Positions 1 through 64,000 of a DNA stretch of 64,000 bases are shown one piece after another. This DNA is from Steroidobacter agaridevorans (GTDB lineage Bacteria > Pseudomonadota > Gammaproteobacteria > Steroidobacterales > Steroidobacteraceae), in contig NZ_BLJO01000001.1 in the NCBI RefSeq assembly GCF_009932555.1, forward strand, positions 622,472 to 686,471, written 5' to 3'. The position numbers and the translations under genes are program-made. Below the pieces are notes generated by a model. The model was not told the origin of the DNA, did not search any database, and was given only the letters and a program-made list of their open reading frames with translations. Numbering within the stretch: the stretch's first letter is position 1; every line of letters starts with the position of its first letter.

Positions 1-663
1 CCCCATGTAGCCGCTGCCGACGTCGCCCATGAAAATCTTCGCGGGCGGCCAGTTCCATACCAGGAACCCCAGACAGCCGGCGGCGAATACCGACGCCGCC
101 AGGATCGCTTCCGGCGAGCCGCCGCTGAAATGATGCAAGAGCGCCCCGGCGGCAGCGACAAACGCGGCCTCGGAGCCGGCGATGCCATCGATGCCGTCCA
201 TGAAGTTGAACAGATTCAGCGTCCAGACGATGCCGAGCACACCCAGGACATAGCCGCCCCAGCCGAACGTGAAGACCTGCTCGCCGAAGCGCAACGGCGG
301 CAATCCGCCCAGCCAGGCCAACGCCCAGATCGCGGCGATCACATGGACGGTGAACCGGATCCTGGCCGGCAGCGGCCGCCGGTCGTCGAGAAAGCCGACC
401 GTCGCGACCGCCAGCGCGCCGACACTAAGCGCCATGAAAACGTTGAGAGATACCCGATCGAGCCACACCAGTACGCCCAGGACTGCCGTGGTGGCCAGCA
501 CAGTGGCCAACCCTCCTCCCCTGGGCGTCGGGACGGCATGTGAACTGCGCGAGTTCGGGATGTCGAGCACCTGCATCGACAATGCGATCTTGCGCACGCC
601 CCCAGTGAGCAGCACCGCCATGACGAACGCCGTAGCCGCGGATAAAGCAGATACGAGCGTCAC
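1..663 (-). CDS. WbpL/WecA-like undecaprenyl-phosphate glycosyl-1-phosphate transferase (partial, 3' end outside window)
   Basis: This membrane enzyme would start the O-unit by moving a sugar-1-phosphate from a UDP-HexNAc onto undecaprenyl phosphate. The first 221 residues are present and the gene runs off the left edge. Family (MraY/WecA, GT4) motifs are visible: PRGGG near residue 43, FLDDRRP near 84, NFMDGIDGIAG near 140 and FMGDVGSGYMG at the window edge, with hydrophobic helices between them. The GTG start overlaps the TGA of the upstream epimerase gene (GTGA), so translation is probably coupled. In Pseudomonas aeruginosa an epimerase/reductase paired with WbpL supplies D-FucNAc or D-QuiNAc as first sugar, and the same pairing is seen here. 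The actual sugar is inferred. Confidence 0.9.
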   Translation of the reverse strand, partial: MTLVSALSAATAFVMAVLLTGGVRKIALSMQVLDIPNSRSSHAVPTPRGGGLATVLATTAVLGVLVWLDRVSLNVFMALSVGALAVATVGFLDDRRPLPARIRFTVHVIAAIWALAWLGGLPPLRFGEQVFTFGWGGYVLGVLGIVWTLNLFNFMDGIDGIAGSEAAFVAAAGALLHHFSGGSPEAILAASVFAAGCLGFLVWNWPPAKIFMGDVGSGYMG

Positions 664-1622
664 GTCGTTGTCCCTCGCGCAGATACCTGACCGGCGAACC
701 AGCGCGCCATGTCGATCAGCCCGGCCTCGAGGCCCGTCTGCGGCTGCCAACCGAGCGCAGCCCGGGCAGCGCTCGCATCTACCCTCAAACTCGAGGTCAG
801 GCGATGTAGCTCGGCCCGTCGCCCGCCGAGGGATGCAGCCAGTCGCAACAACGCGAGCGGACAATGAAACACTCGCGAAGGCACATTCATGCCCCGCGCG
901 AGCACTCGCAGCAGCTCGGGCGTGGAAACATCCTCTCCGTCCGCGACTACGAATACCCGCCCGGCGGCAGCGCGATGAAACGCGCATAGGATCAGAAAGT
1001 CGCAGAGGTTTTCGACTCCGACGTAGCTGCGCCGGTTGCGCACGGAGCCCAATGGCAGCGGCACGCCGCGATGAACCAGCCGCAACAGTCGCAGGAAGTT
1101 GCCCTTGACTCGAGGACCATAGACCAGCGGCGGACGCACGATGACGAGCTCCATGGCATGCTTTTGCGCCAAAGCTCGTAACTCCCGCTCCGCATCCCAT
1201 TTCGAGATTGCATAGGGCTCGATGGGAGCAGGCTCCTCGCTGCCGGTGAAGATACGATCGCCGCTGTTGTTACCGAGCACGCCGATCGAGCTGACAAACA
1301 CGAAGCGGCGCACGCCCGCCCTGTGCGCGGCTTCAGCGATTTGGATCGTGCTCGCCAGATTCACCCGGCGATACTCAGCCAGAGGATCCGCGTGGTCCTC
1401 GTTCATCACGTGCGCGCGCGCCGCGAGGTGAATCACCGCGCCTGCTCCAGCCAAGGCCTGTTCCAATCGCGCGGCGCCGACGGCGCCCGACGCTTCGAGC
1501 AACTCCCGTCGGATTGCAGTCAGCCCGTGGCCTCGCGAGCTCAACATGGGGCACAGCACCGAACCGATGAAGCCGGTTGAGCCTGTCACCGCCACGGCGC
1601 CCGGCGACGACTCTATCGGCAT
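660..1622 (-). CDS. NAD-dependent epimerase/dehydratase family, probable UDP-4-keto-sugar reductase (WbpV-like)
   Basis: This is an extended short-chain dehydrogenase/reductase of about 320 residues. The N-terminal Rossmann motif is GSTGFIG, followed by HLAARAHVM, a serine-containing FVSSIGV strand and a YAISKWDAE segment holding the catalytic Tyr-x3-Lys. Paired with a WbpL-like transferase, such enzymes reduce the 4-keto group of UDP-4-keto-6-deoxy-HexNAc to UDP-QuiNAc or UDP-FucNAc, which fits the FnlA-type dehydratase in this operon. I chose the ATG at 1622, just before the Rossmann fold. The frame stays open further upstream, but that part lies inside the preceding glycosyltransferase gene. 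The 3' end overlaps the start of the WbpL-like gene. The substrate is inferred. Confidence 0.85.
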   Translation of the reverse strand: MPIESSPGAVAVTGSTGFIGSVLCPMLSSRGHGLTAIRRELLEASGAVGAARLEQALAGAGAVIHLAARAHVMNEDHADPLAEYRRVNLASTIQIAEAAHRAGVRRFVFVSSIGVLGNNSGDRIFTGSEEPAPIEPYAISKWDAERELRALAQKHAMELVIVRPPLVYGPRVKGNFLRLLRLVHRGVPLPLGSVRNRRSYVGVENLCDFLILCAFHRAAAGRVFVVADGEDVSTPELLRVLARGMNVPSRVFHCPLALLRLAASLGGRRAELHRLTSSLRVDASAARAALGWQPQTGLEAGLIDMARWFAGQVSARGTTT

Positions 1623-2836
1623 GTGTCCGGCCACAACACCGCCACATAGCGGCGGATCGCCTGCTTCCAATCGTGATTGCGCTCCATGAAGCGCCGCGGA
1701 CAGCCACGGATGCTCGAAAGATCGAAGTCGCAGATCTGCTCGATCAACCGGGCCAACGCCCTCGGATCGCCAGCCGGGCAAAACCAGCCCAGCTCCTTGT
1801 GATCCGACACCATTTTTTGCAGCTCGGCGCCGACATCACCGATGACCAGCAGCGGTTTGTCGGCAGCCATAGAAAAATAAGCCTTGCTCGGCACCGCCAG
1901 CCCGAACATTCCAGGCATCAAGGAAATCATGGCCACGTCGCATGCCAGCAGACCTTCGTTGTTGCGACCGAACTCCAGCGAAGGCAGGCAGCGCACGCGC
2001 CGCTCGGGATGTTGCGCGACGAACTGCTGCACCTGGCCGGCGAGCGCGCCATCGCCGATGAAAACGAATTCCGCCGCCGGGTGCTCGACCATTCGAATAG
2101 CATCGAGCAGCAATTCCAGCCCCTGGACGCGGCCGAAATTGCCGAAGTACTGAAAGATCACGGCGTCGGCGCGTGAACGGTCGACCATGGGCTTGTCGTC
2201 CGGCGACAGGGACGTGGATATCTCGCGAACGTCGGCCCAGTTCGGAATGACTTCGATCTGCGCCTTGCCCCGGGTCTTTCGCTGCAGTACTTCCAACATG
2301 TCCTGACCGATGGCGATCAGCGCATCGGCGGCCGAGTAGGTGCGGTCGAAAACCGCCTTGGCCAGCCGGTATTTCAGCGATCTCGGCGAGGTCAGCCCGG
2401 CCGCTGCCGCGTTTTCCGGAAAAACATCGTGCACCAGCAGCACCCAGCGAAATCCGAGCATCAGCCGGAACAATGCCAGGATCACCAGCAGGAACGACGG
2501 ATTGGTGCCGCAATACAAAACGTCGCCCCGCCGCAGCACACGCCAGGTCTGCAGAGCCAGTCCCAGGGCGAGTTGCACCTGGCCGAACAGATATGATTTC
2601 ACTCCGCCGTTGCGCGAGTGCTGCCCCAGAGCGGTCGAACGACAGGAAATATTGGGACCGAACGGCGCTGCCAGGGCGCAACTTTGTTCGGTCGACACGA
2701 CCACGACCTCGGAACCGGCGCGCGCCAGTCCTTCGATGATCTTGCGCCAGTAGTAACCTGTCGAATTGCGAGTGGCGTCCACGAACTCGGAAACGATCAC
2801 CACGCGCGGCCGCTTATCAGTCTGTGTTTGGATCAT
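1613..2836 (-). CDS. wbuB: Glycosyltransferase family 4, WbuB/WbjE-like (probable L-FucNAc transferase)
   Basis: This 407-residue GT-B enzyme has an N-terminal acceptor domain that opens with VVIVSEFVD, and a C-terminal GT4 donor domain with IFQYFGNFGRVQG near residue 235, FIGDGAL near 275 and the late AVPSKAYFSMAADKPLL segment that normally carries the E-x7-E motif. It directly follows the three UDP-L-FucNAc synthesis genes, the arrangement found with WbuB in E. coli O26 and WbjE in P. aeruginosa O11. The likely role is transfer of L-FucNAc to the lipid-linked first sugar at the inner membrane. The ATG start has a purine-rich AAAGA upstream, and the gene lies 9 bases from fnlC. Donor specificity is inferred from context. 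Confidence 0.85.
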   Translation of the reverse strand: MIQTQTDKRPRVVIVSEFVDATRNSTGYYWRKIIEGLARAGSEVVVVSTEQSCALAAPFGPNISCRSTALGQHSRNGGVKSYLFGQVQLALGLALQTWRVLRRGDVLYCGTNPSFLLVILALFRLMLGFRWVLLVHDVFPENAAAAGLTSPRSLKYRLAKAVFDRTYSAADALIAIGQDMLEVLQRKTRGKAQIEVIPNWADVREISTSLSPDDKPMVDRSRADAVIFQYFGNFGRVQGLELLLDAIRMVEHPAAEFVFIGDGALAGQVQQFVAQHPERRVRCLPSLEFGRNNEGLLACDVAMISLMPGMFGLAVPSKAYFSMAADKPLLVIGDVGAELQKMVSDHKELGWFCPAGDPRALARLIEQICDFDLSSIRGCPRRFMERNHDWKQAIRRYVAVLWPDTCR

Positions 2837-2845
2837 CGCGATCTT

Positions 2846-3979
2846 TCAGCGCCGCCACACGACCCGCTTCACGTAGTCCGTGTAGCTGTGAATGATGCGC
2901 ACTACCTTGTCCGAAACATTCGGCATGCCGTAGTCGGCAACCGGCCGCAACAAGCGCGTCTGCCCACGCGGCTGCGAGGACAGAATATCCAGAGCCTGCA
3001 GCACGCGCTCGGACTCGAGTCCCACCATCATCACGGACGCTTCCTCCATTCCCTCGGGACGCTCATGCGCTTCGCGGATGTTCAGAGCCGGGAAGTTCAG
3101 GATCGACGATTCCTCGGTGATCGTGCCGCTGTCCGAAAGCACGGCCCTGGCCTGCTTCTGCAGACTCACATAGTCCAGGAATCCGAGCGGCTTGAGCAGC
3201 CGCACCAATGGGTCGAACTGGATGCCGAGCCGATCGATCCGCTGCTGCGTGCGAGGATGCGTAGAAACGATGACCGGCAGCCCAAACTGCTTGGCTACGG
3301 TGTCGAGCACGCGGGTCAGCTTGGCGAACGCGGCGTCCGAGTCGATATTCTCCTCGCGATGGGCGCTGACCACGAAGTAGCGCTCGGGCTGCAAGCTCAG
3401 GCGCGCCACGATATCCGAGGCGTCGATGCCCGAACGATAGTGATCCAATACCTCGTACATCGGACTGCCGGTCTTGATCACGCGATCCGGCGGCAACCCT
3501 TCGCGCAACAGATACTCGCGCGCGATGTCGCTATAGGTCAGATTGACATCGGATGTGTGGTCGACGATGCGGCGATTGATCTCCTCCGGCACCCGCATGT
3601 CGAAGCAGCGATTGCCCGCCTCCATGTGAAAGATCGGAATCTTGCGCCGCTTGGCCGCGATGACGGCGAGACAGCTGTTGGTGTCGCCGAGCACCAGCAG
3701 GGCCTCCGGCTGCGTGCTGGCCAGCAGGCGATCGGTCGCGATGATCACGTTGCCGACCGTTTCGGCGCCGGTGCCGCCCGCGGCAGCGAGATAATGATCC
3801 GGCTTCCGCAACTGCAGATCGCGGAAGAAAATCTCGTTCAACTCGTAATCGTAGTTCTGCCCCGTATGCACGAGCACGTGATCGCAATATTGATCGAGCT
3901 TCGCCAGCACGCGCGACAGCCGGATGATCTCCGGCCGCGTGCCCACCACGGTGACAACCTTCAGCTTCTTCATGCTCAC
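2846..3979 (-). CDS. fnlC: UDP-N-acetylglucosamine 2-epimerase family, FnlC/WbjD (UDP-L-FucNAc synthesis, last step)
   Basis: This 377-residue member of the WecB/FnlC GT-B-like epimerase family has GTRPEIIR near residue 13, GDTNS near 98, HMEAGNR near 118 and PEEINRR near 131. Together with FnlA and FnlB immediately upstream, it would carry out the C2 epimerisation giving UDP-L-FucNAc from UDP-N-acetyl-L-pneumosamine. The GTG start forms a GTGA overlap with the fnlB stop. An ATG two codons later is an alternative start, and neither has a strong ribosome binding site. The sequence alone does not exclude a WecB/WbpI activity on another substrate, but the gene order fnlA-fnlB-fnlC makes the FucNAc role most likely. 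Confidence 0.9.
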   Translation of the reverse strand: MSMKKLKVVTVVGTRPEIIRLSRVLAKLDQYCDHVLVHTGQNYDYELNEIFFRDLQLRKPDHYLAAAGGTGAETVGNVIIATDRLLASTQPEALLVLGDTNSCLAVIAAKRRKIPIFHMEAGNRCFDMRVPEEINRRIVDHTSDVNLTYSDIAREYLLREGLPPDRVIKTGSPMYEVLDHYRSGIDASDIVARLSLQPERYFVVSAHREENIDSDAAFAKLTRVLDTVAKQFGLPVIVSTHPRTQQRIDRLGIQFDPLVRLLKPLGFLDYVSLQKQARAVLSDSGTITEESSILNFPALNIREAHERPEGMEEASVMMVGLESERVLQALDILSSQPRGQTRLLRPVADYGMPNVSDKVVRIIHSYTDYVKRVVWRR

Positions 3980-5085
3980 AGCGGCTTTGCGATCGTATCG
4001 GGACGTTGGCGGTCGAAGATCTCATTGGCCCACAGCATCACCACCATCTCTTCGTCGCCGACGTTGGTGATGTCGTGCGTCCACCCGGGAATCGTCTCTA
4101 CCACCTGCGGCTGCGCGCCGCTGGTCCGCACCTCGTGGTATTCGCCGGTGACGAGCTGGCGAAAGCGGAACAGCGCCGTGCCGCGCACAACCAGGAACTT
4201 CTCGGTCTTCGTATGATGGTAGTGACCGCCTCGCGTCACCCCCGCGTGCACCGTGAAGTACGAAAACTGCCCGCTGTCCACCGTCTTCAACATTTCGACG
4301 AACACCCCGCGAGTATCGCCATATTGGGGCAGCGAGTACACGAAGTCCTGCGGAGGCAGATAGCTGACGTACGTCGCGTACAGAGCCCGGGTCAATCCCG
4401 TGCCGACGCGCTCGCCGATCAAGGTCGTCCGACAGTTCCTGAACGCGCGAATCTGGGCAGCCAGATCGCCGAGCGTGATCGAATACGGCGCCGGCGCCGG
4501 CGCGAACAAGTCCGGCGACGCGTCCGGCTTCTGCATCAGTCCGAGCATGGCGGCGACGACATCGTCGATGTAAACCAGCCTGAGCACCACGCCCGGATCG
4601 GCGATCTGGATGGGCAGCTCGCGGGCGATGTTGTGGCAGAACGTCGCCACCACGGAGTTATAGTCCGGGCGGCACCATTTGCCGAAGACGCCGGGCAGTC
4701 TCAGCAGATGCACCGGGCAGCCAGTCTCCGCGTGCAGCCCACGCAGTTCCCGCTCCGCCTGCAGTTTGCTGCGGCCATAGGGATTATCGAGCTCCGCCTG
4801 TATCGAGGACGCGTACACGATCGGCACGCGGCGCCCGCATGACTTCACCGCATCACACAGCCGCGTGGTCAGATCGACATTGCCGCTGGTAAATTCGGCA
4901 GGGTCGCGCGGTCGATTGACGCCGGCGAGATGGAAAATGAAATCGGCCCTCGCCACCAGCGCCGTCAGCTCTTCGGCGGAGGACTGGCGGGTACAGCGCA
5001 ACACCTCGACGCCTGGCAGCTCGCCCAGTCGCACGGCGAGGTTTCGTCCGATGAACCCATTCGCGCCCGTCACCAATACGTTCAT
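3976..5085 (-). CDS. fnlB: UDP-2-acetamido-2,6-dideoxy-hexulose reductase/epimerase with C-terminal cupin, FnlB/WbjC/CapF
   Basis: This is a two-domain enzyme of 369 residues. The N-terminal NAD(P)-binding SDR domain (about 1-240) begins with VTGANGFIGRNL and carries a YGRSK segment with the Tyr-x3-Lys pair. The C-terminal cupin domain (about 255-365) has the metal-binding GGHYHHTKTEKF motif. This fusion is diagnostic of CapF/FnlB/WbjC, which performs C3 epimerisation in the cupin and 4-keto reduction in the SDR domain on the way to UDP-L-FucNAc. It lies 3 bases downstream of fnlA and overlaps fnlC. Confidence 0.95.
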   Translation of the reverse strand: MNVLVTGANGFIGRNLAVRLGELPGVEVLRCTRQSSAEELTALVARADFIFHLAGVNRPRDPAEFTSGNVDLTTRLCDAVKSCGRRVPIVYASSIQAELDNPYGRSKLQAERELRGLHAETGCPVHLLRLPGVFGKWCRPDYNSVVATFCHNIARELPIQIADPGVVLRLVYIDDVVAAMLGLMQKPDASPDLFAPAPAPYSITLGDLAAQIRAFRNCRTTLIGERVGTGLTRALYATYVSYLPPQDFVYSLPQYGDTRGVFVEMLKTVDSGQFSYFTVHAGVTRGGHYHHTKTEKFLVVRGTALFRFRQLVTGEYHEVRTSGAQPQVVETIPGWTHDITNVGDEEMVVMLWANEIFDRQRPDTIAKPL

Positions 5086-5088
5086 GGG

Positions 5089-6123
5089 TCATTCCAACGG
5101 ACGGGCCGGCCGCCCTTCGATCAGGTCGCGGATGAAGTCCAGTTTGAGCAGCAGCCGCTTCATGCCGTCGAGGTCGAGACGCTGAGTATTGTGCGAGTTG
5201 TAGTCGGCCGCGTCGGAAATGCGCCGCTCGCCCTGCTCGACGAACTTTTCATAGTTCAGGTCTCGCAGATCCGGCGGAATGCGATAGTAGTCGCCAAGGT
5301 CCGCCGCGGCCGCCATCTCCTCGCGGCTCAGCAGAGTCTCATACAGCTTTTCACCGTGCCGGGTGCCGATAATGTTGATCGGATGATCCGGCTTGCCGGT
5401 CAGTTCGAGCAACGCGCGAGCCAGAGTTTGAATCGTCGCGGCGGGAGCCTTCTGCACGAAAATATCGCCGTTGTTGCCTTTGTCGAACGCGTAAAGCACC
5501 AGATCGACGGCGTCGTCGAGGGTCATCATGAAGCGCGTCATGCTCGGATCGGTGATCGTCAGCGGCTTGCCCGCCAGCATCAAGTCGACGAACAGCGGGA
5601 TCACCGAGCCACGCGAGGCCATCACGTTGCCGTACCTCGTGCCGCAGACGACCGCCCCGGTGCGCTCCAAGCCGCGCGACTTCGCCACCATGACCTTCTC
5701 CATCATGGCCTTCGAGATGCCCATGGCGTTGATCGGATACACCGCCTTGTCGGTGCTCAAACAGACGATTCTCGACACGCCGGAGTTCACTGCCGCTTCG
5801 ATGACGTTCTCGGTGCCCAGGACGTTGGTCTTGACTGCTTCGAGCGGATGAAACTCGCACGACGGCACCTGCTTCAATGCGGCCGCGTGAAAGATGTAAT
5901 CCACGCCGCGCACGGCGTTCACGACGCTCTGATAGTCCCGCACGTCGCCGACATAGAACTTGAGCTTGTCGCTGGCGTAGTGCTTGCGCAGGTCGTCCTG
6001 CTTTTTCTCGTCGCGGCTGAAGATGCGGATCTCCGCCACGTCCGAACGCAGCAGACGGCGCAGCACCGCGTTACCGAACGAGCCCGTACCACCCGTGATT
6101 AACAGCCGACGCGATTGAAACAT
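5089..6123 (-). CDS. fnlA: UDP-N-acetylglucosamine 4,6-dehydratase/5-epimerase, FnlA/WbjB/CapE
   Basis: This enzyme makes the first committed intermediate of UDP-L-FucNAc. The 344-residue extended SDR starts with RRLLITGGTGSFG. At the active site the usual Tyr of Tyr-x3-Lys is Met (AMGISKAMMEK), as is known for the CapE/FnlA subfamily with its Ser-Met-Lys triad, so this is not a PseB or LegB dehydratase. I prefer the ATG at 6123. A TTG ten codons upstream is in frame but would add residues before the Rossmann strand. The 124 bases upstream, to the lipoprotein gene, have no other gene and no clear promoter that I can see. Confidence 0.94.
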   Translation of the reverse strand: MFQSRRLLITGGTGSFGNAVLRRLLRSDVAEIRIFSRDEKKQDDLRKHYASDKLKFYVGDVRDYQSVVNAVRGVDYIFHAAALKQVPSCEFHPLEAVKTNVLGTENVIEAAVNSGVSRIVCLSTDKAVYPINAMGISKAMMEKVMVAKSRGLERTGAVVCGTRYGNVMASRGSVIPLFVDLMLAGKPLTITDPSMTRFMMTLDDAVDLVLYAFDKGNNGDIFVQKAPAATIQTLARALLELTGKPDHPINIIGTRHGEKLYETLLSREEMAAAADLGDYYRIPPDLRDLNYEKFVEQGERRISDAADYNSHNTQRLDLDGMKRLLLKLDFIRDLIEGRPARPLE

Positions 6124-6247
6124 AGAGAGGCGCAAATGGAGCTCATGGACCAATATTGAATGACAACGTTACACGGCGCCAGAAGATGAGCCAGGCGTCA
6201 CATTTTAGCAACAATTGGACGACGACAGGGAGACCGCGGTCCGCATG

Positions 6248-7630
6248 TCAGGACGCTTCTCCAGGCACGTCGGGAAAGTATTGCCAGACCACGGTGCCGG
6301 CCGTACTGCCATGACCACCCAGCACGACAATGGAGCCATTGAAGTAGGCGAGCGAACTGGCGTGACGCACGGGCAACGGCGAACCGCCGCGAATCTCCGC
6401 ATAATGAACGCAATCGGACGCGAAGAAGACCTCGCTGCTGGTGTTGGGCTGCGTAGTCACTGAGCCATTGGCGAGATAGCAGCCATGCTCCGTGGCCAGG
6501 AGCGCGAAATGAGTCCGCGGCGGAATGCCCAGATTTTCTGCTTCCAAACGCCAGTTCACACCGTCGGCCGACGACCACACGTCGCTGAATTCGGCAACGG
6601 TTTCAGCCAATGGCCACGTTGTGGGCAAGACCGCCTTCAACCCGCCACCGACGACGTAGATGCGTCCCTTGAAGAAAGCGGCGCCGTGCACGAGGCCGCG
6701 GGCGCCCCACGGTGCAGTCGGAAGCACCCTCGTCCATCTGCCACCCACTGCATCGGCCCTATTGCCCGGCGCCGCCAGCCACACATCGTTGTAGCCGATG
6801 GCGCCACAGAGCGGACCGGTCGCGCACGTCGGATCCGAAATCCAGGACTGGCCGCCATAGACAAAAATTCGTTCGCCGTCCGAGGCCGCGTTCGGAGTGT
6901 ATCGGGGACCGAATGGCGCATGCGCCGTGTGCAATCGCCAACTCACCCCGTCTCGCGACGACCATACGTCTGAGAACAGATCGCCTGCGATCACGTACAG
7001 CCTGTCTCCGTGAACGAGCCATCCCGCGCCATGTCGACCGGGCCACGGGGCCGCGGCGGTCAACTGGCGCCAGTGCTGCGCGTCCGATGTGAACCAGACC
7101 TCACTGTTGAGGGTAGGGTCGCGCTCGCTGTTCCACCCTCCGAGCAGATACAACCCGCCATCCTTGGCTAGCAGTCCTGCGCCGTCGCGCCAGCGCCAGG
7201 CGCCTTCGTTAAGAAATCCTCTCCAACTGTTGGCCCGGTGGACCGAGATCGTGCGCGTAGACTCGGCGTCCAGACTGACAGTCCGCTCATCCCCGAAACC
7301 CGCGAAATCGATCTGGTGCTCTACCGTGGACGTCTGGTCGCCCCACGTGAGCACCACCTTCTTCTCGCCTTCGCCGCATTCTCGCGAAGTTATGAGATAT
7401 AAAATCAGGCCAGTGTCGTGGATCCGTGCGGCGCCACAGCCTTCGACGCGCGCTGATTGCACCATTGGCAAAACGACGGAGGAGGCAACTTGGCCCTCAT
7501 CGTCACCATCGTTCGGCGCGACCAGTTGCTTCCCGTCGTTGTCAGAGCCGCAGCCTGCCAACGCAAATAGCGCGAGGACGCACGTCAGCGCCGGTATCGA
7601 GGCACGTCGTTTTGTTCCCAGCGGGCGCAC
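6248..7630 (-). CDS. Putative lipoprotein with Kelch-like beta-propeller repeats
   Basis: The 460-residue product has a lipoprotein signal (hydrophobic stretch ending LAGC, Cys near residue 27), so it is probably anchored in a membrane facing the periplasm or outside. From about residue 135 it holds some five to six spaced repeats, each pairing a 'DVWSSxDGVxWR' strand with a 'G..IYVVGG' strand (DVWSSRDGVSWRLH, DVWSSADGVNWRLE, SEVWFTSDAQHWRQ and others), typical of a Kelch/galactose-oxidase-type propeller. No catalytic motif is recognisable. The GTG start almost abuts the upstream glycosyltransferase, so it is co-transcribed with O-antigen genes. Glycan binding is a guess. The function is unknown. 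Confidence 0.75.
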   Translation of the reverse strand: MRPLGTKRRASIPALTCVLALFALAGCGSDNDGKQLVAPNDGDDEGQVASSVVLPMVQSARVEGCGAARIHDTGLILYLITSRECGEGEKKVVLTWGDQTSTVEHQIDFAGFGDERTVSLDAESTRTISVHRANSWRGFLNEGAWRWRDGAGLLAKDGGLYLLGGWNSERDPTLNSEVWFTSDAQHWRQLTAAAPWPGRHGAGWLVHGDRLYVIAGDLFSDVWSSRDGVSWRLHTAHAPFGPRYTPNAASDGERIFVYGGQSWISDPTCATGPLCGAIGYNDVWLAAPGNRADAVGGRWTRVLPTAPWGARGLVHGAAFFKGRIYVVGGGLKAVLPTTWPLAETVAEFSDVWSSADGVNWRLEAENLGIPPRTHFALLATEHGCYLANGSVTTQPNTSSEVFFASDCVHYAEIRGGSPLPVRHASSLAYFNGSIVVLGGHGSTAGTVVWQYFPDVPGEAS

Positions 7631-7631
7631 G

Positions 7632-8852
7632 TCAGCAACTGCCCACTATCTGCGAATAAACGTCCAACAGTTTCGAAGCATTGCGTCTCACGTCGAAGTT
7701 GCGCTCCGCCATCTCCCGTGCCGCCTGCCCCATGCGGCGCGTCAGGTCGCGATCGCTCGCCAGACGCTCGATCGCCAGCGCCAACTGTTCCGCTGAACGC
7801 GGCGCTATCGCGATGCCTGTGACACCGTCCACGAGTGTATCGGGCTTGGGATCCCGCACAGCGACGATACTCGGCACGCCGAAGAAGGCCGCCTCGAAAA
7901 TGGGTCGCCCCGGAGCGTCGAAGTAAGAGGGAAAGCACAGCACATCCATGCGCTGATAGGCGCGGGCAATATCTGCGGTGAATCCCACGATGTGCACCTG
8001 GCTGCGAAGCTGGTGACGGTCCAGCGCCTCTTCAACGCGTGCACGCGAGCTCTGCTGCAGTCCGAGCATTCTCAAGATCATGGCGCGCAGGCCGCGCGAT
8101 GGCGCCGCGTCGTCGCCAATGATGATGAACTCCACGTCGTAGCCCCGCTTACGCGTAATTGCAGCGGCTTCGATCAGCTCATGAATGCCCTTGACCTCGA
8201 GCAGATTGCCGACGAAGCCCACTTTGAACGACTCTGGGCGCAGCACTGCCAGGCGTTGTGCCACGACCGCGTCGGGCTCGGGCAAAAAGGCCGGTGAGAA
8301 TGCATTGTGAATGACCTGTACAGGCAGGTCCGCGGGCAGACTCGCGCGCACGTTCTCGTCGATTGCGACGACCGCGTCGGCTTCATTGCGCAGCATCGAG
8401 TCGACCCAGCGAGTGCGCCATGAGGACGGATCGACGCGGGCGAGCGATCGAACGTGAACCACGACGCCTCGCGGCTTCAGCCAGCGGCGCGCCAGCCACA
8501 ACACGGCGAGGCCGGTGAATTCGTTCAGATGAACGATATCGACGTCCTGGCACTCCCTGCGGGCGCGCCACAATCCGGCGACCGTGGCAGGCAGATAGGA
8601 GATCTCGCGCAGGACGACCAGCCAGCGGAAACCCCGATAATAGCTGTAGCGCGTGTTATCCATCTTAGTCAGCCCGCGCACCTCCAGCACGCGGCCGAGG
8701 CGCGAGAAAAACTCGCGCACGCTGCCACGCTGAGTGAGAAACGTCGCTTCGACCCGGTTCGGAGGAAACGCACGCACGGCTTCGTAGAGGCTGCGGGATG
8801 CGCCGCCGAACGCGCCGATCACGTGTATGTAGACGACTTTGAGCGGCCTCAT
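7632..8852 (-). CDS. Glycosyltransferase family 4 (GT-B), O-antigen assembly
   Basis: The 406-residue GT-B protein has an N-terminal GAFGGASRSLYEA loop and a C-terminal GT4 donor domain: KVGFVGNLLEVKGIHELIEA near residue 210, FIIIGDDAA near 240, and a late PSYFDAPGRPIFEAAFFGVPSI segment with the E-x7-E-like motif (E..AFFGV). It would add one sugar of the repeat unit on the cytoplasmic face of the membrane. The ATG start overlaps the stop of the amidotransferase gene upstream (ATGA), and the lipoprotein gene begins almost immediately after it. The donor and the linkage cannot be read from sequence. Confidence 0.85.
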   Translation of the reverse strand: MRPLKVVYIHVIGAFGGASRSLYEAVRAFPPNRVEATFLTQRGSVREFFSRLGRVLEVRGLTKMDNTRYSYYRGFRWLVVLREISYLPATVAGLWRARRECQDVDIVHLNEFTGLAVLWLARRWLKPRGVVVHVRSLARVDPSSWRTRWVDSMLRNEADAVVAIDENVRASLPADLPVQVIHNAFSPAFLPEPDAVVAQRLAVLRPESFKVGFVGNLLEVKGIHELIEAAAITRKRGYDVEFIIIGDDAAPSRGLRAMILRMLGLQQSSRARVEEALDRHQLRSQVHIVGFTADIARAYQRMDVLCFPSYFDAPGRPIFEAAFFGVPSIVAVRDPKPDTLVDGVTGIAIAPRSAEQLALAIERLASDRDLTRRMGQAAREMAERNFDVRRNASKLLDVYSQIVGSC

Positions 8853-10006
8853 CCGATGTACTGGCGGGTCTTATTCACGATCCCTTTCGCCCATTCGAAG
8901 AACTTGTGGCTGGTGCGATAGTCGAGGAATGTTTTATTGGGCGCGCGCATGACGGATTCGAACTGTTCGTTGGTCAGCCCGAGCTTCTTGATAGTGTACA
9001 CGCGGTCCTGCTCGAGCAGATGCGCAGGATAGACCGGCTCACGCAAACCTGCGAGCGCCTGCTCGCGGGTCATCTGACCCGAACAGATCAATGTCGAGTA
9101 GTGGGCTTTGCGCTTGTCGATGTCGAATTTTCGCGGCAGCAGATAGGCCTGATAGAAACGAGTGTAGATCGATTCGTAGTGCTTGCCGCCGTAATAGATC
9201 CAACCGAGCTTGTTCTGCAGCACGTCCATGGCCTGCTGCTTGTCGTAGTCGATGTAGTTGAGGATCGAAACGAGCCGGATGCGCCGTAGAAACATGTGCT
9301 GGAACAGCCGCAGCAGAGAAAAATGCGGGTACGTCGAGAGCTTCGCTGTGCCGAAGCGCCGGTGCACGTCCTTGACGTAGCGCCAGTCGAAATAGCCGTA
9401 GCCCCACTTCTCCGGCAGCAAGGCTTCGGTGGTTACGTTGGTGCCCGTGATGACATAGCGAATACCATGGCGCGCGGCCATCTCGTACAGCAGCGCAAAG
9501 ATCGCGTGATCGGTAGGCACTTCACCATCGGGCGTCGACGCCTTCAAAAAAGAAATCTGCAGGTCGCGAAACTCCTCCCAGTCGATCACGTGCGTGTACA
9601 GATCGATGCCGAGCGTCTTGAGCGTTTTCTCGATGTTGGCGACCGCGAGCTCCGAGTTCCAACCGTTGTCCAGATGGACCGCCAGCGGCCGCAGGCCCAG
9701 GTTCTTTACCAGCCACGCAACGTAGGTGCTGTCGACACCGCCGCTGACGCCGATGATGCAATCGTATTGTTTACCTTTGCCCGCGGCACGGATCTGCTCG
9801 ACCAGCGCGTCGAGCTGCAGCTTGCGTTGCTCGGACGGAATGAGCCGCTGGCGGGCGACCCGCTCATAGCGATGGCAATGACTGCAGACACCGTCGGCAT
9901 CGAAGCTGATGTCCGGATCGGTCGTGTCCATGACGCAGCGGACGCACATTCGCGCCGGCGCGACCGGGGCCATGAAGACCTGAGATGGGGCGGAGCTTGA
10001 TGTCAT
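8849..10006 (-). CDS. wbpG: N-acetyl sugar amidotransferase, WbpG/WbuX-like (cassette B)
   Basis: The protein (385 residues) combines an N-terminal four-cysteine cluster (CVRC...CSHC, residues 21-44) with an ATP-pyrophosphatase PP-loop, GVSGGVDST (near 84). This is the family that turns an N-acetyl group on a sugar into an acetimidoyl (amidine) group, using ammonia from a HisH/HisF-like pair. In P. aeruginosa wbpG-hisH2-hisF2 act on ManNAc3NAc-uronic acid. Here the matching hisF2/hisH2 genes lie just upstream, separated only by wzy. The start is the ATG at 10006. The substrate in this organism is unknown; a 2,3-diamino-uronate is the best guess if the WbpB/D/E-like genes supply it. Confidence 0.88.
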   Translation of the reverse strand: MTSSSAPSQVFMAPVAPARMCVRCVMDTTDPDISFDADGVCSHCHRYERVARQRLIPSEQRKLQLDALVEQIRAAGKGKQYDCIIGVSGGVDSTYVAWLVKNLGLRPLAVHLDNGWNSELAVANIEKTLKTLGIDLYTHVIDWEEFRDLQISFLKASTPDGEVPTDHAIFALLYEMAARHGIRYVITGTNVTTEALLPEKWGYGYFDWRYVKDVHRRFGTAKLSTYPHFSLLRLFQHMFLRRIRLVSILNYIDYDKQQAMDVLQNKLGWIYYGGKHYESIYTRFYQAYLLPRKFDIDKRKAHYSTLICSGQMTREQALAGLREPVYPAHLLEQDRVYTIKKLGLTNEQFESVMRAPNKTFLDYRTSHKFFEWAKGIVNKTRQYIG

Positions 10007-10009
10007 CGA

Positions 10010-11329
10010 TTAACTCGCGGGTGGAACAGTGTGCGCCACATGGGTGTTCGTGGGCCCGGCATCGGCGGCTGGAGAAAGCGCGGCCTCGCGTGGCGCCTTG
10101 GCGTGCAGGAGCGCGACCAGCATCGAGAGCAGCACTTTGGCCGCGAACGCGCCGACGATGACGGAGATATGAAACAACGTGACGATCTCTCCGCCGTTGA
10201 GCCACCCGAACAGAAAAAATACCGAATAGTTTGCCCAAAGCGCCGCGCTGAGCAGGCGGCCGTTCGAGAGCGCCTTGTCGATCTTCGCGTAGACCCAGCC
10301 GGTGATGATGCCGGCGAGCAATCCGAATACCGGTATGCCGAACGCGCCCATGGCGATCACGCCTTCGGAGAAGGGTGTGCCGGTGACGCTGTGGCCCTCT
10401 TCGATGCCCTCGAGAGGGTAGCCGATCGTGTAGGTGAGCAGACTGCCATAGTGAGCCGAGACCCACTCCTGCATATCGTCCCGGGTGATTCCGCTCAGCA
10501 TCGAGAACAGCCGGTCGCCGATGGCGACCATCGGCGTGATCCAGTAGTTCGCGAACTCCTCGCCGCTCCTCCACATGTCCCAGATGAACCAGGAGACATC
10601 GCCTTGAAAGATGGTGAGACGCGCCAGGATGAACTGAAACGCGCTCTCGTAGATCATGCCTTCCAGCTTGTCGAACATCTGAAAGGCTACAAAGATGCTG
10701 GCGAATGCCGCTGCCGCAGGCAGCAGCAGCGCGCGGGCGGGCCTGAACCAGAGCATCACCATGACACCTGGCAGCAGGATGTACAACGCGGTGGTCTTGA
10801 AGCCCCAGGAAGCACCGATGATGGCTGTGATCAGCCCGAGGACGACCAACGGAATCCGCGCGCCCCTCGGCTTGCCCCCCGCGCTGTACATGGCGCAGGC
10901 CAGCGCGAAAATCGTGGGCGCCAGCCACTTGAGAATCAGGTACGCCACCGCGCCGAAGCCGCCCAGGGAAGTGCGGAACTCGCCCTTGCCCACCTCGCCG
11001 GAAAGCACCGACAGTCCGCCGAACACCACCACCGTCAGGACGCAGAACGCGCCATTGACGATGAGCGCGACGGTGCTGAACTTCATCACCTCGATGCGCG
11101 GGATCGCGACCGACGCCGCTTCTCGCCGCGTCGAATCGCGAAAAAACGTTCCTCGGGTGCTGATCCACACGCCCAACAGCGCAAACACGATGTAAGCCGC
11201 GAACGCATATGTCGCGCCATTGGGCTCGCCCCACCGGTTGACGCTCGGCGCGTAAGCGCCCTGCTCGACCTGAATGATGCCGAGCAGCGGCGTCAACAGC
11301 GCGAAATAGAGCATCAATCGTAGTGGCAC
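10010..11329 (-). CDS. wzy: O-antigen polymerase, Wzy-like integral membrane protein
   Basis: This very hydrophobic protein of about 440 residues has some ten predicted membrane segments and one large polar loop in the second half (about residues 215-330), the topology expected of Wzy. Wzy proteins share little sequence, so the call rests on topology and on its place in a locus with wzx, wzz and glycosyltransferases. I prefer the GTG at 11329, because AGGGA lies 7 bases upstream and the start falls clear of the hisF2 stop. A TTG at 11359 would overlap hisF2, and an ATG at 11314 is also possible. It lies between hisF2 and wbpG, inside cassette B. Confidence 0.78.
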   Translation of the reverse strand: MPLRLMLYFALLTPLLGIIQVEQGAYAPSVNRWGEPNGATYAFAAYIVFALLGVWISTRGTFFRDSTRREAASVAIPRIEVMKFSTVALIVNGAFCVLTVVVFGGLSVLSGEVGKGEFRTSLGGFGAVAYLILKWLAPTIFALACAMYSAGGKPRGARIPLVVLGLITAIIGASWGFKTTALYILLPGVMVMLWFRPARALLLPAAAAFASIFVAFQMFDKLEGMIYESAFQFILARLTIFQGDVSWFIWDMWRSGEEFANYWITPMVAIGDRLFSMLSGITRDDMQEWVSAHYGSLLTYTIGYPLEGIEEGHSVTGTPFSEGVIAMGAFGIPVFGLLAGIITGWVYAKIDKALSNGRLLSAALWANYSVFFLFGWLNGGEIVTLFHISVIVGAFAAKVLLSMLVALLHAKAPREAALSPAADAGPTNTHVAHTVPPAS

Positions 11330-11339
11330 TGGTTCGTCC

Positions 11340-12101
11340 CTACGCGAAGTTGGCGGCAAGCTCCGCCGGACTGGGATAAGTGATCAGTACCGCGCGGTGC
11401 GGACCATAAAATACAAACATCGCTCCAGCAGCGACGGCGCTCGCGCCTCCCTCCGTGACGGCAGCACGAAAATCCGCGAGGGAGCCGGCTCCGCCACTGG
11501 CGATCACGGGCACGGATACCGCTCGGCTCACCCGCGACAGCAGGTCGAGATCATAGCCCTTCATCGTGCCGTCCCGATCGACCGCGGTGAGCAGGATCTC
11601 ACCGACGCCGAGATCCTCCATCTGTTTGGCATAGGTCACCGGGTCGACGCCGGTGCCGACGTTCGCCGAGTCGACCACGACTTCATATCGACCCAGGAGC
11701 TTGCGCCGGACATCGATGGATGCAACCACCGCCTGCGCGCCGAATTCCTTCGACGCCTGCCGCAGCACCTCGGGGCTGCGCCATGCGCCGGCGTTGAAAA
11801 TGACCTTCTCGACGCCGAGTTTCAGCAGTCGTCTCGCCTCATCCACGGTGCGCAAACCGCCGCCGTAGGCAAGCGGCATGAAGCACTCGCTCGCAAACTC
11901 TTCGATCCGCTCGAAGTTCGGGGCGCGGCCTTCCCGCGTCGCCGTGATATCGAGGACCACCAGCTCGTCCACTTCCTTGTCGTTGAAGATCCTGATCGCG
12001 TTGATGGGATCGCCGACGTACTTCGGCTCTTTGAAGCGGGTCGTCTTGACCAACCCCTGGCCTCGCAGCAGCAGGCACGGAATGACTCGCGTTCTGAGCA
12101 T
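11340..12101 (-). CDS. wbuZ: HisF2/WbuZ (AglZ/HisF2 family acetamidino-modification protein), cassette B
   Basis: This 253-residue (beta/alpha)8 protein is homologous to imidazole-glycerol-phosphate synthase cyclase but belongs to the WbuZ/HisF2 group. The catalytic Asp of true HisF in the first strand (CLDV) is Leu here (IPCLLLRGQG, residue 11), whereas the second Asp is kept (ASIDVRR near 128). It therefore probably serves as docking partner and ammonia conduit between the HisH glutaminase and the WbpG-like amidotransferase. I chose the ATG at 12101, which overlaps the hisH2 stop by one base (TGATG). A GTG three codons upstream is possible. Confidence 0.9.
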   Translation of the reverse strand: MLRTRVIPCLLLRGQGLVKTTRFKEPKYVGDPINAIRIFNDKEVDELVVLDITATREGRAPNFERIEEFASECFMPLAYGGGLRTVDEARRLLKLGVEKVIFNAGAWRSPEVLRQASKEFGAQAVVASIDVRRKLLGRYEVVVDSANVGTGVDPVTYAKQMEDLGVGEILLTAVDRDGTMKGYDLDLLSRVSRAVSVPVIASGGAGSLADFRAAVTEGGASAVAAGAMFVFYGPHRAVLITYPSPAELAANFA

Positions 12102-12715
12102 CAGACGCACCCGTTGGCGAAGTTGGTCAGCAGCTGCATGCCGAATTTGTGACTTTTTTCGGGGTGGAACTGCACGCCCCAGACATTGTCACGATGCAAC
12201 CCGCTGTCGAACTGCCGGCCGTAGCTCGTGGTCAGCAGCACGTCGTTGCGGTCCGCGCAGGCCACGTAATAGGAATGTACGAAATAGAACCGCGACTGCT
12301 CCGGCAGATTCTCCAGCAACGCATCCGGCCGCGCCGGCGCAACCAGATTCCAGCCCATGTGCGGCACTTTCAGCCCGGCGTCGCCCGGCTCGAAGCGCAA
12401 CACCTGCGCATCGATCCAGCCGAGGCCGGCGCGATCGCCTTCGGCACTGTGCCGCGTCATCAGCTGCATGCCCAGGCAGATGCCCAAGGTCGGCACCCTG
12501 GCGCCGAGCACTCTCTCATCCAGCACTGAGCGCAGACCGTTGCGCTCGAGACTCTGCATTCCTGCATCGAAGGCGCCGACGCCGGGCAGAATCAATTTTT
12601 GTGCGGCCATGACGGCGCGAGGATCGGAGCTGATCTCGCTGGCCGCGCCAATCTTGGTCAGCATGTTGCGAATGGAGCCAAGATTCCCCATCCCGTAGTC
12701 GACTATCGTGATCAT
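12101..12715 (-). CDS. wbuY: HisH2/WbuY glutamine amidotransferase subunit, cassette B
   Basis: This class I glutaminase of 204 residues would release ammonia from glutamine for the acetimidoyl-forming amidotransferase. It has the nucleophile elbow GICLGMQL (Cys near residue 79), the oxyanion region PGVGAFDAGM and the His-Glu pair in VQFHPEKS near 183, so the triad is intact. It resembles HisH of histidine synthesis, but it sits among O-antigen genes with hisF2 and a WbpG-like gene and no other his gene, so a role in histidine synthesis is unlikely. The start overlaps the stop of the upstream gene (ATGA). Confidence 0.9.
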   Translation of the reverse strand: MITIVDYGMGNLGSIRNMLTKIGAASEISSDPRAVMAAQKLILPGVGAFDAGMQSLERNGLRSVLDERVLGARVPTLGICLGMQLMTRHSAEGDRAGLGWIDAQVLRFEPGDAGLKVPHMGWNLVAPARPDALLENLPEQSRFYFVHSYYVACADRNDVLLTTSYGRQFDSGLHRDNVWGVQFHPEKSHKFGMQLLTNFANGCV

Positions 12716-14268
12716 GTTCGCTCGCGCGTCCTACGATCCGTGGCCTGTTCGATCAACTCAACGAGCGCAGATCGCTGCGCGCTCTCCGCAAGATCGCCGC
12801 CACGCCCCAGGGCGAGTACGCGCTCGAGCGTGGCCGCGAGCTGGATTTCATCGCCCGTCTCCAGGTGCGCCCAGCCTTGCTCGATCGACGGCTCGAACAG
12901 CTCCGCGCCCCACTGCGTCGTCAGTACCGAGCGCACGCCGAACTGCGCGGCCTCGATCACCGTGCTCGAACTGTGCGTGAGATGGAGGTCGATCGAAGGC
13001 AACAACGCTTGCAACGGCAGATCCGTCGGCTCATCGAGCAGGAAGCGCTCCGGGTTGCCCAGGCGGCTTCGCACCGCCTCTCGCTCCGCCAGCATCACGG
13101 GATGCAAGCGCACCCAGAACGCGAAGCGGTCGGCGGCGTGCTCGATCAGCCGCGCCAAGGGATCGATCTGATCCGCCGGCGCAAAACCGAACTGCAACGT
13201 GACCAACACGACGGGGCGGTGTCCGGATCGCGCCTTCAGTTCACGGCCGGCCGTGAGCGCTGCCGCGCTACCCGGCCATGCAGTCGAGTCGCGCCACACG
13301 TTCATCCAAGGATTGCCTCCGACCACTGCAGAGTGCGTCGTGTCGACGCTCCACTGTGAAATCACCTCGCGCTCCCAATCGGACCAAACCCAGAAGTAAT
13401 CCGGCAGCAGCGGATGAGTGCGGTCCTTCGGCCGCGGCCAGGCCGCGTATGCGGGATGCATCGAGCCTTGCACGCCATGCTGAAGATCCACGACGGGAAC
13501 TCCCGACTCACGACAGGCCAGCACAAAGGCGAATCCTTCCAGACTGTAGTAACTGACCAGCATAGCCAGCTTCGGACGCGTACGTTCGAGTTTGGCGCGG
13601 TAGAAATCAGCAACGGCCCGCAGCCGTGCGGCATCCGAAAGAATCTTTGCGAGTGCGAGCGAGCTGGCGCCGAATCCTGCTCTCGACAGGACTTCACAGG
13701 CCTCCTCGCGCATCGGGAGCACCGCGGGCAGCGGCGCACGCCGCAACATCGCTCGCACTGTCGCTCGGTCGACGCCTGCTTGCACGGAACGCGACGGCGT
13801 ATGAAGCGGACGGCGATAAGTGTGCAACGGTGTCCAAAGTGCGCTGCTCAACCCATTTGCGCTTGCGTCCGCGATCAGAGGATCGCAAAAGCGTTCGACC
13901 CAATGGGGGCCTATGCGCGCGAATGACAGTCCATCCGACAGAAAAACGAGATCGCGCCGCACCGGTCCGCGGTCCCGATCGCGGGCATGCAAGATTGAAT
14001 CGGTGAATCCGCGCATCGCGCCGGAGGCCATTGCGCGCAAGCGAGACACCGCACTGACGCTCGGCGTCGGCCCGACTTCCGCTCGCTGCTTCGCCGCCGT
14101 AAATTCGGCGAACATCCAGCGCACACGGACCAACGGCCAGACGGCGATACCGCCCACCCGCCAGTCGAGCACCGGCAATTGCGCCTCGACCGTGGCCAGA
14201 GCGTTCATGAACTCCGACGACAGCGGCAGGCCGCCACGCATATCTCGTTGTGCTTCAGCGACTCGCAT
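12712..14268 (-). CDS. Putative GT-B-like glycosyltransferase of unassigned family
   Basis: The 518-residue protein is predicted soluble. I do not recognise a defined family with certainty. The central segment VVDLQHGVQGSMHPAYAAWP (near residue 270), the following DYFWVWSDWE, and the later LHLTHSSSTVIEAAQFG (near 440) resemble the C-terminal half of capsule-type or CDP-glycerol-transferase-like GT-B proteins, where HG and a Ser-rich THSSS loop hold the nucleotide sugar. It lies between wzx and hisH2. With three transferases and a CMP-legionaminate pathway in the operon, it is a candidate nonulosonate transferase. That is inference. Confidence 0.65.
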   Translation of the reverse strand: MRVAEAQRDMRGGLPLSSEFMNALATVEAQLPVLDWRVGGIAVWPLVRVRWMFAEFTAAKQRAEVGPTPSVSAVSRLRAMASGAMRGFTDSILHARDRDRGPVRRDLVFLSDGLSFARIGPHWVERFCDPLIADASANGLSSALWTPLHTYRRPLHTPSRSVQAGVDRATVRAMLRRAPLPAVLPMREEACEVLSRAGFGASSLALAKILSDAARLRAVADFYRAKLERTRPKLAMLVSYYSLEGFAFVLACRESGVPVVDLQHGVQGSMHPAYAAWPRPKDRTHPLLPDYFWVWSDWEREVISQWSVDTTHSAVVGGNPWMNVWRDSTAWPGSAAALTAGRELKARSGHRPVVLVTLQFGFAPADQIDPLARLIEHAADRFAFWVRLHPVMLAEREAVRSRLGNPERFLLDEPTDLPLQALLPSIDLHLTHSSSTVIEAAQFGVRSVLTTQWGAELFEPSIEQGWAHLETGDEIQLAATLERVLALGRGGDLAESAQRSALVELIEQATDRRTRERT

Positions 14269-15559
14269 GACCTGCCAGAGCCTGCTGCCACCAAGCTACG
14301 AGTGCCAGCCGCGGACTGTGCCACGGCAACTTGAAAGTCCTCTGCGCCACGATCCATGCGACTAGTGCCAGGAGAGCTTGCGACAATGCGTAACCCATGG
14401 CGCCACCGGCAGGGCCGAAGCTCGACACGAGCCCGATGGTGCACAACAGTCCGAGCGACGCCGTCGGGAAACTGACGCCGCTGAGCACACCAGTGCGATT
14501 GCCGAAGAAGTACAAGCCAGCCACTGAGGCATACACGCCCGAGAAGGCGCCGCCGAGAATGAACCAGGGCAGGATGCTCAGTGCCGAATGGTATGCCGGA
14601 CCGAGTACCAGCGTTCCGACCGCGACCAGCGCCGCTCCGACTGCAATCGCCACCGCCAGGAATCCTGGAACCGCTGCGTACATTGCACCGACGACGCGCA
14701 GCTCTTCGTCCGGCTGCTGGCTGCTCAGTCGAGCGAACAGCCACGGGTTGAACGCTTTCACAAACCCGTCCGCGAAAATGGCCATGACCGTGCCGAGCTG
14801 AGCCGCCGCGCCATAGATGCCAAGCATCTCCGGCCCCAGCAGCGCGGAAACGACGAATCGATCCGCGGTCGCGAGCATCACGCCCGCCAGCACATGAGGA
14901 ATGAGCGGCACGCCATACATGATCAGCCCTTGCACGTGTTGCTTGCGCAATTCATAGACGGCCTCCCCGGCTGCGCGCAGCATGATCACCGCGAGTGCCC
15001 CTACCGCGACCGCAGCGACCGTGGCGCCCGCGATGCGGCCCATTCCGCCCCAGCCGAGCACCAGCACACCGATCAATGAAAGAGCCACGTTCAATGCACT
15101 CGAGGCGAACTGGAGCGCGGCGTTGGCCGCGGGTCGATGCTGGCTCTGCCACAGAACGAGCCGACACTGCAGCAACACGTTCGATCCAGCCGAGATCGCC
15201 GCGAGTCCGGCAACCCATGGATCGAAACCGAATTGATGAGGAAACAGCAGCGCCGCCAGAGCAGTCAGGACAAAGGCGACGAGCAGCGTGCTGAGCAAAG
15301 CCACCACGATGGCGGCTCCGACCAGTCGCGGCATGTCTTGCGGATGTTCCTTGAACCAGCTCACGCCCAGCGCGCCCTGCACGCCCAAACCCGCGAACGC
15401 CGTGCAGGCGGACACGAGCAAAAAGTAATTCACGACCGCGCCATACTCGGCCGGCGGCAAGACACGCGTCAGCAGCGGAAGCAACAAGAACGGCACGCCG
15501 GCCGACAACAGGTTGCCGACGGTATATATCGCTCCCGCGCGTGCCGCACTGGTGGTCAA
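14255..15559 (-). CDS. wzx: O-antigen flippase, Wzx-like (MATE/polysaccharide transporter fold)
   Basis: This integral membrane protein of 434 residues has about twelve hydrophobic segments and the N-terminal pattern LSAGVPFLLLPLLTRVLPPAEYG, typical of the polysaccharide_synt/Wzx family. It would flip the lipid-linked O-unit to the periplasmic face for Wzy. The only usable start near the family's normal N-terminus is a TTG at 15559, with GAGG about 11 bases upstream; the first internal Met lies near residue 77, which is too late. It overlaps the next gene by 14 bases and follows the first hisH gene by 13 bases. Confidence 0.85.
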   Translation of the reverse strand: MTTSAARAGAIYTVGNLLSAGVPFLLLPLLTRVLPPAEYGAVVNYFLLVSACTAFAGLGVQGALGVSWFKEHPQDMPRLVGAAIVVALLSTLLVAFVLTALAALLFPHQFGFDPWVAGLAAISAGSNVLLQCRLVLWQSQHRPAANAALQFASSALNVALSLIGVLVLGWGGMGRIAGATVAAVAVGALAVIMLRAAGEAVYELRKQHVQGLIMYGVPLIPHVLAGVMLATADRFVVSALLGPEMLGIYGAAAQLGTVMAIFADGFVKAFNPWLFARLSSQQPDEELRVVGAMYAAVPGFLAVAIAVGAALVAVGTLVLGPAYHSALSILPWFILGGAFSGVYASVAGLYFFGNRTGVLSGVSFPTASLGLLCTIGLVSSFGPAGGAMGYALSQALLALVAWIVAQRTFKLPWHSPRLALVAWWQQALAGHASR

Positions 15560-15572
15560 GTTGGCGGCGGCC

Positions 15573-16214
15573 TCAGTCTTGAACGAAACGCGACAGGATC
15601 TGCAATCCCACGGCGCCGCTCTTCTCAGGATGGAACTGGCATCCGATCATTCTGCCGCCCCCCACTGCGGCGGTCACCCGATGACCGCCATACTCGCAAT
15701 GGGCGAGGACGTGCCTCGCATCCGTCGGCACGAAATGAAACGAGTGCACCAGGTACACCGATTCGCCGGCGCGTGTCGTCGCCAGCGCCGTGCGCGACCA
15801 GTCGGCATTCTCCGCCGGCGCCAGGTTTCGCCAACCGATGTTCGGAATCTTTTGCGCCGAGCCCTCAGTTGTAACCGCCGGCACCGCGACCACGCGTCCC
15901 GCGATCAGATCGAGCCCGGCGTGTTCGCCGAATTCTTCGCTGACGCCGGCCAACATCTGCATGCCCAGGCAGATGCCCATCAACGGCCGGCCCGACTGCG
16001 CATGGCGGCGGATCGGCTCCACCAATCCACGCTCACGCAAGCCGGCCATCCCGTCGGCGAAAGCGCCCACGCCAGGCAGTATCAATCTCGATGCTCCTGC
16101 CACCACGGCGGCATCGCCGCTGACCGTGACTTCGGCGCCAACTGATTCCAGCGCGCGCTGCACGCTGTACAGGTTGCCCATACCGTAGTCGACGACAGTG
16201 ACTTGCATCGTCAT
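15573..16214 (-). CDS. HisH-like glutamine amidotransferase subunit, cassette A
   Basis: This is a second, diverged HisH-type glutaminase (213 residues) with intact GICLGMQML (Cys near 85) and CQFHPEKSG (His-Glu near 195) motifs. It is followed by wzx and overlaps the upstream hisF-like gene (ATGA). Together with that gene and the amidotransferase at 16975-18198 it forms a complete ammonia-delivery set beside the legionaminic acid genes, so a role in making the acetimidoyl group of a nonulosonate is likely. It is clearly distinct in sequence from the cassette B copy, so this is not a recent duplication. Confidence 0.88.
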   Translation of the reverse strand: MTMQVTVVDYGMGNLYSVQRALESVGAEVTVSGDAAVVAGASRLILPGVGAFADGMAGLRERGLVEPIRRHAQSGRPLMGICLGMQMLAGVSEEFGEHAGLDLIAGRVVAVPAVTTEGSAQKIPNIGWRNLAPAENADWSRTALATTRAGESVYLVHSFHFVPTDARHVLAHCEYGGHRVTAAVGGGRMIGCQFHPEKSGAVGLQILSRFVQD

Positions 16215-16975
16215 ACCTGCCTCACTGTGATTTCCGCCGCATTGGCGGCAGCTCTCAAATCCGCCAGGCTCGCGCGGTTGTAATGCAAGACATCGGCGAA
16301 GGCGACGGCGTCAGCGCGCCCTTCTTTCACCACGGCGGACAAATGCGCTGGCTCGCCATAGCCGCCGCTCGCGATCACCGGAACGTTCACCGCTTCGGAG
16401 ATCGCGCGCGTCAATTCGACATCGAAGCCTTTGCGCGTGCCTTCCTGATCGATCGAGGTTATGAGCACTTCGCCGGCGCCGAGCTCGATGCCGCGGCGGG
16501 CCCACTCGACCGCATCCAGTCCGGACCTCTCCCGCCCGCAGTCCGTATACACCTCCCAACGTCCGCTCTCGCGTCGCTTGGCCTCGATCGACAGCACCAT
16601 GCATTGCGAGCCGAAACGCCGCGCCACTTCACGGATCAGCTCCGGACGATGCACGGCCGCGGTGTTGATCGCCACCTTGTCCGCTCCGGCGCGCAGCAGA
16701 TCGGTAACATCCTGAACCGTGCGTATGCCGCCGCCCACGGTCATCGGGACGAACACGTCATGCGCCGCTCGCCGCACGATCTCCGTCAGCTTGCTGCGCC
16801 CATAGAGACTGGCGACGACGTCGATGTACAGCAACTCGTCTGCGCCCTGCTCGTAGTACCGCTTGGCGAACGCCTGCGGGTCGCCGATGACGCGCAGACC
16901 TTCCAGATGGACGCCCTTGATCAGGTTGGGTCCCTTGATGTCCAGCCGCGCGATCAGACGGACTTGCCTGCCCAT
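16211..16975 (-). CDS. HisF-like (imidazole-glycerol-phosphate-synthase-cyclase-like) subunit, cassette A
   Basis: This 254-residue (beta/alpha)8 protein keeps the first HisF aspartate (ARLDIKG, near residue 10). The second catalytic Asp (AIDAK in HisF) is Glu here (LSIEAKR near 133), so canonical cyclase activity is doubtful and an ammonia-channel role is preferred. I chose the ATG at 16975, which shares one base with the stop of the upstream amidotransferase (TAATG). The frame stays open far upstream, but only as an unused frame inside the amidotransferase gene. It differs markedly from the cassette B paralogue. Confidence 0.88.
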   Translation of the reverse strand: MGRQVRLIARLDIKGPNLIKGVHLEGLRVIGDPQAFAKRYYEQGADELLYIDVVASLYGRSKLTEIVRRAAHDVFVPMTVGGGIRTVQDVTDLLRAGADKVAINTAAVHRPELIREVARRFGSQCMVLSIEAKRRESGRWEVYTDCGRERSGLDAVEWARRGIELGAGEVLITSIDQEGTRKGFDVELTRAISEAVNVPVIASGGYGEPAHLSAVVKEGRADAVAFADVLHYNRASLADLRAAANAAEITVRQV

Positions 16976-18198
16976 TACGAATGTTCCGGTTGCTCGTGCC
17001 AGACCGCATGTCGCAGCTGCCACTCGTCGCCCTGTCGCTGCCACAGATGCGGCGAGCGGAAACGATCGACGGTGGCATGGAACTCGCTCTCGCTCAGCGA
17101 GATGTACTCGAGGAAATCCTTGAAATACTTGTTCGGGAACTCCTGGTCGTAGCGACGCACCAGCTGCACCCCTTCCTCGCGCGTGATCTTTTCGTTGCGG
17201 ATCTCCTGTGCCGCATCGTAGGTCGCGCGGCCAATGCCGAATTTCGCGAGCGTGGTGTAGTAATGGAACATGTCGATGCGATCGTCGATGCTGCTGTATT
17301 TCGAATACGTGCCCTCGGTGCGTTCGCTGTTCGCCTGAAAACCGGTGTTCTCGGCGGCGTAGTAGTAGCACTCCTGCGGATCCCACTTGAGGTAATAGCC
17401 GAGGTAGTGCACCTCCACCTTGCGCTGCTCCAGGTAGTCGGCGCTCGGCGGAATGTAGGGCGCGAAGTCGTTCAATTTGAAGCTGCTCTCGGCCAGGATG
17501 TCCTTGATGGGCTTGCCGCCGAGAACGATGTCCAGCGGGTCGCCGATCGAGAAGAACTTGCGATCCATCGTCGGGCGATAGTTCTCGTTCGGGTTGTTGC
17601 CGTACTCGGCCTGGTTCTCGCCGTACATCACCAACGGCACGCCGAACTTCGCCGCAATGAGCGGGCCGATGATTCGCTGCCCGACGATGAACGGCTGGAA
17701 CGGGTGCAACAGATTCAGGAACGCTTGCCGGGTGAGATAGCGGTGCAGCCGGCCGTTGGGCGTGAACAGGATGTTGTCCAGGCCGCCGACGTGCACCCAG
17801 TTCTCGAAATTCTTCCAGCCGATCTCCGTGTACTTGTGCGGAGCCCAGGTCACGGTCAGCGGATTCATCCCGTATTTGTATTTGAGGATGTGCGAGGTGT
17901 ACGCGCTGTCCTTGCCGCCGCTGCCCGGCACGATGACGTCGTAGCCGCCGTCGCTGCGGCGATGCTGATCCAGCAAGTCGATCAGCGCGCCTTGCCGCTT
18001 TTCCCAATCGATCTGCTTGGCCTTCACCTCGTTATAACGACAGGCGTCGCAGACGCCCTGCTCGTCGAAGCCGATGGTGGCCTTCTTCTCCTCGCGCTGA
18101 TGCTTGAACTCGACGGTCGAGCTCGGCCGCTGATTCGAGATGACGCAATGACGGCAGAACACCACCGTCTCCGGGAGTCCGAAATATGCTTTGACCAT
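16975..18198 (-). CDS. N-acetyl sugar amidotransferase, PseA/PtmG/WbuX-like (cassette A)
   Basis: The 407-residue protein has an N-terminal paired-cysteine cluster (FCRHC near 15 and VCDAC near 49-52) and the PP-loop GSGGKDSAYT (near 93). It also has the YGMNPLTVTWAPHKYTEIG and GENQAEYGNN segments that recall PseA/PtmG-type enzymes acting on nonulosonic acids. It would form the acetimidoyl amidine of a legionaminic-acid-type sugar with ammonia from the HisH/HisF pair downstream. It is flanked by a methyltransferase and the leg genes on one side and hisF on the other. Whether it acts on the free or the CMP-activated sugar is not visible. Confidence 0.88.
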   Translation of the reverse strand: MVKAYFGLPETVVFCRHCVISNQRPSSTVEFKHQREEKKATIGFDEQGVCDACRYNEVKAKQIDWEKRQGALIDLLDQHRRSDGGYDVIVPGSGGKDSAYTSHILKYKYGMNPLTVTWAPHKYTEIGWKNFENWVHVGGLDNILFTPNGRLHRYLTRQAFLNLLHPFQPFIVGQRIIGPLIAAKFGVPLVMYGENQAEYGNNPNENYRPTMDRKFFSIGDPLDIVLGGKPIKDILAESSFKLNDFAPYIPPSADYLEQRKVEVHYLGYYLKWDPQECYYYAAENTGFQANSERTEGTYSKYSSIDDRIDMFHYYTTLAKFGIGRATYDAAQEIRNEKITREEGVQLVRRYDQEFPNKYFKDFLEYISLSESEFHATVDRFRSPHLWQRQGDEWQLRHAVWHEQPEHS

Positions 18199-18205
18199 GA
18201 CTGTC

Positions 18206-19186
18206 TCAGTGGCTTTTATGCCGTCCGACGAAAAAGAATTCGGTGGCGGAGAGCACCTCGAGCCGGCATAGCTCGCGGTCGATCTCGCGCAGGTAATGGG
18301 CCAGCGATTCGTTCAACTGCTCATCGAAGCGCAGTCCGCCGATGAGCTCGTGGAAGAACGCATACCGCCAGTCGAAGCTGAGCTGTTCGAAGCGGGCCGT
18401 CAGCGCCGGATACATCTCGGCGTAGCCCGCTTCGTTGTCGTTGACCGATTGCAGGTTGCCGCCGTCGTCGGACTCATACCGCATCTCTGCAAACAATCGC
18501 TCGAACTCCCGTTCGCGCGTTGCCGCGTCCGCCGGCACCGGGTAGTCCTTGTAGAAGCCTTTCTTCGCGGAGCACAGCACGCGCAGCAGATGCACGAAAA
18601 CCGCGTTACCGCGGGTCACGCGATCGCGCACCGGCTCGTGCGCGACGATGATCCCGTCATGCTTGAGCAGCCGCGCGGCCCGGTCCAGAGTGGCGCTCTG
18701 GTCGGGGAAATGATGCAAGGCCCCGAGAAACACCACGGCGTCGAACCAGTCCTCTGGCATCGCCGGGCTCTGCTGAAAATCGCCGGCAACGTAATGCAGC
18801 GGGGCACGGCTGCTGGCGAAGGGATCCTCGGCGGCGAAACGCTCGGCGATCTGCACGCATTTCGGCGATAAATCGAGCCCGGTGACCTCGGAGCCGGCCC
18901 GGGCCAGCTCGAGCGACAAATAGCCGGGACCGCAGCCGACTTCCAGCACCTTCGGCGGTCCGTCGGCGGGGTGAGTGTGCTCATGAATGGCGGCGTTGAT
19001 GAGCTCGAACTGCTCGCCAAAGTCCAGTTGCACGTAGGCGGGACGGCGCCAGGGATTGTTGTAAAACCAGTCGCAAGGTCTGCAGGTGCGCAAGTCCGGG
19101 ATGTGGCCGTGCGCGACGCGCTCCTCGATCTGTCGATCGAAAGCATGCGCCTCGGCGGCGAGCGTAGCGTCGGATTCAGTTTGCAT
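18206..19186 (-). CDS. Class I SAM-dependent methyltransferase, O-antigen locus (PtmH-like candidate)
   Basis: The 326-residue protein carries the SAM-binding motif I VLEVGCGPGYLSLE near residue 80, an acidic VTGLDLSPKC strand (motif II) near 101 and FDAVVFLGALHHF near 148. The N-terminal part has CRPCDWFYNNPWRRP. A strong GGAGG precedes the ATG. It lies 7 bases from the amidotransferase and 27 from legG. In Campylobacter a methyltransferase (PtmH) near PtmG is linked to N-methyl-acetimidoyl legionaminic acid, so the same role is a reasonable hypothesis. O-methylation of another sugar is equally allowed by the sequence. Confidence 0.82.
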   Translation of the reverse strand: MQTESDATLAAEAHAFDRQIEERVAHGHIPDLRTCRPCDWFYNNPWRRPAYVQLDFGEQFELINAAIHEHTHPADGPPKVLEVGCGPGYLSLELARAGSEVTGLDLSPKCVQIAERFAAEDPFASSRAPLHYVAGDFQQSPAMPEDWFDAVVFLGALHHFPDQSATLDRAARLLKHDGIIVAHEPVRDRVTRGNAVFVHLLRVLCSAKKGFYKDYPVPADAATREREFERLFAEMRYESDDGGNLQSVNDNEAGYAEMYPALTARFEQLSFDWRYAFFHELIGGLRFDEQLNESLAHYLREIDRELCRLEVLSATEFFFVGRHKSH

Positions 19187-19213
19187 GGCGGACCTCCGTA
19201 CCGTGGTTTCGTG

Positions 19214-20362
19214 TTACTCAACCATCGACGTGCGGTCTACGAAATATTTCTGCGTCCGTGTCTTCCAGAACTCCGGCAATCTCAAAATGTCGTGAAATCG
19301 GGCAGCGCTATCGCCATGACCGAACAATGCCAGCGGCTCCCGCGGCATGCGCTCCCAACCGGCCAGCGCGCGCCCCACCGCTTCCGGCTCGATCGGAACG
19401 TCGGCAACCGAAGCGCAACTCACGCGGTTGTACTGTCGCGAGCCGAGATTGATCGCAGGCACGCCGAAATGCGGCGCTTCTCGGACCGCGGCGCTGGAGT
19501 TGCCGATGATGAAATCGGCGTGTCGCAACAGCGACAGGAAGTACTCGAAACGCATGGAAGGATAGACGCGGAAGTTGGCCAGGCCGCCAAAGCGTCGATA
19601 CTCCTCCAGGATGGTGTCGCTGCCATGATCGTTGTTGGGATAGATCACGACGTAGTTGCGCTTCGTCGCGATCACCTGATCCACCACGACGCCAATCTGC
19701 CGGCGCAGATCCTCGAGCTCCGAGGTGACCGGATGGAACAGCAGGATTCCATAGTTGGCGAATCCGAAATCGTAACGGCGCTTGACGGCGTCGATGCCGG
19801 GCAGCGACTGCGAGTTCATGATATCGATGTCCGGCGAGCCGACCACGTGTATGGTGTCGTCGCGCTCGCCGAGCTGAATGAGACGCGTGCGAGCGCGCTC
19901 GTTCGCCACGAAATGCAGGTGCGAGAGCTTGGAAACCGCGTGACGGATCAGCTCGTCCACCGTTCCCGAAACCTCGCCGCCTTCGATGTGGCCGGTGAGA
20001 ATGTTGTTGAGCGCGCCCACGGTCGCGCCCGCCAGCGCCTCGACCCGATCGCCGTGCACGATCAGCATATCGGGCGAAGTCTCCTTCACGTAATCCGACA
20101 AGCCGCCGATGGTCTTGGCCAGCACCTGGTCCATGCTGTCGTTGCTGTTCTGGTTGATGTACTTGTGGATGTTCTTGAATTCCGAACGCTCCACTTCCTC
20201 GCAGGTGTACCCGTACTTCGCGAGCATGTGCATTCCGGTCACGAACACGCGCACGTCGAAAGCCGGATCCGCCTGAAGCCGCAGCATCAGGGATTTCAGC
20301 TTGCCGAAGTCGGCTCGCGTCCCGGTGAGGAACACGACTTTGCGCGCAGCCGCATCCGTCAT
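19214..20362 (-). CDS. legG: UDP-sugar hydrolysing 2-epimerase, NeuC/LegG-like
   Basis: The 382-residue WecB/NeuC-family enzyme has the hydrolysing-type N-terminus VVFLTGTRADFGKLKS, GDRVEALAG near 105 and HIEGGEVSGTVDE near 124, the last typical of NeuC/LegG rather than WecB. It would release 2,4-diacetamido-2,4,6-trideoxy-mannose (or ManNAc) from its UDP precursor with inversion at C2, giving the substrate for the synthase encoded upstream. The ATG overlaps the legI stop (ATGA), so the legF-legI-legG module is tightly coupled. Confidence 0.9.
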   Translation of the reverse strand: MTDAAARKVVFLTGTRADFGKLKSLMLRLQADPAFDVRVFVTGMHMLAKYGYTCEEVERSEFKNIHKYINQNSNDSMDQVLAKTIGGLSDYVKETSPDMLIVHGDRVEALAGATVGALNNILTGHIEGGEVSGTVDELIRHAVSKLSHLHFVANERARTRLIQLGERDDTIHVVGSPDIDIMNSQSLPGIDAVKRRYDFGFANYGILLFHPVTSELEDLRRQIGVVVDQVIATKRNYVVIYPNNDHGSDTILEEYRRFGGLANFRVYPSMRFEYFLSLLRHADFIIGNSSAAVREAPHFGVPAINLGSRQYNRVSCASVADVPIEPEAVGRALAGWERMPREPLALFGHGDSAARFHDILRLPEFWKTRTQKYFVDRTSMVE

Positions 20363-21408
20363 GCCGACGTTCCCCCCAGGTGACCCTTGGTCAGGCGCGC
20401 GCCGCGCCGGATCGGCTGGAGCACCGGCTTGCCGAGCAGCGAGTCGTAGTCGAGCGCGGAAAAGTCACCGCCGCCGGGGCGCCTGACCCAGATGTTCTCC
20501 TCACTGAGTTTCTGACCGGCCGCGATGTCCTGCGTGGCGACGACCGATGCGAATGCGAATGCCATCGTCGGCGCCTCCGCCTCGACCGGGCCCTTGCTGC
20601 CGCCACGGGCCGCGAAAATGAGCTTCGAGCCCTGCACCAGGTCGGTCAGCGCCGCGGGATCCATGGAGCAAACGATGTCCGGACCCGGGCGATCCATGCG
20701 ATCGGTAAAATGCCGCTCGAGCACGCGGGCGCCGAGCGCCACCGAGCCGAGGCAGGCGTGGTTGCTGACCGTATGATCGGACAGGCCGATGACGGCATCC
20801 GGGAACGCCTCCTTGAGCTGCATCATCGCGCCGAGCCGTACGAGCTCCGGAGGCGTGGGATAGACATTCGTACAATGCAGCAGCGCGAAGGGCACGCCGG
20901 CGGCGCGCAGAATTTCGACAGACGGTCGCACGCTCTCGATCGAGTTCATTCCGGTGCTGAGAATGACCGGTTTGCCGCAACGTGCGATCAGCTTGACCAG
21001 CGGATAGTTGTTACATTCGCCCGAGCCGATCTTGTATGCGGGAACATCGAAGCGCGCCAGCCTCAGCGCAGCGGCCCGCGAGAATGGCGTGCTGATGAAA
21101 ATGGCGCCGCGCGACTGCACGTGTTGCATCAACTTCAGCTCGTCCTGCTCCGACAGCGCGCAGCGCTCCATGATCTCGTAGATGGAGACATCGGCATTGC
21201 CGGGTATGACCGACTTCGCCTCGTCCGACATCTCGTCTTCGACCACGTGCGTCTGATGCTTGATGATTTCGCCACCCGCATCGATGGCCGCATCCGCCAT
21301 CTCGATGGCGGTCGCGAGGCTCCCTTCGTGATTGATACCGATCTCGGCGATCACCACCGGGGGATGGTCGTCGCCGATCATGCGATTGCCGATACGAAAC
21401 TCAGCCAT
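20359..21408 (-). CDS. legI: N,N'-diacetyllegionaminate/N-acetylneuraminate synthase, LegI/NeuB
   Basis: This PEP-condensing TIM-barrel enzyme (349 residues) has VVIAEIGINHEGSL near 18, KHQTHVVEDEMSDEAKSVIPG near 50, YKIGSGECNNYPL near 127 and STGMNSIES near 151. A SAF/antifreeze-like domain occupies the last ~60 residues (AGQKLSEENIWVRRPG). The HQTH..EDEMS signature and the absence of typical sialate-synthase wording at the same place favour the legionaminate type over sialic acid. It uses PEP and the hexose released by LegG. The ATG at 21408 overlaps the end of legF by 8 bases. Confidence 0.92.
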   Translation of the reverse strand: MAEFRIGNRMIGDDHPPVVIAEIGINHEGSLATAIEMADAAIDAGGEIIKHQTHVVEDEMSDEAKSVIPGNADVSIYEIMERCALSEQDELKLMQHVQSRGAIFISTPFSRAAALRLARFDVPAYKIGSGECNNYPLVKLIARCGKPVILSTGMNSIESVRPSVEILRAAGVPFALLHCTNVYPTPPELVRLGAMMQLKEAFPDAVIGLSDHTVSNHACLGSVALGARVLERHFTDRMDRPGPDIVCSMDPAALTDLVQGSKLIFAARGGSKGPVEAEAPTMAFAFASVVATQDIAAGQKLSEENIWVRRPGGGDFSALDYDSLLGKPVLQPIRRGARLTKGHLGGTSA

Positions 21409-22108
21409 GTCTGTCTCCCAGAATCCGCTCGACCCGCTGCAGGTCGTCCGGCGTGTCTATATCGATGCTGTCGGCCGCGCTCATGACGTAGGGCACGCTG
21501 CCGTTCGAGGGAAATCCATCGCGCGATAAAAAGTCGCTTACCGCGAAAATGTAGATGGCCCCGTTCGGCAGGAACGTCGGCGGCAAATCCTGTCGGCGCG
21601 CATTGGACAAGCGCTCGTCGAACAACGACCGCAGTCGCTGCCGCTCATCGAGGCCGAACGCCTTGAAGGGCGATTTCTCCAGTTCGACCACACTCATGAG
21701 CGTGGTGGCGCCGTGCCGTGCGAGCAGCTCGAACGCCGCGTCGAGGTGCTGTGCATCGCGCAGCGGCGAGGTCGGCTGCAGATACACGATCAGAGGATCG
21801 CGAGCTCGCAGTTCCGCTGGCAGGGTCTCAATGAAATGCCGCACGACCTCGATGGCCGACGCCGCGTCCGTTGCAAATGCCGGCGGCCGTTCGACGGCGC
21901 GGGCGTCCAGGCGCCGTGCGACCTCGAGGATTTCGGCATCGTCCGAAGAAACGTAGCTCGCATCGATGGCCGCGCAATCCACAGCAGCTCGCACCGTGTA
22001 CTCCAGCAACGGCCGGCCGCACAGGACAGCAAGGTTCTTGCGCGGCACACCCTTGGAGCCGCCGCGGGCCGGGATGAGCGCCAGAACGGGATGTGAATCG
22101 CGGAACAC
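21401..22108 (-). CDS. legF: CMP-nonulosonate cytidylyltransferase, LegF/NeuA
   Basis: The 235-residue nucleotidyltransferase begins with LALIPARGGSKGVPRKN (CTP-binding loop) and has VSSDDAEIL near 54, QPTSPLR near 112 and a late DSIDIDTPDDL with the metal-binding acids. It activates the nonulosonic acid made by LegI as a CMP sugar. The start is a GTG, since no ATG precedes the conserved loop. It follows the aminotransferase gene by 16 bases and overlaps legI. Whether the sugar is legionaminic acid or a relative depends on the missing early pathway genes. Confidence 0.9.
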   Translation of the reverse strand: MFRDSHPVLALIPARGGSKGVPRKNLAVLCGRPLLEYTVRAAVDCAAIDASYVSSDDAEILEVARRLDARAVERPPAFATDAASAIEVVRHFIETLPAELRARDPLIVYLQPTSPLRDAQHLDAAFELLARHGATTLMSVVELEKSPFKAFGLDERQRLRSLFDERLSNARRQDLPPTFLPNGAIYIFAVSDFLSRDGFPSNGSVPYVMSAADSIDIDTPDDLQRVERILGDRHG

Positions 22109-22124
22109 GAGCTGCGTCCAGATC

Positions 22125-23246
22125 TCAGACGAACGACTTGAGCGCGTCGGCCACGGCGCGAATCTGCGCCGCTGTCATCTCTGGAAATATCGGCAGCGAC
22201 AGCACGCGCGACTGATTGCGATACGCAACCGGGAAATCCGCGGGCTGGTGGCCCAAGTAACGGTAGGCCGGCAGGAACGGCAAGGCAACCGGATAGTTGA
22301 TCACCGTCTGAATGCCGCGTGACGAGAGATGTTTGGCGAGCTCGTCGCGCAACTCGTGACGGACCACATACAAGTGGTAGACGTGCTCGCGGCCATTCGC
22401 GACGGACGGCAAGCCCAACCCGGCCACTCCCGCCAACAACCGCCCGTACTCCGCCGCGATTTCCTGACGACGCGTCGTCCAACCCGCCAGATGCGGCAGC
22501 TTGACGCTGAGCACGGCCGCCTGCAGACCGTCGAGGCGGCTGTTGATGCCTTCGACCTGATGATCGCCTTTCACCAACCCACCGTGCCTGGCGATCATCG
22601 CCATGCGCCCGGCGAGCGCGGCATCGTCCGTCAGCACGGCGCCGGCGTCGCCCATCGCCCCGAGATTCTTCCCCGGGTAGAACGAGAACGACGCAGCCGC
22701 CCCGAACGTGCCGATCATGCGTCCCTTGTACCGGGCCAGGTGTGCCTGCGCGCAATCTTCCAGGACCCACAGCTTGTGTTTGGCGGCAATCGCCATGATC
22801 GGATCCATGTCGGCGGGCTGCCCATACAGATGGACCGGGATGATGCCGACGGTGCGAGGCGTGATCTTCGCTTCGATCTGCGCCGGATCGATCGTGTAGG
22901 TGTCGTCCGTGTCGCAGAAGACCACCTTGCCGCCCGCCTGGGTGACGGTTTCGCTGGTCGAAATCCACGTGTGCGCGGGAACGATCACCTCGTCTCCGGG
23001 CTTTACGCCGAAGGCGCGCATGGCGATGTACAGCGAATCCGTGCCGTTCGCGCACGAGACGCAATGTTTCATGCCGATGGCCGCCGCGAATTCCTCCTCG
23101 AATTTCTGCACGAAGGGACCGCGGATGAACGCGCTGGTACGGATGACCTCGCTCAATGCGTGATCGATCTGGTCCTTGATGCTCAGATACTGGGAATGAA
23201 GGTCCGCGAACGGAACCGTCGTCGCGACGCTGCTACTGCCGGCCAT
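22125..23246 (-). CDS. DegT/DnrJ/EryC1-type PLP sugar aminotransferase
   Basis: This PLP enzyme of 373 residues has VPFADLHSQYLSIK at the N-terminus, SCANGTDSLYIA near 65, VPAHTWISTSET near 90, WVLEDCAQAHLA near 160 and the Schiff-base lysine in SFYPGKNLGAMGDAG near 187. It is placed after an oxidoreductase and a hexapeptide acyltransferase, the order of WbpB-WbpE/D-type sets making 3-amino uronic acids. A LegC-type 4-amination for the nonulosonate pathway next door is the main alternative. The ATG at 23246 overlaps the acyltransferase gene by 14 bases; the open frame upstream of it is non-coding overlap. Confidence 0.85.
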   Translation of the reverse strand: MAGSSSVATTVPFADLHSQYLSIKDQIDHALSEVIRTSAFIRGPFVQKFEEEFAAAIGMKHCVSCANGTDSLYIAMRAFGVKPGDEVIVPAHTWISTSETVTQAGGKVVFCDTDDTYTIDPAQIEAKITPRTVGIIPVHLYGQPADMDPIMAIAAKHKLWVLEDCAQAHLARYKGRMIGTFGAAASFSFYPGKNLGAMGDAGAVLTDDAALAGRMAMIARHGGLVKGDHQVEGINSRLDGLQAAVLSVKLPHLAGWTTRRQEIAAEYGRLLAGVAGLGLPSVANGREHVYHLYVVRHELRDELAKHLSSRGIQTVINYPVALPFLPAYRYLGHQPADFPVAYRNQSRVLSLPIFPEMTAAQIRAVADALKSFV

Positions 23247-23736
23247 GTTTCTCTCTCTTGGAAGGATCGGCGTCCAGCCGGCGCAACAGGCGGGCGGGAT
23301 TGCCGACGTAAAATCCCGGTACATCGATATCTTTGGTGACGACCGCGCCGGCGCCTATGACAACGTCGTCGCAGACCGACACGGGCATGATGGTGGCGTT
23401 GGAGCCGATGGACACGCGCGAGCCGATGCGCGTCGACTTCCACAGCTCACGCCGTCCCTTCGCCGGCCCACCGGTGGCGAACGGATCGTTGATGAACATC
23501 ACGCCGTGCGCGATGACGCAGTCTTCACCGATCTCGACCAGCTCGCACACGAACGAGTGCGATTGAATTCGCGTCCTGGCGCCCACGCGCACGCCGCGTT
23601 GAATCTCCACGAACGGCCCGACGAACACGCCGTCGCCGAGCGCGCAGCCGTAGACGTTCGCCGGCTCGACGATCGTGACGTTCTCGCCCGCCTGCACATC
23701 GACAATCGCGGCCCGCTTGAGGTTGATGCCGGTCAC
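23233..23736 (-). CDS. Hexapeptide-repeat (left-handed beta-helix) acyltransferase, WbpD-like
   Basis: The 167-residue protein is built of isoleucine/valine hexapeptide turns (GDGVFVG, GARTRIQS, GEDCVIAHGV, GSRVSIGSNATI, CDDVVIGAGAVVTKDID). The catalytic His is probably in FINDPF/IAHGV, and the closing motif is VPGFYVGNPARLL. It would N-acetylate the amino sugar made by the neighbouring aminotransferase. I chose the GTG at 23736 because it forms a GTGA overlap with the oxidoreductase stop; a GTG seven codons earlier is possible. It lacks the N-terminal Rossmann domain of PglD/NeuD-type acetyltransferases. Confidence 0.85.
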   Translation of the reverse strand: MTGINLKRAAIVDVQAGENVTIVEPANVYGCALGDGVFVGPFVEIQRGVRVGARTRIQSHSFVCELVEIGEDCVIAHGVMFINDPFATGGPAKGRRELWKSTRIGSRVSIGSNATIMPVSVCDDVVIGAGAVVTKDIDVPGFYVGNPARLLRRLDADPSKREKHGRQ

Positions 23737-24794
23737 GAACGCGCTCCGAGGCGACACAGCTGCGGCCGGAAGCGCAGCGCCACTTCGCGGCCGGTCTCCA
23801 CCGACTCGTAGATCGCGCTGATCAGCTCCAGGCTCTTGCGGCCCTCGAGGCCGTCGACCAGATGCTGCTTGTTGTTACGAATGCAGTCGACGACGTGCTC
23901 GTAATAGGCCTGGTGGCCGAAGCCGTAAACATTCGGCGGATTGACCGAATACTTCTGCATGACCTGCGCGTCGTCGTCGACCGGCTTGGCGAAGTTCCAC
24001 ACCTTCATTTCGTTGACCGCGAAACCGCCGATCTCGACCGTGCCCTGCTCGCCGAGAATCGAGATCGATCCTTCCAGGTCCTTGGGCCGCACTGCAGTGG
24101 TCGCCTCGATGATGCCGAGTGCGCCATTGCGGAAGCGCAACACCACGATCGCGGTGTCTTCAGCCTCGATGTTGACCAGCGCGGTGGTCGCCTTGGCGAA
24201 CACGCTGTCCACCTCGCCCATCATCCACTCGAGCAAATCCACGTGATGACTGGCCTGGTTGCTCAGCACGCCGCCGTCCAGCGCCCAGGTGCCGCGCCAG
24301 GGGTCCTGATCGTAATAGGCCTGCGTGCGACACCAGCGCACTCGCACCGTACCGAGCACGAGTCGTCCGAAGCGCTGCCCTTCGAGCGCTTCCCGCAGCT
24401 TCACCACGGGCACGTTGAAACGGTTCTGCTTGACGACGAACAGACGCACGCCGGCCTTGTCGCAAGCACGGATCATCGCGTCGGCGTCATCGAGCGTGAG
24501 CGCCATCGGCTTCTCGACGATGATGTTGCGTCCATAGGGCGCCAGCGCGATGACGTGCTTGGCGTGATTGCCGCTCTCGGTCAGCACCACGACCACGTCG
24601 CACGGCACGCTCTTCATCATTTCGTGCATGTCGTGGAAGTGCGGCACATCGAACTGCTTGCCGATCTTCTCGGCCTTGCCCGGATTGATGTCGCAGACAG
24701 CGGCGAGCTGCGCGTGGGCGATCTGGTTCTGACCGAGCAGCTCGGCATGCCTCTTGGCGATCCGACCGCAGCCGACAAGCGAAAATTTCAACAT
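23733..24794 (-). CDS. Gfo/Idh/MocA family sugar oxidoreductase
   Basis: This NAD(P)-dependent oxidoreductase of 353 residues has the Rossmann motif VGCGRIAKRH (near 8) and the family signature NIIVEKPMALT (EKP near 94). The C-terminal beta-sheet domain has the WRGTWALDGGVLSNQASHHVDL segment with the conserved DGG and HxxD. With the acyltransferase and aminotransferase it could form a WbpB-like set oxidising C3 of UDP-GlcNAc-uronic acid. It does not start with the GAAGYIAPRHM-type sequence of P. aeruginosa WbpB, so a PtmF-like role in the nonulosonate pathway is also open. Between this gene and wzz lie 48 bases with no other feature. Confidence 0.85.
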   Translation of the reverse strand: MLKFSLVGCGRIAKRHAELLGQNQIAHAQLAAVCDINPGKAEKIGKQFDVPHFHDMHEMMKSVPCDVVVVLTESGNHAKHVIALAPYGRNIIVEKPMALTLDDADAMIRACDKAGVRLFVVKQNRFNVPVVKLREALEGQRFGRLVLGTVRVRWCRTQAYYDQDPWRGTWALDGGVLSNQASHHVDLLEWMMGEVDSVFAKATTALVNIEAEDTAIVVLRFRNGALGIIEATTAVRPKDLEGSISILGEQGTVEIGGFAVNEMKVWNFAKPVDDDAQVMQKYSVNPPNVYGFGHQAYYEHVVDCIRNNKQHLVDGLEGRKSLELISAIYESVETGREVALRFRPQLCRLGARS

Positions 24795-24842
24795 CTTTTC
24801 ATCCTTTCTAGATTCGATACGCCTCGAGCGACTCGCGTCCGC

Positions 24843-25751
24843 CTACGCGCCCACGGCGCGCCTGGGAGGCGCATAAACCCAGAACAGGATCAGCACGCCT
24901 ACGACGCCGAGCGCGAGTCCGATCACGGGCCCTGCCACCAGCAGCAACAGTTTCTTCGGCTTGATCGGATCGTCCGCGTCGGGCGGCAGGGCCTTGTCGA
25001 CGACGCGGAATGCATATTCCGGCGTCACGTTCGCCAGCATTCGTTGTTTGATCTGAGTCTCGATCAGGCGATTGATCGCATCGCGCGTGGCGACCGTCGT
25101 CGTGGTCTTGAGCTCGGTCTCGAGATATCCGACCGAAGCGTTGGTCCTTTCGATGGCGCGCGCACGCATCTCGGCGTTCAAGCGCTGCACGAGCTCGTTG
25201 GCCCACTGCGCCGCGAGCTCCCGGTCGCGCCAGTCCACATTCACGGTCACCAGATTGGTTTTCTTGTCGCGAAAGATGCTACGCACGCGCTTGTCGAAGT
25301 ATTTGTAGGCTTGCGCTGGCGTCGGCGGCGCTTCGATGTCCGTCCGCCACGTGCCGGTCTGCTTGTCCCACAACTTCGGGAACAGGATCGGCATCAGCTG
25401 CAGATCCCGGATGAACGCGTCGGTGAACTGCCGCGACCGGAGCACTGCGAGCGCCTCTTCGGTCGCGGAGCCATCCGCGCCGACGCTGATACCCGCAAGC
25501 GAGGCAAGCCCGCCGAGCTGCCCGAGCGCGCTGCCCAGGCCGCCGCTCATTCCGGCGACTTCCGAGTCCGCGGCCGTGAGGACCACCGACCCTCTGTAAA
25601 CTGGCGTGCTGAGAAACGCCATCGCCGAGGTCAACGCAGTACAGACGACGACGCTGGCGAGGATCCACATCCAGCGCGTCCTCAATCGCGCAAGCAACTC
25701 GCGGATGTCGATGAACTCCTCATCGTAGGCCTGCGCCACGGTTGCGTTCAC
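24843..25751 (-). CDS. wzz: Chain-length determinant protein, Wzz family
   Basis: The inner-membrane co-polymerase has two membrane segments, near residues 27-48 and 273-295. The periplasmic region between them is mostly helical, and the proline-rich [14 protein letters not shown] stretch before the second segment is characteristic of Wzz. At 302 residues it is in the range of O-antigen Wzz proteins and has no cytoplasmic tyrosine kinase domain. It would set the number of repeat units added by Wzy. The GTG start overlaps the MarR-type gene stop (GTGA). Confidence 0.9.
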
Positions 25752-26095
25752 TTGTGCCCCTCCGAATGGTCGGATCGCTCACGTACGAGCGTTTCCTTGC
25801 GTATCTGCTCGATCTCGAGTTTCAGCGCTTCGTATTCCTGCATCTTCACTCTCAGGAAGCGCACGGCCAGGCTGGCCTTCTGCTCGATGCCGCGCGGCGT
25901 GAGCAGATACATGTAAGCAGCCTTGTTCTGACTGTTGGTGAAATTGCTGGCCTTGATCCAGCCCCTTTCAACCAAGGCCCGCAAGCAATAGTTCACCTTG
26001 CCCAGGCTCACCCCGAGCTCGCGCGCCAGATCGCGCTGGCTCATCTCGGGATTCGCTTCCAGCGCCCGCATCAGCTTGTAGTGAACCTCACTCAT
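25748..26095 (-). CDS. MarR-family EPS-associated transcriptional regulator
   Basis: The 115-residue winged-helix protein has [24 protein letters not shown] as helix-turn-helix, a YLLTPRGI wing and a C-terminal coiled segment ([15 protein letters not shown]). This is the small regulator family found as the first gene of many exopolysaccharide and O-antigen operons (TIGR04176 type). It is first in this operon, directly downstream of a sigma-70-like promoter and a palindrome, so autoregulation and control of the whole cluster is a strong hypothesis. The effector is unknown. Confidence 0.9.
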
Positions 26096-26123
26096 CGATA
26101 GATGCCGGACATTGCCGAGATGT

Positions 26124-26138
26124 GTTCAAGTGTTGAAC
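26124..26138. promoter_or_regulatory. Operator-like palindrome GTTCAA-GTG-TTGAAC at the transcription start
   Basis: A perfect 6-base inverted repeat with a 3-base centre lies exactly at the predicted start of transcription, between the -10 box and the MarR-type regulator gene. MarR proteins bind such short palindromes, so this is the obvious candidate operator for autorepression. No second copy was noticed upstream of the SLBB gene. Confidence 0.5.
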
Positions 26139-26145
26139 GCGGCGG

Positions 26146-26175
26146 AGTGTAGGGACACCACCACAAGGCTGTCAA
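26146..26175 (-). promoter_or_regulatory. Sigma-70-like promoter of the O-antigen operon
   Basis: On the minus strand TTGACA (26175-26170) and TACACT (26151-26146) are separated by 18 bases, giving a predicted transcription start near 26139 and a leader of about 44 bases before the regulator ATG. It is the best promoter match seen upstream of this operon. Confidence 0.65.
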
Positions 26176-26206
26176 CGACACGGATCCAAAAGACGCACGG
26201 AAACTC

Positions 26207-26236
26207 GGGCGGTCTGCCAGATCCGGCAGACCGCCC
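26207..26236 (-). terminator. Strong hairpin after the SLBB gene
   Basis: A perfect 12-base stem (GGGCGGTCTGCC with its complement) around a 6-base loop lies 11 bases past the SLBB gene stop and just before the O-antigen promoter. Read on the minus strand it is followed by GAGTTT rather than a long T run, so it is terminator-like but weak in the classical sense. It separates the two transcription units. Confidence 0.6.
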
Positions 26237-26247
26237 GTCCCTTGACG

Positions 26248-29169
26248 TTAGAAGGAATTCACCGCCGCGGCGGCGATCGAAAGGTTGTAGATAATCGTGG
26301 TCACGGCTATCCAGAACGGCAGTGGCCGCATGCGCTCCGTATCCAGCGGCGCGACGATGGTGTCGCCCGTCTTGATGTCCACTCCGCCGCCGCTGAACCA
26401 GGCTGTGCTGGAACGAGTAACGACGCTGCCGTCGGCGCGGACCACATATATATGGTCGTCGTCGGCGCGCGGCGTGAGGCCGCCGCTCATCGCGATGTAG
26501 TCGTCCCTGCTCAGATCGTTGCGGAACAGATGCGAGGTCGTGCTCTGCACTTCGCCGATGACCGTGACTTCCTGCACGACGCGCGGCACTAGCAAACGAT
26601 CGCCGTCTTTCAGCACGATGTCCTGCTCCGAGCCTGATCGCGCCGCAGTCGACCGTTCCAGATCGATGACCAGACGGCCTACGGGCTTGGCTTCACGCAG
26701 GGTCGCCAGCAACGATTGCCCGACCGCGAGCGCCGAGCTGGCATCGCGGCCAGCCTCCTGCGCCGACATGAGCGATGCTTGCGCCAGGTCGGATTCCATA
26801 CGGGTCGCGAGCGTCGCCAGCTGCTTGCGCTCGCGCTCTTTCAACTCCTCGCGAGTGAAGATCGCGCCTTCGGGGAAAGCGAGGTCGGTCAACCCGCCGG
26901 CCCGCGCCATGACCGAACGCAGCGTCTCGCCACGATGAATGGGATAGCGCCCGGGGAAGCGCACTTCGCCGCGGATTTCGACTTCTTCCTGAGCCGCCCA
27001 CAGCGGCACTTCCTTGATGACCAGGTAATCGAAGGGTCGTAACGCCAGATCCGCCGTGGGATCGCCATTGAGCGCCTGGCGCAGATCGATCTCGATCAAC
27101 TCGGCCTGGCGCGCGCCATTGCTTCCTACCTCATAACGAGTCAGCTCCGCCTGCCCGCCATAGGCCGCTTCGTCCAGGCTGCCACCGGCGCGCAGCAGAT
27201 CGCTGACCCGCATGCCCGGTTCCAAAGGATAGGTTCCAGGGATCTTCACCTTGCCGGCCACGCTCACTTCGAGCGTCGGCTCGTCGATGCGCGATTGCAG
27301 GCGCAGCTCGCGCATCAACGGCTCGATGATGCGGTCACGGCCGGACTCGCGATCGAACACGAAAATCTGATCGCGCGGCGCGAGCTCGAAATTCGCGGCG
27401 CCGTTCGGATCCGCCAGCGCCTGCTCCAGATCGGCGGAGAAGACCCGCACCTGGCGGTCGGCAGGCATCTCGCGCCGGACCAGGATATAGCGCTGATCGG
27501 CGTTCGGCTTCAGCTCGTCCAGGCTCGGCAACACATCGGACAGGCGCATCCCCGGAGTGAATTGATATTCGCCGGAACGATGCACGTGCCCATTGACGGC
27601 TACGGAGTTTTCCAGGATCGCGCGGATCGTCGGGACTCGGAGCGTGTCGCCGCTCTGAAGAGGGAGCCCCCGGCCGCTCGCGGCGGAAAGGTTTACATCG
27701 ACAGTGACACGCTGACGCTGGCTGTTGACGCGCTCGAGCGTCGCGAGAGTCGGGTCGGCCTCAGGCAACAAGCCGCCTCCCAGCTCCAGCAGCTCGCCGA
27801 CCGCTGTTTCAGCCTTCAATTCATATATCGCCGGACGCCGCACTTCGCCGGCCAGACCCACGGTCGCGCCGACCGGCGGGACGAATATCACGTCGCCCGG
27901 CAACAGTCGGGCGTCGGCGCTGGTGTCGCCGTGCAACAGCAGTGCGTACAGATCCAGGGTGGTCACGGTGCGACCGGCGCGCTTCAGCTGAATATTGCGC
28001 AACGAGCCGATCTCCTTCACGCCGCCGCTGACGAACAGCGCATTGGTGATCGTGGACAGGCCGCTCACGGTATAGGAGCCCGGCACCTCCGCGTCACCCA
28101 GCACGAAGACACGAATCGAACGCAGCTCACCCATGCTGACGTTCACATCGGTTCCGATCATCTGCTCGCGAATCACGGCTTCCAGCCGCTCGCGAACTTC
28201 CTCGAAGCGCAGCCCCGCGACCGGGACCGGCTCGAGCTCGGGAATGTTGATGCGGCCGTCGCGGCCCACCACCAGCGCATAGCGGCCCTTGACGCTGCCG
28301 ATCAGCTGGATCTGCAAGGTGTCGCCGGGGCCGACCACATACTCCGAGGGTACGGGCACATCGGTCGCGGGCGCGAACGTCGAGGGCGAGCCGGCAAACA
28401 AGTCGTAGCCGAACGGTTTCAACGCTTCCGAGCCATAGGCTTTCAACGGCAGCCGCGTGAGCGCGACGATGAAGTCCGCTAGGCGCAGCTCCGCCGAGAT
28501 ACGTTGTGTCGCTTCGTTTGCAGTCAGGCCGGCGAGCGGGATCGGGCCAAGCTCGGGAATGTTCAGAATGCCCCACTTGTCGAGCTTGTATGGATTGCGC
28601 CGGAGCACTCGCTCTCGCAATTCTTCCAAGCGAACGGTCTCTTCCTGAGTACGCTCGAGCAACTCCTGGGTCTGCGCCTCGGCCGGTTGTTGGGAACCAG
28701 CCATGCGTGGATCGGTCATTTGCCGCCCGGGAATCGCCGGCTGTCCCGCGCCGCGCCGCTCCTCGCGCCGCTCCCTCTCTTCGATCTCCGGCGCCTTGCG
28801 CTTGAACTGACGAACTTCCAGGGTCAGCAGCACCGTATCGCCGCCCTTCAGCTTGGGCTCCCGGGGCAGTCCATCCGGACCAACGCCGTCGGTCTCCTCG
28901 TCACGCGCCCTGGGGCGAACGGTCTGTGGAAATTCGAGTGGTCGATCCGAAACCACTCCGGTGCGCGGCAACGGCGTGCGCATGCCACCGCCGCCCATGG
29001 CCTCCATGATCGCCCGCTGCTGCTCGGGCGACATGTTCTGGAACATCTCGATCTGGTCCGCGGAGGGCGTTTGGGCGACTGCCGCTGGCGACAGCGCCAT
29101 GCTGAATAGCAGATAAACGAGGATTGAGGCCAGCCGGAGAGCCCGGCCGGCGAAACTGGTGCTAAGCAT
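26248..29169 (-). CDS. Large multi-SLBB polysaccharide export protein (Wza/Poly_export family)
   Basis: The 973-residue periplasmic/outer-membrane protein has an N-terminal signal peptide (cleavage probably after SPAAVAQ) and no lipobox Cys. A region rich in Gln/Arg/Glu follows (to about 220). Then come a Poly_export domain starting at YVVGPGDTLQIQLIG (near 277) and a series of SLBB beta-grasp repeats marked by phrases such as VAGKVKIPGTYPLEPGMRVSDLLRAGG, VNGHVHRSGEYQFTPGMRLSDVL and IRGEVRFPGRYPIHRGETL. A C-terminal hydrophobic helix (FWIAVTTIIYNLSI) ends it. It is much longer than Wza (about 380 residues) and would form an export channel for a capsule- or EPS-like glycan. Confidence 0.88.
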   Translation of the reverse strand: MLSTSFAGRALRLASILVYLLFSMALSPAAVAQTPSADQIEMFQNMSPEQQRAIMEAMGGGGMRTPLPRTGVVSDRPLEFPQTVRPRARDEETDGVGPDGLPREPKLKGGDTVLLTLEVRQFKRKAPEIEERERREERRGAGQPAIPGRQMTDPRMAGSQQPAEAQTQELLERTQEETVRLEELRERVLRRNPYKLDKWGILNIPELGPIPLAGLTANEATQRISAELRLADFIVALTRLPLKAYGSEALKPFGYDLFAGSPSTFAPATDVPVPSEYVVGPGDTLQIQLIGSVKGRYALVVGRDGRINIPELEPVPVAGLRFEEVRERLEAVIREQMIGTDVNVSMGELRSIRVFVLGDAEVPGSYTVSGLSTITNALFVSGGVKEIGSLRNIQLKRAGRTVTTLDLYALLLHGDTSADARLLPGDVIFVPPVGATVGLAGEVRRPAIYELKAETAVGELLELGGGLLPEADPTLATLERVNSQRQRVTVDVNLSAASGRGLPLQSGDTLRVPTIRAILENSVAVNGHVHRSGEYQFTPGMRLSDVLPSLDELKPNADQRYILVRREMPADRQVRVFSADLEQALADPNGAANFELAPRDQIFVFDRESGRDRIIEPLMRELRLQSRIDEPTLEVSVAGKVKIPGTYPLEPGMRVSDLLRAGGSLDEAAYGGQAELTRYEVGSNGARQAELIEIDLRQALNGDPTADLALRPFDYLVIKEVPLWAAQEEVEIRGEVRFPGRYPIHRGETLRSVMARAGGLTDLAFPEGAIFTREELKERERKQLATLATRMESDLAQASLMSAQEAGRDASSALAVGQSLLATLREAKPVGRLVIDLERSTAARSGSEQDIVLKDGDRLLVPRVVQEVTVIGEVQSTTSHLFRNDLSRDDYIAMSGGLTPRADDDHIYVVRADGSVVTRSSTAWFSGGGVDIKTGDTIVAPLDTERMRPLPFWIAVTTIIYNLSIAAAAVNSF

Positions 29170-29251
29170 TCAGGGCCGCTTTGACGAAATGTATTCCCTG
29201 CGACAAGGGGCGGGAGTTTACACAGCCGCCCCCGCAGATGCGATTACTTCG

Positions 29252-30193
29252 TCAGCCGCGGCGCTCGGACAGGTGCGCCAGCAGCCAGCGATAGGTTGCG
29301 GCCACACCTTCGCGCAACGGGATCTTCGGACGCCAGCCGAGATCCCGCAGCCGGGACGTATCGAGCAACTTGCGCGGCGTTCCGTCAGGCTTGCTGGTAT
29401 CGAAGCGCAGTTGCCCGCTGAAACCGACGATTTCCTGAATGAGCCGCGCCAGCTCCAGGATGGAAACATCTTCGCCCCAGCCGATATTCACCGGATGATC
29501 GCTCGAATACTCGCGCAACAGGAACAAACAGGCATCGGCCAGGTCATCGACGTGGAGAAACTCCCGGCGCGGCGTCCCGGTACCCCACACCACCACCTCG
29601 TCGAGGCCCTGCTGCTTCGACTCGTGAAACTTACGAAGCAAGGCCGGCAACACGTGCGAATTGTTCAGATCGAAATTGTCGCCCGGTCCATACAGGTTGG
29701 TCGGCATCGCGCAAATGGCATCGAACTGATATTGCCGCCGGTACGCCTGGCACATCTTCACACCGGCGATCTTGGCAATGGCGTACCACTCGTTGGTCGG
29801 CTCGAGCGGTCCGGTGAGCAAACAATCCTCGTTCATCGGCTGCGGAGCATATTTCGGATAGATGCAGCTGGAGCCGAGAAATAGCAGTTTGCGCGTGCCG
29901 AGCCGATACGCGGCGTCGATCACATTGGTCTGAATCTGCAGATTGTCCCGGATGAAATCTGCCGGATAAGTGTTGTTGGCGTGGATGCCGCCAACCTTGG
30001 CCGCCGCCAGAATCACCAACTCCGGGCGCTCCTGCGTGAAGAAACGTTCGACCGCGGCCTGGTTGCGCAAGTCGAGATCGGCGCTCGAACGCAGCAGGAT
30101 ATTCCCGTGGCCTTCGACCTGCAGCCGCCGAACGATGGCGCTGCCGACCAGCCCGCGATGTCCGGCGACGAAAATGCGCGCGTCTTTACTCAT
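29252..30193 (-). CDS. fcl: GDP-L-fucose synthase (GDP-4-keto-6-deoxymannose 3,5-epimerase/4-reductase)
   Basis: This SDR enzyme of 313 residues has [16 protein letters not shown] at the N-terminus, [12 protein letters not shown] near 66, [10 protein letters not shown] with the catalytic Ser near 106 and [10 protein letters not shown] with Tyr-x3-Lys near 135. These motifs are those of WcaG/Fcl. It makes GDP-L-fucose from the product of Gmd, whose gene overlaps it by 8 bases. I chose the ATG at 30193; the frame upstream lies inside gmd. The 82 bases between fcl and the SLBB gene hold no clear promoter or terminator. Confidence 0.95.
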
Positions 30194-31271
30194 GTCGGTG
30201 GTACGTGCGGAAACCTTCGCGGGCCACGAGAGCATCCCGACGGGCAGCCTCGAGATCCGCGGCAACCATTTCCCGCACCAGCGTGTCGAAGCTGGTCTCG
30301 GCCTGCCAGCCGAGCTTCTGTCGGGCTTTGGTCGCATCGCCAAGCAGAGTATCGACTTCCGTGGGGCGGAAATAACGGCTGTCGACTTTCACGATCGCGC
30401 GGCCTGAGTTGCCGTCGATGCCCTGCTCGTCCACACCCTTGCCCTGCCATTCGATACGCATGCCGAGCGCGGCGCCCGCCAGCTCGACGAATTCCCGTAC
30501 CGAATGCTGCTCGCCGGTGGCAATGACGAAATCCTCCGCCTGCTCCTGCTGCAGCATCAGCCACTGCGCCTTCACGTAGTCGCCCGCATGGCCCCAATCG
30601 CGCAATGAGTCGAGATTGCCGAGATAGATCGTGTCCTGCAGCCCTTCCTTGATCCTCGCCAGCCCGCGCGTGATCTTCCGAGTCACGAAGGTTTCGCCGC
30701 GGATCGGCGATTCGTGATTGAACAGGATGCCGTTGCAAGCATACATGCCGTACGCCTCGCGATAGTTCACGGTGATCCAGTATCCGTACACCTTGGCCGC
30801 ACCATACGGCGAGCGTGGATAGAACGGCGTGGTCTCCCGCTGCGGGACTTCCTGGACCTTGCCGTACATCTCGGACGTCGATGCCTGATAGAAGCGCGTC
30901 TTCTTTTCCAGGCCGAGGATGCGCACCGCTTCGAGGATGCGCAGCGTGCCCAGGGCATCGGAGTTCGCGGTGTACTCCGGCGTCTCGAACGAAACGTGAA
31001 CGTGACTTTGCGCGGCGAGGTTGTAGATCTCGTCCGGCTGCACCTGCTGGATGATGCGGATCAGGTTGGTGGCGTCGGTCAGATCGCCGTAGTGCAGGAA
31101 CAGCTTGACGTTGCGCTCGTGCGGATCCTGATACAGATGATCGATGCGATCGGTGTTGAACGACGAGGCGCGCCGCTTGATGCCGTGGACCTCATAGCCC
31201 TGCCCGAGCAGGAACTCGGCGAGGTAGGCGCCATCCTGGCCTGTGATTCCGGTAATCAGCGCTTTTTTCAC
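30186..31271 (-). CDS. gmd: GDP-mannose 4,6-dehydratase
   Basis: The 361-residue enzyme has [19 protein letters not shown] (NADP-binding), [14 protein letters not shown] near 83, [12 protein letters not shown] near 130 and [10 protein letters not shown] with Tyr-x3-Lys near 155, all typical of Gmd. It converts GDP-D-mannose to GDP-4-keto-6-deoxymannose. The GTG start has no ATG alternative before the Rossmann motif. No GDP-mannose synthesis gene (manB, manC) and no evident fucosyltransferase lies in this window, so the fucose user is elsewhere or among the unassigned transferases. Confidence 0.96.
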
Positions 31272-31299
31272 CGCAGCCTCTCATCGTCAGCTAGCCCGG

Positions 31300-32946
31300 C
31301 TAGCCACGCCAGCGGGCGACATGCTCCAATAAATTCCTGAGCGACGGCTCGGCCCCGGCCGCGGCCTCGCCCGGCTTTTCCAGCGCCGGCGCCAGCGACT
31401 CCGCCAGCTTCTTGCCCAGCTCCACGCCCCACTGATCGAAGGCGTTGATGCCCCAGATCACGCTCTGCGTGAACACCTTGTGCTCGTACAGCGAGATCAG
31501 CCGGCCGAGCGTCTTCGGCCCAAGGCGCGGGAACAGGATCACCGTGCTCGGCCGGTTGCCCGGGTGCAGCTTGTGCGGGATCAGCCGCGCAATCTCACTT
31601 TCGCCCGTGCCCTTCGCCGCCAGGTCCTGGCGCACCTGCGCTTCGGTCTGACCGAACGCGAACGCCTGGGCCTGCGCGAAACAATTCGCCAGCGCCAGGT
31701 TCTGCTGTTGCTGGAACGGACTCGACGCATTCACCGGCGCGAGAAAATCCAGCGCCACCCGCGCCGTGCCCTGGTGCAACAGCTGGAAGAACGAGTGCTG
31801 GGCATTCGAGCCCGGCTCGCCCCACAGCACCGCGCCGCTGTCGTACTGCAACGGCGTGCCCGCCAGGGTCACGCTCTTGCCGTTGGATTCCATCTCCAGC
31901 TGCTGCAGATACGCGGGGAAGCGGTGCAGCCGCTGGTCATAGGGCAGCACCGCGAGCGAATCCAGGCCGAGGAAATTCCGATTCCAGACGCCCAGCAATC
32001 CCATCAGCACCGGCAGGTTGTTCTCGAACGGCGTGGTGCGGAAGTGCTCGTCCATCTCGTGGCCGCCTTCCAGCATGAGCTCGAACTGATCCATGCCGAG
32101 CGCCAGCGCCACCGACAATCCCACTGCCGACCACACCGAGTAGCGACCGCCCACCCAGTCCCACATCGTAAAGCGGTTTTGTGGCGGAATTAAGAAAGCA
32201 TCCATCGCCTTGGCGTTGGTCGAGACCGCGGCGAAGTGCCGCGCCGGCGCGCCCTCGCCCAGGCGGTCGACGATCCACTGGCGCGCCAGCTTCGCGTTGG
32301 TGAGCGTTTCCAACGTCGAGAATGTTTTCGAACAGACGACGAATAGCGTACGGGCCGCGTCGACTTTCTCCAGCACGTCCCCGAGCTGCACGCCGTCGAT
32401 GTTCGATACGCAGTGCAGACGCAGATTCCGATTGCGATATTTCGCGAGCGCCTCGGTCGCCATCACGATGCCCAGATCCGAGCCGCCGATGCCGATGTTG
32501 ACGATGTCGGTGAAGGTCTTGCCGGTGTGGCCGTGAATGCGGCCGCCGTGAATCCCTTCGACGAACGTGCGCATCTTCTGCAGGCTCGCACGCACTTCGG
32601 GCATCACATCCTGGCCGTCGACCAGCACCGGCCGCTCGGTGCGATTGCGCAGGGCCGTGTGCAGCACCGCGCGATTCTCGGTCGTGTTGATTTTTTCGCC
32701 ACTGAACATGGCGTCGATGCGACCGCGCAGATCGCGCGCGTTCGCCAGGGCGAGCAGCAGACGCATCGTTTCAGCATCGACGCGCTGCCTCGAAAAATCG
32801 AGCAGCAGGTTGAGCCCGGAGGTCCGAGAGAAACTCACGGCGCGCTGCGGATCGTTCGCGAACAAGTCCCGCAGATGCCGGCCTCGCATGCTCGCAGCGT
32901 GTGCCTCGAGCGCCTGCCACTCAGGCGTCGTGTTCGCTGGCGTCAT
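31300..32946 (-). CDS. pgi: Glucose-6-phosphate isomerase
   Basis: This 548-residue enzyme interconverts glucose-6-P and fructose-6-P, feeding both UDP- and GDP-sugar routes. Family signatures are visible: IGIGGSDLG near 150, VCSKTFSTLETLTNA near 206, the GGRYSVWSAVGLS signature near 268, and GVELGKKLAESL with the catalytic Lys near 513. An AGGAGG lies 8 bases before the ATG. About 100 bases separate it from the upstream epimerase gene; that leader contains a small CGGCAC/GTGCCG hairpin at 32973-32991, which may be chance. Confidence 0.96.
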   Translation of the reverse strand: MTPANTTPEWQALEAHAASMRGRHLRDLFANDPQRAVSFSRTSGLNLLLDFSRQRVDAETMRLLLALANARDLRGRIDAMFSGEKINTTENRAVLHTALRNRTERPVLVDGQDVMPEVRASLQKMRTFVEGIHGGRIHGHTGKTFTDIVNIGIGGSDLGIVMATEALAKYRNRNLRLHCVSNIDGVQLGDVLEKVDAARTLFVVCSKTFSTLETLTNAKLARQWIVDRLGEGAPARHFAAVSTNAKAMDAFLIPPQNRFTMWDWVGGRYSVWSAVGLSVALALGMDQFELMLEGGHEMDEHFRTTPFENNLPVLMGLLGVWNRNFLGLDSLAVLPYDQRLHRFPAYLQQLEMESNGKSVTLAGTPLQYDSGAVLWGEPGSNAQHSFFQLLHQGTARVALDFLAPVNASSPFQQQQNLALANCFAQAQAFAFGQTEAQVRQDLAAKGTGESEIARLIPHKLHPGNRPSTVILFPRLGPKTLGRLISLYEHKVFTQSVIWGINAFDQWGVELGKKLAESLAPALEKPGEAAAGAEPSLRNLLEHVARWRG

Positions 32947-33047
32947 GGGAAAACCTCCTGTGATTAGCTCATCGGCACTGGAATGGTGCCGGAGGCTACC
33001 TCACCGACGGCGCAGCGTGAAGCTTTTGCGAGTACTACTATGCTCGC

Positions 33048-34055
33048 TTACTTGCCGTAGTAGCCGACGTACCACTCGATGAAGCGACGCACGCCTTCTT
33101 CCACCGGCGTGGCGGGCCTGTAACCCACGTCCCGCACCAGATCGTCCACGTCCGCGGAAGTGTCCGGCACGTCGCCCGCCTGCAGCGGCAGCAGATTCTT
33201 CTGCGCCTTCTTGCCGAGGTTCTGTTCGATGCACTCGATGTACTTCATCAGCTCCACCGGCGAGTTGTTGCCGATGTTGTAGAGCCGGTACGGCGCCTTG
33301 CTGGTCGCCGGATCCGGCTCATCGCTGTTCCAGTCCGCGTTCGACTGCGCCGGCCGGTCCACGGCCCGCACCACGCCCTGCGCGATGTCGTCGACGTACG
33401 TGAAGTCGCGACGATGGTTGCCGTAGTTGAAGACGTCGATGGGCTTGCCCGCCAGGATGTTCTTCGTGAAAAGAAACAACGCCATGTCCGGCCGGCCCCA
33501 CGGGCCGTACACGGTGAAGAAGCGCAGACCGGTGACCGGCAGCTGATACAAATGCGCGTAGGTGTGCGCCATCAGCTCGTTGGCCTTCTTGGTGGCGGCG
33601 TAGAACGACAGCGGATGGTCGACGTTCTGATGCACCGAGAACGGCATCTTCGTATTCGCTCCGTACACCGAGCTGGTCGACGCATACACCAGATGCCCGG
33701 CGCCGTTGTGCCGGCAGCCTTCCAGGATGTTCGCGAAGCCGACCACGTTGCTGTCGATGTAGGCCAGCGGATTCTGGATCGAATAGCGCACCCCGGCCTG
33801 CGCGGCCAGATGGATCACGCGCTGGAACTTCTCCTGCTTGAACAGCGCCGCCATGCCCTCGCGATCCGCCACGTCCAGCTTCACGAAGCGGAAGTTCGGG
33901 AACTTCTGCAGGATGCCGAGGCGCGCCTGTTTCAGCGAAACGTCGTAATAGTCGTTGAGGTTGTCGAGGCCGACGACCTCGTCGCCGCGAGCGAGCAGAA
34001 TCTGAGCGGTGTGAAAGCCGATGAAGCCGGCGGCGCCGGTGAGAAGCAATTTCAT
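33048..34055 (-). CDS. UDP-glucuronate 4-epimerase-like SDR (CapI/LspL/WbpP-related)
   Basis: The 335-residue extended SDR has [33 protein letters not shown] near 32, [11 protein letters not shown] near 78, [12 protein letters not shown] near 124 and YAATKKANE with Tyr-x3-Lys near 152. The NDYYD segment is characteristic of UDP-glucuronic acid/GalA 4-epimerases. It may convert the product of the neighbouring 6-dehydrogenase. I chose the ATG at 34055, directly at the Rossmann strand; a longer frame exists upstream. The precise substrate (GlcA or HexNAcA) cannot be decided from sequence. Confidence 0.88.
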
Positions 34056-34159
34056 AGGACGCTTAGCCGATATCCGTGATTGAAAGTCAGCAAATAACTC
34101 GGTGGACAAGCCACTTTCCGCGCAACTTCGAGCCTCGATGCACGGAACAATGCTGCCGC

Positions 34160-34558
34160 ATGGACAGAATCGTCAGCCACAAGGACCTGGTCGTCTGGCA
34201 AAAAGCCGTCGCTCTGGCGTGCAAAGTCTACGCCGCGAGCCGCTCACTGCCCAGAGACGGGCGTTTCGGCCTGCAGCGACAGCTGCGGCGTACCGCCGTG
34301 GCCGTCGCAAGCCGCATCGCAGAGGGCTCGGCAAGCCCAAGCCGTACTCAATTCGTCCAGTTCCTCCGCGCATCGCGGTGCTCACTATCCGAACTGGAAA
34401 CTTTGTACGAAATCGCAAGCCGGCTCGCTCCGAGCAACGACACCTCGGCCAGACTGGAAGAGATTGCCGAAGTTGGCAGACTGCTTAACGGCCTGATACG
34501 CAGTTTGGTTTCATCGAGCCGCGCGGCGCACGCCAAAGCCTGCGCCCCGCAGCGCTGA
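34160..34558 (+). CDS. Four-helix-bundle protein (23S rRNA intervening-sequence/S23-like family)
   Basis: The 132-residue protein has the family's hallmarks: [18 protein letters not shown] at the start, [21 protein letters not shown] in the middle, and [22 protein letters not shown] towards the end. Members form four-helix-bundle pentamers; most have no known function, and a relative serves as the Avd accessory protein of diversity-generating retroelements. There is no reverse transcriptase or rRNA here. It is the only plus-strand gene in the first 40 kb and ends 7 bases from the convergent 6-dehydrogenase gene. I chose the ATG at 34160; earlier in-frame codons give unconserved sequence. Confidence 0.85.
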
Positions 34559-34565
34559 CAGCCGA

Positions 34566-35849
34566 TTACAGGCGGCCGTCCACGTCGTCGGCGTCGAACA
34601 CATACTTGATGTCGTACAGCACGTGCGGCTTCTTCGCGAACGTGCGGATCTCGTCGATGCCCATCTCGCGGAACTGCTTGTGCGCCACCGCCATCACGAT
34701 GGCGTCGTACTTGCCTGCGCCGGGCCGGCGGATCGGTTTGATGCCGTACTCGTGCTCGCACTCCTCGGCGTCGATCCAGGGATCGAACACGTCCACCTTC
34801 GCGCCGTACTTCTTCAGCTCCAGCACCACGTCCGCGACCTTGGAATTACGCAGGTCCGGGCAGTTCTCCTTGAACGTCAGGCCCATCATCAGGATGCGCG
34901 AGCCGTTCACGTGGATGCGCTTCTTGATCATCAGCTGCGCGATGCGCTCGGCGACGTAAATCGCCATGTTGTCGTTGATGCGACGGCCCGCCAGGATCAT
35001 CTCGGGGTGATAGCCGATCTCCTGCGCCTTGTGCGTCAGGTAATACGGATCCACGCCGATGCAGTGGCCGCCGACCAGGCCCGGACGGAACGGCAGGAAG
35101 TTCCACTTGGTGCCGGCCGCTTCGAGCACTTCCTCGGTGTCGATGCCGAGACGGTTGAAGATCAGCGCCAGTTCGTTGATCAGCGCGATGTTCACGTCGC
35201 GCTGCGTGTTCTCGATCACCTTGGCGGCCTCGGCGACGCGGATGCTGGAAGCCTTGTGCGTGCCCGCCTTGACGATGCTGCCGTAGAGCGCATCGACGAA
35301 GCTGGCCACTTCCGGCGTCGAGCCCGACGTGATTTTCTTGATCGAGGTCAAGCGGTGCTGCTTGTCGCCCGGATTGATGCGCTCGGGGCTGTAGCCGGCG
35401 AAGAAATCCTTGTTGAAGGTCAGGCCGGAGAGCCGCTCCAGGATGGGCACCGCGACTTCTTCGGTGCAGCCCGGATACACGGTGGATTCGAACACCACGA
35501 TGTCGCCCTTCTTCAGCACCTGGCCGATCAGCTCGCTGGCGCGCTCGATCGGCGTCAGATCCGGTCGCTTGTAGCTGTCGATCGGCGTCGGCACCGTGAC
35601 GATGTAAACCTGGCACGGGCGCAGATCTTTCAAATTGGTGGTGTAACTGAGGCGCTTGGCGGCCTTGAGCTCCGCCGGCTCCACTTCGAGCGTGCTGTCC
35701 TTGCCCTTCTTCAACTCGGCGACGCGGGCCGCCTTGATGTCGAAGCCGACCGTGTGGAAGGACTTGCCGAACTCCACGGCCAGCGGCAGTCCGACATAGC
35801 CGAGACCGATCACGCCGAGCTTGCATTCGCGCAGACTGAATTGAGACAT
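34566..35849 (-). CDS. UDP-sugar 6-dehydrogenase (TviB/WbpO/WbpA-like nucleotide sugar dehydrogenase)
   Basis: This NAD-dependent enzyme of 427 residues oxidises C6 of a UDP-hexose or UDP-HexNAc to the uronic acid. It shows [17 protein letters not shown] at the N-terminus, VPTPID near 88, [10 protein letters not shown] with the conserved Thr near 122, the catalytic Cys in [14 protein letters not shown] near 263, and [16 protein letters not shown] near 321. The [11 protein letters not shown] form is that of the TviB/WbpO/WbpA group, which favours UDP-GlcNAc/GalNAc. It could supply the uronic acid for the WbpB/D/E-like steps. The 110 bases upstream have no gene. Confidence 0.92.
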
Positions 35850-35959
35850 AACTGTCCGGGTTGATAGCCGAGGGTTAATGCAAAGGGCGCAAGAATGCCA
35901 CAGAAGCGGCCTCGAAATAGAGACATAGCTCTAAAGGACATCGCTGGCGGCGGGGCCGG

Positions 35960-37459
35960 TCAAAGCAGGAAGAGGACGGCCCAAAGACCGCTCAACGTCA
36001 AGGTGATGGTGTATGGCAACGCCATCCAGACCATTCTGCCGTAGGACAGGCGGATCAGCGGCGCGACCGCCGAAGTCAGCAGAAACAGCAGCGCCGCCTG
36101 GCCGTTCGGGGTGGCGATGCTGGGAATGTTGGTGCCGGTGTTGATGGCCACGGCGAGCCGGCCGAACTCGGAGGTCGTGATCGCGCCCTCCAGCAGCGCC
36201 GCCTTCACTTCCGTGATGTAGATCGTGGCGACGAAAACATTGTCGCTGACCGAGGACAACAGGCCGCTCGCCAGATAGAAGATCGCCGCCCGCCCCTGCC
36301 CGCTCTCCTGCAGGGCCCAGCCGACCACCGGCTCGAACAGATGCTGGTCGTGGATCTGCGCCACGATCACGAAGAACACCACGATCAGCGCGGTAAATGG
36401 CAGCGCCGCCTCGAATGCCTTGCCGAGACGATGCTCTTCGGTGATGCCGGTGAACGCCGTCGCCAGCACGATCACCAGCAGACCGACCAGGCCCACTTCG
36501 GCCAGGTGCAACGCCAATGCGAACACCAGGATCAACGCGGTGATGGCCTGCACGACGATGATCGCGACATCGCGCTGCGTGCGCTGCGCCTGCTGTTGCC
36601 GATCGTAAGCTTCGAGGACATTGCGGACCGCGTCCGGCAAGCGCGCGCCGTAACCGAACCATTGCAAGCGCTCGACGATGAGGCAGGTAACGATGCCCAC
36701 GACGAACACCGGCAGCGTCACCGGCGCGACCTGCCAGAAGAACTCCGCAAAATTCCAACCGGCCTGCTCGGCGATGAGCACGTTTTGCGGCTGTCCCACC
36801 GGCGTCATCACGCCGCCGATCACGGTGCCGGCGCCGGCATGCATCAACAGGCCGCGCAGCACCGCGCGAAACGCATCGAGATCCGAACGATGCAGCTCGC
36901 CAACGTGCTCATCGACCGAGCTGTCGTGCGGCTCTTGATGGGCTTTGCCCGACGCGACCTTGTGATAAACCTCGTAGAAGCCCATCGCCACGGTGATGAT
37001 CACCGCCAGCACGGTGAGCGCATCGAGAAATGCCGCGAGCACCGCGGACACGCCGCAGAACAGGAACGCCAGCAACAGATTCGAGCGCACCTTCAGCAAC
37101 AGCTTGGTGAAACAGAACACCAGCATTTCTTTCAAAAAGAAAATGCCGGCGACCATGAAGATCAGCAGCAGCAGGATGGGGAACGCGGTGAGTGTGTGCT
37201 GATACACCGAGGCGGGATGAGTGAGCCCCAGCAGCACCGCTTCCAGCGCCAGCAGGCCGCCCGGCTGCAATGGATAACACTTCAGCGCCATCGCCAGCGT
37301 GAAGATGAACTGCAGCACGATGCACCACGCCGCGATCGTCGCGCCGTGCGCACCACCCAGGAACAACACCAGCGGGTTCAGCAGCAGAAACCCGAGGATG
37401 GTCAGCTTGTACCAGCGCGGCGCATGTCCGAGAAACAGATTGCGAAACGCGTGCAGCAT
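35960..37459 (-). CDS. nhaB: Na+/H+ antiporter NhaB
   Basis: The 499-residue integral membrane protein has about eleven hydrophobic segments and family sequence throughout: [15 protein letters not shown] near 16, [20 protein letters not shown] near 113, [20 protein letters not shown] near 217 and [20 protein letters not shown] near 432. It expels Na+ in exchange for H+. The length equals that of known NhaB proteins. It lies 10 bases downstream of dnaQ and may be co-transcribed with it. Confidence 0.95.
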
Positions 37460-37469
37460 GAGCCGCGGA

Positions 37470-38237
37470 TCAGGCGAGTGCTGCTTGTGCCGCCATCGGC
37501 GCTGGCTCCGGAGTCATCGACGGCAGCACCAATTGTTTGAATATCGTCTTGCCGCCGCTGCTCTTGTCGATCGCGGCCAGCATGCGCTCGTGAGCGACCA
37601 GTTCTTCCTCGCTCGCCCGCAGAATCCGCAGCACGCCGCGCGGACGCATGATGGTGGCCACCGGCTCGAACCCGACATCCTTACTGGCTTCCGTCGTCTC
37701 GCCCAGAATCAGCGCCGTCTGGCCGCCGGTCATCGCCAGATAGACTTCGAGCAGGATCTGCGCGTCGAGCAACGCGCCGTGCAGCTCGCGATGCGAGTTG
37801 TCGATGTCGTAGCGTTTGCAGAGCGCGTCCAGGCTGTTGCGCTGGCCCGGGTGCATCTGGCGCGCGAGCGGCAACGTGTCGATGACTTTGCAGAGATTGC
37901 GCGTCTGCCGCAGTGGCCCCGGCAGGCGCTTCAGCTCGGCATCGAGGAAGGCCAGGTCGAACGCCGCGTTGTGAATGATCAGCTCGGCGCCGCTGATGAA
38001 CTCGAGCAGTTCCTCGACGACATCGGCGAAGCGCGGCTGCTGCGCCAGGAATTCGTTGGTGAGGCCGTGCACCTGGATGGCGCCGCGGTCCACTTCGCGA
38101 TCCGGCCGCAAATAGCGATGGAAAGTGCGGCCGGACTTGCGCCGGTTCACCATCTCGACGCAGCCGATTTCGATGATGCGATGACCCTGCTCGGGCTCGA
38201 GGCCGGTGGTTTCGGTGTCGAGGATGATTTGCCGCAT
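37470..38237 (-). CDS. dnaQ: DNA polymerase III epsilon subunit (3'-5' proofreading exonuclease)
   Basis: This 255-residue DEDDh exonuclease has Exo[13 protein letters not shown] (Asp-Glu near 7-9), Exo[19 protein letters not shown] with Asp near 99, and Exo[22 protein letters not shown] with His and Asp near 151 and 156. The C-terminal 70 residues would hold the polymerase-alpha-binding tail. In E. coli dnaQ is next to rnhA, divergently; here both are on the minus strand with a sugar aminotransferase gene inserted between them, 6 bases upstream of dnaQ. Confidence 0.95.
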
Positions 38238-38243
38238 CAGTCG

Positions 38244-39368
38244 TCAGCCCTGCACCGATTCCTTCAGGGCAGCGACGACCTGCGCCTGGTGCGCCTCGGT
38301 CAGATACGGATGCATGGGCAGGCTGATGACGCGATTACCGACCGATTCGGAAATCGGGAAGCTGCCAACCCCCTGGCCGAGGTTCGCAAACACCGGCTGC
38401 AAGTGCAGCGGCACCGGATAATGCACGGCTGTCGGCACCCCGCGAGCCTTCATGCCCTGCTCCACCTTGGCTCGATCGGCGACTTCGACGGTGTACTGCG
38501 CATACACGCTCGTGCAATCCGGCGCGATGTACGGCGTGACGACCTTGCGCGCGGGATCGGTCTCTTTCGCGAACGCTTCGTTGATGAGCTGCGAGTAACG
38601 AGCGCCAATCCTGATACGAGCCTCGACCTCATCCGGGAAGATTTCCATCTTCGCCAGCAATACCGCGGCCTGCAGCGTGTCCAGGCGGCCGTTGATGCCC
38701 AGCCGCGGATGATGATAGCGACGGTCCTGGCCGTGCACGCGAATCTCGCGCATCACCTTGGCCAGAGCGTCGTCGTCGGTGAACAACGCGCCGCCGTCGC
38801 CATAGGCGCCGAGCGGCTTGGAAGGAAAGAACGAGGTCGAGCCGACTTCGGACACGGCGCAGGAGCGCTTGCCCTTGTAGGTCGCGCCGAAACTCTGCGC
38901 GGCATCTTCGATGACCGGAATGCCATGCTTGCGGGCGATCGCATTGATCGCGTCCATGTCGGCGCACTGACCATACAGCGATACCGGCATGATGGCCTTG
39001 GTGCGCGGCGTGATCGCTTTTTCGATCAGCTTCGGATCGAGGTTGTAAGTGCGCGCATCGATGTCGACGTACACCGGCTTGGCGCCGGCGAGCGCGATCA
39101 TTTCGCCGGTCGCGATGAACGTGAACGGCGAGGTGATGACTTCGTCGCCCTGACCGATGCCGTACGCCATCAGCGCGATCAGCAACGTGTCCGTGCCGCT
39201 CGACGCACCGATGCAATGTTTCGCACCGACGTACTCGGCGAGCTTGTTCTCCAGCTCGACGGTCTCCGCGCCCAGGATGTACTGGCCATGCTCCAGCACC
39301 GTGCGAATGCGCGCATTGACCGAGTCCTGCACGCGGCGGTACTGAGTTTTGAGATCGATGAAGTCCAT
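38244..39368 (-). CDS. wbpE: UDP-3-keto-GlcNAcA aminotransferase, WbpE-like (DegT family)
   Basis: This PLP enzyme of 374 residues reads like P. aeruginosa WbpE along its length: MDFIDLKTQYRRVQ, HGQYILGAETVELE, ASSGTDTLLIALMAYGIGQG, YVDIDARTYNLDP, PVSLYGQCADMDAINAIA, VIEDAAQSFGATYKGKRS and FFPSKPLGAYGDGGA with the Schiff-base Lys near 185. WbpE aminates C3 of a UDP-2-acetamido-3-keto-glucuronate. It sits in the core genome between rnhA and dnaQ, not in the O-antigen operon, which has its own aminotransferase at 22125-23246. The ATG at 39368 is preferred over a long unconserved upstream extension. Confidence 0.92.
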   Translation of the reverse strand: MDFIDLKTQYRRVQDSVNARIRTVLEHGQYILGAETVELENKLAEYVGAKHCIGASSGTDTLLIALMAYGIGQGDEVITSPFTFIATGEMIALAGAKPVYVDIDARTYNLDPKLIEKAITPRTKAIMPVSLYGQCADMDAINAIARKHGIPVIEDAAQSFGATYKGKRSCAVSEVGSTSFFPSKPLGAYGDGGALFTDDDALAKVMREIRVHGQDRRYHHPRLGINGRLDTLQAAVLLAKMEIFPDEVEARIRIGARYSQLINEAFAKETDPARKVVTPYIAPDCTSVYAQYTVEVADRAKVEQGMKARGVPTAVHYPVPLHLQPVFANLGQGVGSFPISESVGNRVISLPMHPYLTEAHQAQVVAALKESVQG

Positions 39369-39448
39369 GGAAAAGCCCGGTGATGATCGCAAGCTGGCGC
39401 GCATGATAGCGCATGCCCGCTCGCTTGCTGATCTGGAGTGAGCCGGGA

Positions 39449-39901
39449 TCAGCCGACCGGCAGTCGCGCCAGCATCTCGTCGATCGCTTGGTTCGCCAGT
39501 CGATCGGCGCGCTCGTTGCCGGGCACGCCGGCGTGGCCCTTCACCCAATGCCATTCGATCTTGTGCCGCGCGATCTCGCGCTCCAGCGCCTGCCACAGAT
39601 CGACATTCTTTACCGGCTTCTTGTCGGCTGTGCGCCAGTCGCGCAGCTTCCATTGCGCCATCCATTCGAGGATGCCTTTGCGCACGTACTGCGAGTCGGT
39701 GTACAGCACCACGTCGCAGCCGCGCTTCAACGCCGCCAGCGCCTGGATCGCCGCCGTCAGCTCCATCCGATTGTTGGTGGTGAGCGCCTCGGCGCCCTTG
39801 AGCTCTTTTTCATGGTCGCCCGAGCGCAGGATCGCGCCCCATCCGCCTGGCCCCGGATTGCCGCGGCAGGCGCCGTCGGTGTAGATCTCGACTGCGGCCA
39901 T
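39449..39901 (-). CDS. rnhA: Ribonuclease HI
   Basis: The 150-residue enzyme removes the RNA strand of RNA-DNA hybrids. The four acidic catalytic residues are present: Asp in [18 protein letters not shown] (near 9), Glu in [10 protein letters not shown] (near 47), Asp in LYTDSQYV (near 69) and Asp in [10 protein letters not shown] (near 133), plus the basic handle region [12 protein letters not shown]. Its position next to a YafS-like methyltransferase and gloB matches the conserved gammaproteobacterial order. Confidence 0.97.
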
Positions 39902-39921
39902 TTATCGATATGGGTGGTGAA

Positions 39922-40668
39922 TCACATGCGATTCGCGTTGCGCGGCGTGGACGGCTCGATGAGCCCGCCAACCACCTTGGGGCGCAGGCGCCAGCGCGGA
40001 CGAATCGGCGTCAGGGTGTACACGCGCTTGCGAGCCTTGATCAGATAGCCGCCGGCGAACATCGGCCAGAGATAATTGCCGCTGCGCTCGAAGAAGCGTT
40101 GTGACGAAGGCGAGCTCGCGCTGAACGGCAGGCTGAACAGATAACGGCGCGAATCGACGACCTCGAAGCCGAGCAGCTTGAGCCAGTCACGCAGCCGGCC
40201 CTCGCCGATCAGCCGCTCGGTGCCGGGCGGGAAGCCGCTCTTCGCGAACCAATGCCGCAGGCCCCAGCTGGAAAACGGCCGGAAGCCGAACACGATCAAA
40301 TGACCTTCCGCGGACAGGATGCGCCCGACCTCGCGCACGATCTCGTGCGGCTCGGGCTCGTACTCCAGGGTGTGCGGCAACAAAACTGCATCGACCGAGT
40401 CGGACTGGATCGCGAGCGCATCGGTGCGGGAGCGAATGGAGGATGCCCCCGGCAGGCGTGCGCCGTGCCACGCCAACACCGATTTGCGCTGAGTGCGCGC
40501 CTCGGACATCAAACCATCGTCGTCGCCCCACTGTCCGATCTGCAGCAGCTGCCAACCGAACACCTGAGCGAGCGCCTCGCCCGCGAGCTTGCGCTCGAGC
40601 GCATAGACGCGCTGACCGAGCGGCGAGCGCAGCCAGGCATGCAGGTCGAGGGCGGTGGGCTCGGGCAT
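39922..40668 (-). CDS. SAM-dependent methyltransferase, YafS-like
   Basis: The 248-residue class I methyltransferase-like protein has LLQIGQWGDDDGLM where motif I is expected, AVLLPHTLEYEPEPHEIVREVGRIL (motif IV/post-I region near 92) and HLIVFGFRPFSSWGLRH near 125. The glycine-rich motif I is degenerate, as in YafS relatives. The target is unknown. It lies between rnhA and the divergent gloB, the same place as yafS in E. coli, and 20 bases upstream of rnhA. Confidence 0.85.
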   Translation of the reverse strand: MPEPTALDLHAWLRSPLGQRVYALERKLAGEALAQVFGWQLLQIGQWGDDDGLMSEARTQRKSVLAWHGARLPGASSIRSRTDALAIQSDSVDAVLLPHTLEYEPEPHEIVREVGRILSAEGHLIVFGFRPFSSWGLRHWFAKSGFPPGTERLIGEGRLRDWLKLLGFEVVDSRRYLFSLPFSASSPSSQRFFERSGNYLWPMFAGGYLIKARKRVYTLTPIRPRWRLRPKVVGGLIEPSTPRNANRM

Positions 40669-40789
40669 AACGCAAGGATAACGGATCGGCGCGGCCGCGG
40701 GTTCGGCGCATCGAGTCTCAAGTTTGCCCTGACAAGCAGTGCCAATGGAACCGACCCCAGAATGCGACGCTTTTAGCCTTGATTAATGC

Positions 40790-40818
40790 TTGCCGCTCAG
40801 CGACATGGGATGTTAAAT
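40790..40818 (+). promoter_or_regulatory. Sigma-70-like promoter of gloB
   Basis: In the 189-base divergent region TTGCCG (40790-40795) and TTAAAT (40813-40818) are separated by 17 bases, about 40 bases before the gloB ATG. The match is moderate. No equally good promoter was seen for the divergent methyltransferase gene. Confidence 0.45.
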
Positions 40819-40857
40819 ACCCCCAGGTTCGGTGCTTGCCGGGGTCAGTCGACAACG

Positions 40858-41637
40858 ATGCTACAAGTGACCCCGGTTCGGGCATTTTCTGACAATTACA
40901 TCTGGCTGATTCATTCGCCACGCGACCCCGCGCGGGTCGTGGTCGTCGATCCGGGCGACGCCAGGCCGGTCGAACGCGCGCTCGCCGCTCGCAATCTCAC
41001 GCTCGCAGGACTCTTGATCACGCATCACCACGCCGATCACGTCGGCGGGGTCGAGCAGCTGCTGCAAGATCGCCGGGGAATTCCGATCTACGGGCCGGCG
41101 ACCGAAACCGTTCCCGGCAATCCGCAGCGGTTGCGTGAAGGCGATCGCGCCCTCTTCCCCGAGCTCGGACTGGCATTCGACGTGCTAGACGTCCCCGGGC
41201 ACACCGCAGGTCACATCGCGTACGTGGGTCACGGCGTCGTGTTCTGCGGCGACACCCTGTTCAGCGCCGGCTGCGGCCGGCTGTTCGAGGGCACGGCGGA
41301 ACAAATGCACCATTCGCTGTCCAAGCTTGCGGCCCTGCCTGCCGAAACTTTGGTGTACTGCGCCCACGAGTACACGCTCAGCAATTTGAAATTCGGCCAG
41401 GCGGTGGAGCCTCACAATGCGGCCGCGGCGAGCTATCTGGCGCATTGCCAGGAATTGCGGGCCCGGGATGAGGCGACGATTCCATCGGACATGAGGCGAG
41501 AGAGGAATGTGAACCCTTTCTTGCGCTGTGACGATCAGACTGTGAAACAGGCCGCTGAAGCCTATGCCGGTCGCAGGTTACCTAGTCAACCTGAAGTATT
41601 CGCTGTCATCCGGCAGTGGAAGGACAGTTTTCGCTGA
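40858..41637 (+). CDS. gloB: Hydroxyacylglutathione hydrolase (glyoxalase II)
   Basis: This metallo-beta-lactamase-fold enzyme (259 residues) hydrolyses S-D-lactoylglutathione. Metal ligands are in THHHADHVGG (near 55), the HTAGH segment of VPGHTAGHIAY (near 113), the Asp of FCGDTLFSAGCGRLFEG (near 131) and the His of YCAHEYTLSNLKF (near 168). The C-terminal substrate-binding region includes RRERNVNPFLR. I chose the ATG at 40858, where the conserved N-terminus begins. It starts the plus-strand block gloB-mltD-fabI. Confidence 0.95.
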   Translation: MLQVTPVRAFSDNYIWLIHSPRDPARVVVVDPGDARPVERALAARNLTLAGLLITHHHADHVGGVEQLLQDRRGIPIYGPATETVPGNPQRLREGDRALFPELGLAFDVLDVPGHTAGHIAYVGHGVVFCGDTLFSAGCGRLFEGTAEQMHHSLSKLAALPAETLVYCAHEYTLSNLKFGQAVEPHNAAAASYLAHCQELRARDEATIPSDMRRERNVNPFLRCDDQTVKQAAEAYAGRRLPSQPEVFAVIRQWKDSFR

Positions 41638-41639
41638 GT

Positions 41640-41668
41640 TGCCCGGCCAACGGGCACGGCAGTTTTTT
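41640..41668 (+). terminator. Possible terminator after gloB
   Basis: A short stem TGCCCG/CGGGCA around GCCAA lies just after the gloB stop, followed within 7 bases by six T residues. The stem is only 6 bases long, so this is a weak call. Confidence 0.4.
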
Positions 41669-41810
41669 CTAGCAAGGTGCATGAGCACCGGAGCGTGATG
41701 GGAGTCGCCCGCCGGCTCGGCGAACGCCGAGTATCAAGGGCCGACCGTTTTTCAGTTTTGCGCCTGCCTTTCGCGAATTCGATAAAGGGCAAGGCAGGTG
41801 GAGGGATCAG

Positions 41811-43493
41811 ATGTTTCAGTGGCGACCAGCGACCGCGCTGCCAGCAATTCTAGCAACCACCCTGGTGGTCCTGACGGCTGGCTGCAGCCACCTCGGCTCG
41901 AACGACGACAGCGACGCCGACGACGAAGATCCGGTCGAATTCGTGGAGCTCGATCCCGCGATCACCAAGCTCGATGAAGCGGCGATCGGCGTGTCCGGTC
42001 CCGAGCAGATCGAGGAAGCCATCGAAGCCCTCGACCAGACCGGTCCGCGCCTGGTGCGCGAGCTGGGCCAGGACGGCGCGGCGCTGCCCGAAGGCGGCGA
42101 CCTGTTCGAGCGCATCCGCAAAGGCTACACGCTCAGCGACATCGATCATCCGTCGGTCGAGATGGAGCTGCGCTGGTTCGTCAAGCATCCCGATTACCTG
42201 GACCGCACCTTCAAGCGCGGCGAGCGCTACCTGCACCACATCGTCGGCGAGCTGGAAGCCCGCAACATGCCGCTCGAGCTGGCCTTGCTGCCGGTGGTCG
42301 AGAGCGCCTTCAATCCCGTCGCCTATTCGCGCGCCCGCGCTTCGGGCCTGTGGCAATTCATTTCCGAGACCGGCCGGCGCTACGGCCTGAAACAGAACTG
42401 GTATTACGACGGTCGCCGCGACGTGATCGCGTCCACCAGCGCCGCACTGGATTACCTGCAGTTCCTGCACGACGAATTCGATGGCGACTGGCTGCTCGCC
42501 GTCGCTGCATACAACTGCGGTGAAGCGCGCGTCGCTCGCGAAGTGGCGAAGAACGCCCGCGCCGGCAAACCGACCGATTACTTCAGCCTGAAGCTGCCGC
42601 GCGAGACCCGCGCGTATGTGCCGAAGCTGCTCGCCATGCGCCGCATTGTCGGCGATCCGACCAGCCATGGCCTGGCGTTCGCGCCGATTGCGAACGCGCC
42701 CTACTTCGTCAAAGTCGATGTCGGCGGCCAGCTCGACCTGCACGTCGCCGCCGAGCTCGCCGACCTGTCGAAGGAAGAGATCCTGGCGCTGAACCCGGCG
42801 TTCAATCACTGGATCACCGATCCGGACGGCCCGCATCACATCCTGGTGCCGATCGATCGTAACGACCGCTTCAAGGAAGGCATCGCTGCCCTGCCGCCGT
42901 CCGAGCGCGTTCGCGTCGTGTATCACCGCGTGCGTCGCGGCGACACGCTTGGCGAGATCGCCGACAAGTACGGCATCTCGGTCGCGGCGATCAAGAACGC
43001 GAACAAGATTCGCGGCAGCATGATCCATCCGGGTCAGGAGCTGCTGATCGCAGCGGCGCCGAAAGGCGTGCAGTTGCCGAGCGAAGCTCAGCTCGCTTCC
43101 TACGAAGAAGAATCGCCGGCCCGCAGCCGGGCGCCTTCGGACAAGCACATCGTGCGCCGTGGCGACACGCTGTGGAGCATCGCCAAGACTCACGGCGTGA
43201 GCATGAACCGCCTGGCCAACAGCAACGGCCTGGATAGCGACGACACGCTGTCCATCGGTCAGGTGCTGGCGATCCCGGGCACCGCCAGGCTCGCCGCGAC
43301 CGACAGCAGCACCGTGGCGCGTTCGAGCACTTACGTGGTCCGTCGTGGCGATTCGCTGTCCACCATCGCCACCAAGTTCCGCGTCCGCCTCACCGACCTG
43401 CTCGGCTGGAACAACTTGACCAAGCGCAGCGTGATCAAGCCCGGCCAGCGCCTGGTGATGTACATCGACGACCGGCGCCGCGCCGGAATCTAA
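41811..43493 (+). CDS. mltD: Membrane-bound lytic murein transglycosylase D
   Basis: This outer-membrane lipoprotein of 560 residues cleaves peptidoglycan glycan strands. It has a signal peptide with the lipobox LTAGC. The SLT (GH23) domain has the catalytic Glu in LPVVESAFNPVAYSRARASGLWQF (near 163) and the VAAYNCGEARV motif (near 232). Three LysM repeats follow, near residues 370-415, 447-490 and 508-552 (each with the 'VRRGDTL..IA..' pattern). A GGAGGGATC ribosome binding site precedes the ATG. It follows gloB by 173 bases. Confidence 0.95.
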   Translation: MFQWRPATALPAILATTLVVLTAGCSHLGSNDDSDADDEDPVEFVELDPAITKLDEAAIGVSGPEQIEEAIEALDQTGPRLVRELGQDGAALPEGGDLFERIRKGYTLSDIDHPSVEMELRWFVKHPDYLDRTFKRGERYLHHIVGELEARNMPLELALLPVVESAFNPVAYSRARASGLWQFISETGRRYGLKQNWYYDGRRDVIASTSAALDYLQFLHDEFDGDWLLAVAAYNCGEARVAREVAKNARAGKPTDYFSLKLPRETRAYVPKLLAMRRIVGDPTSHGLAFAPIANAPYFVKVDVGGQLDLHVAAELADLSKEEILALNPAFNHWITDPDGPHHILVPIDRNDRFKEGIAALPPSERVRVVYHRVRRGDTLGEIADKYGISVAAIKNANKIRGSMIHPGQELLIAAAPKGVQLPSEAQLASYEEESPARSRAPSDKHIVRRGDTLWSIAKTHGVSMNRLANSNGLDSDDTLSIGQVLAIPGTARLAATDSSTVARSSTYVVRRGDSLSTIATKFRVRLTDLLGWNNLTKRSVIKPGQRLVMYIDDRRRAGI

Positions 43494-43505
43494 GCCCTTT
43501 CCCTG

Positions 43506-43529
43506 GGAGGTCCGCGGCCGCGGACCTCC
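43506..43529 (+). terminator. 24-base perfect palindrome after mltD (probable terminator)
   Basis: GGAGGTCCGCGG is followed directly by its exact complement CCGCGGACCTCC, then GTTTGCCTT. It begins 12 bases after the mltD stop and could fold as a hairpin whose loop is taken from its GC-rich centre. The T tract is weak. Confidence 0.55.
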
Positions 43530-43582
43530 GTTTGCCTTCGATCCGCTAAACTACCCTCCAGCTTTAATCACTGGAGCGGTTC

Positions 43583-44371
43583 ATGGCATTTCTGGCAGGC
43601 AAGCGCGCCCTCATCATCGGACTGGCGACCGAGCGTTCCATCGCCTACGGCATCGCCCAGGCGATGAAGCGTGAAGGCGCGGAACTGGCGTTCAGCTATC
43701 AGGAGCGCTTCAAGGATCGCGTCGAAGGCATGGGCAAGGAGTTCGGCGCGGCCGCCGTGTTCGAAATGGACGTGGCCAACGACGACAGCATCGCCACCGG
43801 TTTCGAGACGCTCAAGAAGAGCTGGGACAAGCTCGACATCATCGTCCACGCCGTGGCGTTCGCGCCTTCCGATGCGATTCGCGGCGGCTTCGTCGAATCG
43901 ACGACGCGCGAAAATTTCCGCATCGCGCACGACATCTCCAGCTACAGCCTGACCGCTGTGATCAAAGCCGCCGAGCCGATGCTCGAAGGCCGCGCGGGCT
44001 CCATCCTCACCCTCACCTACCTCGGCGCGGTGCGTTCGCTGCCGAGCTACAACGTGATGGGTCTGGCGAAGGCGAGCCTGGAAGCTGGCGTGCGTTTCCT
44101 CGCCGCCGATCTCGGCCCCAAGGGCATTCGCGTCAACGGCATTTCCGCGGGACCGATCAAGACGCTGGCGGCTGCCGGCATCGGTGGCTTCCGCAAGATG
44201 CTGAGCCATGTCGCGTCGATCGCGCCGCTGCGCCGTAACGTCACGGTCGAAGACGTCGGCAACACCGCCGCGTTCCTCGCTTCCGATCTCTCGGCCGGCA
44301 TTACCGGCGAGATCATCTACGTCGACGGCGGCTTCAACACCGTCGGCATGTCGTTCCCCGAAGGCGATTGA
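43583..44371 (+). CDS. fabI: Enoyl-[acyl-carrier-protein] reductase (NADH)
   Basis: This SDR-type enoyl-ACP reductase of 262 residues completes each cycle of fatty acid elongation. FabI features are [13 protein letters not shown] near 13, the [12 protein letters not shown] segment near 88, and the active-site pair Tyr156-x6-Lys163 in [11 protein letters not shown] with Tyr146 in [19 protein letters not shown] near 189 is the substrate-binding loop targeted by triclosan. It has its own strong terminator and precedes the convergent ppiD gene. Confidence 0.97.
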
Positions 44372-44383
44372 TCGACCCCAATG

Positions 44384-44422
44384 AAAAACGCCGCGGCTTC
44401 TGACGAAGACCGCGGCGTTTTT
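44384..44422. terminator. Bidirectional rho-independent terminator between fabI and ppiD
   Basis: AAAAACGCCGCGG pairs with CCGCGGCGTTTTT, with an inner CTTC/GAAG stem around TGAC, flanked by A and T runs on the two sides. It serves the convergent fabI (plus) and ppiD (minus) genes. Confidence 0.9.
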
Positions 44423-44450
44423 TTTGCCTCGTGAAATAACGCAGCTGGCG

Positions 44451-46346
44451 TTATTCGAAGACCTTGTCGTTGCGAACGATGTCGGCGTTGCGCTGGGCTT
44501 CTTCGACGTACGCCGTCAGTTCCTCATTGCCGGCACGCACTTCGGCCTGACGACGACGCGCAGTACGCGCCTGCTCAGGCTCGCTGCCCGCTTCGCCGCT
44601 GCGAATCTGCGTGACGGCCAGCACGGCGTAGTTGCCATCGTCCGTCGTCACGCCCGCCACGTACGGCTTGGCTTCGGAAATCTCGGACTTCGATGCCTGG
44701 AACGCCGAGCGCAGCACTGCGGGCGGAGCGATCGAGTCGTCGCGAGTGACGAAGCGACGGCCCACCGGCTTCATTCCCAAAGCGTTGAGCGAGTCCCAAG
44801 TCTCCCCCTTCTGCAAACGAGCCACGGCATCCGCGCCCTTCGCCGCCGCGGCGTCGCGAGCGGCCTGCGCACGAAGACGCGTTTCGATCTGACCGCGAAC
44901 TTCCGCGAGCGGACGCGGCTCGGCGGGCGTGTGACCGGTGACACGCAAGACCACCGCCTTGTCATCGCCAACGGCAACCAGCGGGCTGTTCTGACGACGC
45001 TCGAGCACATCTTCGCTGAACGCCGCATCGATCACGCCCTGGTCGGCGCCGAACTCACCGCCGCCTTCGCGCGTGAAGCCCTTGACCTCATGCACCTGCA
45101 GGTTCATCGACTTCGCCACCGTGTCGAGCTCGGTGAGCGCGGCGAACGCCGCGTCGGCCATTTTTTGCGATTCATCGTAGAAGCCCGTCTGCGCCTTGTC
45201 CTTGCGGTACTCGGCTTCGATGTCGGCGCGGGCCTCGTCGAACGTCTTCTGATGGCCCGCCTGGATCTCCTCCAGCTTCAGCACGTGATAGCCGAACTGG
45301 GTCTTCACCGGACCGCGGATCTCGCCGGACTGCATGCTGAACAACGCGTCTTCGAACGGACCGACGAACATGCCCCGCTGCGCCCAGCCCAGATCGCCGC
45401 CTTGCACGGCCGAACCCGGATCCTTGGAGTTTTCCTTGGCGAGCTGCGCGAAATCGGCGCCGGCCTTGGCCTTGTCGGTCAGCTCCTGCGCCTTTTTCTG
45501 GGCAGCCGCGTCATCGAGGCCATCGGTCGCGGTGATCAGAATGTGCCGGCCCTTGCGCTGTTCGGCAGAGGTGAAGCGCTCCTTCACCTGATCGAAATAC
45601 TCCTTCAACGCCTGCTCGCTGACATCGACCTTCGATTCCGCCTGCTCGCGGGTCAGCTCGATGTACTGCAGATCCACCGTCTCGGGCAGCAGGAAGTCCT
45701 TGCTGTTCGCCTCGTAGTATTTCTGGATCTGCTCGTCGGTCACGGTTATCGAGGGCAGGAAGTCGTTCGCCGCGATCAGCACGTAGTCGACTTCGCGCTG
45801 CTGCTTCTCCAGCTCGAAACGACGGTCCAGCTCGTGAGGCAGCGCGAACGCCGAGTCGACCACGCCGCGCTGTAACTGCTCGAGCAACAGATCGCCCTGC
45901 ATCTGCGACTCGAAACGAGCCTCGGTCAGGCCGTTCTGCCGCAGCAGGCCGTTGTACCGGTCCGCCGAGAACTTGCCGTCGACCTGGAAGTCGGGAATTT
46001 CCATGATGCGCCGGGCCAGCTCCTCGTCGCTCACCTTGTAGCCCAGCTCGTTGGCGCGCCGGGTCAGCAGCGTCTGCTGGATGTACTGGTCGAGGATGGC
46101 CTGCTGCTGAGCCTTGGCCATTTCCGGCGGCAGCTCGTTACGCAGCATCTGCTGCAACTGGGACTGGCGGCGCTGCCAGGCCTGGCGCACGGTCTCGACC
46201 GGGATGCGCTCGCCATCCACCTTGGCCGCGAACGCGGCGGCGGAGGACTGGAAATCGATGCCCCAGAACACGAACACCACGCCAATGGCGCCGAGGAACA
46301 GACCGGCGACCCAGCCGGTGATCTTGTCGCGGATGGTTTGCAGCAT
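44451..46346 (-). CDS. ppiD: Periplasmic chaperone/peptidyl-prolyl isomerase PpiD (SurA_N + parvulin)
   Basis: This inner-membrane-anchored periplasmic folding factor of 631 residues has one N-terminal membrane segment (GWVAGLFLGAIGVVFVFWG). A SurA-N-like helical domain follows (to about 245), then a central parvulin domain starting at RKGRHILITATD (near 262) with GGDLGWAQRGMFVGPFEDALF (near 310) and FGYHVLKLEEI, and a long C-terminal domain. The parvulin core looks complete, although the domain is often inactive in PpiD. I chose the ATG at 46346, directly before MLQTIRDKITGW, the usual PpiD start. Confidence 0.94.
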   Translation of the reverse strand: MLQTIRDKITGWVAGLFLGAIGVVFVFWGIDFQSSAAAFAAKVDGERIPVETVRQAWQRRQSQLQQMLRNELPPEMAKAQQQAILDQYIQQTLLTRRANELGYKVSDEELARRIMEIPDFQVDGKFSADRYNGLLRQNGLTEARFESQMQGDLLLEQLQRGVVDSAFALPHELDRRFELEKQQREVDYVLIAANDFLPSITVTDEQIQKYYEANSKDFLLPETVDLQYIELTREQAESKVDVSEQALKEYFDQVKERFTSAEQRKGRHILITATDGLDDAAAQKKAQELTDKAKAGADFAQLAKENSKDPGSAVQGGDLGWAQRGMFVGPFEDALFSMQSGEIRGPVKTQFGYHVLKLEEIQAGHQKTFDEARADIEAEYRKDKAQTGFYDESQKMADAAFAALTELDTVAKSMNLQVHEVKGFTREGGGEFGADQGVIDAAFSEDVLERRQNSPLVAVGDDKAVVLRVTGHTPAEPRPLAEVRGQIETRLRAQAARDAAAAKGADAVARLQKGETWDSLNALGMKPVGRRFVTRDDSIAPPAVLRSAFQASKSEISEAKPYVAGVTTDDGNYAVLAVTQIRSGEAGSEPEQARTARRRQAEVRAGNEELTAYVEEAQRNADIVRNDKVFE

Positions 46347-46434
46347 GTGACGGGCGGTAAATGTCCCTAAACGATTGATTCCGAACGACTTGCCGGGCGC
46401 GCCATGCGGCCGGGGCCGCGATAGTAACACGTAC

Positions 46435-47241
46435 CTATTTATAGGCGGGACTTGCAGCTCGGGGGCGCTTGCCCGGGGCAACTCGGGCCCGCCGCGCGGG
46501 CGCCGGCGAATAGCGGATCTGACATCGTTCGCAATAGAAAGTGCGCCGGTCGGTCGTGCCCAGGTAGGCGCGCTGGAGCTTGATCTCACAGCGTGGACAG
46601 ACGCCTTTGTTATGGACCAGCCAGTGCTTCCTCAGCACGAACGCACGTTTCCATTCCAGGAACTGAAAACTGTAGGTCCTCGCCTCCTCCACCAGCTGGC
46701 GCAGCTTGGCCGGCGGCAGCGCGCCGACCTTCGAGCACGGATGCACTCGGATTCGATACAGGACTTCGTTCTTGATGATATTGCCGACACCGGCGAACAC
46801 GTTCTGATCCAACAGCGCATCGCAGACCAATATGTCCGGCATGGCGCGCAGCTTCTTGCGGGCGGCCGCGGCGTTCCATGTATCGGACATCACATCGCCG
46901 CTCCAATCGTAGGTGCTGTCGAGACTGCCTTCGAGATAGCGGACCGAGCACGCGTAGAAGTTCAGCTCCTGCCCGCGGGCGAAGCGCAGGCCGAAGCGAA
47001 TGGGCTTGTCCGGCTTGCGCTCGTTGATGCAGTAACGGCCGAACATCAATAGATGTATGCGGACCGTGAACTCGGGGAACTCGATCAGAAAATGTTTGCC
47101 CCAGGTGCGCAGCGACACGATGCGCTGACCCACGACACGCGACTTGTCGATCTTCGAGTTGCCTTCGGCGGCAAGCACTCGCTTGCCTGCGAATATCTGC
47201 GCCTGCTCGCGCAGGATGACCAGCGACGGACCTTCAGGCAT
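46435..47241 (-). CDS. nei: Endonuclease VIII-like DNA glycosylase (Nei/Fpg family)
   Basis: This base-excision repair enzyme of 268 residues acts on oxidised pyrimidines. The start is fixed by biology: the ATG at 47241 gives MPEGPSLVIL, placing the catalytic Pro2 and Glu3 at the mature N-terminus. Further features are the conserved Lys in WGKHFLIEF, the helix-two-turn-helix region (LLDQNVFAGVGNIIKNEVLYR near 162) and a C-terminal zinc finger with two Cys pairs (CPRC and CERC). Two cysteines lie on each side, as required. Confidence 0.93.
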   Translation of the reverse strand: MPEGPSLVILREQAQIFAGKRVLAAEGNSKIDKSRVVGQRIVSLRTWGKHFLIEFPEFTVRIHLLMFGRYCINERKPDKPIRFGLRFARGQELNFYACSVRYLEGSLDSTYDWSGDVMSDTWNAAAARKKLRAMPDILVCDALLDQNVFAGVGNIIKNEVLYRIRVHPCSKVGALPPAKLRQLVEEARTYSFQFLEWKRAFVLRKHWLVHNKGVCPRCEIKLQRAYLGTTDRRTFYCERCQIRYSPAPARRARVAPGKRPRAASPAYK

Positions 47242-47311
47242 GACCCCTGAATAATCGATCGAGCACGCCAAGGTTCCGCTCGTTGCGGACTGCCGCAACG
47301 AGCGCGTGCTG

Positions 47312-48973
47312 TTACTGCTCCAGGCGTGCGTGCGGACCGAGCGTCGCGCCGACGAAGCCTCCTGCCACTTCGGTGCTCAGGATGGAGCCGTCGTCATTCT
47401 CCAGCAGCGGCTGCCAGCCGGCCGCGTCGTAGTAGAACGAGTAGTCGCGGCCTTTGCCAGAAATTTTCAATTTGATCTCCGCATCGGTCGCCTGCTTCAG
47501 CGTGGCGGTCGCAACTTGTTTCACTGTCGCCCCGCTCTTCTTTTCCAGAAAGACCTGCACCGCCTCACCCGAGCGCCGCGCGCCCAAGAAGTACCAGTGC
47601 TGCCCGTTCTGAAATGCCGCGAGACCCGCCGCAACGCCGGACTCCTTCGGCAACCGCAGCGAGGTGCTCGCATCGAACGTGAGATGTTGCTGGCGCCGTC
47701 CCAGATAGGCGGGATTGCTCTTACCATCCAATCCTTCGGCAGAGGCCGTGATGTTGAGCCGGCCCGGCGTAGCCGCGAGATCGAACCAGTTTTGTTTCGG
47801 CGCACGGACCTGCAGCCATGCCGAATTCAACTCCCGCCGATCGAACTCGTCGCGCCAGGTGAAGTTGCCTGTGAGTGGCATGACGTCGCGATGGTCATTC
47901 GATAACTTCGGCGCCGGCGCGACGTAAGGAATGGCTTTGCCTCGCTCGAGAATCACGGGCCAATCGTTCTGCCAGGTCACGGGCAACAGATAGGTTTCGC
48001 GACCGGTGTGATAGTTCACGCCGTCATAGGGACGTGAGCCCAGAAAGGTCGCCCACCACGTTCCATCGGGCGCTTCCACCAGGTCGGCATGGCCTGCATT
48101 CGTAATCGGATTGGCGCGATCTTTCGCCAGCTCCCGCTGCGTCAGAATCGGATTGTCCTGGTAAGGCTGGTAAGGCCCCCACACCGACTTCGAGCGCAGG
48201 ATCACTTCGGAATGATTGGGCCCCGTGCCGCCTTCCGCGCACATCAGGTAGTACCACTCGCCTTTCTTGAACACATGCGGCCCTTCGATCCAGATGGGCT
48301 GCTTGGAAATATCGACGCCGCCGTTCAACAGCACCCGACGCGGACCGACCAGCTTCAATCGCTGCAAATCGAATTCCTGCATCCAGATGGCGCGATGACC
48401 TTCGTATCTCGGCTTCTCATCCGGCGCACCGTTGTTCAGCACGTAGGCTTTGCCATCGGCGTCGATGAACAACGATGGATCGATGCCGTCGATTTCCGGC
48501 AGCCACACCGGGTCCGACCAGGGGCCGGCGGGATTCTTCGCGGTGCTGATGAAATTGCCGCCGCTGTCCACGAGCGTGTTCAGGACATAGAACACGCCAT
48601 CGTGATGATGAATCGCCGGTGCAAACACGCCGCGCGAGATATCCAGGCCATCGAAAGGCAGCTGCGAAGGACGATCGAGCACGTGCCCGAGCAGGCGCCA
48701 GTGCACCAGGTCGCTGCTTTCAAATACCGGAATGCCCGGAAAATAGGCGAACGTCGAGTTCACCAGATAGAACTTGTCGCCGGCGCGAGTGACGCTGGGA
48801 TCGGGATAGAAGCCGGCGAGAATGGGATTGCGATAGCTGCCTGCCGGCAGCGGCGTTGCAAATACCTCGTCCTTGCCCGTGTATTCGAACCAGTCGAATG
48901 AAACGGTCGGCGCTGCCCGTGCGAGCAGCCAGGGAGCGAGCAAGAGGGCCGCGAGCGATAACTGCTTCTTCAT
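47312..48973 (-). CDS. Glycoside hydrolase family 43 (beta-xylosidase/alpha-L-arabinofuranosidase type)
   Basis: The 553-residue secreted enzyme has a signal peptide (to about ARAAP). The five-bladed propeller of GH43 has the catalytic base Asp in YRNPILAGFYPDPSVTR (near 57), the pKa-tuning Asp in EIDGIDPSLFIDA (near 164) and the acid Glu in WIEGPHVFKKGEWYYL (near 230). A C-terminal beta-sandwich (about 370-553, FTWRDEFDRRELNSAWLQ) follows, the usual GH43 C2 domain. It would remove xylose or arabinose units from plant polysaccharides. Its ATG lies only 14 bases past the T tract of a terminator that ends the TonB receptor gene. Confidence 0.92.
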   Translation of the reverse strand: MKKQLSLAALLLAPWLLARAAPTVSFDWFEYTGKDEVFATPLPAGSYRNPILAGFYPDPSVTRAGDKFYLVNSTFAYFPGIPVFESSDLVHWRLLGHVLDRPSQLPFDGLDISRGVFAPAIHHHDGVFYVLNTLVDSGGNFISTAKNPAGPWSDPVWLPEIDGIDPSLFIDADGKAYVLNNGAPDEKPRYEGHRAIWMQEFDLQRLKLVGPRRVLLNGGVDISKQPIWIEGPHVFKKGEWYYLMCAEGGTGPNHSEVILRSKSVWGPYQPYQDNPILTQRELAKDRANPITNAGHADLVEAPDGTWWATFLGSRPYDGVNYHTGRETYLLPVTWQNDWPVILERGKAIPYVAPAPKLSNDHRDVMPLTGNFTWRDEFDRRELNSAWLQVRAPKQNWFDLAATPGRLNITASAEGLDGKSNPAYLGRRQQHLTFDASTSLRLPKESGVAAGLAAFQNGQHWYFLGARRSGEAVQVFLEKKSGATVKQVATATLKQATDAEIKLKISGKGRDYSFYYDAAGWQPLLENDDGSILSTEVAGGFVGATLGPHARLEQ

Positions 48974-48987
48974 CCGTTTGCTCTTAT

Positions 48988-49022
48988 AAAAAAAACGGGC
49001 GCCTGGCTGGACCAGGCGCCCG
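48988..49022 (-). terminator. Rho-independent terminator after the TonB-dependent receptor gene
   Basis: On the minus strand an 11-base perfect GC-rich stem (CGGGCGCCTGG and its complement, 5-base loop) is followed by eight T residues. It begins 22 bases past the receptor stop and ends 14 bases before the GH43 start codon, so GH43 expression would need read-through. Confidence 0.92.
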
Positions 49023-49044
49023 CTATTACATCACAACAAACCCA

Positions 49045-51936
49045 TCAGAACGTGGCTCGCAGTCCGAGCAACACCTGCCGGCCCGGGTAGTACACCGAGT
49101 ACGGCGAGTTGTCGAAGCCGAACTGAGTGCGCAACGGTTCGTTGGTGAGGTTCAACGCGTCCAGCGTCACGCGCATCGACTCGTTGAGGAACGGCAACGT
49201 GTAGCCCGCGGACAAGTCGAGCTGGCCGCGCTCATCGGCACGCAGCGGCACCTGGACGTTGTTCTGCGGAGCGTTGGCCGCGATCGACTCGTCGTTCCAG
49301 ACGTAGTTCAGGCTGACCGACAGACCGTAGTTCTCATAGAACGCCTGCAGGTTGTAGCTGTACGGCGCGATGCCGGCAGCAAACAAACCCGTGGACGAGC
49401 TCTGATTGATCTTGGTGCCGTTGGCCGAGAAGCCCAGGCCTTCGGCGACGAAGTCCAGCGGCTGCACCCAGGTGATTTCGGCGCCTTCGAGCTTCAACTT
49501 GTCCAGATTGACCGGACGGTTCACCGTGACCAGCGCATTCACGCCGCCACGCTGCTCCATCGCGGCACGCTGTGTGTCGGTCAGGCTGCTGTACGGGATG
49601 CCGAGGCTGGTGAACGGCACCTGCGACTGCTGGATATCGGTGAAGCCATCCACGTCCTTGCGGAACAATGCGACGCCGATGTAACCGAGACCGCCGGTGT
49701 AGAACTCACCGCCGAGATCGAAGTTATCGGAGAAGTACGGCTCCAGATCCGGATTGCCGACGCTGGCAATCTGACCCGACGGATCGCTGAACGTCGTGCC
49801 CGGCAGGATCTGTCCGGCATCCGCGCGAGTCATGCTGCGCGAGGCAGAGAAACGCACTTTCAATCGATCGGTGACATCGTAAGCCGCGTTGAACGACGGC
49901 AGGAAGTCATCGTACGTGCTGTCGAGCGTCTGATCGAAGATGCCCGAACCGGCCTGCACCGGGCTGGTCACCGTCTGATCCGTGTGGAAATAACGCAGGC
50001 CGGCGTTCAAGCGCAGATCGCGATCGAACACCACCAACAGATGATTGGCCTCGAGATAGGCGCCGCCGGTCTTCTCGCCGATATCGCCCGTCGCGCCGCC
50101 CGTCACTGCACCGATCGCCTCGGGCGCGGTATCGCGATAGTAGGCGTAGTTCGTGTCCCGCTGGAGCGCTGCGAGCTGCGTCATGATGAAGCGCGAGTAA
50201 CCGACGCTGCCGCCGGCGAGATGACCGAAGTCACCCGTGTCCATCGGACGCAGATACCGCGCAACCTGCGAGTTCGGAATCGAGCCCGTGACACCGGCGC
50301 ACTGCGCGCCGCATACCGCCTGCTGGAAAGCCGCGCTGTTGTCGTACGCACGAATCGAACGCTCGGCCTTGTCGTACGCGACACCGACTTTGATGTTCGA
50401 ATCGTCATCGCCGATGAGCGTGTCCACATGCGCGCCCTGCGTTTCGGTCTCGCGCTTCACGTTCTGCACGTTGACGCGGTACCACTGCCAGCCGAGGAAG
50501 CGATTGTTCAGATCGACATTGGTGGTGATGATGGGCTGGTCGCTGCCGCCATTGCGCAAATAGACCTCGACGCCCGATTCACGCGGCGTCTGGAAGTCGA
50601 ACTGCGGCTGTTCGCGGAAGAACTCGCTGTGGCTGTAGTTCACCTGTGCGTTCACGCGCACGTTGTCCGCAACCTGCCACTCCATGTTCGGGTTGATGTT
50701 ATAGAACTCGGTTTCCTGATCGAAAATGTCGTTCTCGAGGAAGAAGCTCGAGTTGGCGAAGGTGCCGTCGGTGACGACGCCGTTGCCATCCACGGTCAGA
50801 TCGATGGGCACCATGCCGCCGGTCGAGGTCGGCGCCGTGCCCGGACCGGAGTTGCGCACATACCAGTTCATGTTCAGGCGCTGATAGTCGCGATTCGATT
50901 CGGCGTACATCGTGTCGAGCGCGAACTTCAAGTCGTCGCTCGCGCGATATTCCATCGAAATCAAACCGGACACGCGCGAGCGATCGCCGATGGTGTAGCT
51001 GTTGCGGCCGAGGCGCGGCAACAACGCAGTCTTCAGAACGTCGGCGGACACGCCTGCCAGGTTCGCCACCGCCGCCGCATCCAGAGTCGTGCCCGGCGTG
51101 TAGTTGCGAACGTTGTTCGGCATGACCGGCGCGTACTGGAAGCCGTTGCCATTGTTGCTATCCGCAACGCCGAGCGAGCTCAGGTTGCCGTCGGTCCAGC
51201 CGATCGACTCGAAGCCGTCGATGCGCGTCTTGGTCTTCACGCCGGAGATGCCGACCAGGATGCCGAACTTGTCCCAGGTCTGGCTGCCGATGAGGGCGCC
51301 GCGCGGGCTCACCTCGTCATTGCTGTCGGTGTATTGGCTCTGCCCGATAACGGTCAGATGCGTGCCTTCCTTATCGAACGGACGCGCATTTCGCAGGTTC
51401 ACCGTGCCGGCGATGCCGCCTTCCAGCGTGGAAGCGACCGGCGTCTTGGCCACGTCGAGGCGGGTGAACAATTCGGAAGGAAAGAAATCCAGGTCGACTT
51501 CGCGGTTGGCGCTGCCGCCATTGGTGCCGCCGTCGGAGGCCACCGCGATCTGCGAGCCGTTCAACAGGACCTTCGAGAAGCTCGGGCCCAGGCCGCGCAC
51601 CGAGATCTGCACGCCTTCGCCGTTGATGTCGCGGTTCAACTTGACGCCCGGGATGCGGTTCAGCGTTTCGGCGAGGTTGGTCGCCGGCAGCTTGCCGATG
51701 TCTTCGGCGTAGATCGAATCGCCGAACGCGACCGACGCGCGCTTCGCTTCGGTGGCGCTCTCGAGACTCTGTCGAATGCCGGTGACCACCACTTCTTCGA
51801 CTTCGCTCGTCACGGGTGCGGTGTTCTGCGCCGGCTGTGGCGCCTCTTGGGCGAGCACGGCTGCGGAAGCCAGCCCAAGAACGGTCGCGGACGGAATCAA
51901 GACCGTGCGCAGAATGAATCGCTTGCTGAAACTCAT
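49045..51936 (-). CDS. TonB-dependent receptor (Caulobacter/Xanthomonas carbohydrate-type)
   Basis: The 963-residue outer-membrane transporter has a signal peptide ending near SAAVLAQ. It has a TonB-box/plug start EEVVVTGIRQSLESATEAKR (near 48), plug motifs LNRIPGVKLNRDINGEGVQISVRGLG (near 93), and a long beta-barrel ending in the expected aromatic residue (LLGLRATF). This is the TIGR01782-type family used for oligosaccharide uptake. Its neighbours encode GH43 and GH35 enzymes, so the substrate is probably a plant-derived oligosaccharide with xylose, arabinose or galactose. The ATG at 51936 has GGAGAGGGG upstream; a GTG five codons earlier is less likely. Confidence 0.95.
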   Translation of the reverse strand: MSFSKRFILRTVLIPSATVLGLASAAVLAQEAPQPAQNTAPVTSEVEEVVVTGIRQSLESATEAKRASVAFGDSIYAEDIGKLPATNLAETLNRIPGVKLNRDINGEGVQISVRGLGPSFSKVLLNGSQIAVASDGGTNGGSANREVDLDFFPSELFTRLDVAKTPVASTLEGGIAGTVNLRNARPFDKEGTHLTVIGQSQYTDSNDEVSPRGALIGSQTWDKFGILVGISGVKTKTRIDGFESIGWTDGNLSSLGVADSNNGNGFQYAPVMPNNVRNYTPGTTLDAAAVANLAGVSADVLKTALLPRLGRNSYTIGDRSRVSGLISMEYRASDDLKFALDTMYAESNRDYQRLNMNWYVRNSGPGTAPTSTGGMVPIDLTVDGNGVVTDGTFANSSFFLENDIFDQETEFYNINPNMEWQVADNVRVNAQVNYSHSEFFREQPQFDFQTPRESGVEVYLRNGGSDQPIITTNVDLNNRFLGWQWYRVNVQNVKRETETQGAHVDTLIGDDDSNIKVGVAYDKAERSIRAYDNSAAFQQAVCGAQCAGVTGSIPNSQVARYLRPMDTGDFGHLAGGSVGYSRFIMTQLAALQRDTNYAYYRDTAPEAIGAVTGGATGDIGEKTGGAYLEANHLLVVFDRDLRLNAGLRYFHTDQTVTSPVQAGSGIFDQTLDSTYDDFLPSFNAAYDVTDRLKVRFSASRSMTRADAGQILPGTTFSDPSGQIASVGNPDLEPYFSDNFDLGGEFYTGGLGYIGVALFRKDVDGFTDIQQSQVPFTSLGIPYSSLTDTQRAAMEQRGGVNALVTVNRPVNLDKLKLEGAEITWVQPLDFVAEGLGFSANGTKINQSSSTGLFAAGIAPYSYNLQAFYENYGLSVSLNYVWNDESIAANAPQNNVQVPLRADERGQLDLSAGYTLPFLNESMRVTLDALNLTNEPLRTQFGFDNSPYSVYYPGRQVLLGLRATF

Positions 51937-51950
51937 ATCCCCTCTCCTCA

Positions 51951-51965
51951 CAGCACCAGGTGCTG
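51951..51965. repeat. Palindrome CAGCACC-A-GGTGCTG in the receptor leader
   Basis: A perfect 7-base inverted repeat with a single central base lies immediately upstream of the ribosome binding site of the TonB receptor gene. It could be an RNA hairpin or an operator; nothing further supports either. Confidence 0.35.
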
Positions 51966-51983
51966 AATCAACTCATCTCAACG

Positions 51984-51997
51984 TGGTACCGCTATCA
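51984..51997. promoter_or_regulatory. Operator-like palindrome upstream of the TonB receptor (TGATAGCGGTACCA on the minus strand)
   Basis: This imperfect 14-base palindrome lies about 50 bases before the receptor ATG. It resembles the LacI-type xylose box known from Xanthomonas (TGGTAGCGCTAACA), differing at three positions, and is similar to the site at 53695-53708 in the GH35 gene leader. The regulator is not encoded in this window. Confidence 0.5.
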
Positions 51998-52035
51998 ATC
52001 CGGCTCGCGCACTCGCTGCGCCCGGGCGGGCGAGC

Positions 52036-53754
52036 TCATCGATAGCGATAGAACCGTACTTGCTGAATCTGGAATTGGCCGGGCGCCAGGCGCACGTGGC
52101 GCCCCTGATGGGTCTGGTCGCCATTCAGCAGGCGTCCAGAGATCCACCGTCCTTGCTGGTCGAACCTGCCCTCCCAGGCATGGTCGATGCCCGCCAGCGG
52201 CGGCCCTGTGCCGATGGGCTTGGCGGTGACGACGATTCCCTGCCCCGCGATCAAATAATCTTCGGGGCCGGTCTGAATGATCAGTCCGCCGTGGGTCGCA
52301 GTGCGCTGCTCCGCCTCCGGCGTCCACGGATCGATGAACGACACCGTGAAACTATAATTGCCGATGTCTTCGGTCACCGGCATGTCGATGACGGTTTCGT
52401 CTTCGAGAATGCGCGGCCTGAAACCGGACATGCGGTTCAGCCCCTGGGCGGAAAGAATTGCCGGGCTGAGTTGCCTCAGCACGGCATAGGCGTCAGCCAA
52501 GGGGTTGGGTTTGCGGTCCGCGATGGATTCGATGGAGAACGGCGAGAAGCCGATCGCGTCCAGCTTGCCGAACGCATAGAACGCGTTCGCCGGGACTTCG
52601 GGCTTGTCTGAATTGTTCGCCTCTGGAATGAACACCGCATTGTCGGCGCGACGGAAGCGCGCGGCCAGATCGACGAAGTTCGGAAAATAAATATCCGGCG
52701 CCAGCAGATCCAGCGACGGCGCGCCTGCTTTCCAGACATCCAGCAGATGCGGCAGCGGCCCACCGCTCGGATATTCGCCCGGCGCCTTGTTCATGCGATT
52801 GAGCGCCGCGTTTACATACATCGGCAGCGGATACGCGGCCTTGCCCGCAACCACCAGCGCTTCGACGAAACGTGAGTAATGCCACGCCGTGAACGCTTCT
52901 GCCGACGCATCGCCTTCACCGAACACTTCGGTCCACGTACCTTCGCTCTTACCGCCCTGCTCGGCCCACAGCTTGTGCAGCCCGGTTTGATGGACGCGCG
53001 AAGCATCGAGATGACGCATCAATTCGGCCGGCACGCGATCGGCAAACAGACGATTCGCCTCAGCGCCGTACTCACGCGCCACCGGCAACATGCCGATCTC
53101 GTTCTCCACTTGCACCATCACGACGGTGCTCTGTTTCGCGTCGACCGCTTTGATGTGGCTCAGCAAAGCAGCGAAGGCACGCGCATCGGCGTCACGGGTC
53201 GCGGTCGAAAATGCAGAAAGGATTTCGGTGCTTTGACCGTTCGGCAATTGCACGCGGGGGAATCGCGCCTGATCGCGCTTCACCCACGACGGCACATACG
53301 TGGACATGCTGTTCTTCCACGCGCCGAACCAAAGCAGCACGAGCTTCATGTCATGAGCGCGCGCGTCCTTGAGCAGTTGATCGAACGAGCGCCAGTCGAA
53401 CTGGCCTTCGACCGGCTCGACCAGTTCCCACGACACCGGCGCGAGCACGGTGTTCAGGTTCATTTGTTTGAGCTTGGGCCAGTACGGCGCCATGTACGCG
53501 GCGCTGGAAGCGCTGGAATTGCCGAGCTCGCCGCCGAGCAGCAGCAGCGGCTCGTCGTTGACGATCAGGCGCATCGTGCTGCCCTGTCGTTCCAGACGCG
53601 GAGTGGCGGCTTGTGCTGTGACGAAGGTAAACGCAGCGAGAAGGGTCATGACGAACGCCATGACACGGCTACTCCGCCGCTTTGGAGAGCCTCCTGATAG
53701 CGCTAACAGCCGCGGCTGAAAAAAAACGCGCCGCGCGCGCTGGACACTCACCAT
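52036..53754 (-). CDS. GH35-type beta-galactosidase (DUF5597-containing)
   Basis: This secreted glycosidase of about 540-572 residues has a (beta/alpha)8 domain of the GH35/GH42 clan. Features are ELGNSSASSAAYM near 75, LNTVLAPVSWELVEPVEGQFDW near 98, the acid/base Glu in VMVQVENEIGML (near 217) and the probable nucleophile Glu in VFIPEANNSD (near 375). A C-terminal beta domain (about 480-572) matches the DUF5597 arrangement. The start is uncertain: the ATG at 53754 gives a long arginine-rich leader, the ATG at 53661 gives a short signal peptide without positive charge. An operator-like site lies between the two. It would trim galactosyl groups. Confidence 0.88.
   Translation of the reverse strand: MVSVQRARRVFFQPRLLALSGGSPKRRSSRVMAFVMTLLAAFTFVTAQAATPRLERQGSTMRLIVNDEPLLLLGGELGNSSASSAAYMAPYWPKLKQMNLNTVLAPVSWELVEPVEGQFDWRSFDQLLKDARAHDMKLVLLWFGAWKNSMSTYVPSWVKRDQARFPRVQLPNGQSTEILSAFSTATRDADARAFAALLSHIKAVDAKQSTVVMVQVENEIGMLPVAREYGAEANRLFADRVPAELMRHLDASRVHQTGLHKLWAEQGGKSEGTWTEVFGEGDASAEAFTAWHYSRFVEALVVAGKAAYPLPMYVNAALNRMNKAPGEYPSGGPLPHLLDVWKAGAPSLDLLAPDIYFPNFVDLAARFRRADNAVFIPEANNSDKPEVPANAFYAFGKLDAIGFSPFSIESIADRKPNPLADAYAVLRQLSPAILSAQGLNRMSGFRPRILEDETVIDMPVTEDIGNYSFTVSFIDPWTPEAEQRTATHGGLIIQTGPEDYLIAGQGIVVTAKPIGTGPPLAGIDHAWEGRFDQQGRWISGRLLNGDQTHQGRHVRLAPGQFQIQQVRFYRYR
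53695..53708. promoter_or_regulatory. Operator-like palindrome TGATAGCGCTAACA at the 5' end of the GH35 gene
   Basis: This 14-base palindrome differs at one position from the Xanthomonas xylose box and shares TG.TAGCG with the site before the TonB receptor. It lies 34 bases upstream of the ATG at 53661, or inside the leader codons if the ATG at 53754 is used. Its presence argues for the downstream start. Confidence 0.5.
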
Positions 53755-53769
53755 CTACTCTCTCGACGA

Positions 53770-53816
53770 CTCGACCGAAGACAGATTTTGTATGAGTTTA
53801 GTATTCAACGGTCGAG
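53770..53816. repeat. Inverted repeat CTCGACCG/CGGTCGAG around an AT-rich 31-base core
   Basis: Two perfect 8-base arms flank an AT-rich stretch that stands out in this GC-rich DNA, in the 133-base gap between the DUF2277 and GH35 genes. It is likely the promoter region of the GH35 gene, but no good -35/-10 pair was found. Confidence 0.4.
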
Positions 53817-53887
53817 CGCGGCTTGTCAAACTGGCGCCTCCGCAAAGCTGCATTGGCGCCGTCCAATTTCGCGATTCTTAAGACTTT

Positions 53888-54163
53888 TTACGCCTTCACG
53901 CCGAACCTCACGGCGTTGCGCGCTCGCGCCCGCTCGGCTTCGACTTCTCGATTCTTGGGCTCGGCGTTGGTGGACATCGAGCTGATCAAGGTACGCGCGG
54001 CGGCGGCCACCTCCTCCACCGCGCGCTCGAAGGCCGCTTCATTGGCCTTCGAGGGAATCGTGAACCCGCTGAGCTTGCGAACGAACTGCAGCGACGCGTC
54101 GTGAATCTCCGTGTCCGTCGCCGGCGGCTCGAAATTGAACAATGTCTTGATGTTCCGACACAT
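53888..54163 (-). CDS. DUF2277 family protein
   Basis: The 91-residue protein has the conserved start MCRNIKTLFNFEPPAT and the LQFVRKLSGFTIPSKANEAAFERAV segment that define DUF2277. It is predicted soluble and helical. The function is unknown. It follows the DUF1428 gene by 32 bases on the same strand, so the two probably form a small operon. Confidence 0.88.
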   Translation of the reverse strand: MCRNIKTLFNFEPPATDTEIHDASLQFVRKLSGFTIPSKANEAAFERAVEEVAAAARTLISSMSTNAEPKNREVEAERARARNAVRFGVKA

Positions 54164-54195
54164 GACTCACTCCGTCAGCACGCCGCGGGCCCGGC

Positions 54196-54549
54196 TCACA
54201 AACTGAACAGCATCTCGAAACCGCCGAAAATCATGCGCTTTCCGTCGATGGGCATCTCATTGAACATCGCCTTCATGCGCTCATCTGCCATCACTTTCGC
54301 ATTGATCGCGTCGCGCTGCTGGCGCGATTCATAAGTGATCCAGGCGAAGATGACGACCTCATCCGGCTTGACCTGCACGGCGCGGGGAAACGAGGTGAGC
54401 TCGCCATAAGGAACATCGTCGGCGGCGCATTCGACGTAACTCAGTGCGCCATGACTCTTCCACACCTCGCCGCAGATGCGCGCCTTTTCCTTGTAGACCT
54501 GCAACTTGTCCTTGGGCACGGGCACGACGAAACCATCTACATAGGCCAT
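54196..54549 (-). CDS. DUF1428 family protein (YbaA-like)
   Basis: The 117-residue protein has MAYVDGFVVPVPKDKLQVYKE, the central KSHGALSYVECAADDVPYG and the C-terminal PIDGKRMIFGGFEMLF of the DUF1428 dimeric alpha/beta-barrel family. No function is established. An AGGAG lies 8 bases before the ATG at 54549; longer in-frame starts give unconserved sequence. The 199-base gap to the divergent DUF3617 gene contains an AT-rich TAAATAATACT stretch at 54717-54727 that may be part of a plus-strand promoter. Confidence 0.88.
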   Translation of the reverse strand: MAYVDGFVVPVPKDKLQVYKEKARICGEVWKSHGALSYVECAADDVPYGELTSFPRAVQVKPDEVVIFAWITYESRQQRDAINAKVMADERMKAMFNEMPIDGKRMIFGGFEMLFSL

Positions 54550-54748
54550 TTGCGCTCTCCTGTTGCGTGAATCTCGTCGCAAGGACGCACCTGCCCGACC
54601 GATTCCGACAACGGCTGCGAAAATTCGTTCTGCCGCACGCTTTTGTCGGCCAAAAGTCAACTGCCATGACGGCGCATAGACCACAAGGAGGCCGCGTGCG
54701 AGCCTGCGGCCCGGTTAAATAATACTGGCTAACAGTGCGGGAAACTCC

Positions 54749-55792
54749 ATGAAAAACGTGTGCGCATTGCTGCTGCTCACCTGTGCCGGCACGTCGCTGG
54801 CGCTGGCCCAGGGCATCGAAGGCGAAAAGTGGAAGGTCACCAACACCATGCAGATGGGCGGCATGTCCATGCCCGGCCAGACCTCGGAGATCTGCAAGCA
54901 GCCCGACGCGGATGCCGAGCAGCCGCCGATCCGGACCGACGACAACTGCCAGATCTACGACATGAAACGCAGTGGCAATGTGCAGAGCTTCAAAATGCGT
55001 TGCGACGGCGAGGACAAGGTCGAAGGCTCGGCGCAGCTCACCTACATCAGCGCCGACCACTACAAGGGCCGGATGGAAATGACCACCGGCGGCGAGACCA
55101 TGGTCATGAACTACGAAGGCAAGAAGCTGGGCCAGTGCGACGGCACCGAAGCGAACTTCGTGGCCAAGAAAATCCTGGCGGATGCCGAGCGCCAGCAGAA
55201 GCTCGCCGAACAACAGATGATCCAGCGCTGCCACGATTTGGCCGCCAAAGCGGAGGACCCGTTCTTCCTGATGCAGTGTAAGGACCCCGCGGATAAGCGC
55301 ACCTATTGCGAAGCCGTGCGCAAGCCTGAGAACTTCCGTCGTCTCGCCCAGCAGGAGCGCCGGAACACTCGCAACGCATACGCCGCCAACAATCCGGGCG
55401 CCAAGCCGCTGACCGAGTCGGCCCGCATCTGCGGCTTCGGGCTCGAACAGGAACGCGAGGCGTTGTGTAAGGTCGCCGAGCAGAAGAACGATTTGAACTT
55501 CATCGCGACGGAGTGTCCGATTCAGGCCGCCGGCGTCGCCGCCGCCCAATGTGCCGGCCGCCGCTACACCGCCATTGCCGAGCGTTACCGCAGTTTCTGC
55601 TCCGAGTACGCGAGCAACCAGGACGAAGAGCAGCGCCAGCAGAGTGCCGGGGCTGCATCGACGTACGACGGCAGCACTGGACAGGATCAGCCGCAAGACG
55701 CGCAGCAGGAGCAGCCTCAGACCACCGGCGACAAGGCCAAGGGTCTGTTCAACAAGGGCAAGAAGGCGCTGGGTGGTCTGTTCTCGAACTAA
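54749..55792 (+). CDS. DUF3617 domain-containing secreted protein
   Basis: The 347-residue product has a signal peptide (cleavage near SLALAQ). The DUF3617 region (about 22-135) has GEKWKVTNTMQMGGMSMPGQTSEIC and CDGEDKVEGSAQLTYIS patterns. A cysteine-containing helical middle follows, with a low-complexity Gln-rich tail (QDQPQDAQQEQPQ) ending in GLFNKGKKALGGLFSN. It is probably periplasmic. The function is unknown. A very strong hairpin follows the stop. Confidence 0.85.
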   Translation: MKNVCALLLLTCAGTSLALAQGIEGEKWKVTNTMQMGGMSMPGQTSEICKQPDADAEQPPIRTDDNCQIYDMKRSGNVQSFKMRCDGEDKVEGSAQLTYISADHYKGRMEMTTGGETMVMNYEGKKLGQCDGTEANFVAKKILADAERQQKLAEQQMIQRCHDLAAKAEDPFFLMQCKDPADKRTYCEAVRKPENFRRLAQQERRNTRNAYAANNPGAKPLTESARICGFGLEQEREALCKVAEQKNDLNFIATECPIQAAGVAAAQCAGRRYTAIAERYRSFCSEYASNQDEEQRQQSAGAASTYDGSTGQDQPQDAQQEQPQTTGDKAKGLFNKGKKALGGLFSN

Positions 55793-56624
55793 TCGTCACA
55801 TCGCGCGCCGATCGTGGAGGCAGGCCGCTGCCTCCACGATCGGCGCGTTGCTGTTGACGCTCATCTCGCCTCTGCACGCGGAGGCGCCGGATCCTTATCC
55901 TTCGGCGGCTCGCAGCTACCTGGTCGTTCTCGACGATCAGCTGCTGTGGCAACGAGCGCCGACGCTTCGTCTCCAGCCCGCCTCGCTCGCAAAGTTACTT
56001 ACAGCGCTCGTCGCCCTAGACTCCAACTGGAACGCTGAGCGCTGGCTAACCGTCAGCAAGTATGCCGCGAGCGTTCCCCCTTCTCGCCTTGGGCTGAAAG
56101 CCGGCGAAGAAATTACGGCCGGCTCGGCGCTGGCCGCGATGCTGATCCGCTCCGCTAACGATGCGTGCCGTGCACTCGTCGAAAGTGTCACGCCCGACCT
56201 CACAGAATTCAGAGCACGCATGAACGCGCGCGCCGTGCGACTCGGCATGCGCGAATCGAACTTCGTCGATCCCTGTGGTTTCGATGCCGCCGGCCAATAC
56301 ACGACCGCCACGGATTTGCTGAAGCTCGCGCAGGCAGCTCGAACGGTGCCTCTCATCTCGCACCTCGCAGCTCTTCCCGAAGCGCAGCTCACCACGCGCG
56401 CCGGACGCACGATCAAATTCATGAGCACCAACGCGCTGCTCGGACGGCTGGCCGGCACGGAAGGATTGAAAACCGGCAACACCTCGCAGGCCGGGCAATG
56501 TTTGATCGCGTACGTACGGCGGCAGAATCATGACGTCTGGCTCATCATGCTGGGCGGCACCGAACGCTGGTGGCTGGCGCATGGAATGATCGAAGATGCG
56601 TTCGGCTCCATCCTTGCAAACTGA
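55773..56624 (+). CDS. D-alanyl-D-alanine carboxypeptidase, PBP5 (S11) family
   Basis: This serine peptidase trims peptidoglycan stem peptides. All three S11 motifs are present: ASLAKLLTAL (nucleophile Ser and Lys, near 71), SANDA (near 127) and LKTGNT (near 233). At about 283 residues it lacks the C-terminal PBP5 stalk and membrane anchor. The start is uncertain: the GTG at 55773 gives a good signal peptide (arginine-rich, then ASTIGALLLTLISPLHA) and overlaps the DUF3617 gene by 20 bases. A TTG at 55848, right after the hairpin, gives only a very short leader. It overlaps the next gene by 29 bases. Confidence 0.85.
   Translation: MVCSRTNRHIARRSWRQAAASTIGALLLTLISPLHAEAPDPYPSAARSYLVVLDDQLLWQRAPTLRLQPASLAKLLTALVALDSNWNAERWLTVSKYAASVPPSRLGLKAGEEITAGSALAAMLIRSANDACRALVESVTPDLTEFRARMNARAVRLGMRESNFVDPCGFDAAGQYTTATDLLKLAQAARTVPLISHLAALPEAQLTTRAGRTIKFMSTNALLGRLAGTEGLKTGNTSQAGQCLIAYVRRQNHDVWLIMLGGTERWWLAHGMIEDAFGSILAN
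55804..55847. terminator. 20-base perfect inverted repeat (terminator-like hairpin)
   Basis: Two perfectly complementary 20-base arms (55804-55823 and 55828-55847) enclose a 4-base GCCG loop, 11 bases after the DUF3617 stop. Only TTGCTGTT follows, so there is no classical T run. The hairpin lies in the region that would encode the leader of the next gene, whose start it may hide. Confidence 0.6.
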
Positions 56625-58020
56625 AACCTCCGCAGCAGGAGTTTCCTGGACGACGGCGTTGCTACCGGCGCTGCCAGCCTTCGCCGTGATTGTGCTCTGG
56701 TGGCCTTCGCTCTGCGCCAGCTTCCAATTCGACGATTGGAACGTCATCGTCAACGAGCCCCGCGTCCATTCGCTTGCCGCGTGGTGGCACTCGATGCCGG
56801 GAATTCGCCCGTTGCTGAAGCTCAGCTACGCATTGAATTTTTCGCTCGATCCCAGTCCGACCGGCTTTCGTGTTGTAAACATCCTCATTCATGCGCTGAA
56901 CGCGACGCTCGTAGGGTTGCTGCTTCGGACACGCGCGCTTCGTGCCGGGCTGTCTGAAGTGAAAGCCTCCCACGCGGCTTTGTTCACAGCGCTGCTGTTC
57001 GCGCTTCATCCGGTGCAAACCGAAGCCGTCACCTACATCTCCGGCCGCTCCAGCTCGCTCGCGGCGTGCTTCTGTTTGTTGAGCCTCTATTGCTGGGTTC
57101 GCAGCGAAGCCAGCGAGCGAAGCGCCGCGTGGCTGCTGGCGTGCTGCGTTTGTTTTGGATTGGCCGTCGCGACCAAAGAGACAGCCTTGATACTGCCGCT
57201 CGCGCTGCTGCTCTACTCCACCGATCGTCCGTTGTCGCAAACGTTGCAGCGACTGACGCCATTGTTCCTGCTCATGGCGCTGATGCTGGCGGTCGCGCTC
57301 AGCCTGCCGACCTACCGGCGCTTGCTCGCAGTGAGTCTCGACACGCGCACCATCGGCGAGAATCTGCTGACACAATCGCACGCAATCTTCTATCTGGCAG
57401 GCCAGTTGCTGCGCATCTCGAACGGCAACGCCGATCCGCAGCTGCCGGTGATCGATGCATTGAACTGGAACGCCGCGCTCTCCGCGTTCGCCTTAGCCAA
57501 CACGCTGCTTTGGGCGCTGCTCAACATCCGACGCAGGCCGCTGGCTGCCTTCGCAGTGTTGTGGTTCATGCTATGGCTCGCGCCGACGAACTCACTGCTG
57601 CCCCGCCTCGACGTTGCCAACGATCGTCAGTTGTATCTGGCACTGATCGGTCCCGCCTGGTGGCTGGCGGTGCATCTCGTCACTTGGCACCCCACTCGAG
57701 CCGCGCTGCGCCCAGTTGCTGGTGCTTTGATTCTGGTCGCGCTGAGCTGGGCTACGTATCAACGCAACCTCGTGTACGAGACCGAAGTCGCCTTCTGGGA
57801 AGACACCGCCGCTCGCAATCCCGAAAATTCCCGAGCCGCGAACAATCTTGGGATGGCCTACGCCATCGAGTGCCGGCTCGGGGACGCGGAGACCGCATTC
57901 AAGCGCGCCATCGCATTGAGCGGCGACGACTATTACTCACGCATCAACCTGATCCTGCTGCGCAAGGGCCTGCTGCCCGGCGTGGATCCGAAGCGCTGCC
58001 GGCACGCGACCTACAACTGA
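56596..58020 (+). CDS. TMTC-like membrane protein with C-terminal TPR (probable GT-C-type)
   Basis: The 474-residue protein has about ten membrane segments and one C-terminal TPR unit (ENSRAANNLGMAYAIECRLGDAETAFKRAI). The first loop FQFDDWNVIVNEPRVHSLAAWW (near 43), with its Asp-Asp pair, and the ALHPVQTEAVTYISGRSSSL segment (near 138) are typical of the DUF1736/TMTC group, whose eukaryotic members are protein O-mannosyltransferases. The bacterial role is unknown. It overlaps the carboxypeptidase gene, so the two are probably co-translated. Confidence 0.82.
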   Translation: MRSAPSLQTETSAAGVSWTTALLPALPAFAVIVLWWPSLCASFQFDDWNVIVNEPRVHSLAAWWHSMPGIRPLLKLSYALNFSLDPSPTGFRVVNILIHALNATLVGLLLRTRALRAGLSEVKASHAALFTALLFALHPVQTEAVTYISGRSSSLAACFCLLSLYCWVRSEASERSAAWLLACCVCFGLAVATKETALILPLALLLYSTDRPLSQTLQRLTPLFLLMALMLAVALSLPTYRRLLAVSLDTRTIGENLLTQSHAIFYLAGQLLRISNGNADPQLPVIDALNWNAALSAFALANTLLWALLNIRRRPLAAFAVLWFMLWLAPTNSLLPRLDVANDRQLYLALIGPAWWLAVHLVTWHPTRAALRPVAGALILVALSWATYQRNLVYETEVAFWEDTAARNPENSRAANNLGMAYAIECRLGDAETAFKRAIALSGDDYYSRINLILLRKGLLPGVDPKRCRHATYN

Positions 58021-58092
58021 TCGAGCCTCGGAACATCCCGCCTCGTGCTGCGTCATTGCTCTGTCCACGAGCGCGCCGAGCAAGGTGTTGCA

Positions 58093-59103
58093 ATGCCTCC
58101 GACCGTCGATCCCAACGAGATCGCACACACCGAAACGAATCGGGGACGCCTCGCCCACCGGCCGGTGGATATCACCTGGCGCGGCTGGTGGGATGTGATC
58201 TGGCGGGTCCAGACTCAGCTCGATGCCGACAACGTGTCCATCGTTGCCGGCGGGCTTGCCTTGTTCGCACTGCTGGCCGTGTTCCCGAGTCTCGCCGCCG
58301 CCGTCGCCATCTACGGCCTGGTGGCTTCGCCCGAAGCGATCGCCGCGCAGATTCAGGCATTCAGCGAGATGCTGCCGGCCGCGACCCTGCAGATTCTGCA
58401 GAGCCAGCTGCAAAACCTGGTCAACCAGAGGAATGAAACACTCAGCATCGGCGTCGTGATCGGCATCCTGGTCGCGATGTGGAGCGCGCGCAAGGGCATG
58501 GTGGCGTTGATCACCGCGGTGAACGTCGCATACAACGAGCACGATCGCCGCTCATTCCTGCAACGGATGTTGCTCTCGTTCACGTTCACGGTTTGCGGCG
58601 TCGTCGGCTTCGTGGTGATGGTGCTGATCGGTGTGGCGGTGCCCATCGTGCTCGCATTCATTCCATTGGGCACGGCCACGCAATGGGTATTGCTCATTAT
58701 TCGATGGGCGCTGCTGTGGGTGATTGCGGTCTTCGCGCTCTCGGCCTTGTATCGATTCGCTCCGCATCGAACGCATCCGCGCTGGGAATGGGTCAACGCC
58801 GGCTCCGTCATCGCCGCGACGTTGTGGCTGCTGGGCGGCGTGCTGTTCGCGATCTATGTGCGTAACTTCAATTCGTTCGGCGAAGCGTATGGTGCGATCG
58901 GCGGCGTAGTCGTGATGTTGATGTGGTTCTATGTGTCCGCCTACGTCGTGATCCTTGGCGCGGAGATCAACTCCGAGCTCGAGCGACAGACACTGAATGA
59001 CACGACGATCGGACCGGTAAAGCCGCTCGGCGAGCGCGGCGCGTTCTCGGCGGACACGGTCGGCCCGCGGGGTTGGCACTGGAAACGGGCGGCTAAACAC
59101 TGA
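58093..59103 (+). CDS. YihY/virulence factor BrkB family membrane protein
   Basis: The 336-residue protein has about six membrane segments with family sequence: GWWDVIWRVQTQLDADNVSIVAGGLALFALLAVFPSLAAAVA near 31, WSARKGMVALITAVNVAYNE near 131, a central hydrophobic pair and YGAIGGVVVMLMWFYVSAYVVILGAEINSELE near 268. The family was once called ribonuclease BN, which is not its function; its role is unknown. I chose the ATG at 58093 with AAGGTG upstream; a GTG at 58045 is a possible longer start. Confidence 0.92.
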   Translation: MPPTVDPNEIAHTETNRGRLAHRPVDITWRGWWDVIWRVQTQLDADNVSIVAGGLALFALLAVFPSLAAAVAIYGLVASPEAIAAQIQAFSEMLPAATLQILQSQLQNLVNQRNETLSIGVVIGILVAMWSARKGMVALITAVNVAYNEHDRRSFLQRMLLSFTFTVCGVVGFVVMVLIGVAVPIVLAFIPLGTATQWVLLIIRWALLWVIAVFALSALYRFAPHRTHPRWEWVNAGSVIAATLWLLGGVLFAIYVRNFNSFGEAYGAIGGVVVMLMWFYVSAYVVILGAEINSELERQTLNDTTIGPVKPLGERGAFSADTVGPRGWHWKRAAKH

Positions 59104-59116
59104 GGGTCGGCCGCGT

Positions 59117-59473
59117 TCACAACCGCGGGCACGCGCTGACCACCAGCGCTGGCAGAACCAGCAACACCAAGGCGATCAGTGCAATCCCGCCGCTCGCCAA
59201 AGTCACGAAACCGATGAAACGCGAATGCTCGTCGATCGCTGCGTCTCGCTGTAAACGATAACCGCGACGTACGACCGCCACGGTGGCCGCGCCGGCGATC
59301 AGCGACGCGAGCAGCGTCATCAGCGTGACGATGGGCACACCGAACCAGCTCACATCGGCAAAGCCCCGCGCACACGCAACCGCCGCGAATACATACACGA
59401 AGGCGAAATCCGCCATCCAGACGAGCAGCCCGCCCAGAATCAAAAACGTGGTTCTCGTGAAGGGATGTCGCAT
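59117..59473 (-). CDS. Small membrane protein of the cytochrome oxidase operon
   Basis: The roughly 118-residue protein has three or four hydrophobic segments (TFLILGGLLVWMADFAFVYVFAAVA, VPIVTLMTLLASLIAGAATVAVV, GFVTLASGGIALIALVLLVLPALVV). I do not recognise the family. It begins at the stop of the subunit I+III gene and is the last gene of the oxidase operon, so it may be a small accessory subunit or assembly factor. A GTG at 59479 forms a GTGA overlap; the ATG at 59473 has GGGGTG upstream and is used here. Confidence 0.7.
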   Translation of the reverse strand: MRHPFTRTTFLILGGLLVWMADFAFVYVFAAVACARGFADVSWFGVPIVTLMTLLASLIAGAATVAVVRRGYRLQRDAAIDEHSRFIGFVTLASGGIALIALVLLVLPALVVSACPRL

Positions 59474-59475
59474 GA

Positions 59476-61995
59476 TCACCCCAGCCGAGGCGAATGCATC
59501 ACGACCAGCGCGACGACTCCCTGCGCCGCGCAGTAGTAGCTCATGATGCGGGTGTTATCGAAAACATTCCGACGCACCGAGTCGATCATGCCGAGCGACA
59601 GTCGCGCCACGGAGAAGCCGACCATCAACGTCAGCAACACGGCATGCAGCCCCTGCCAGGCCACCATCGTGTAAGCCGTCGATGCATAACCATGCAAGTG
59701 GGGGCGAAGATTCGTTCCCATCAACGCATGCAAGCTCGCTCCAAATGCGAGCCATATCGCCACCAGCGCAATCAACAGAGCGACGATCACGCCGCGACGC
59801 CGGCTCGCCCCCAGCGCCCGATTCGCCGCGAACAAGGCCCCGGCAACGACGAGCCAGGCAATGAGCGCCGCCACGGAGCTTCCCACCAGTGGCATATCCA
59901 GACTCTCCGGGGGAAAGCCGGACAACGTCACCGTCCATAGATAAAGAAACGAAAAGATCAAACACGCGAAGATGCTGCCATCCACGAGCATCAACACGAC
60001 CACCGACCACCACGAATGCGAGCGGCTACCACTCATGTAATCCGGCAGACTGAGCCCGCCGCCGACATCGAACAGCTTTCCCGAGGGCGCGGGGTCGCTG
60101 TCCCACAACCACATGAGAATGCTGCCCAGTGCGACCAGCGCTCCGGCAATCGCGACGATCATCCACTTGACCGTGAGCGCGAGAAAGAAGACCGCCGTGC
60201 CGACGCCAGCCAGCATCGGCAACCAGCTCGATCCCGGCAGACGCAATAGATACTCGGGTCGCGCATCGACGGGACTGGTGACAATGCTCTCTCGACCGCC
60301 CGTCATCGTGCCGGGCAGATAGTGCTGACCTGCGTCCACTTCCTGTCGCAGCGCCGCTCGATTCCACAGCGGCTCGCGGCTGTCGATGAAAGGCACGCTG
60401 CGAATCGCATACTCATCCTGCGGCAGCCATTCGAGCGTGCCCGCGTTCCAGGGATTGGTATCCACTTTCCCAGCGGGCCGGAAGTGCAACATCAGATCCA
60501 GCAACACGATGCCGATACCTGCCGCAAACAAGAATGCTCCGATCGTCGAGAGCAAGTTGTAAGGCTCCAGGCCATAACCCTCCGCGTACGTCCAGACGCG
60601 GCGTGGCATGCCCAGCAGCCCGGCAATATGCATGGGGAAGAAAGCCAGGTTCACGCCAATGAACATGATGGCGCAGGCCCACTTCCCCATGCGCTCCGAC
60701 AGGTGCCGGCCACTGATCATCGGCGCCCAGTAATAGATGCCCGCGAACACAGGAAACAACATGCCGCCGATCAGCACGTAGTGCAGGTGAGCCACGACGA
60801 AATATGTATCGTGCGCCTGCCAGTCGTAAGGCACGACCGCGAGCATGACGCCAGTCAATCCACCCAGCACGAATACACCGAAGAAGCCGAGCAGGAAGTA
60901 AGTCGGCGTCGCGCGCTGCACGTTGCCTCGCCACAGCGTGGCGATCCACGAAAACACTTGCAGCCCGGCCGGAATCGCCACCGCCATGCTCGCCGCGGAG
61001 AAGAAGCTGAGCGACAGGTGCGGCATGCCGGTCGCAAACATGTGATGCACCCACAATGCAAAGGAGATGGTCCCCGTCGCCAGCATCGCGACCACGATCC
61101 AGCGATATCCGATCAACGGCGCCTGCGCCATGGTCGCGACCATCATCGACACCAGGCCCGCCGCCGGCAGGAAAATGATGTAGACATCCGGATGTCCGAA
61201 CAGCCAGAACAGATGCTGCCAGAGCAACGGATCGCCGCCCCGCTCGGCCAGGAAGAACGGCCAGTGGAACGCGCGCTCGAGCTCGAGCAGCGCCGTCGCG
61301 AGAATCACTGGCGGAAAGCCGAAGATGATCATCGCGCCGACGATGAGCATCGCCCACAGATAGATGGGCATCTTGTCGAGCGTCATGCCCGGCGGCCGCG
61401 TTCGCAAGATGCCCACGACGATCTCGATCGCGCCGGCGATGGCCGAGATCTCGATGAACCCGATGCCGAGCAGCCAGAAGTCCGTGCGCAGCCCGGGCGA
61501 GAACTCGTAGCTGGTGAGCGGCGGATACATGAACCAGCCGCCGTCGGGGGCAAGGTCGAAGAAGATGGTGGTGAAGAACACCAGCCCGCCGACGAAATAC
61601 GCCCAGAACGCATAGGCCGACAGCCGAGGGAACGGCAGGTCTCGCGCTCCCTGCATCGCCGGCAACAACAGAATGCCGATCGCCTCGACCACCGGCACGG
61701 CGAACAGAAACATCATCACCGAGCCGTGCATCGTGAACAGCTGGTTGTACAGATCGGCATCGACCAGGTTGTTTCCCGGCACCGCCAGCTGAGTGCGCAT
61801 GATCAGCGCCAGAATGCCACCGAGCACCAGAAACAACAGCGCCGCGCCGATGTACCAGAGACCGATCGCTGTGTTGTTGACTTGCGTCAGTACGCGCCAG
61901 CCTTTCGGCCGTTCCCAGACAGCGCGCAATCGGTCGAACTCACCAGCGGGACGCGGCAGCGAGTTCGGCAGCTCAGGCGATGCGCCCGAGCTCAC
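59476..61995 (-). CDS. ctaD: Cytochrome c oxidase subunit I fused to subunit III (CtaD-CtaE)
   Basis: The 839-residue heme-copper oxidase core has all heme and copper ligands: His in TMHGSVMM (near 90), HPDVY (near 268, cross-link His and Tyr), VHHMF (near 317) and VAHLHYV. Subunit III-like helices occupy about 615-839. Unusual residues are Asp where E286 (Rhodobacter numbering) normally lies (GHPDVY) and Gln where K362 lies (PAGLQVFSW). The usual NN of the D-channel segment is SA (FPRLSAYAFW). The GTG at 61995 has GGGGAG six bases upstream and overlaps the subunit II stop (GTGA); an upstream GTG at 62013 is less likely. Confidence 0.93.
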   Translation of the reverse strand: MSSGASPELPNSLPRPAGEFDRLRAVWERPKGWRVLTQVNNTAIGLWYIGAALLFLVLGGILALIMRTQLAVPGNNLVDADLYNQLFTMHGSVMMFLFAVPVVEAIGILLLPAMQGARDLPFPRLSAYAFWAYFVGGLVFFTTIFFDLAPDGGWFMYPPLTSYEFSPGLRTDFWLLGIGFIEISAIAGAIEIVVGILRTRPPGMTLDKMPIYLWAMLIVGAMIIFGFPPVILATALLELERAFHWPFFLAERGGDPLLWQHLFWLFGHPDVYIIFLPAAGLVSMMVATMAQAPLIGYRWIVVAMLATGTISFALWVHHMFATGMPHLSLSFFSAASMAVAIPAGLQVFSWIATLWRGNVQRATPTYFLLGFFGVFVLGGLTGVMLAVVPYDWQAHDTYFVVAHLHYVLIGGMLFPVFAGIYYWAPMISGRHLSERMGKWACAIMFIGVNLAFFPMHIAGLLGMPRRVWTYAEGYGLEPYNLLSTIGAFLFAAGIGIVLLDLMLHFRPAGKVDTNPWNAGTLEWLPQDEYAIRSVPFIDSREPLWNRAALRQEVDAGQHYLPGTMTGGRESIVTSPVDARPEYLLRLPGSSWLPMLAGVGTAVFFLALTVKWMIVAIAGALVALGSILMWLWDSDPAPSGKLFDVGGGLSLPDYMSGSRSHSWWSVVVLMLVDGSIFACLIFSFLYLWTVTLSGFPPESLDMPLVGSSVAALIAWLVVAGALFAANRALGASRRRGVIVALLIALVAIWLAFGASLHALMGTNLRPHLHGYASTAYTMVAWQGLHAVLLTLMVGFSVARLSLGMIDSVRRNVFDNTRIMSYYCAAQGVVALVVMHSPRLG

Positions 61996-62993
61996 TGCAG
62001 ACTCCCCAACCACGCCGACAGCGCGCGCAGTTCAACACCCGAGTACGCAAGCGACGACGGCATCTTGTTCCCCGGCTTCACATCCTGGGCGCCGGCAATC
62101 CAGCCCGCCATAGTGCCGATGTGATTATTGAGCGTGCCGGCGGCAAGCGACTTTCGGCCACCGACGTGCGTCAGATCCGGGCCCGACGTGCCATCCGCGG
62201 GCGTCCCTCTGATCGTGTGACAGCTATGACACTCGCCACGAAAGAAGGCGTCGTAGCCGATTTTCAAAAAGGGATCGACAGGCTCTACAACGGACGTTTG
62301 TTGACGCGCCAGCCAAGCATCGAAGTCATCCCCGTTCTGCGTAACGACGAACAGCGCCATCAACGCATGCTGCCCGCCGCAATACTCGGCGCATAGCGCA
62401 CGAAATGTTCCTTCCTCGCTCGTCTGCAGACGCAAGTGAGTCGTTCGTCCAGGAATCATGTCCACCTTGCCCGCCAGCGACGGCGCCCAAAAGCTGTGAA
62501 TCACATCGGTCGTCGAGAGCACCAGTTCCACCGCCTGGTGGGTCGGCATGCGGATCTCGTTCGCTAGCACGACCGGCTCGCTCTGCCCCGCCCGCTCGTA
62601 ACGAACTTCCCACCACCATTGCTTGCCGACCACGTGAATCCTGAGAACATCGTCGACCGTTGTCCGCGCACGCGCATCGCCGAGGCCAAAACAATCCAGA
62701 AACAGTTGCAGAGCGCTGCTCGATCCGATCGCGTTCAAGCCATTGCCGACGGCCAGCGAATACATCAACAGCACAGTCAGCGTGAACGCAGGAAACGCGA
62801 GACCGCCGCCGAGAATCCAGTAGCGCGCGTTGACCGGCCTTCCTTTTGTAAGGACTGCATAGATGACGAGCGCCATCACGACCAGGAAAATCAGACCGCT
62901 GCCGACATACAACGCCGTGCCGAGCTGATCGATCAACTCGGCGCCGCTGCCCGACGCGGGATCCAAAGCCGACGCAGGATGAGGCGGCCGCAT
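61992..62993 (-). CDS. ctaC: Cytochrome c oxidase subunit II with C-terminal cytochrome c domain
   Basis: The 333-residue protein has two membrane segments (near 30-50 and 62-82) and a cupredoxin domain. The CuA ligands are in HSFWAPSLAGKVDMIPG (first His near 167) and CAEYCGGQHALM (two Cys, His and Met near 203). A C-terminal heme c domain has CHSCH near 257 and a distal Met in GNKMPSS near 311. It accepts electrons from soluble or lipoprotein cytochromes and passes them to subunit I. No signal peptide beyond the first membrane segment is obvious. Confidence 0.95.
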   Translation of the reverse strand: MRPPHPASALDPASGSGAELIDQLGTALYVGSGLIFLVVMALVIYAVLTKGRPVNARYWILGGGLAFPAFTLTVLLMYSLAVGNGLNAIGSSSALQLFLDCFGLGDARARTTVDDVLRIHVVGKQWWWEVRYERAGQSEPVVLANEIRMPTHQAVELVLSTTDVIHSFWAPSLAGKVDMIPGRTTHLRLQTSEEGTFRALCAEYCGGQHALMALFVVTQNGDDFDAWLARQQTSVVEPVDPFLKIGYDAFFRGECHSCHTIRGTPADGTSGPDLTHVGGRKSLAAGTLNNHIGTMAGWIAGAQDVKPGNKMPSSLAYSGVELRALSAWLGSLQ

Positions 62994-62995
62994 GA

Positions 62996-63361
62996 TCAGT
63001 CGGACTCATATAAATAGGCGGCCATGTCACGAGCGTCCTGCTCCGACATCGAGATGGCGGGCATCGCGGTCTGCGGCGCCATCGCCGGGGCATCGACGAT
63101 CCAGCGCACCAGCATGTCCGGCTCGTTTGGGAATTTTCCCGCGACATAGGAGCGACGTGAGTAATGATCCAGCGCCGGCCCGACCTTCCCAACGGCGTCC
63201 GCGACACCCGGAATCACATGGCACACACCGCACTCATAGCGCGCCAACGCTTCACGACCCCGATCCGCGTCGCCATCGACCACTCTCGGCACATAGTCAC
63301 GCTCGGGAGCACAAGCAAACAGCAGCGGCAGCAAAATGAACAGCGAGAGTTGGCGCATCAT
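62996..63361 (-). CDS. Monoheme c-type cytochrome, probable lipoprotein
   Basis: The 121-residue protein has a lipoprotein signal (LLPLLFACAP, Cys near 17), one heme site CGVCH (near 44) and a distal Met in APQTAMPAISMSEQ (near 99). It ends 2 bases before the subunit II start, so it is a likely electron donor or extra subunit for this oxidase. The pattern 'YVAGKFPNEPDMLVRWI' recurs in the neighbouring cytochrome ('YIAGVLPNTRENLVRWI'), suggesting that the two share a domain by duplication. Confidence 0.9.
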   Translation of the reverse strand: MMRQLSLFILLPLLFACAPERDYVPRVVDGDADRGREALARYECGVCHVIPGVADAVGKVGPALDHYSRRSYVAGKFPNEPDMLVRWIVDAPAMAPQTAMPAISMSEQDARDMAAYLYESD

Positions 63362-63365
63362 CTCA

Positions 63366-64000
63366 CTACTCTTCCGTCATCAGATAACGCGCCATCTGGC
63401 GAGCGTGCGGCTCGATCACATCGAGATCCGGCATCATAGTGTGCGGACTGAAGTCCTGTGGCGCAACGATCCAACGCACCAAGTTCTCGCGTGTGTTGGG
63501 CAGAACGCCCGCGATGTACTTGCGCTCGCGCCAGCCTTTCAACGACGGCCCGACGTGCGTCTTCGGCCCGACCATGCCACCGATGATGTGACAGTTGTCG
63601 CACGCGTACTGCCGAAACATGATCTGCGTTCGCTCTCGTGTGTAAGCAGCAGCAGCGGTCGGCGCGGGACATGTTTCATCGGCACTCGATTCATCCAACT
63701 CACGATGCTGGGCCACCGTCATGAACGGCATGGCCTTCAAGTACGCCACCGTCGACCACAATCCTTCGCTCGATATCCGGTATTCCCAAGCCGGCATGCC
63801 CGACATGCGCACGCCCTGCTGCGTGACATAAAAAAGATGCGCGGCGGGCCAGTCCCGAGCGGATTCCGACAAACTGCTCGGTGAAGGAAGTTGTCCGCGG
63901 CCGAGCGGGTCGCGAGCGACGCCGGGGGCGCCGTGACATTGCACGCAATACCTGCGGTAGCACGCATAACCTATATTCACATTGGCCACGCGCCCGAGAT
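63366..64000 (-). CDS. Diheme c-type cytochrome (partial, 5' end outside window)
   Basis: At least 211 residues are visible, with two heme sites, CVQCH near the N-terminal edge and CDNCH about 115 residues later, and two cytochrome c domains. The frame stays open through the window end without a signal peptide, so the true start lies outside; an internal GTG at 63989 is probably not the start. The second domain resembles the neighbouring monoheme protein. It is first in the visible part of the oxidase operon. Confidence 0.85.
   Translation of the reverse strand, partial: LGRVANVNIGYACYRRYCVQCHGAPGVARDPLGRGQLPSPSSLSESARDWPAAHLFYVTQQGVRMSGMPAWEYRISSEGLWSTVAYLKAMPFMTVAQHRELDESSADETCPAPTAAAAYTRERTQIMFRQYACDNCHIIGGMVGPKTHVGPSLKGWRERKYIAGVLPNTRENLVRWIVAPQDFSPHTMMPDLDVIEPHARQMARYLMTEE

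Follow-up and report, generated by a model that had tools for sequence, protein, structure and literature searches.

Background

The locus described here raises the question of whether an A-family haem-copper oxidase can do without its K channel and, if so, by which route its protons would be taken up. Oxidase models give the K channel a job of its own, the delivery of a proton to the active-site tyrosine during reduction. In the passages of PMC8079940 that deal with this matter, every pumped proton of the A family uses the D channel, the K channel supplies one or two of the protons for the chemistry, and a K-like channel is all that the B and C families possess. Key K-channel residues are missing from both subunits in an A-family clade that is natural, conserved and widespread, and such a clade offers a direct test of the need for this channel and of what may substitute for it, and could show how an oxidase runs on a rebuilt proton path. 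The member carried by pSymB of the laboratory organism Sinorhizobium meliloti 1021 is a representative of the clade on which such a test could be made.

We report the sequence analysis of one such oxidase, encoded in a stretch of 64,000 nucleotides from Steroidobacter agaridevorans (hereafter the window). The original prediction, made from the DNA, was of a fused subunit I+III with altered D- and K-channel residues, the enzyme either belonging to a subfamily that uses other proton paths or pumping less. Residue numbers in this work refer to the 845-aa form of the protein (minus 6 for the shorter start), and their Rhodobacter equivalents, such as K362 and E286, were mapped by motif anchors.

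Results and discussion

The oxidase gene and its neighbours

The ctaD/E gene lies on the minus strand (Table 1). Its longest open reading frame, 59476-62013, begins with a GTG at 62013 and encodes 845 aa, and a shorter form of 839 aa begins at 61995 with a GTG that overlaps the stop of coxB as GTGA and has the sequence GGGGAG six bases to its 5'-side. The protein matches PF00115 at 5.6e-142 and reaches 671 bits with CtaD_CoxA (TIGR02891), barely above the curated cut-off of 670.75. An AlphaFold model (mean pLDDT 89.9, pTM 0.91) aligns with the I+III protein of Thermus caa3 (PDB 2yev) for 762 residues over positions 36-842 with an rmsd of 2.3 Å, the longest alignment among the structure matches and the third by Z. 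The Pfam models of subunit III found no match in the last 234 residues; the family-profile columns at about 690-823 also match stand-alone genes near canonical ctaD. Together, the Pfam and TIGRFAM matches and the 2yev alignment confirm the predicted A-type oxidase with fused subunits I and III and a c-type subunit II.

Table 1. Features of the oxidase locus, with positions in the window
Feature	Position	Strand	Basis or occurrence
120-aa hydrophobic protein directly 3' of oxidase gene	59117..59479	-	position kept in relatives
ctaD/E, fused cytochrome oxidase subunit I+III	59476..61995 (ORF open to GTG 62013)	-	PF00115, TIGR02891, structural match to Thermus caa3 I+III
Codon CAA of Q352, K362 position of K channel, motif PAGLQVFSW	60958..60960	-	Q in 87/104 tree rows; K in 22/22 canonical rows
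Codon GAT of D276, E286 position, motif GHPDVY	61186..61188	-	Asp in 6/104 tree rows, two origins
Codon of E197, N207 position, D channel	61423..61425	-	E in 77/85 Gln rows; N in 22/22 canonical rows
Codon of E188, helix IV	61450..61452	-	E in 82/85 Gln rows; G in 22/22 canonical rows; gained once on tree
Codons of S132-A133, N139-N140 positions, FPRLSAYAFW	61615..61620	-	N at 132 in 22/22 canonical rows
Codon of D125, D132 position, D-channel mouth, kept	61639..61641	-	D in 72/87 Gln rows
Codon of E110, helix II	61684..61686	-	E in 75/82 Gln rows; V or T in 22/22 canonical rows
coxB, subunit II, CuA site, haem c domain at C terminus, no Glu at E101 position	61992..62993	-	PF00116, PF00034
Small c-type cytochrome, lipoprotein-like N terminus, one CxxCH, likely electron donor	62996..63361	-	PF00034
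c-type cytochrome, two CxxCH motifs, ORF continues beyond window end	63366..63989	-	PF13442; L118:1838-2773

Six histidines (H96, H274, H323, H324, H409 and H411), which we take to be the metal ligands of the haems and CuB, are invariant in an alignment of 43 rows, as is the cross-link tyrosine Y278, and the claim that all metal ligands are intact therefore stands. These features bear on the idea that the protein is an NO reductase or some other oxidase-derived enzyme. NO reductases take up their protons by other routes, and altered proton channels would suit such an enzyme; set against this are the invariant tyrosine and ligand positions, the intact CuA motif of the window's subunit II and the absence of the NO reductase motif H-X-Arom-X-E, as given in PMC3084760, in place of which the window has H-P-D-V-Y. 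We regard this identity as very improbable.

The dN/dS ratios of the gene against four other genomes of the genus are 0.07, 0.11, 0.16 and 0.16, and the ratio against L013, the closest relative in the family outside this genus, is 0.30, with dS being high beyond the closest two of these comparisons. Such ratios indicate that the gene is under purifying selection. A sequencing error behind D276 and Q352 was considered and ruled out, given this selection and the recurrence of both residues in the same four genomes. We read the locus as encoding an apparently functional O2 reductase supplied by the neighbouring cytochromes. The genome of the window, of 8 Mb, encodes seven PF00115 proteins, a highly branched array of terminal oxidases or related proteins.

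The 120-aa protein occupies the same place in L013, L155 and L156 (43, 34 and 25% identity, respectively), with eight invariant columns, two of them Cys. A Pfam search with this protein gave no match, and it is possible that it represents an extra, unnamed subunit of the oxidase. The gene order coxB-ctaD-small protein recurs in Azospirillum, and the member from Aquibium has a CtaG-like gene and cytochromes upstream.

Loss of K-channel residues in two subunits

The original prediction placed a Gln at the K362 position, and the CAA codon in PAGLQVFSW shows this to be correct. To place this residue we used a subunit I tree of 104 rows, taken from 144 proteins picked by motif; the 40 left out comprise two duplicates of the window gene, three fragments and 35 further canonical rows. 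On this tree, from which A2, SoxM, archaeal and B-type enzymes are absent, the Lys at position 352 was lost once, and a branch with a support of 99.7 separates the 91 rows without it (87 with Gln and four with Ala) from all the others. A search with a YSHPxVY-like pattern for comparison rows of type A2 returned five matches, none of which reads as an oxidase. Q352 is itself invariant in the 43-row alignment, and the Gln is evidently an old feature of these enzymes. Residue frequencies were compared between 86 Gln rows (one, L008, being a duplicate) and 22 canonical Lys rows.

The loss extends to subunit II. The Glu of this subunit at the position of E101 is kept at all 44 loci with a Lys-type subunit I and absent from all 77 loci with a Gln-type subunit I that have a readable subunit II, out of 87 Gln rows. 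At 59 of these 77 the column holds Val, Ile or Leu, within a Gly-rich stretch. Passages of PMC9687966 name K362, E101 and H96 as the titratable residues of the K channel, and cite mutants in which E101 is essential, yet doubt that E101 itself carries the proton. With K362 replaced by Gln in subunit I and E101 lost from subunit II, the classical K channel is therefore, as far as its residues tell, dismantled in both subunits.

A modified K-like path may nevertheless still work, in which Gln352, the Ser and Thr residues and waters would lead to the Tyr, and another entrance would replace E101. The Ser/Thr positions and the Tyr of the channel do persist in many rows. The window keeps the Ser299 position and the Tyr (S289 and Y278; Ser291 and Tyr280 in Paracoccus); 15 of 20 held-out rows retain the former, the T352 position is conservatively Ser in 84 of 86 rows, and the Gln, as noted, does not vary. 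Further points on this side are the B-type channels without that Lys listed in PMC3084760 and an acidic residue that 11 of the 77 Gln-type subunits II have close to the E101 column but outside it, mostly three or four residues before. Against such a path stand the complete absence of E101 itself, an Ala at the Ser299 position in one subclade (the other 5 of the 20 held-out rows) and the T359 position (Thr351 in Paracoccus), which is A349 in the window and Thr or Ser in most relatives. On balance we consider a working K-like path rather unlikely.

The D channel and the gained acidic residues

The predicted replacement of Asn-Asn by Ser-Ala after FPRL is likewise present, the window reading FPRLSAYAFW where canonical enzymes have FPR/LPR(M/L)NN. 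Position 132 is variable among the 83 Gln rows (S in 49, N in 16, T in 10, G in 7 and A in 1), so that the Asn of the N139 position is found in 16 of them; that of the N121 position, I114 in the window, is found in three.

Alongside these losses, three Glu residues have been gained (Table 1), all of which fall within helices of the AlphaFold model. Position 197 corresponds to the D-channel residue Asn199 in the Paracoccus numbering of PMC3084760. By helix periodicity, position 110 would lie one turn from N121 and on nearly the same face, and E188 would face away from the D-channel side. Two of the three gained acidic residues hence occupy D-channel positions or lie close to them. Neither E110 nor E197 is invariant in the Gln clade, and the exceptions to E188 are three actinobacterial rows (L098, L107 and L114). 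The signature E110-E188-E197-E276-Q352 is present in 19 of the 20 readable among 21 loci outside the 43-row alignment, a set that is not unbiased, having been found with the profile of that alignment as the query; the one locus without it, L178, belongs to the Trp/Ala group described below. The original prediction would have been overturned by alternative Lys or Glu residues in the same channels, as known from already described subfamilies. Alternative Glu residues do occur in or near the D channel, and we found no description of the channels of this subfamily.

One branch has a further Glu in helix VIII, E343, in 15 of the 104 tree rows (L051-L054, L056-L061, L064, L067, L077, L124 and L125). 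Position 289, that of Ser299, is Ala in all five rows of this branch in which it was read (L055, L124, L125, L164 and L165).

Changes at the D-channel Asn positions decouple pumping in studied enzymes, and PDB 3ehb, the title of which names a decoupling D-pathway mutation, is among the structure matches of the model. The enzyme might thus reduce O2 and pump little or nothing, serving as a sink for electrons or a scavenger of O2: the N121, N139 and N207 positions are I, S and E in the window, and the six other PF00115 proteins of the genome could carry energy conservation. The three acidic residues, though, were gained and kept, which is not mere decay, and they are conserved across phyla, and we judge a loss of pumping to be unlikely. 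Were pumping to survive in this clade, it would constrain the mechanisms proposed for it; were it not to, the clade would provide a natural decoupled oxidase.

Aspartate at the E286 position

The Asp of GHPDVY, at the position of E286, was also read correctly (codon GAT). It occurs in five close full-length members within the window's genus (G000 and G010-G013; 14 genomes of the genus were searched), and the sixth tree row with Asp is a distant actinobacterial MAG, L107. Glu occupies this position in 93 of the 104 tree rows. It is also found at 276 within the same genus, in L192 (from G004; fused-type, 56% identity, cut by the contig end) and in the unfused L014 and L193, and in L013 (63% identity). 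The exact DNA pattern for GHPDVY matches in 7 of 369 gammaproteobacterial genomes; two of the seven matches are oxidases, both in the window's genus, and the other five do not read as oxidases.

The Asp, in the light of this distribution, is recent, and we infer that with it one lineage of the genus carries a conservative variant of the proposed D-like path. The treatment of the Asp and Gln changes as a single set in the original prediction does not survive, the former belonging to one lineage of the genus and one distant MAG and the latter to the clade as a whole. E286D was considered as the chief finding and rejected as a recent conservative change, with two origins among the 104 rows and 2 of 369 genomes by exact pattern.

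A proposed rebuilt path for protons

The reading that we prefer, with a probability of about one in two, is that of a caa3 oxidase of the A family without a classical K channel, in which most or all protons would be taken up by a rebuilt D-like path. Electrons would pass from the neighbouring c-type cytochromes to CuA by way of haem c in subunit II. Protons, including the one for the catalytic Tyr that canonical enzymes supply through the K channel, would enter by the rebuilt path, which in the window may run from D125 by way of E197/E110 and helix IV to D276. Pumping would probably be kept. Of the two possibilities that the original prediction offered, a subfamily with other proton paths is upheld at the level of sequence, where Gln-362 and the loss of E101 mark a large clade with three conserved helix Glu residues; the route itself we infer. 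A point against the D-like path is made in PMC8079940, which argues that a high barrier separates the Tyr from the end of the D channel.

More tentatively, the rebuilt D-like path may be the only one, with no K channel at all, the proton of the Tyr then following a route not known in any studied enzyme. As part of this stricter reading, and just as tentatively, the clade might be seen as mirroring the oxidases of families B and C.

Relation to known oxidases

The window protein has the His ligands and cross-link Tyr that define the haem-copper oxygen reductase superfamily. Type A2 has Tyr in place of the Glu, in the motif YSHP, and the window has FGHPD. The caa3 oxidase of Thermus thermophilus (2yev), an A2-type enzyme, has YSHP at this place; it shares the I+III fusion and the fold with the window protein, at 30% identity. 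Canonical aa3 oxidases (those of Rhodobacter and Paracoccus, and L001 of the window genome, with its usual Glu, Lys and Asn-Asn) share the ligands, the catalytic Tyr and D132 with the window protein, but keep K362, E286, N121, N139, N207 and E101 of subunit II, and lack E110, E188 and E197.

With respect to the definitions in the relevant passages of PMC3084760 (Paracoccus numbering), the window has Asp in place of Glu278, which marks type A1 and is present in the 93 tree rows noted above; it has the D-channel Asp124 of this type as D125, and I114, S132 and E197 in place of Asn113, Asn131 and Asn199. Of the K-channel residues given for family A, Ser291 and Tyr280 are present (S289 and Y278), and Lys354 (K362) and Thr351 are replaced by Q352 and A349. 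In the sequence set of the same source, only 4 of 1216 were without the channel residues of their type, all of them placed in type B.

The fusion of subunit III to subunit I, evident from the 2yev alignment over 36-842 and the profile columns, agrees with COX operon type a, or A1 subtype a, to which the described COX1-3 fusions belong (PMC4013037, PMC6431628). Like the window protein, these are I+III fusions of proteobacteria in which haem c on subunit II is common; the likeness to the present rows is by description only, and the passages concerned are silent on loss of the K channel. In the archaeal oxidases of family A, the K channel is described as having been lost seven times under one of two scenarios (passages of PMC8239418), a loss shared with the present clade, to which these archaeal enzymes are likened by description only. 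CoxMNOP of Pseudomonas pseudoalcaligenes KF707, as described in PMC5492768, is a second oxidase of the aa3 type whose subunit II carries haem c, like that of the window, but its 66-kDa CoxN fits the unfused 594-aa type of L004, in which the Lys is kept, and not the I+III protein of the window. The COX1-3 fusion has thus been described and the loss of the K channel in archaeal family A discussed, and any novelty would lie in the loss from two subunits, of which our literature search, with subscription papers mostly beyond its reach, found no account.

Spread of the clade and its divergent members

Rows lacking the Lys come from Alpha-, Beta- and Gammaproteobacteria, Planctomycetes and three actinobacterial MAGs, as judged from the tree rows and a list of relatives that holds the best 80 of at least 588. 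Screens for full-length members (>1000 bits) found them in 6 of the 143 gammaproteobacterial genomes covered, and in 11 of 249 across the phylum. Among plasmid records, 238 cover at least 80% of the query, which is a match by coverage only; residues were read in the members from Sinorhizobium meliloti 1021 and Azospirillum, both of which have GHPE and Gln. L156 lies on plasmid unnamed1 of Aquibium oceanicum; because this plasmid is typed as conjugative, the genes of the oxidase family are probably mobile.

A sister group includes unfused or divergent forms (L014, L015, L096, L101, L105, L108-L110, L112, L115, L116 and L193), apparently without a fused subunit III. D132 is lost in 11 of its 14 rows, where it is replaced by N, S, T or E, and therefore cannot be the entry throughout. 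In the forms listed, D132 and K362 are gone, as is E101 wherever subunit II could be examined, and E188 and E286 remain; to judge by these residues they are without any classical proton entry.

A further small group combines a Trp in place of E286 with an Ala in place of K362 (L048, in its second copy, from 11903, L111, L113, L117 and L178), and shows that the Glu itself can be lost. By the Glu/Tyr rule this group is neither A1 nor A2. It keeps D132 and the D-channel Asn residues, its subunit II lacks E101 by eye, and its CuA motif has Gln or Val instead of the usual Glu.
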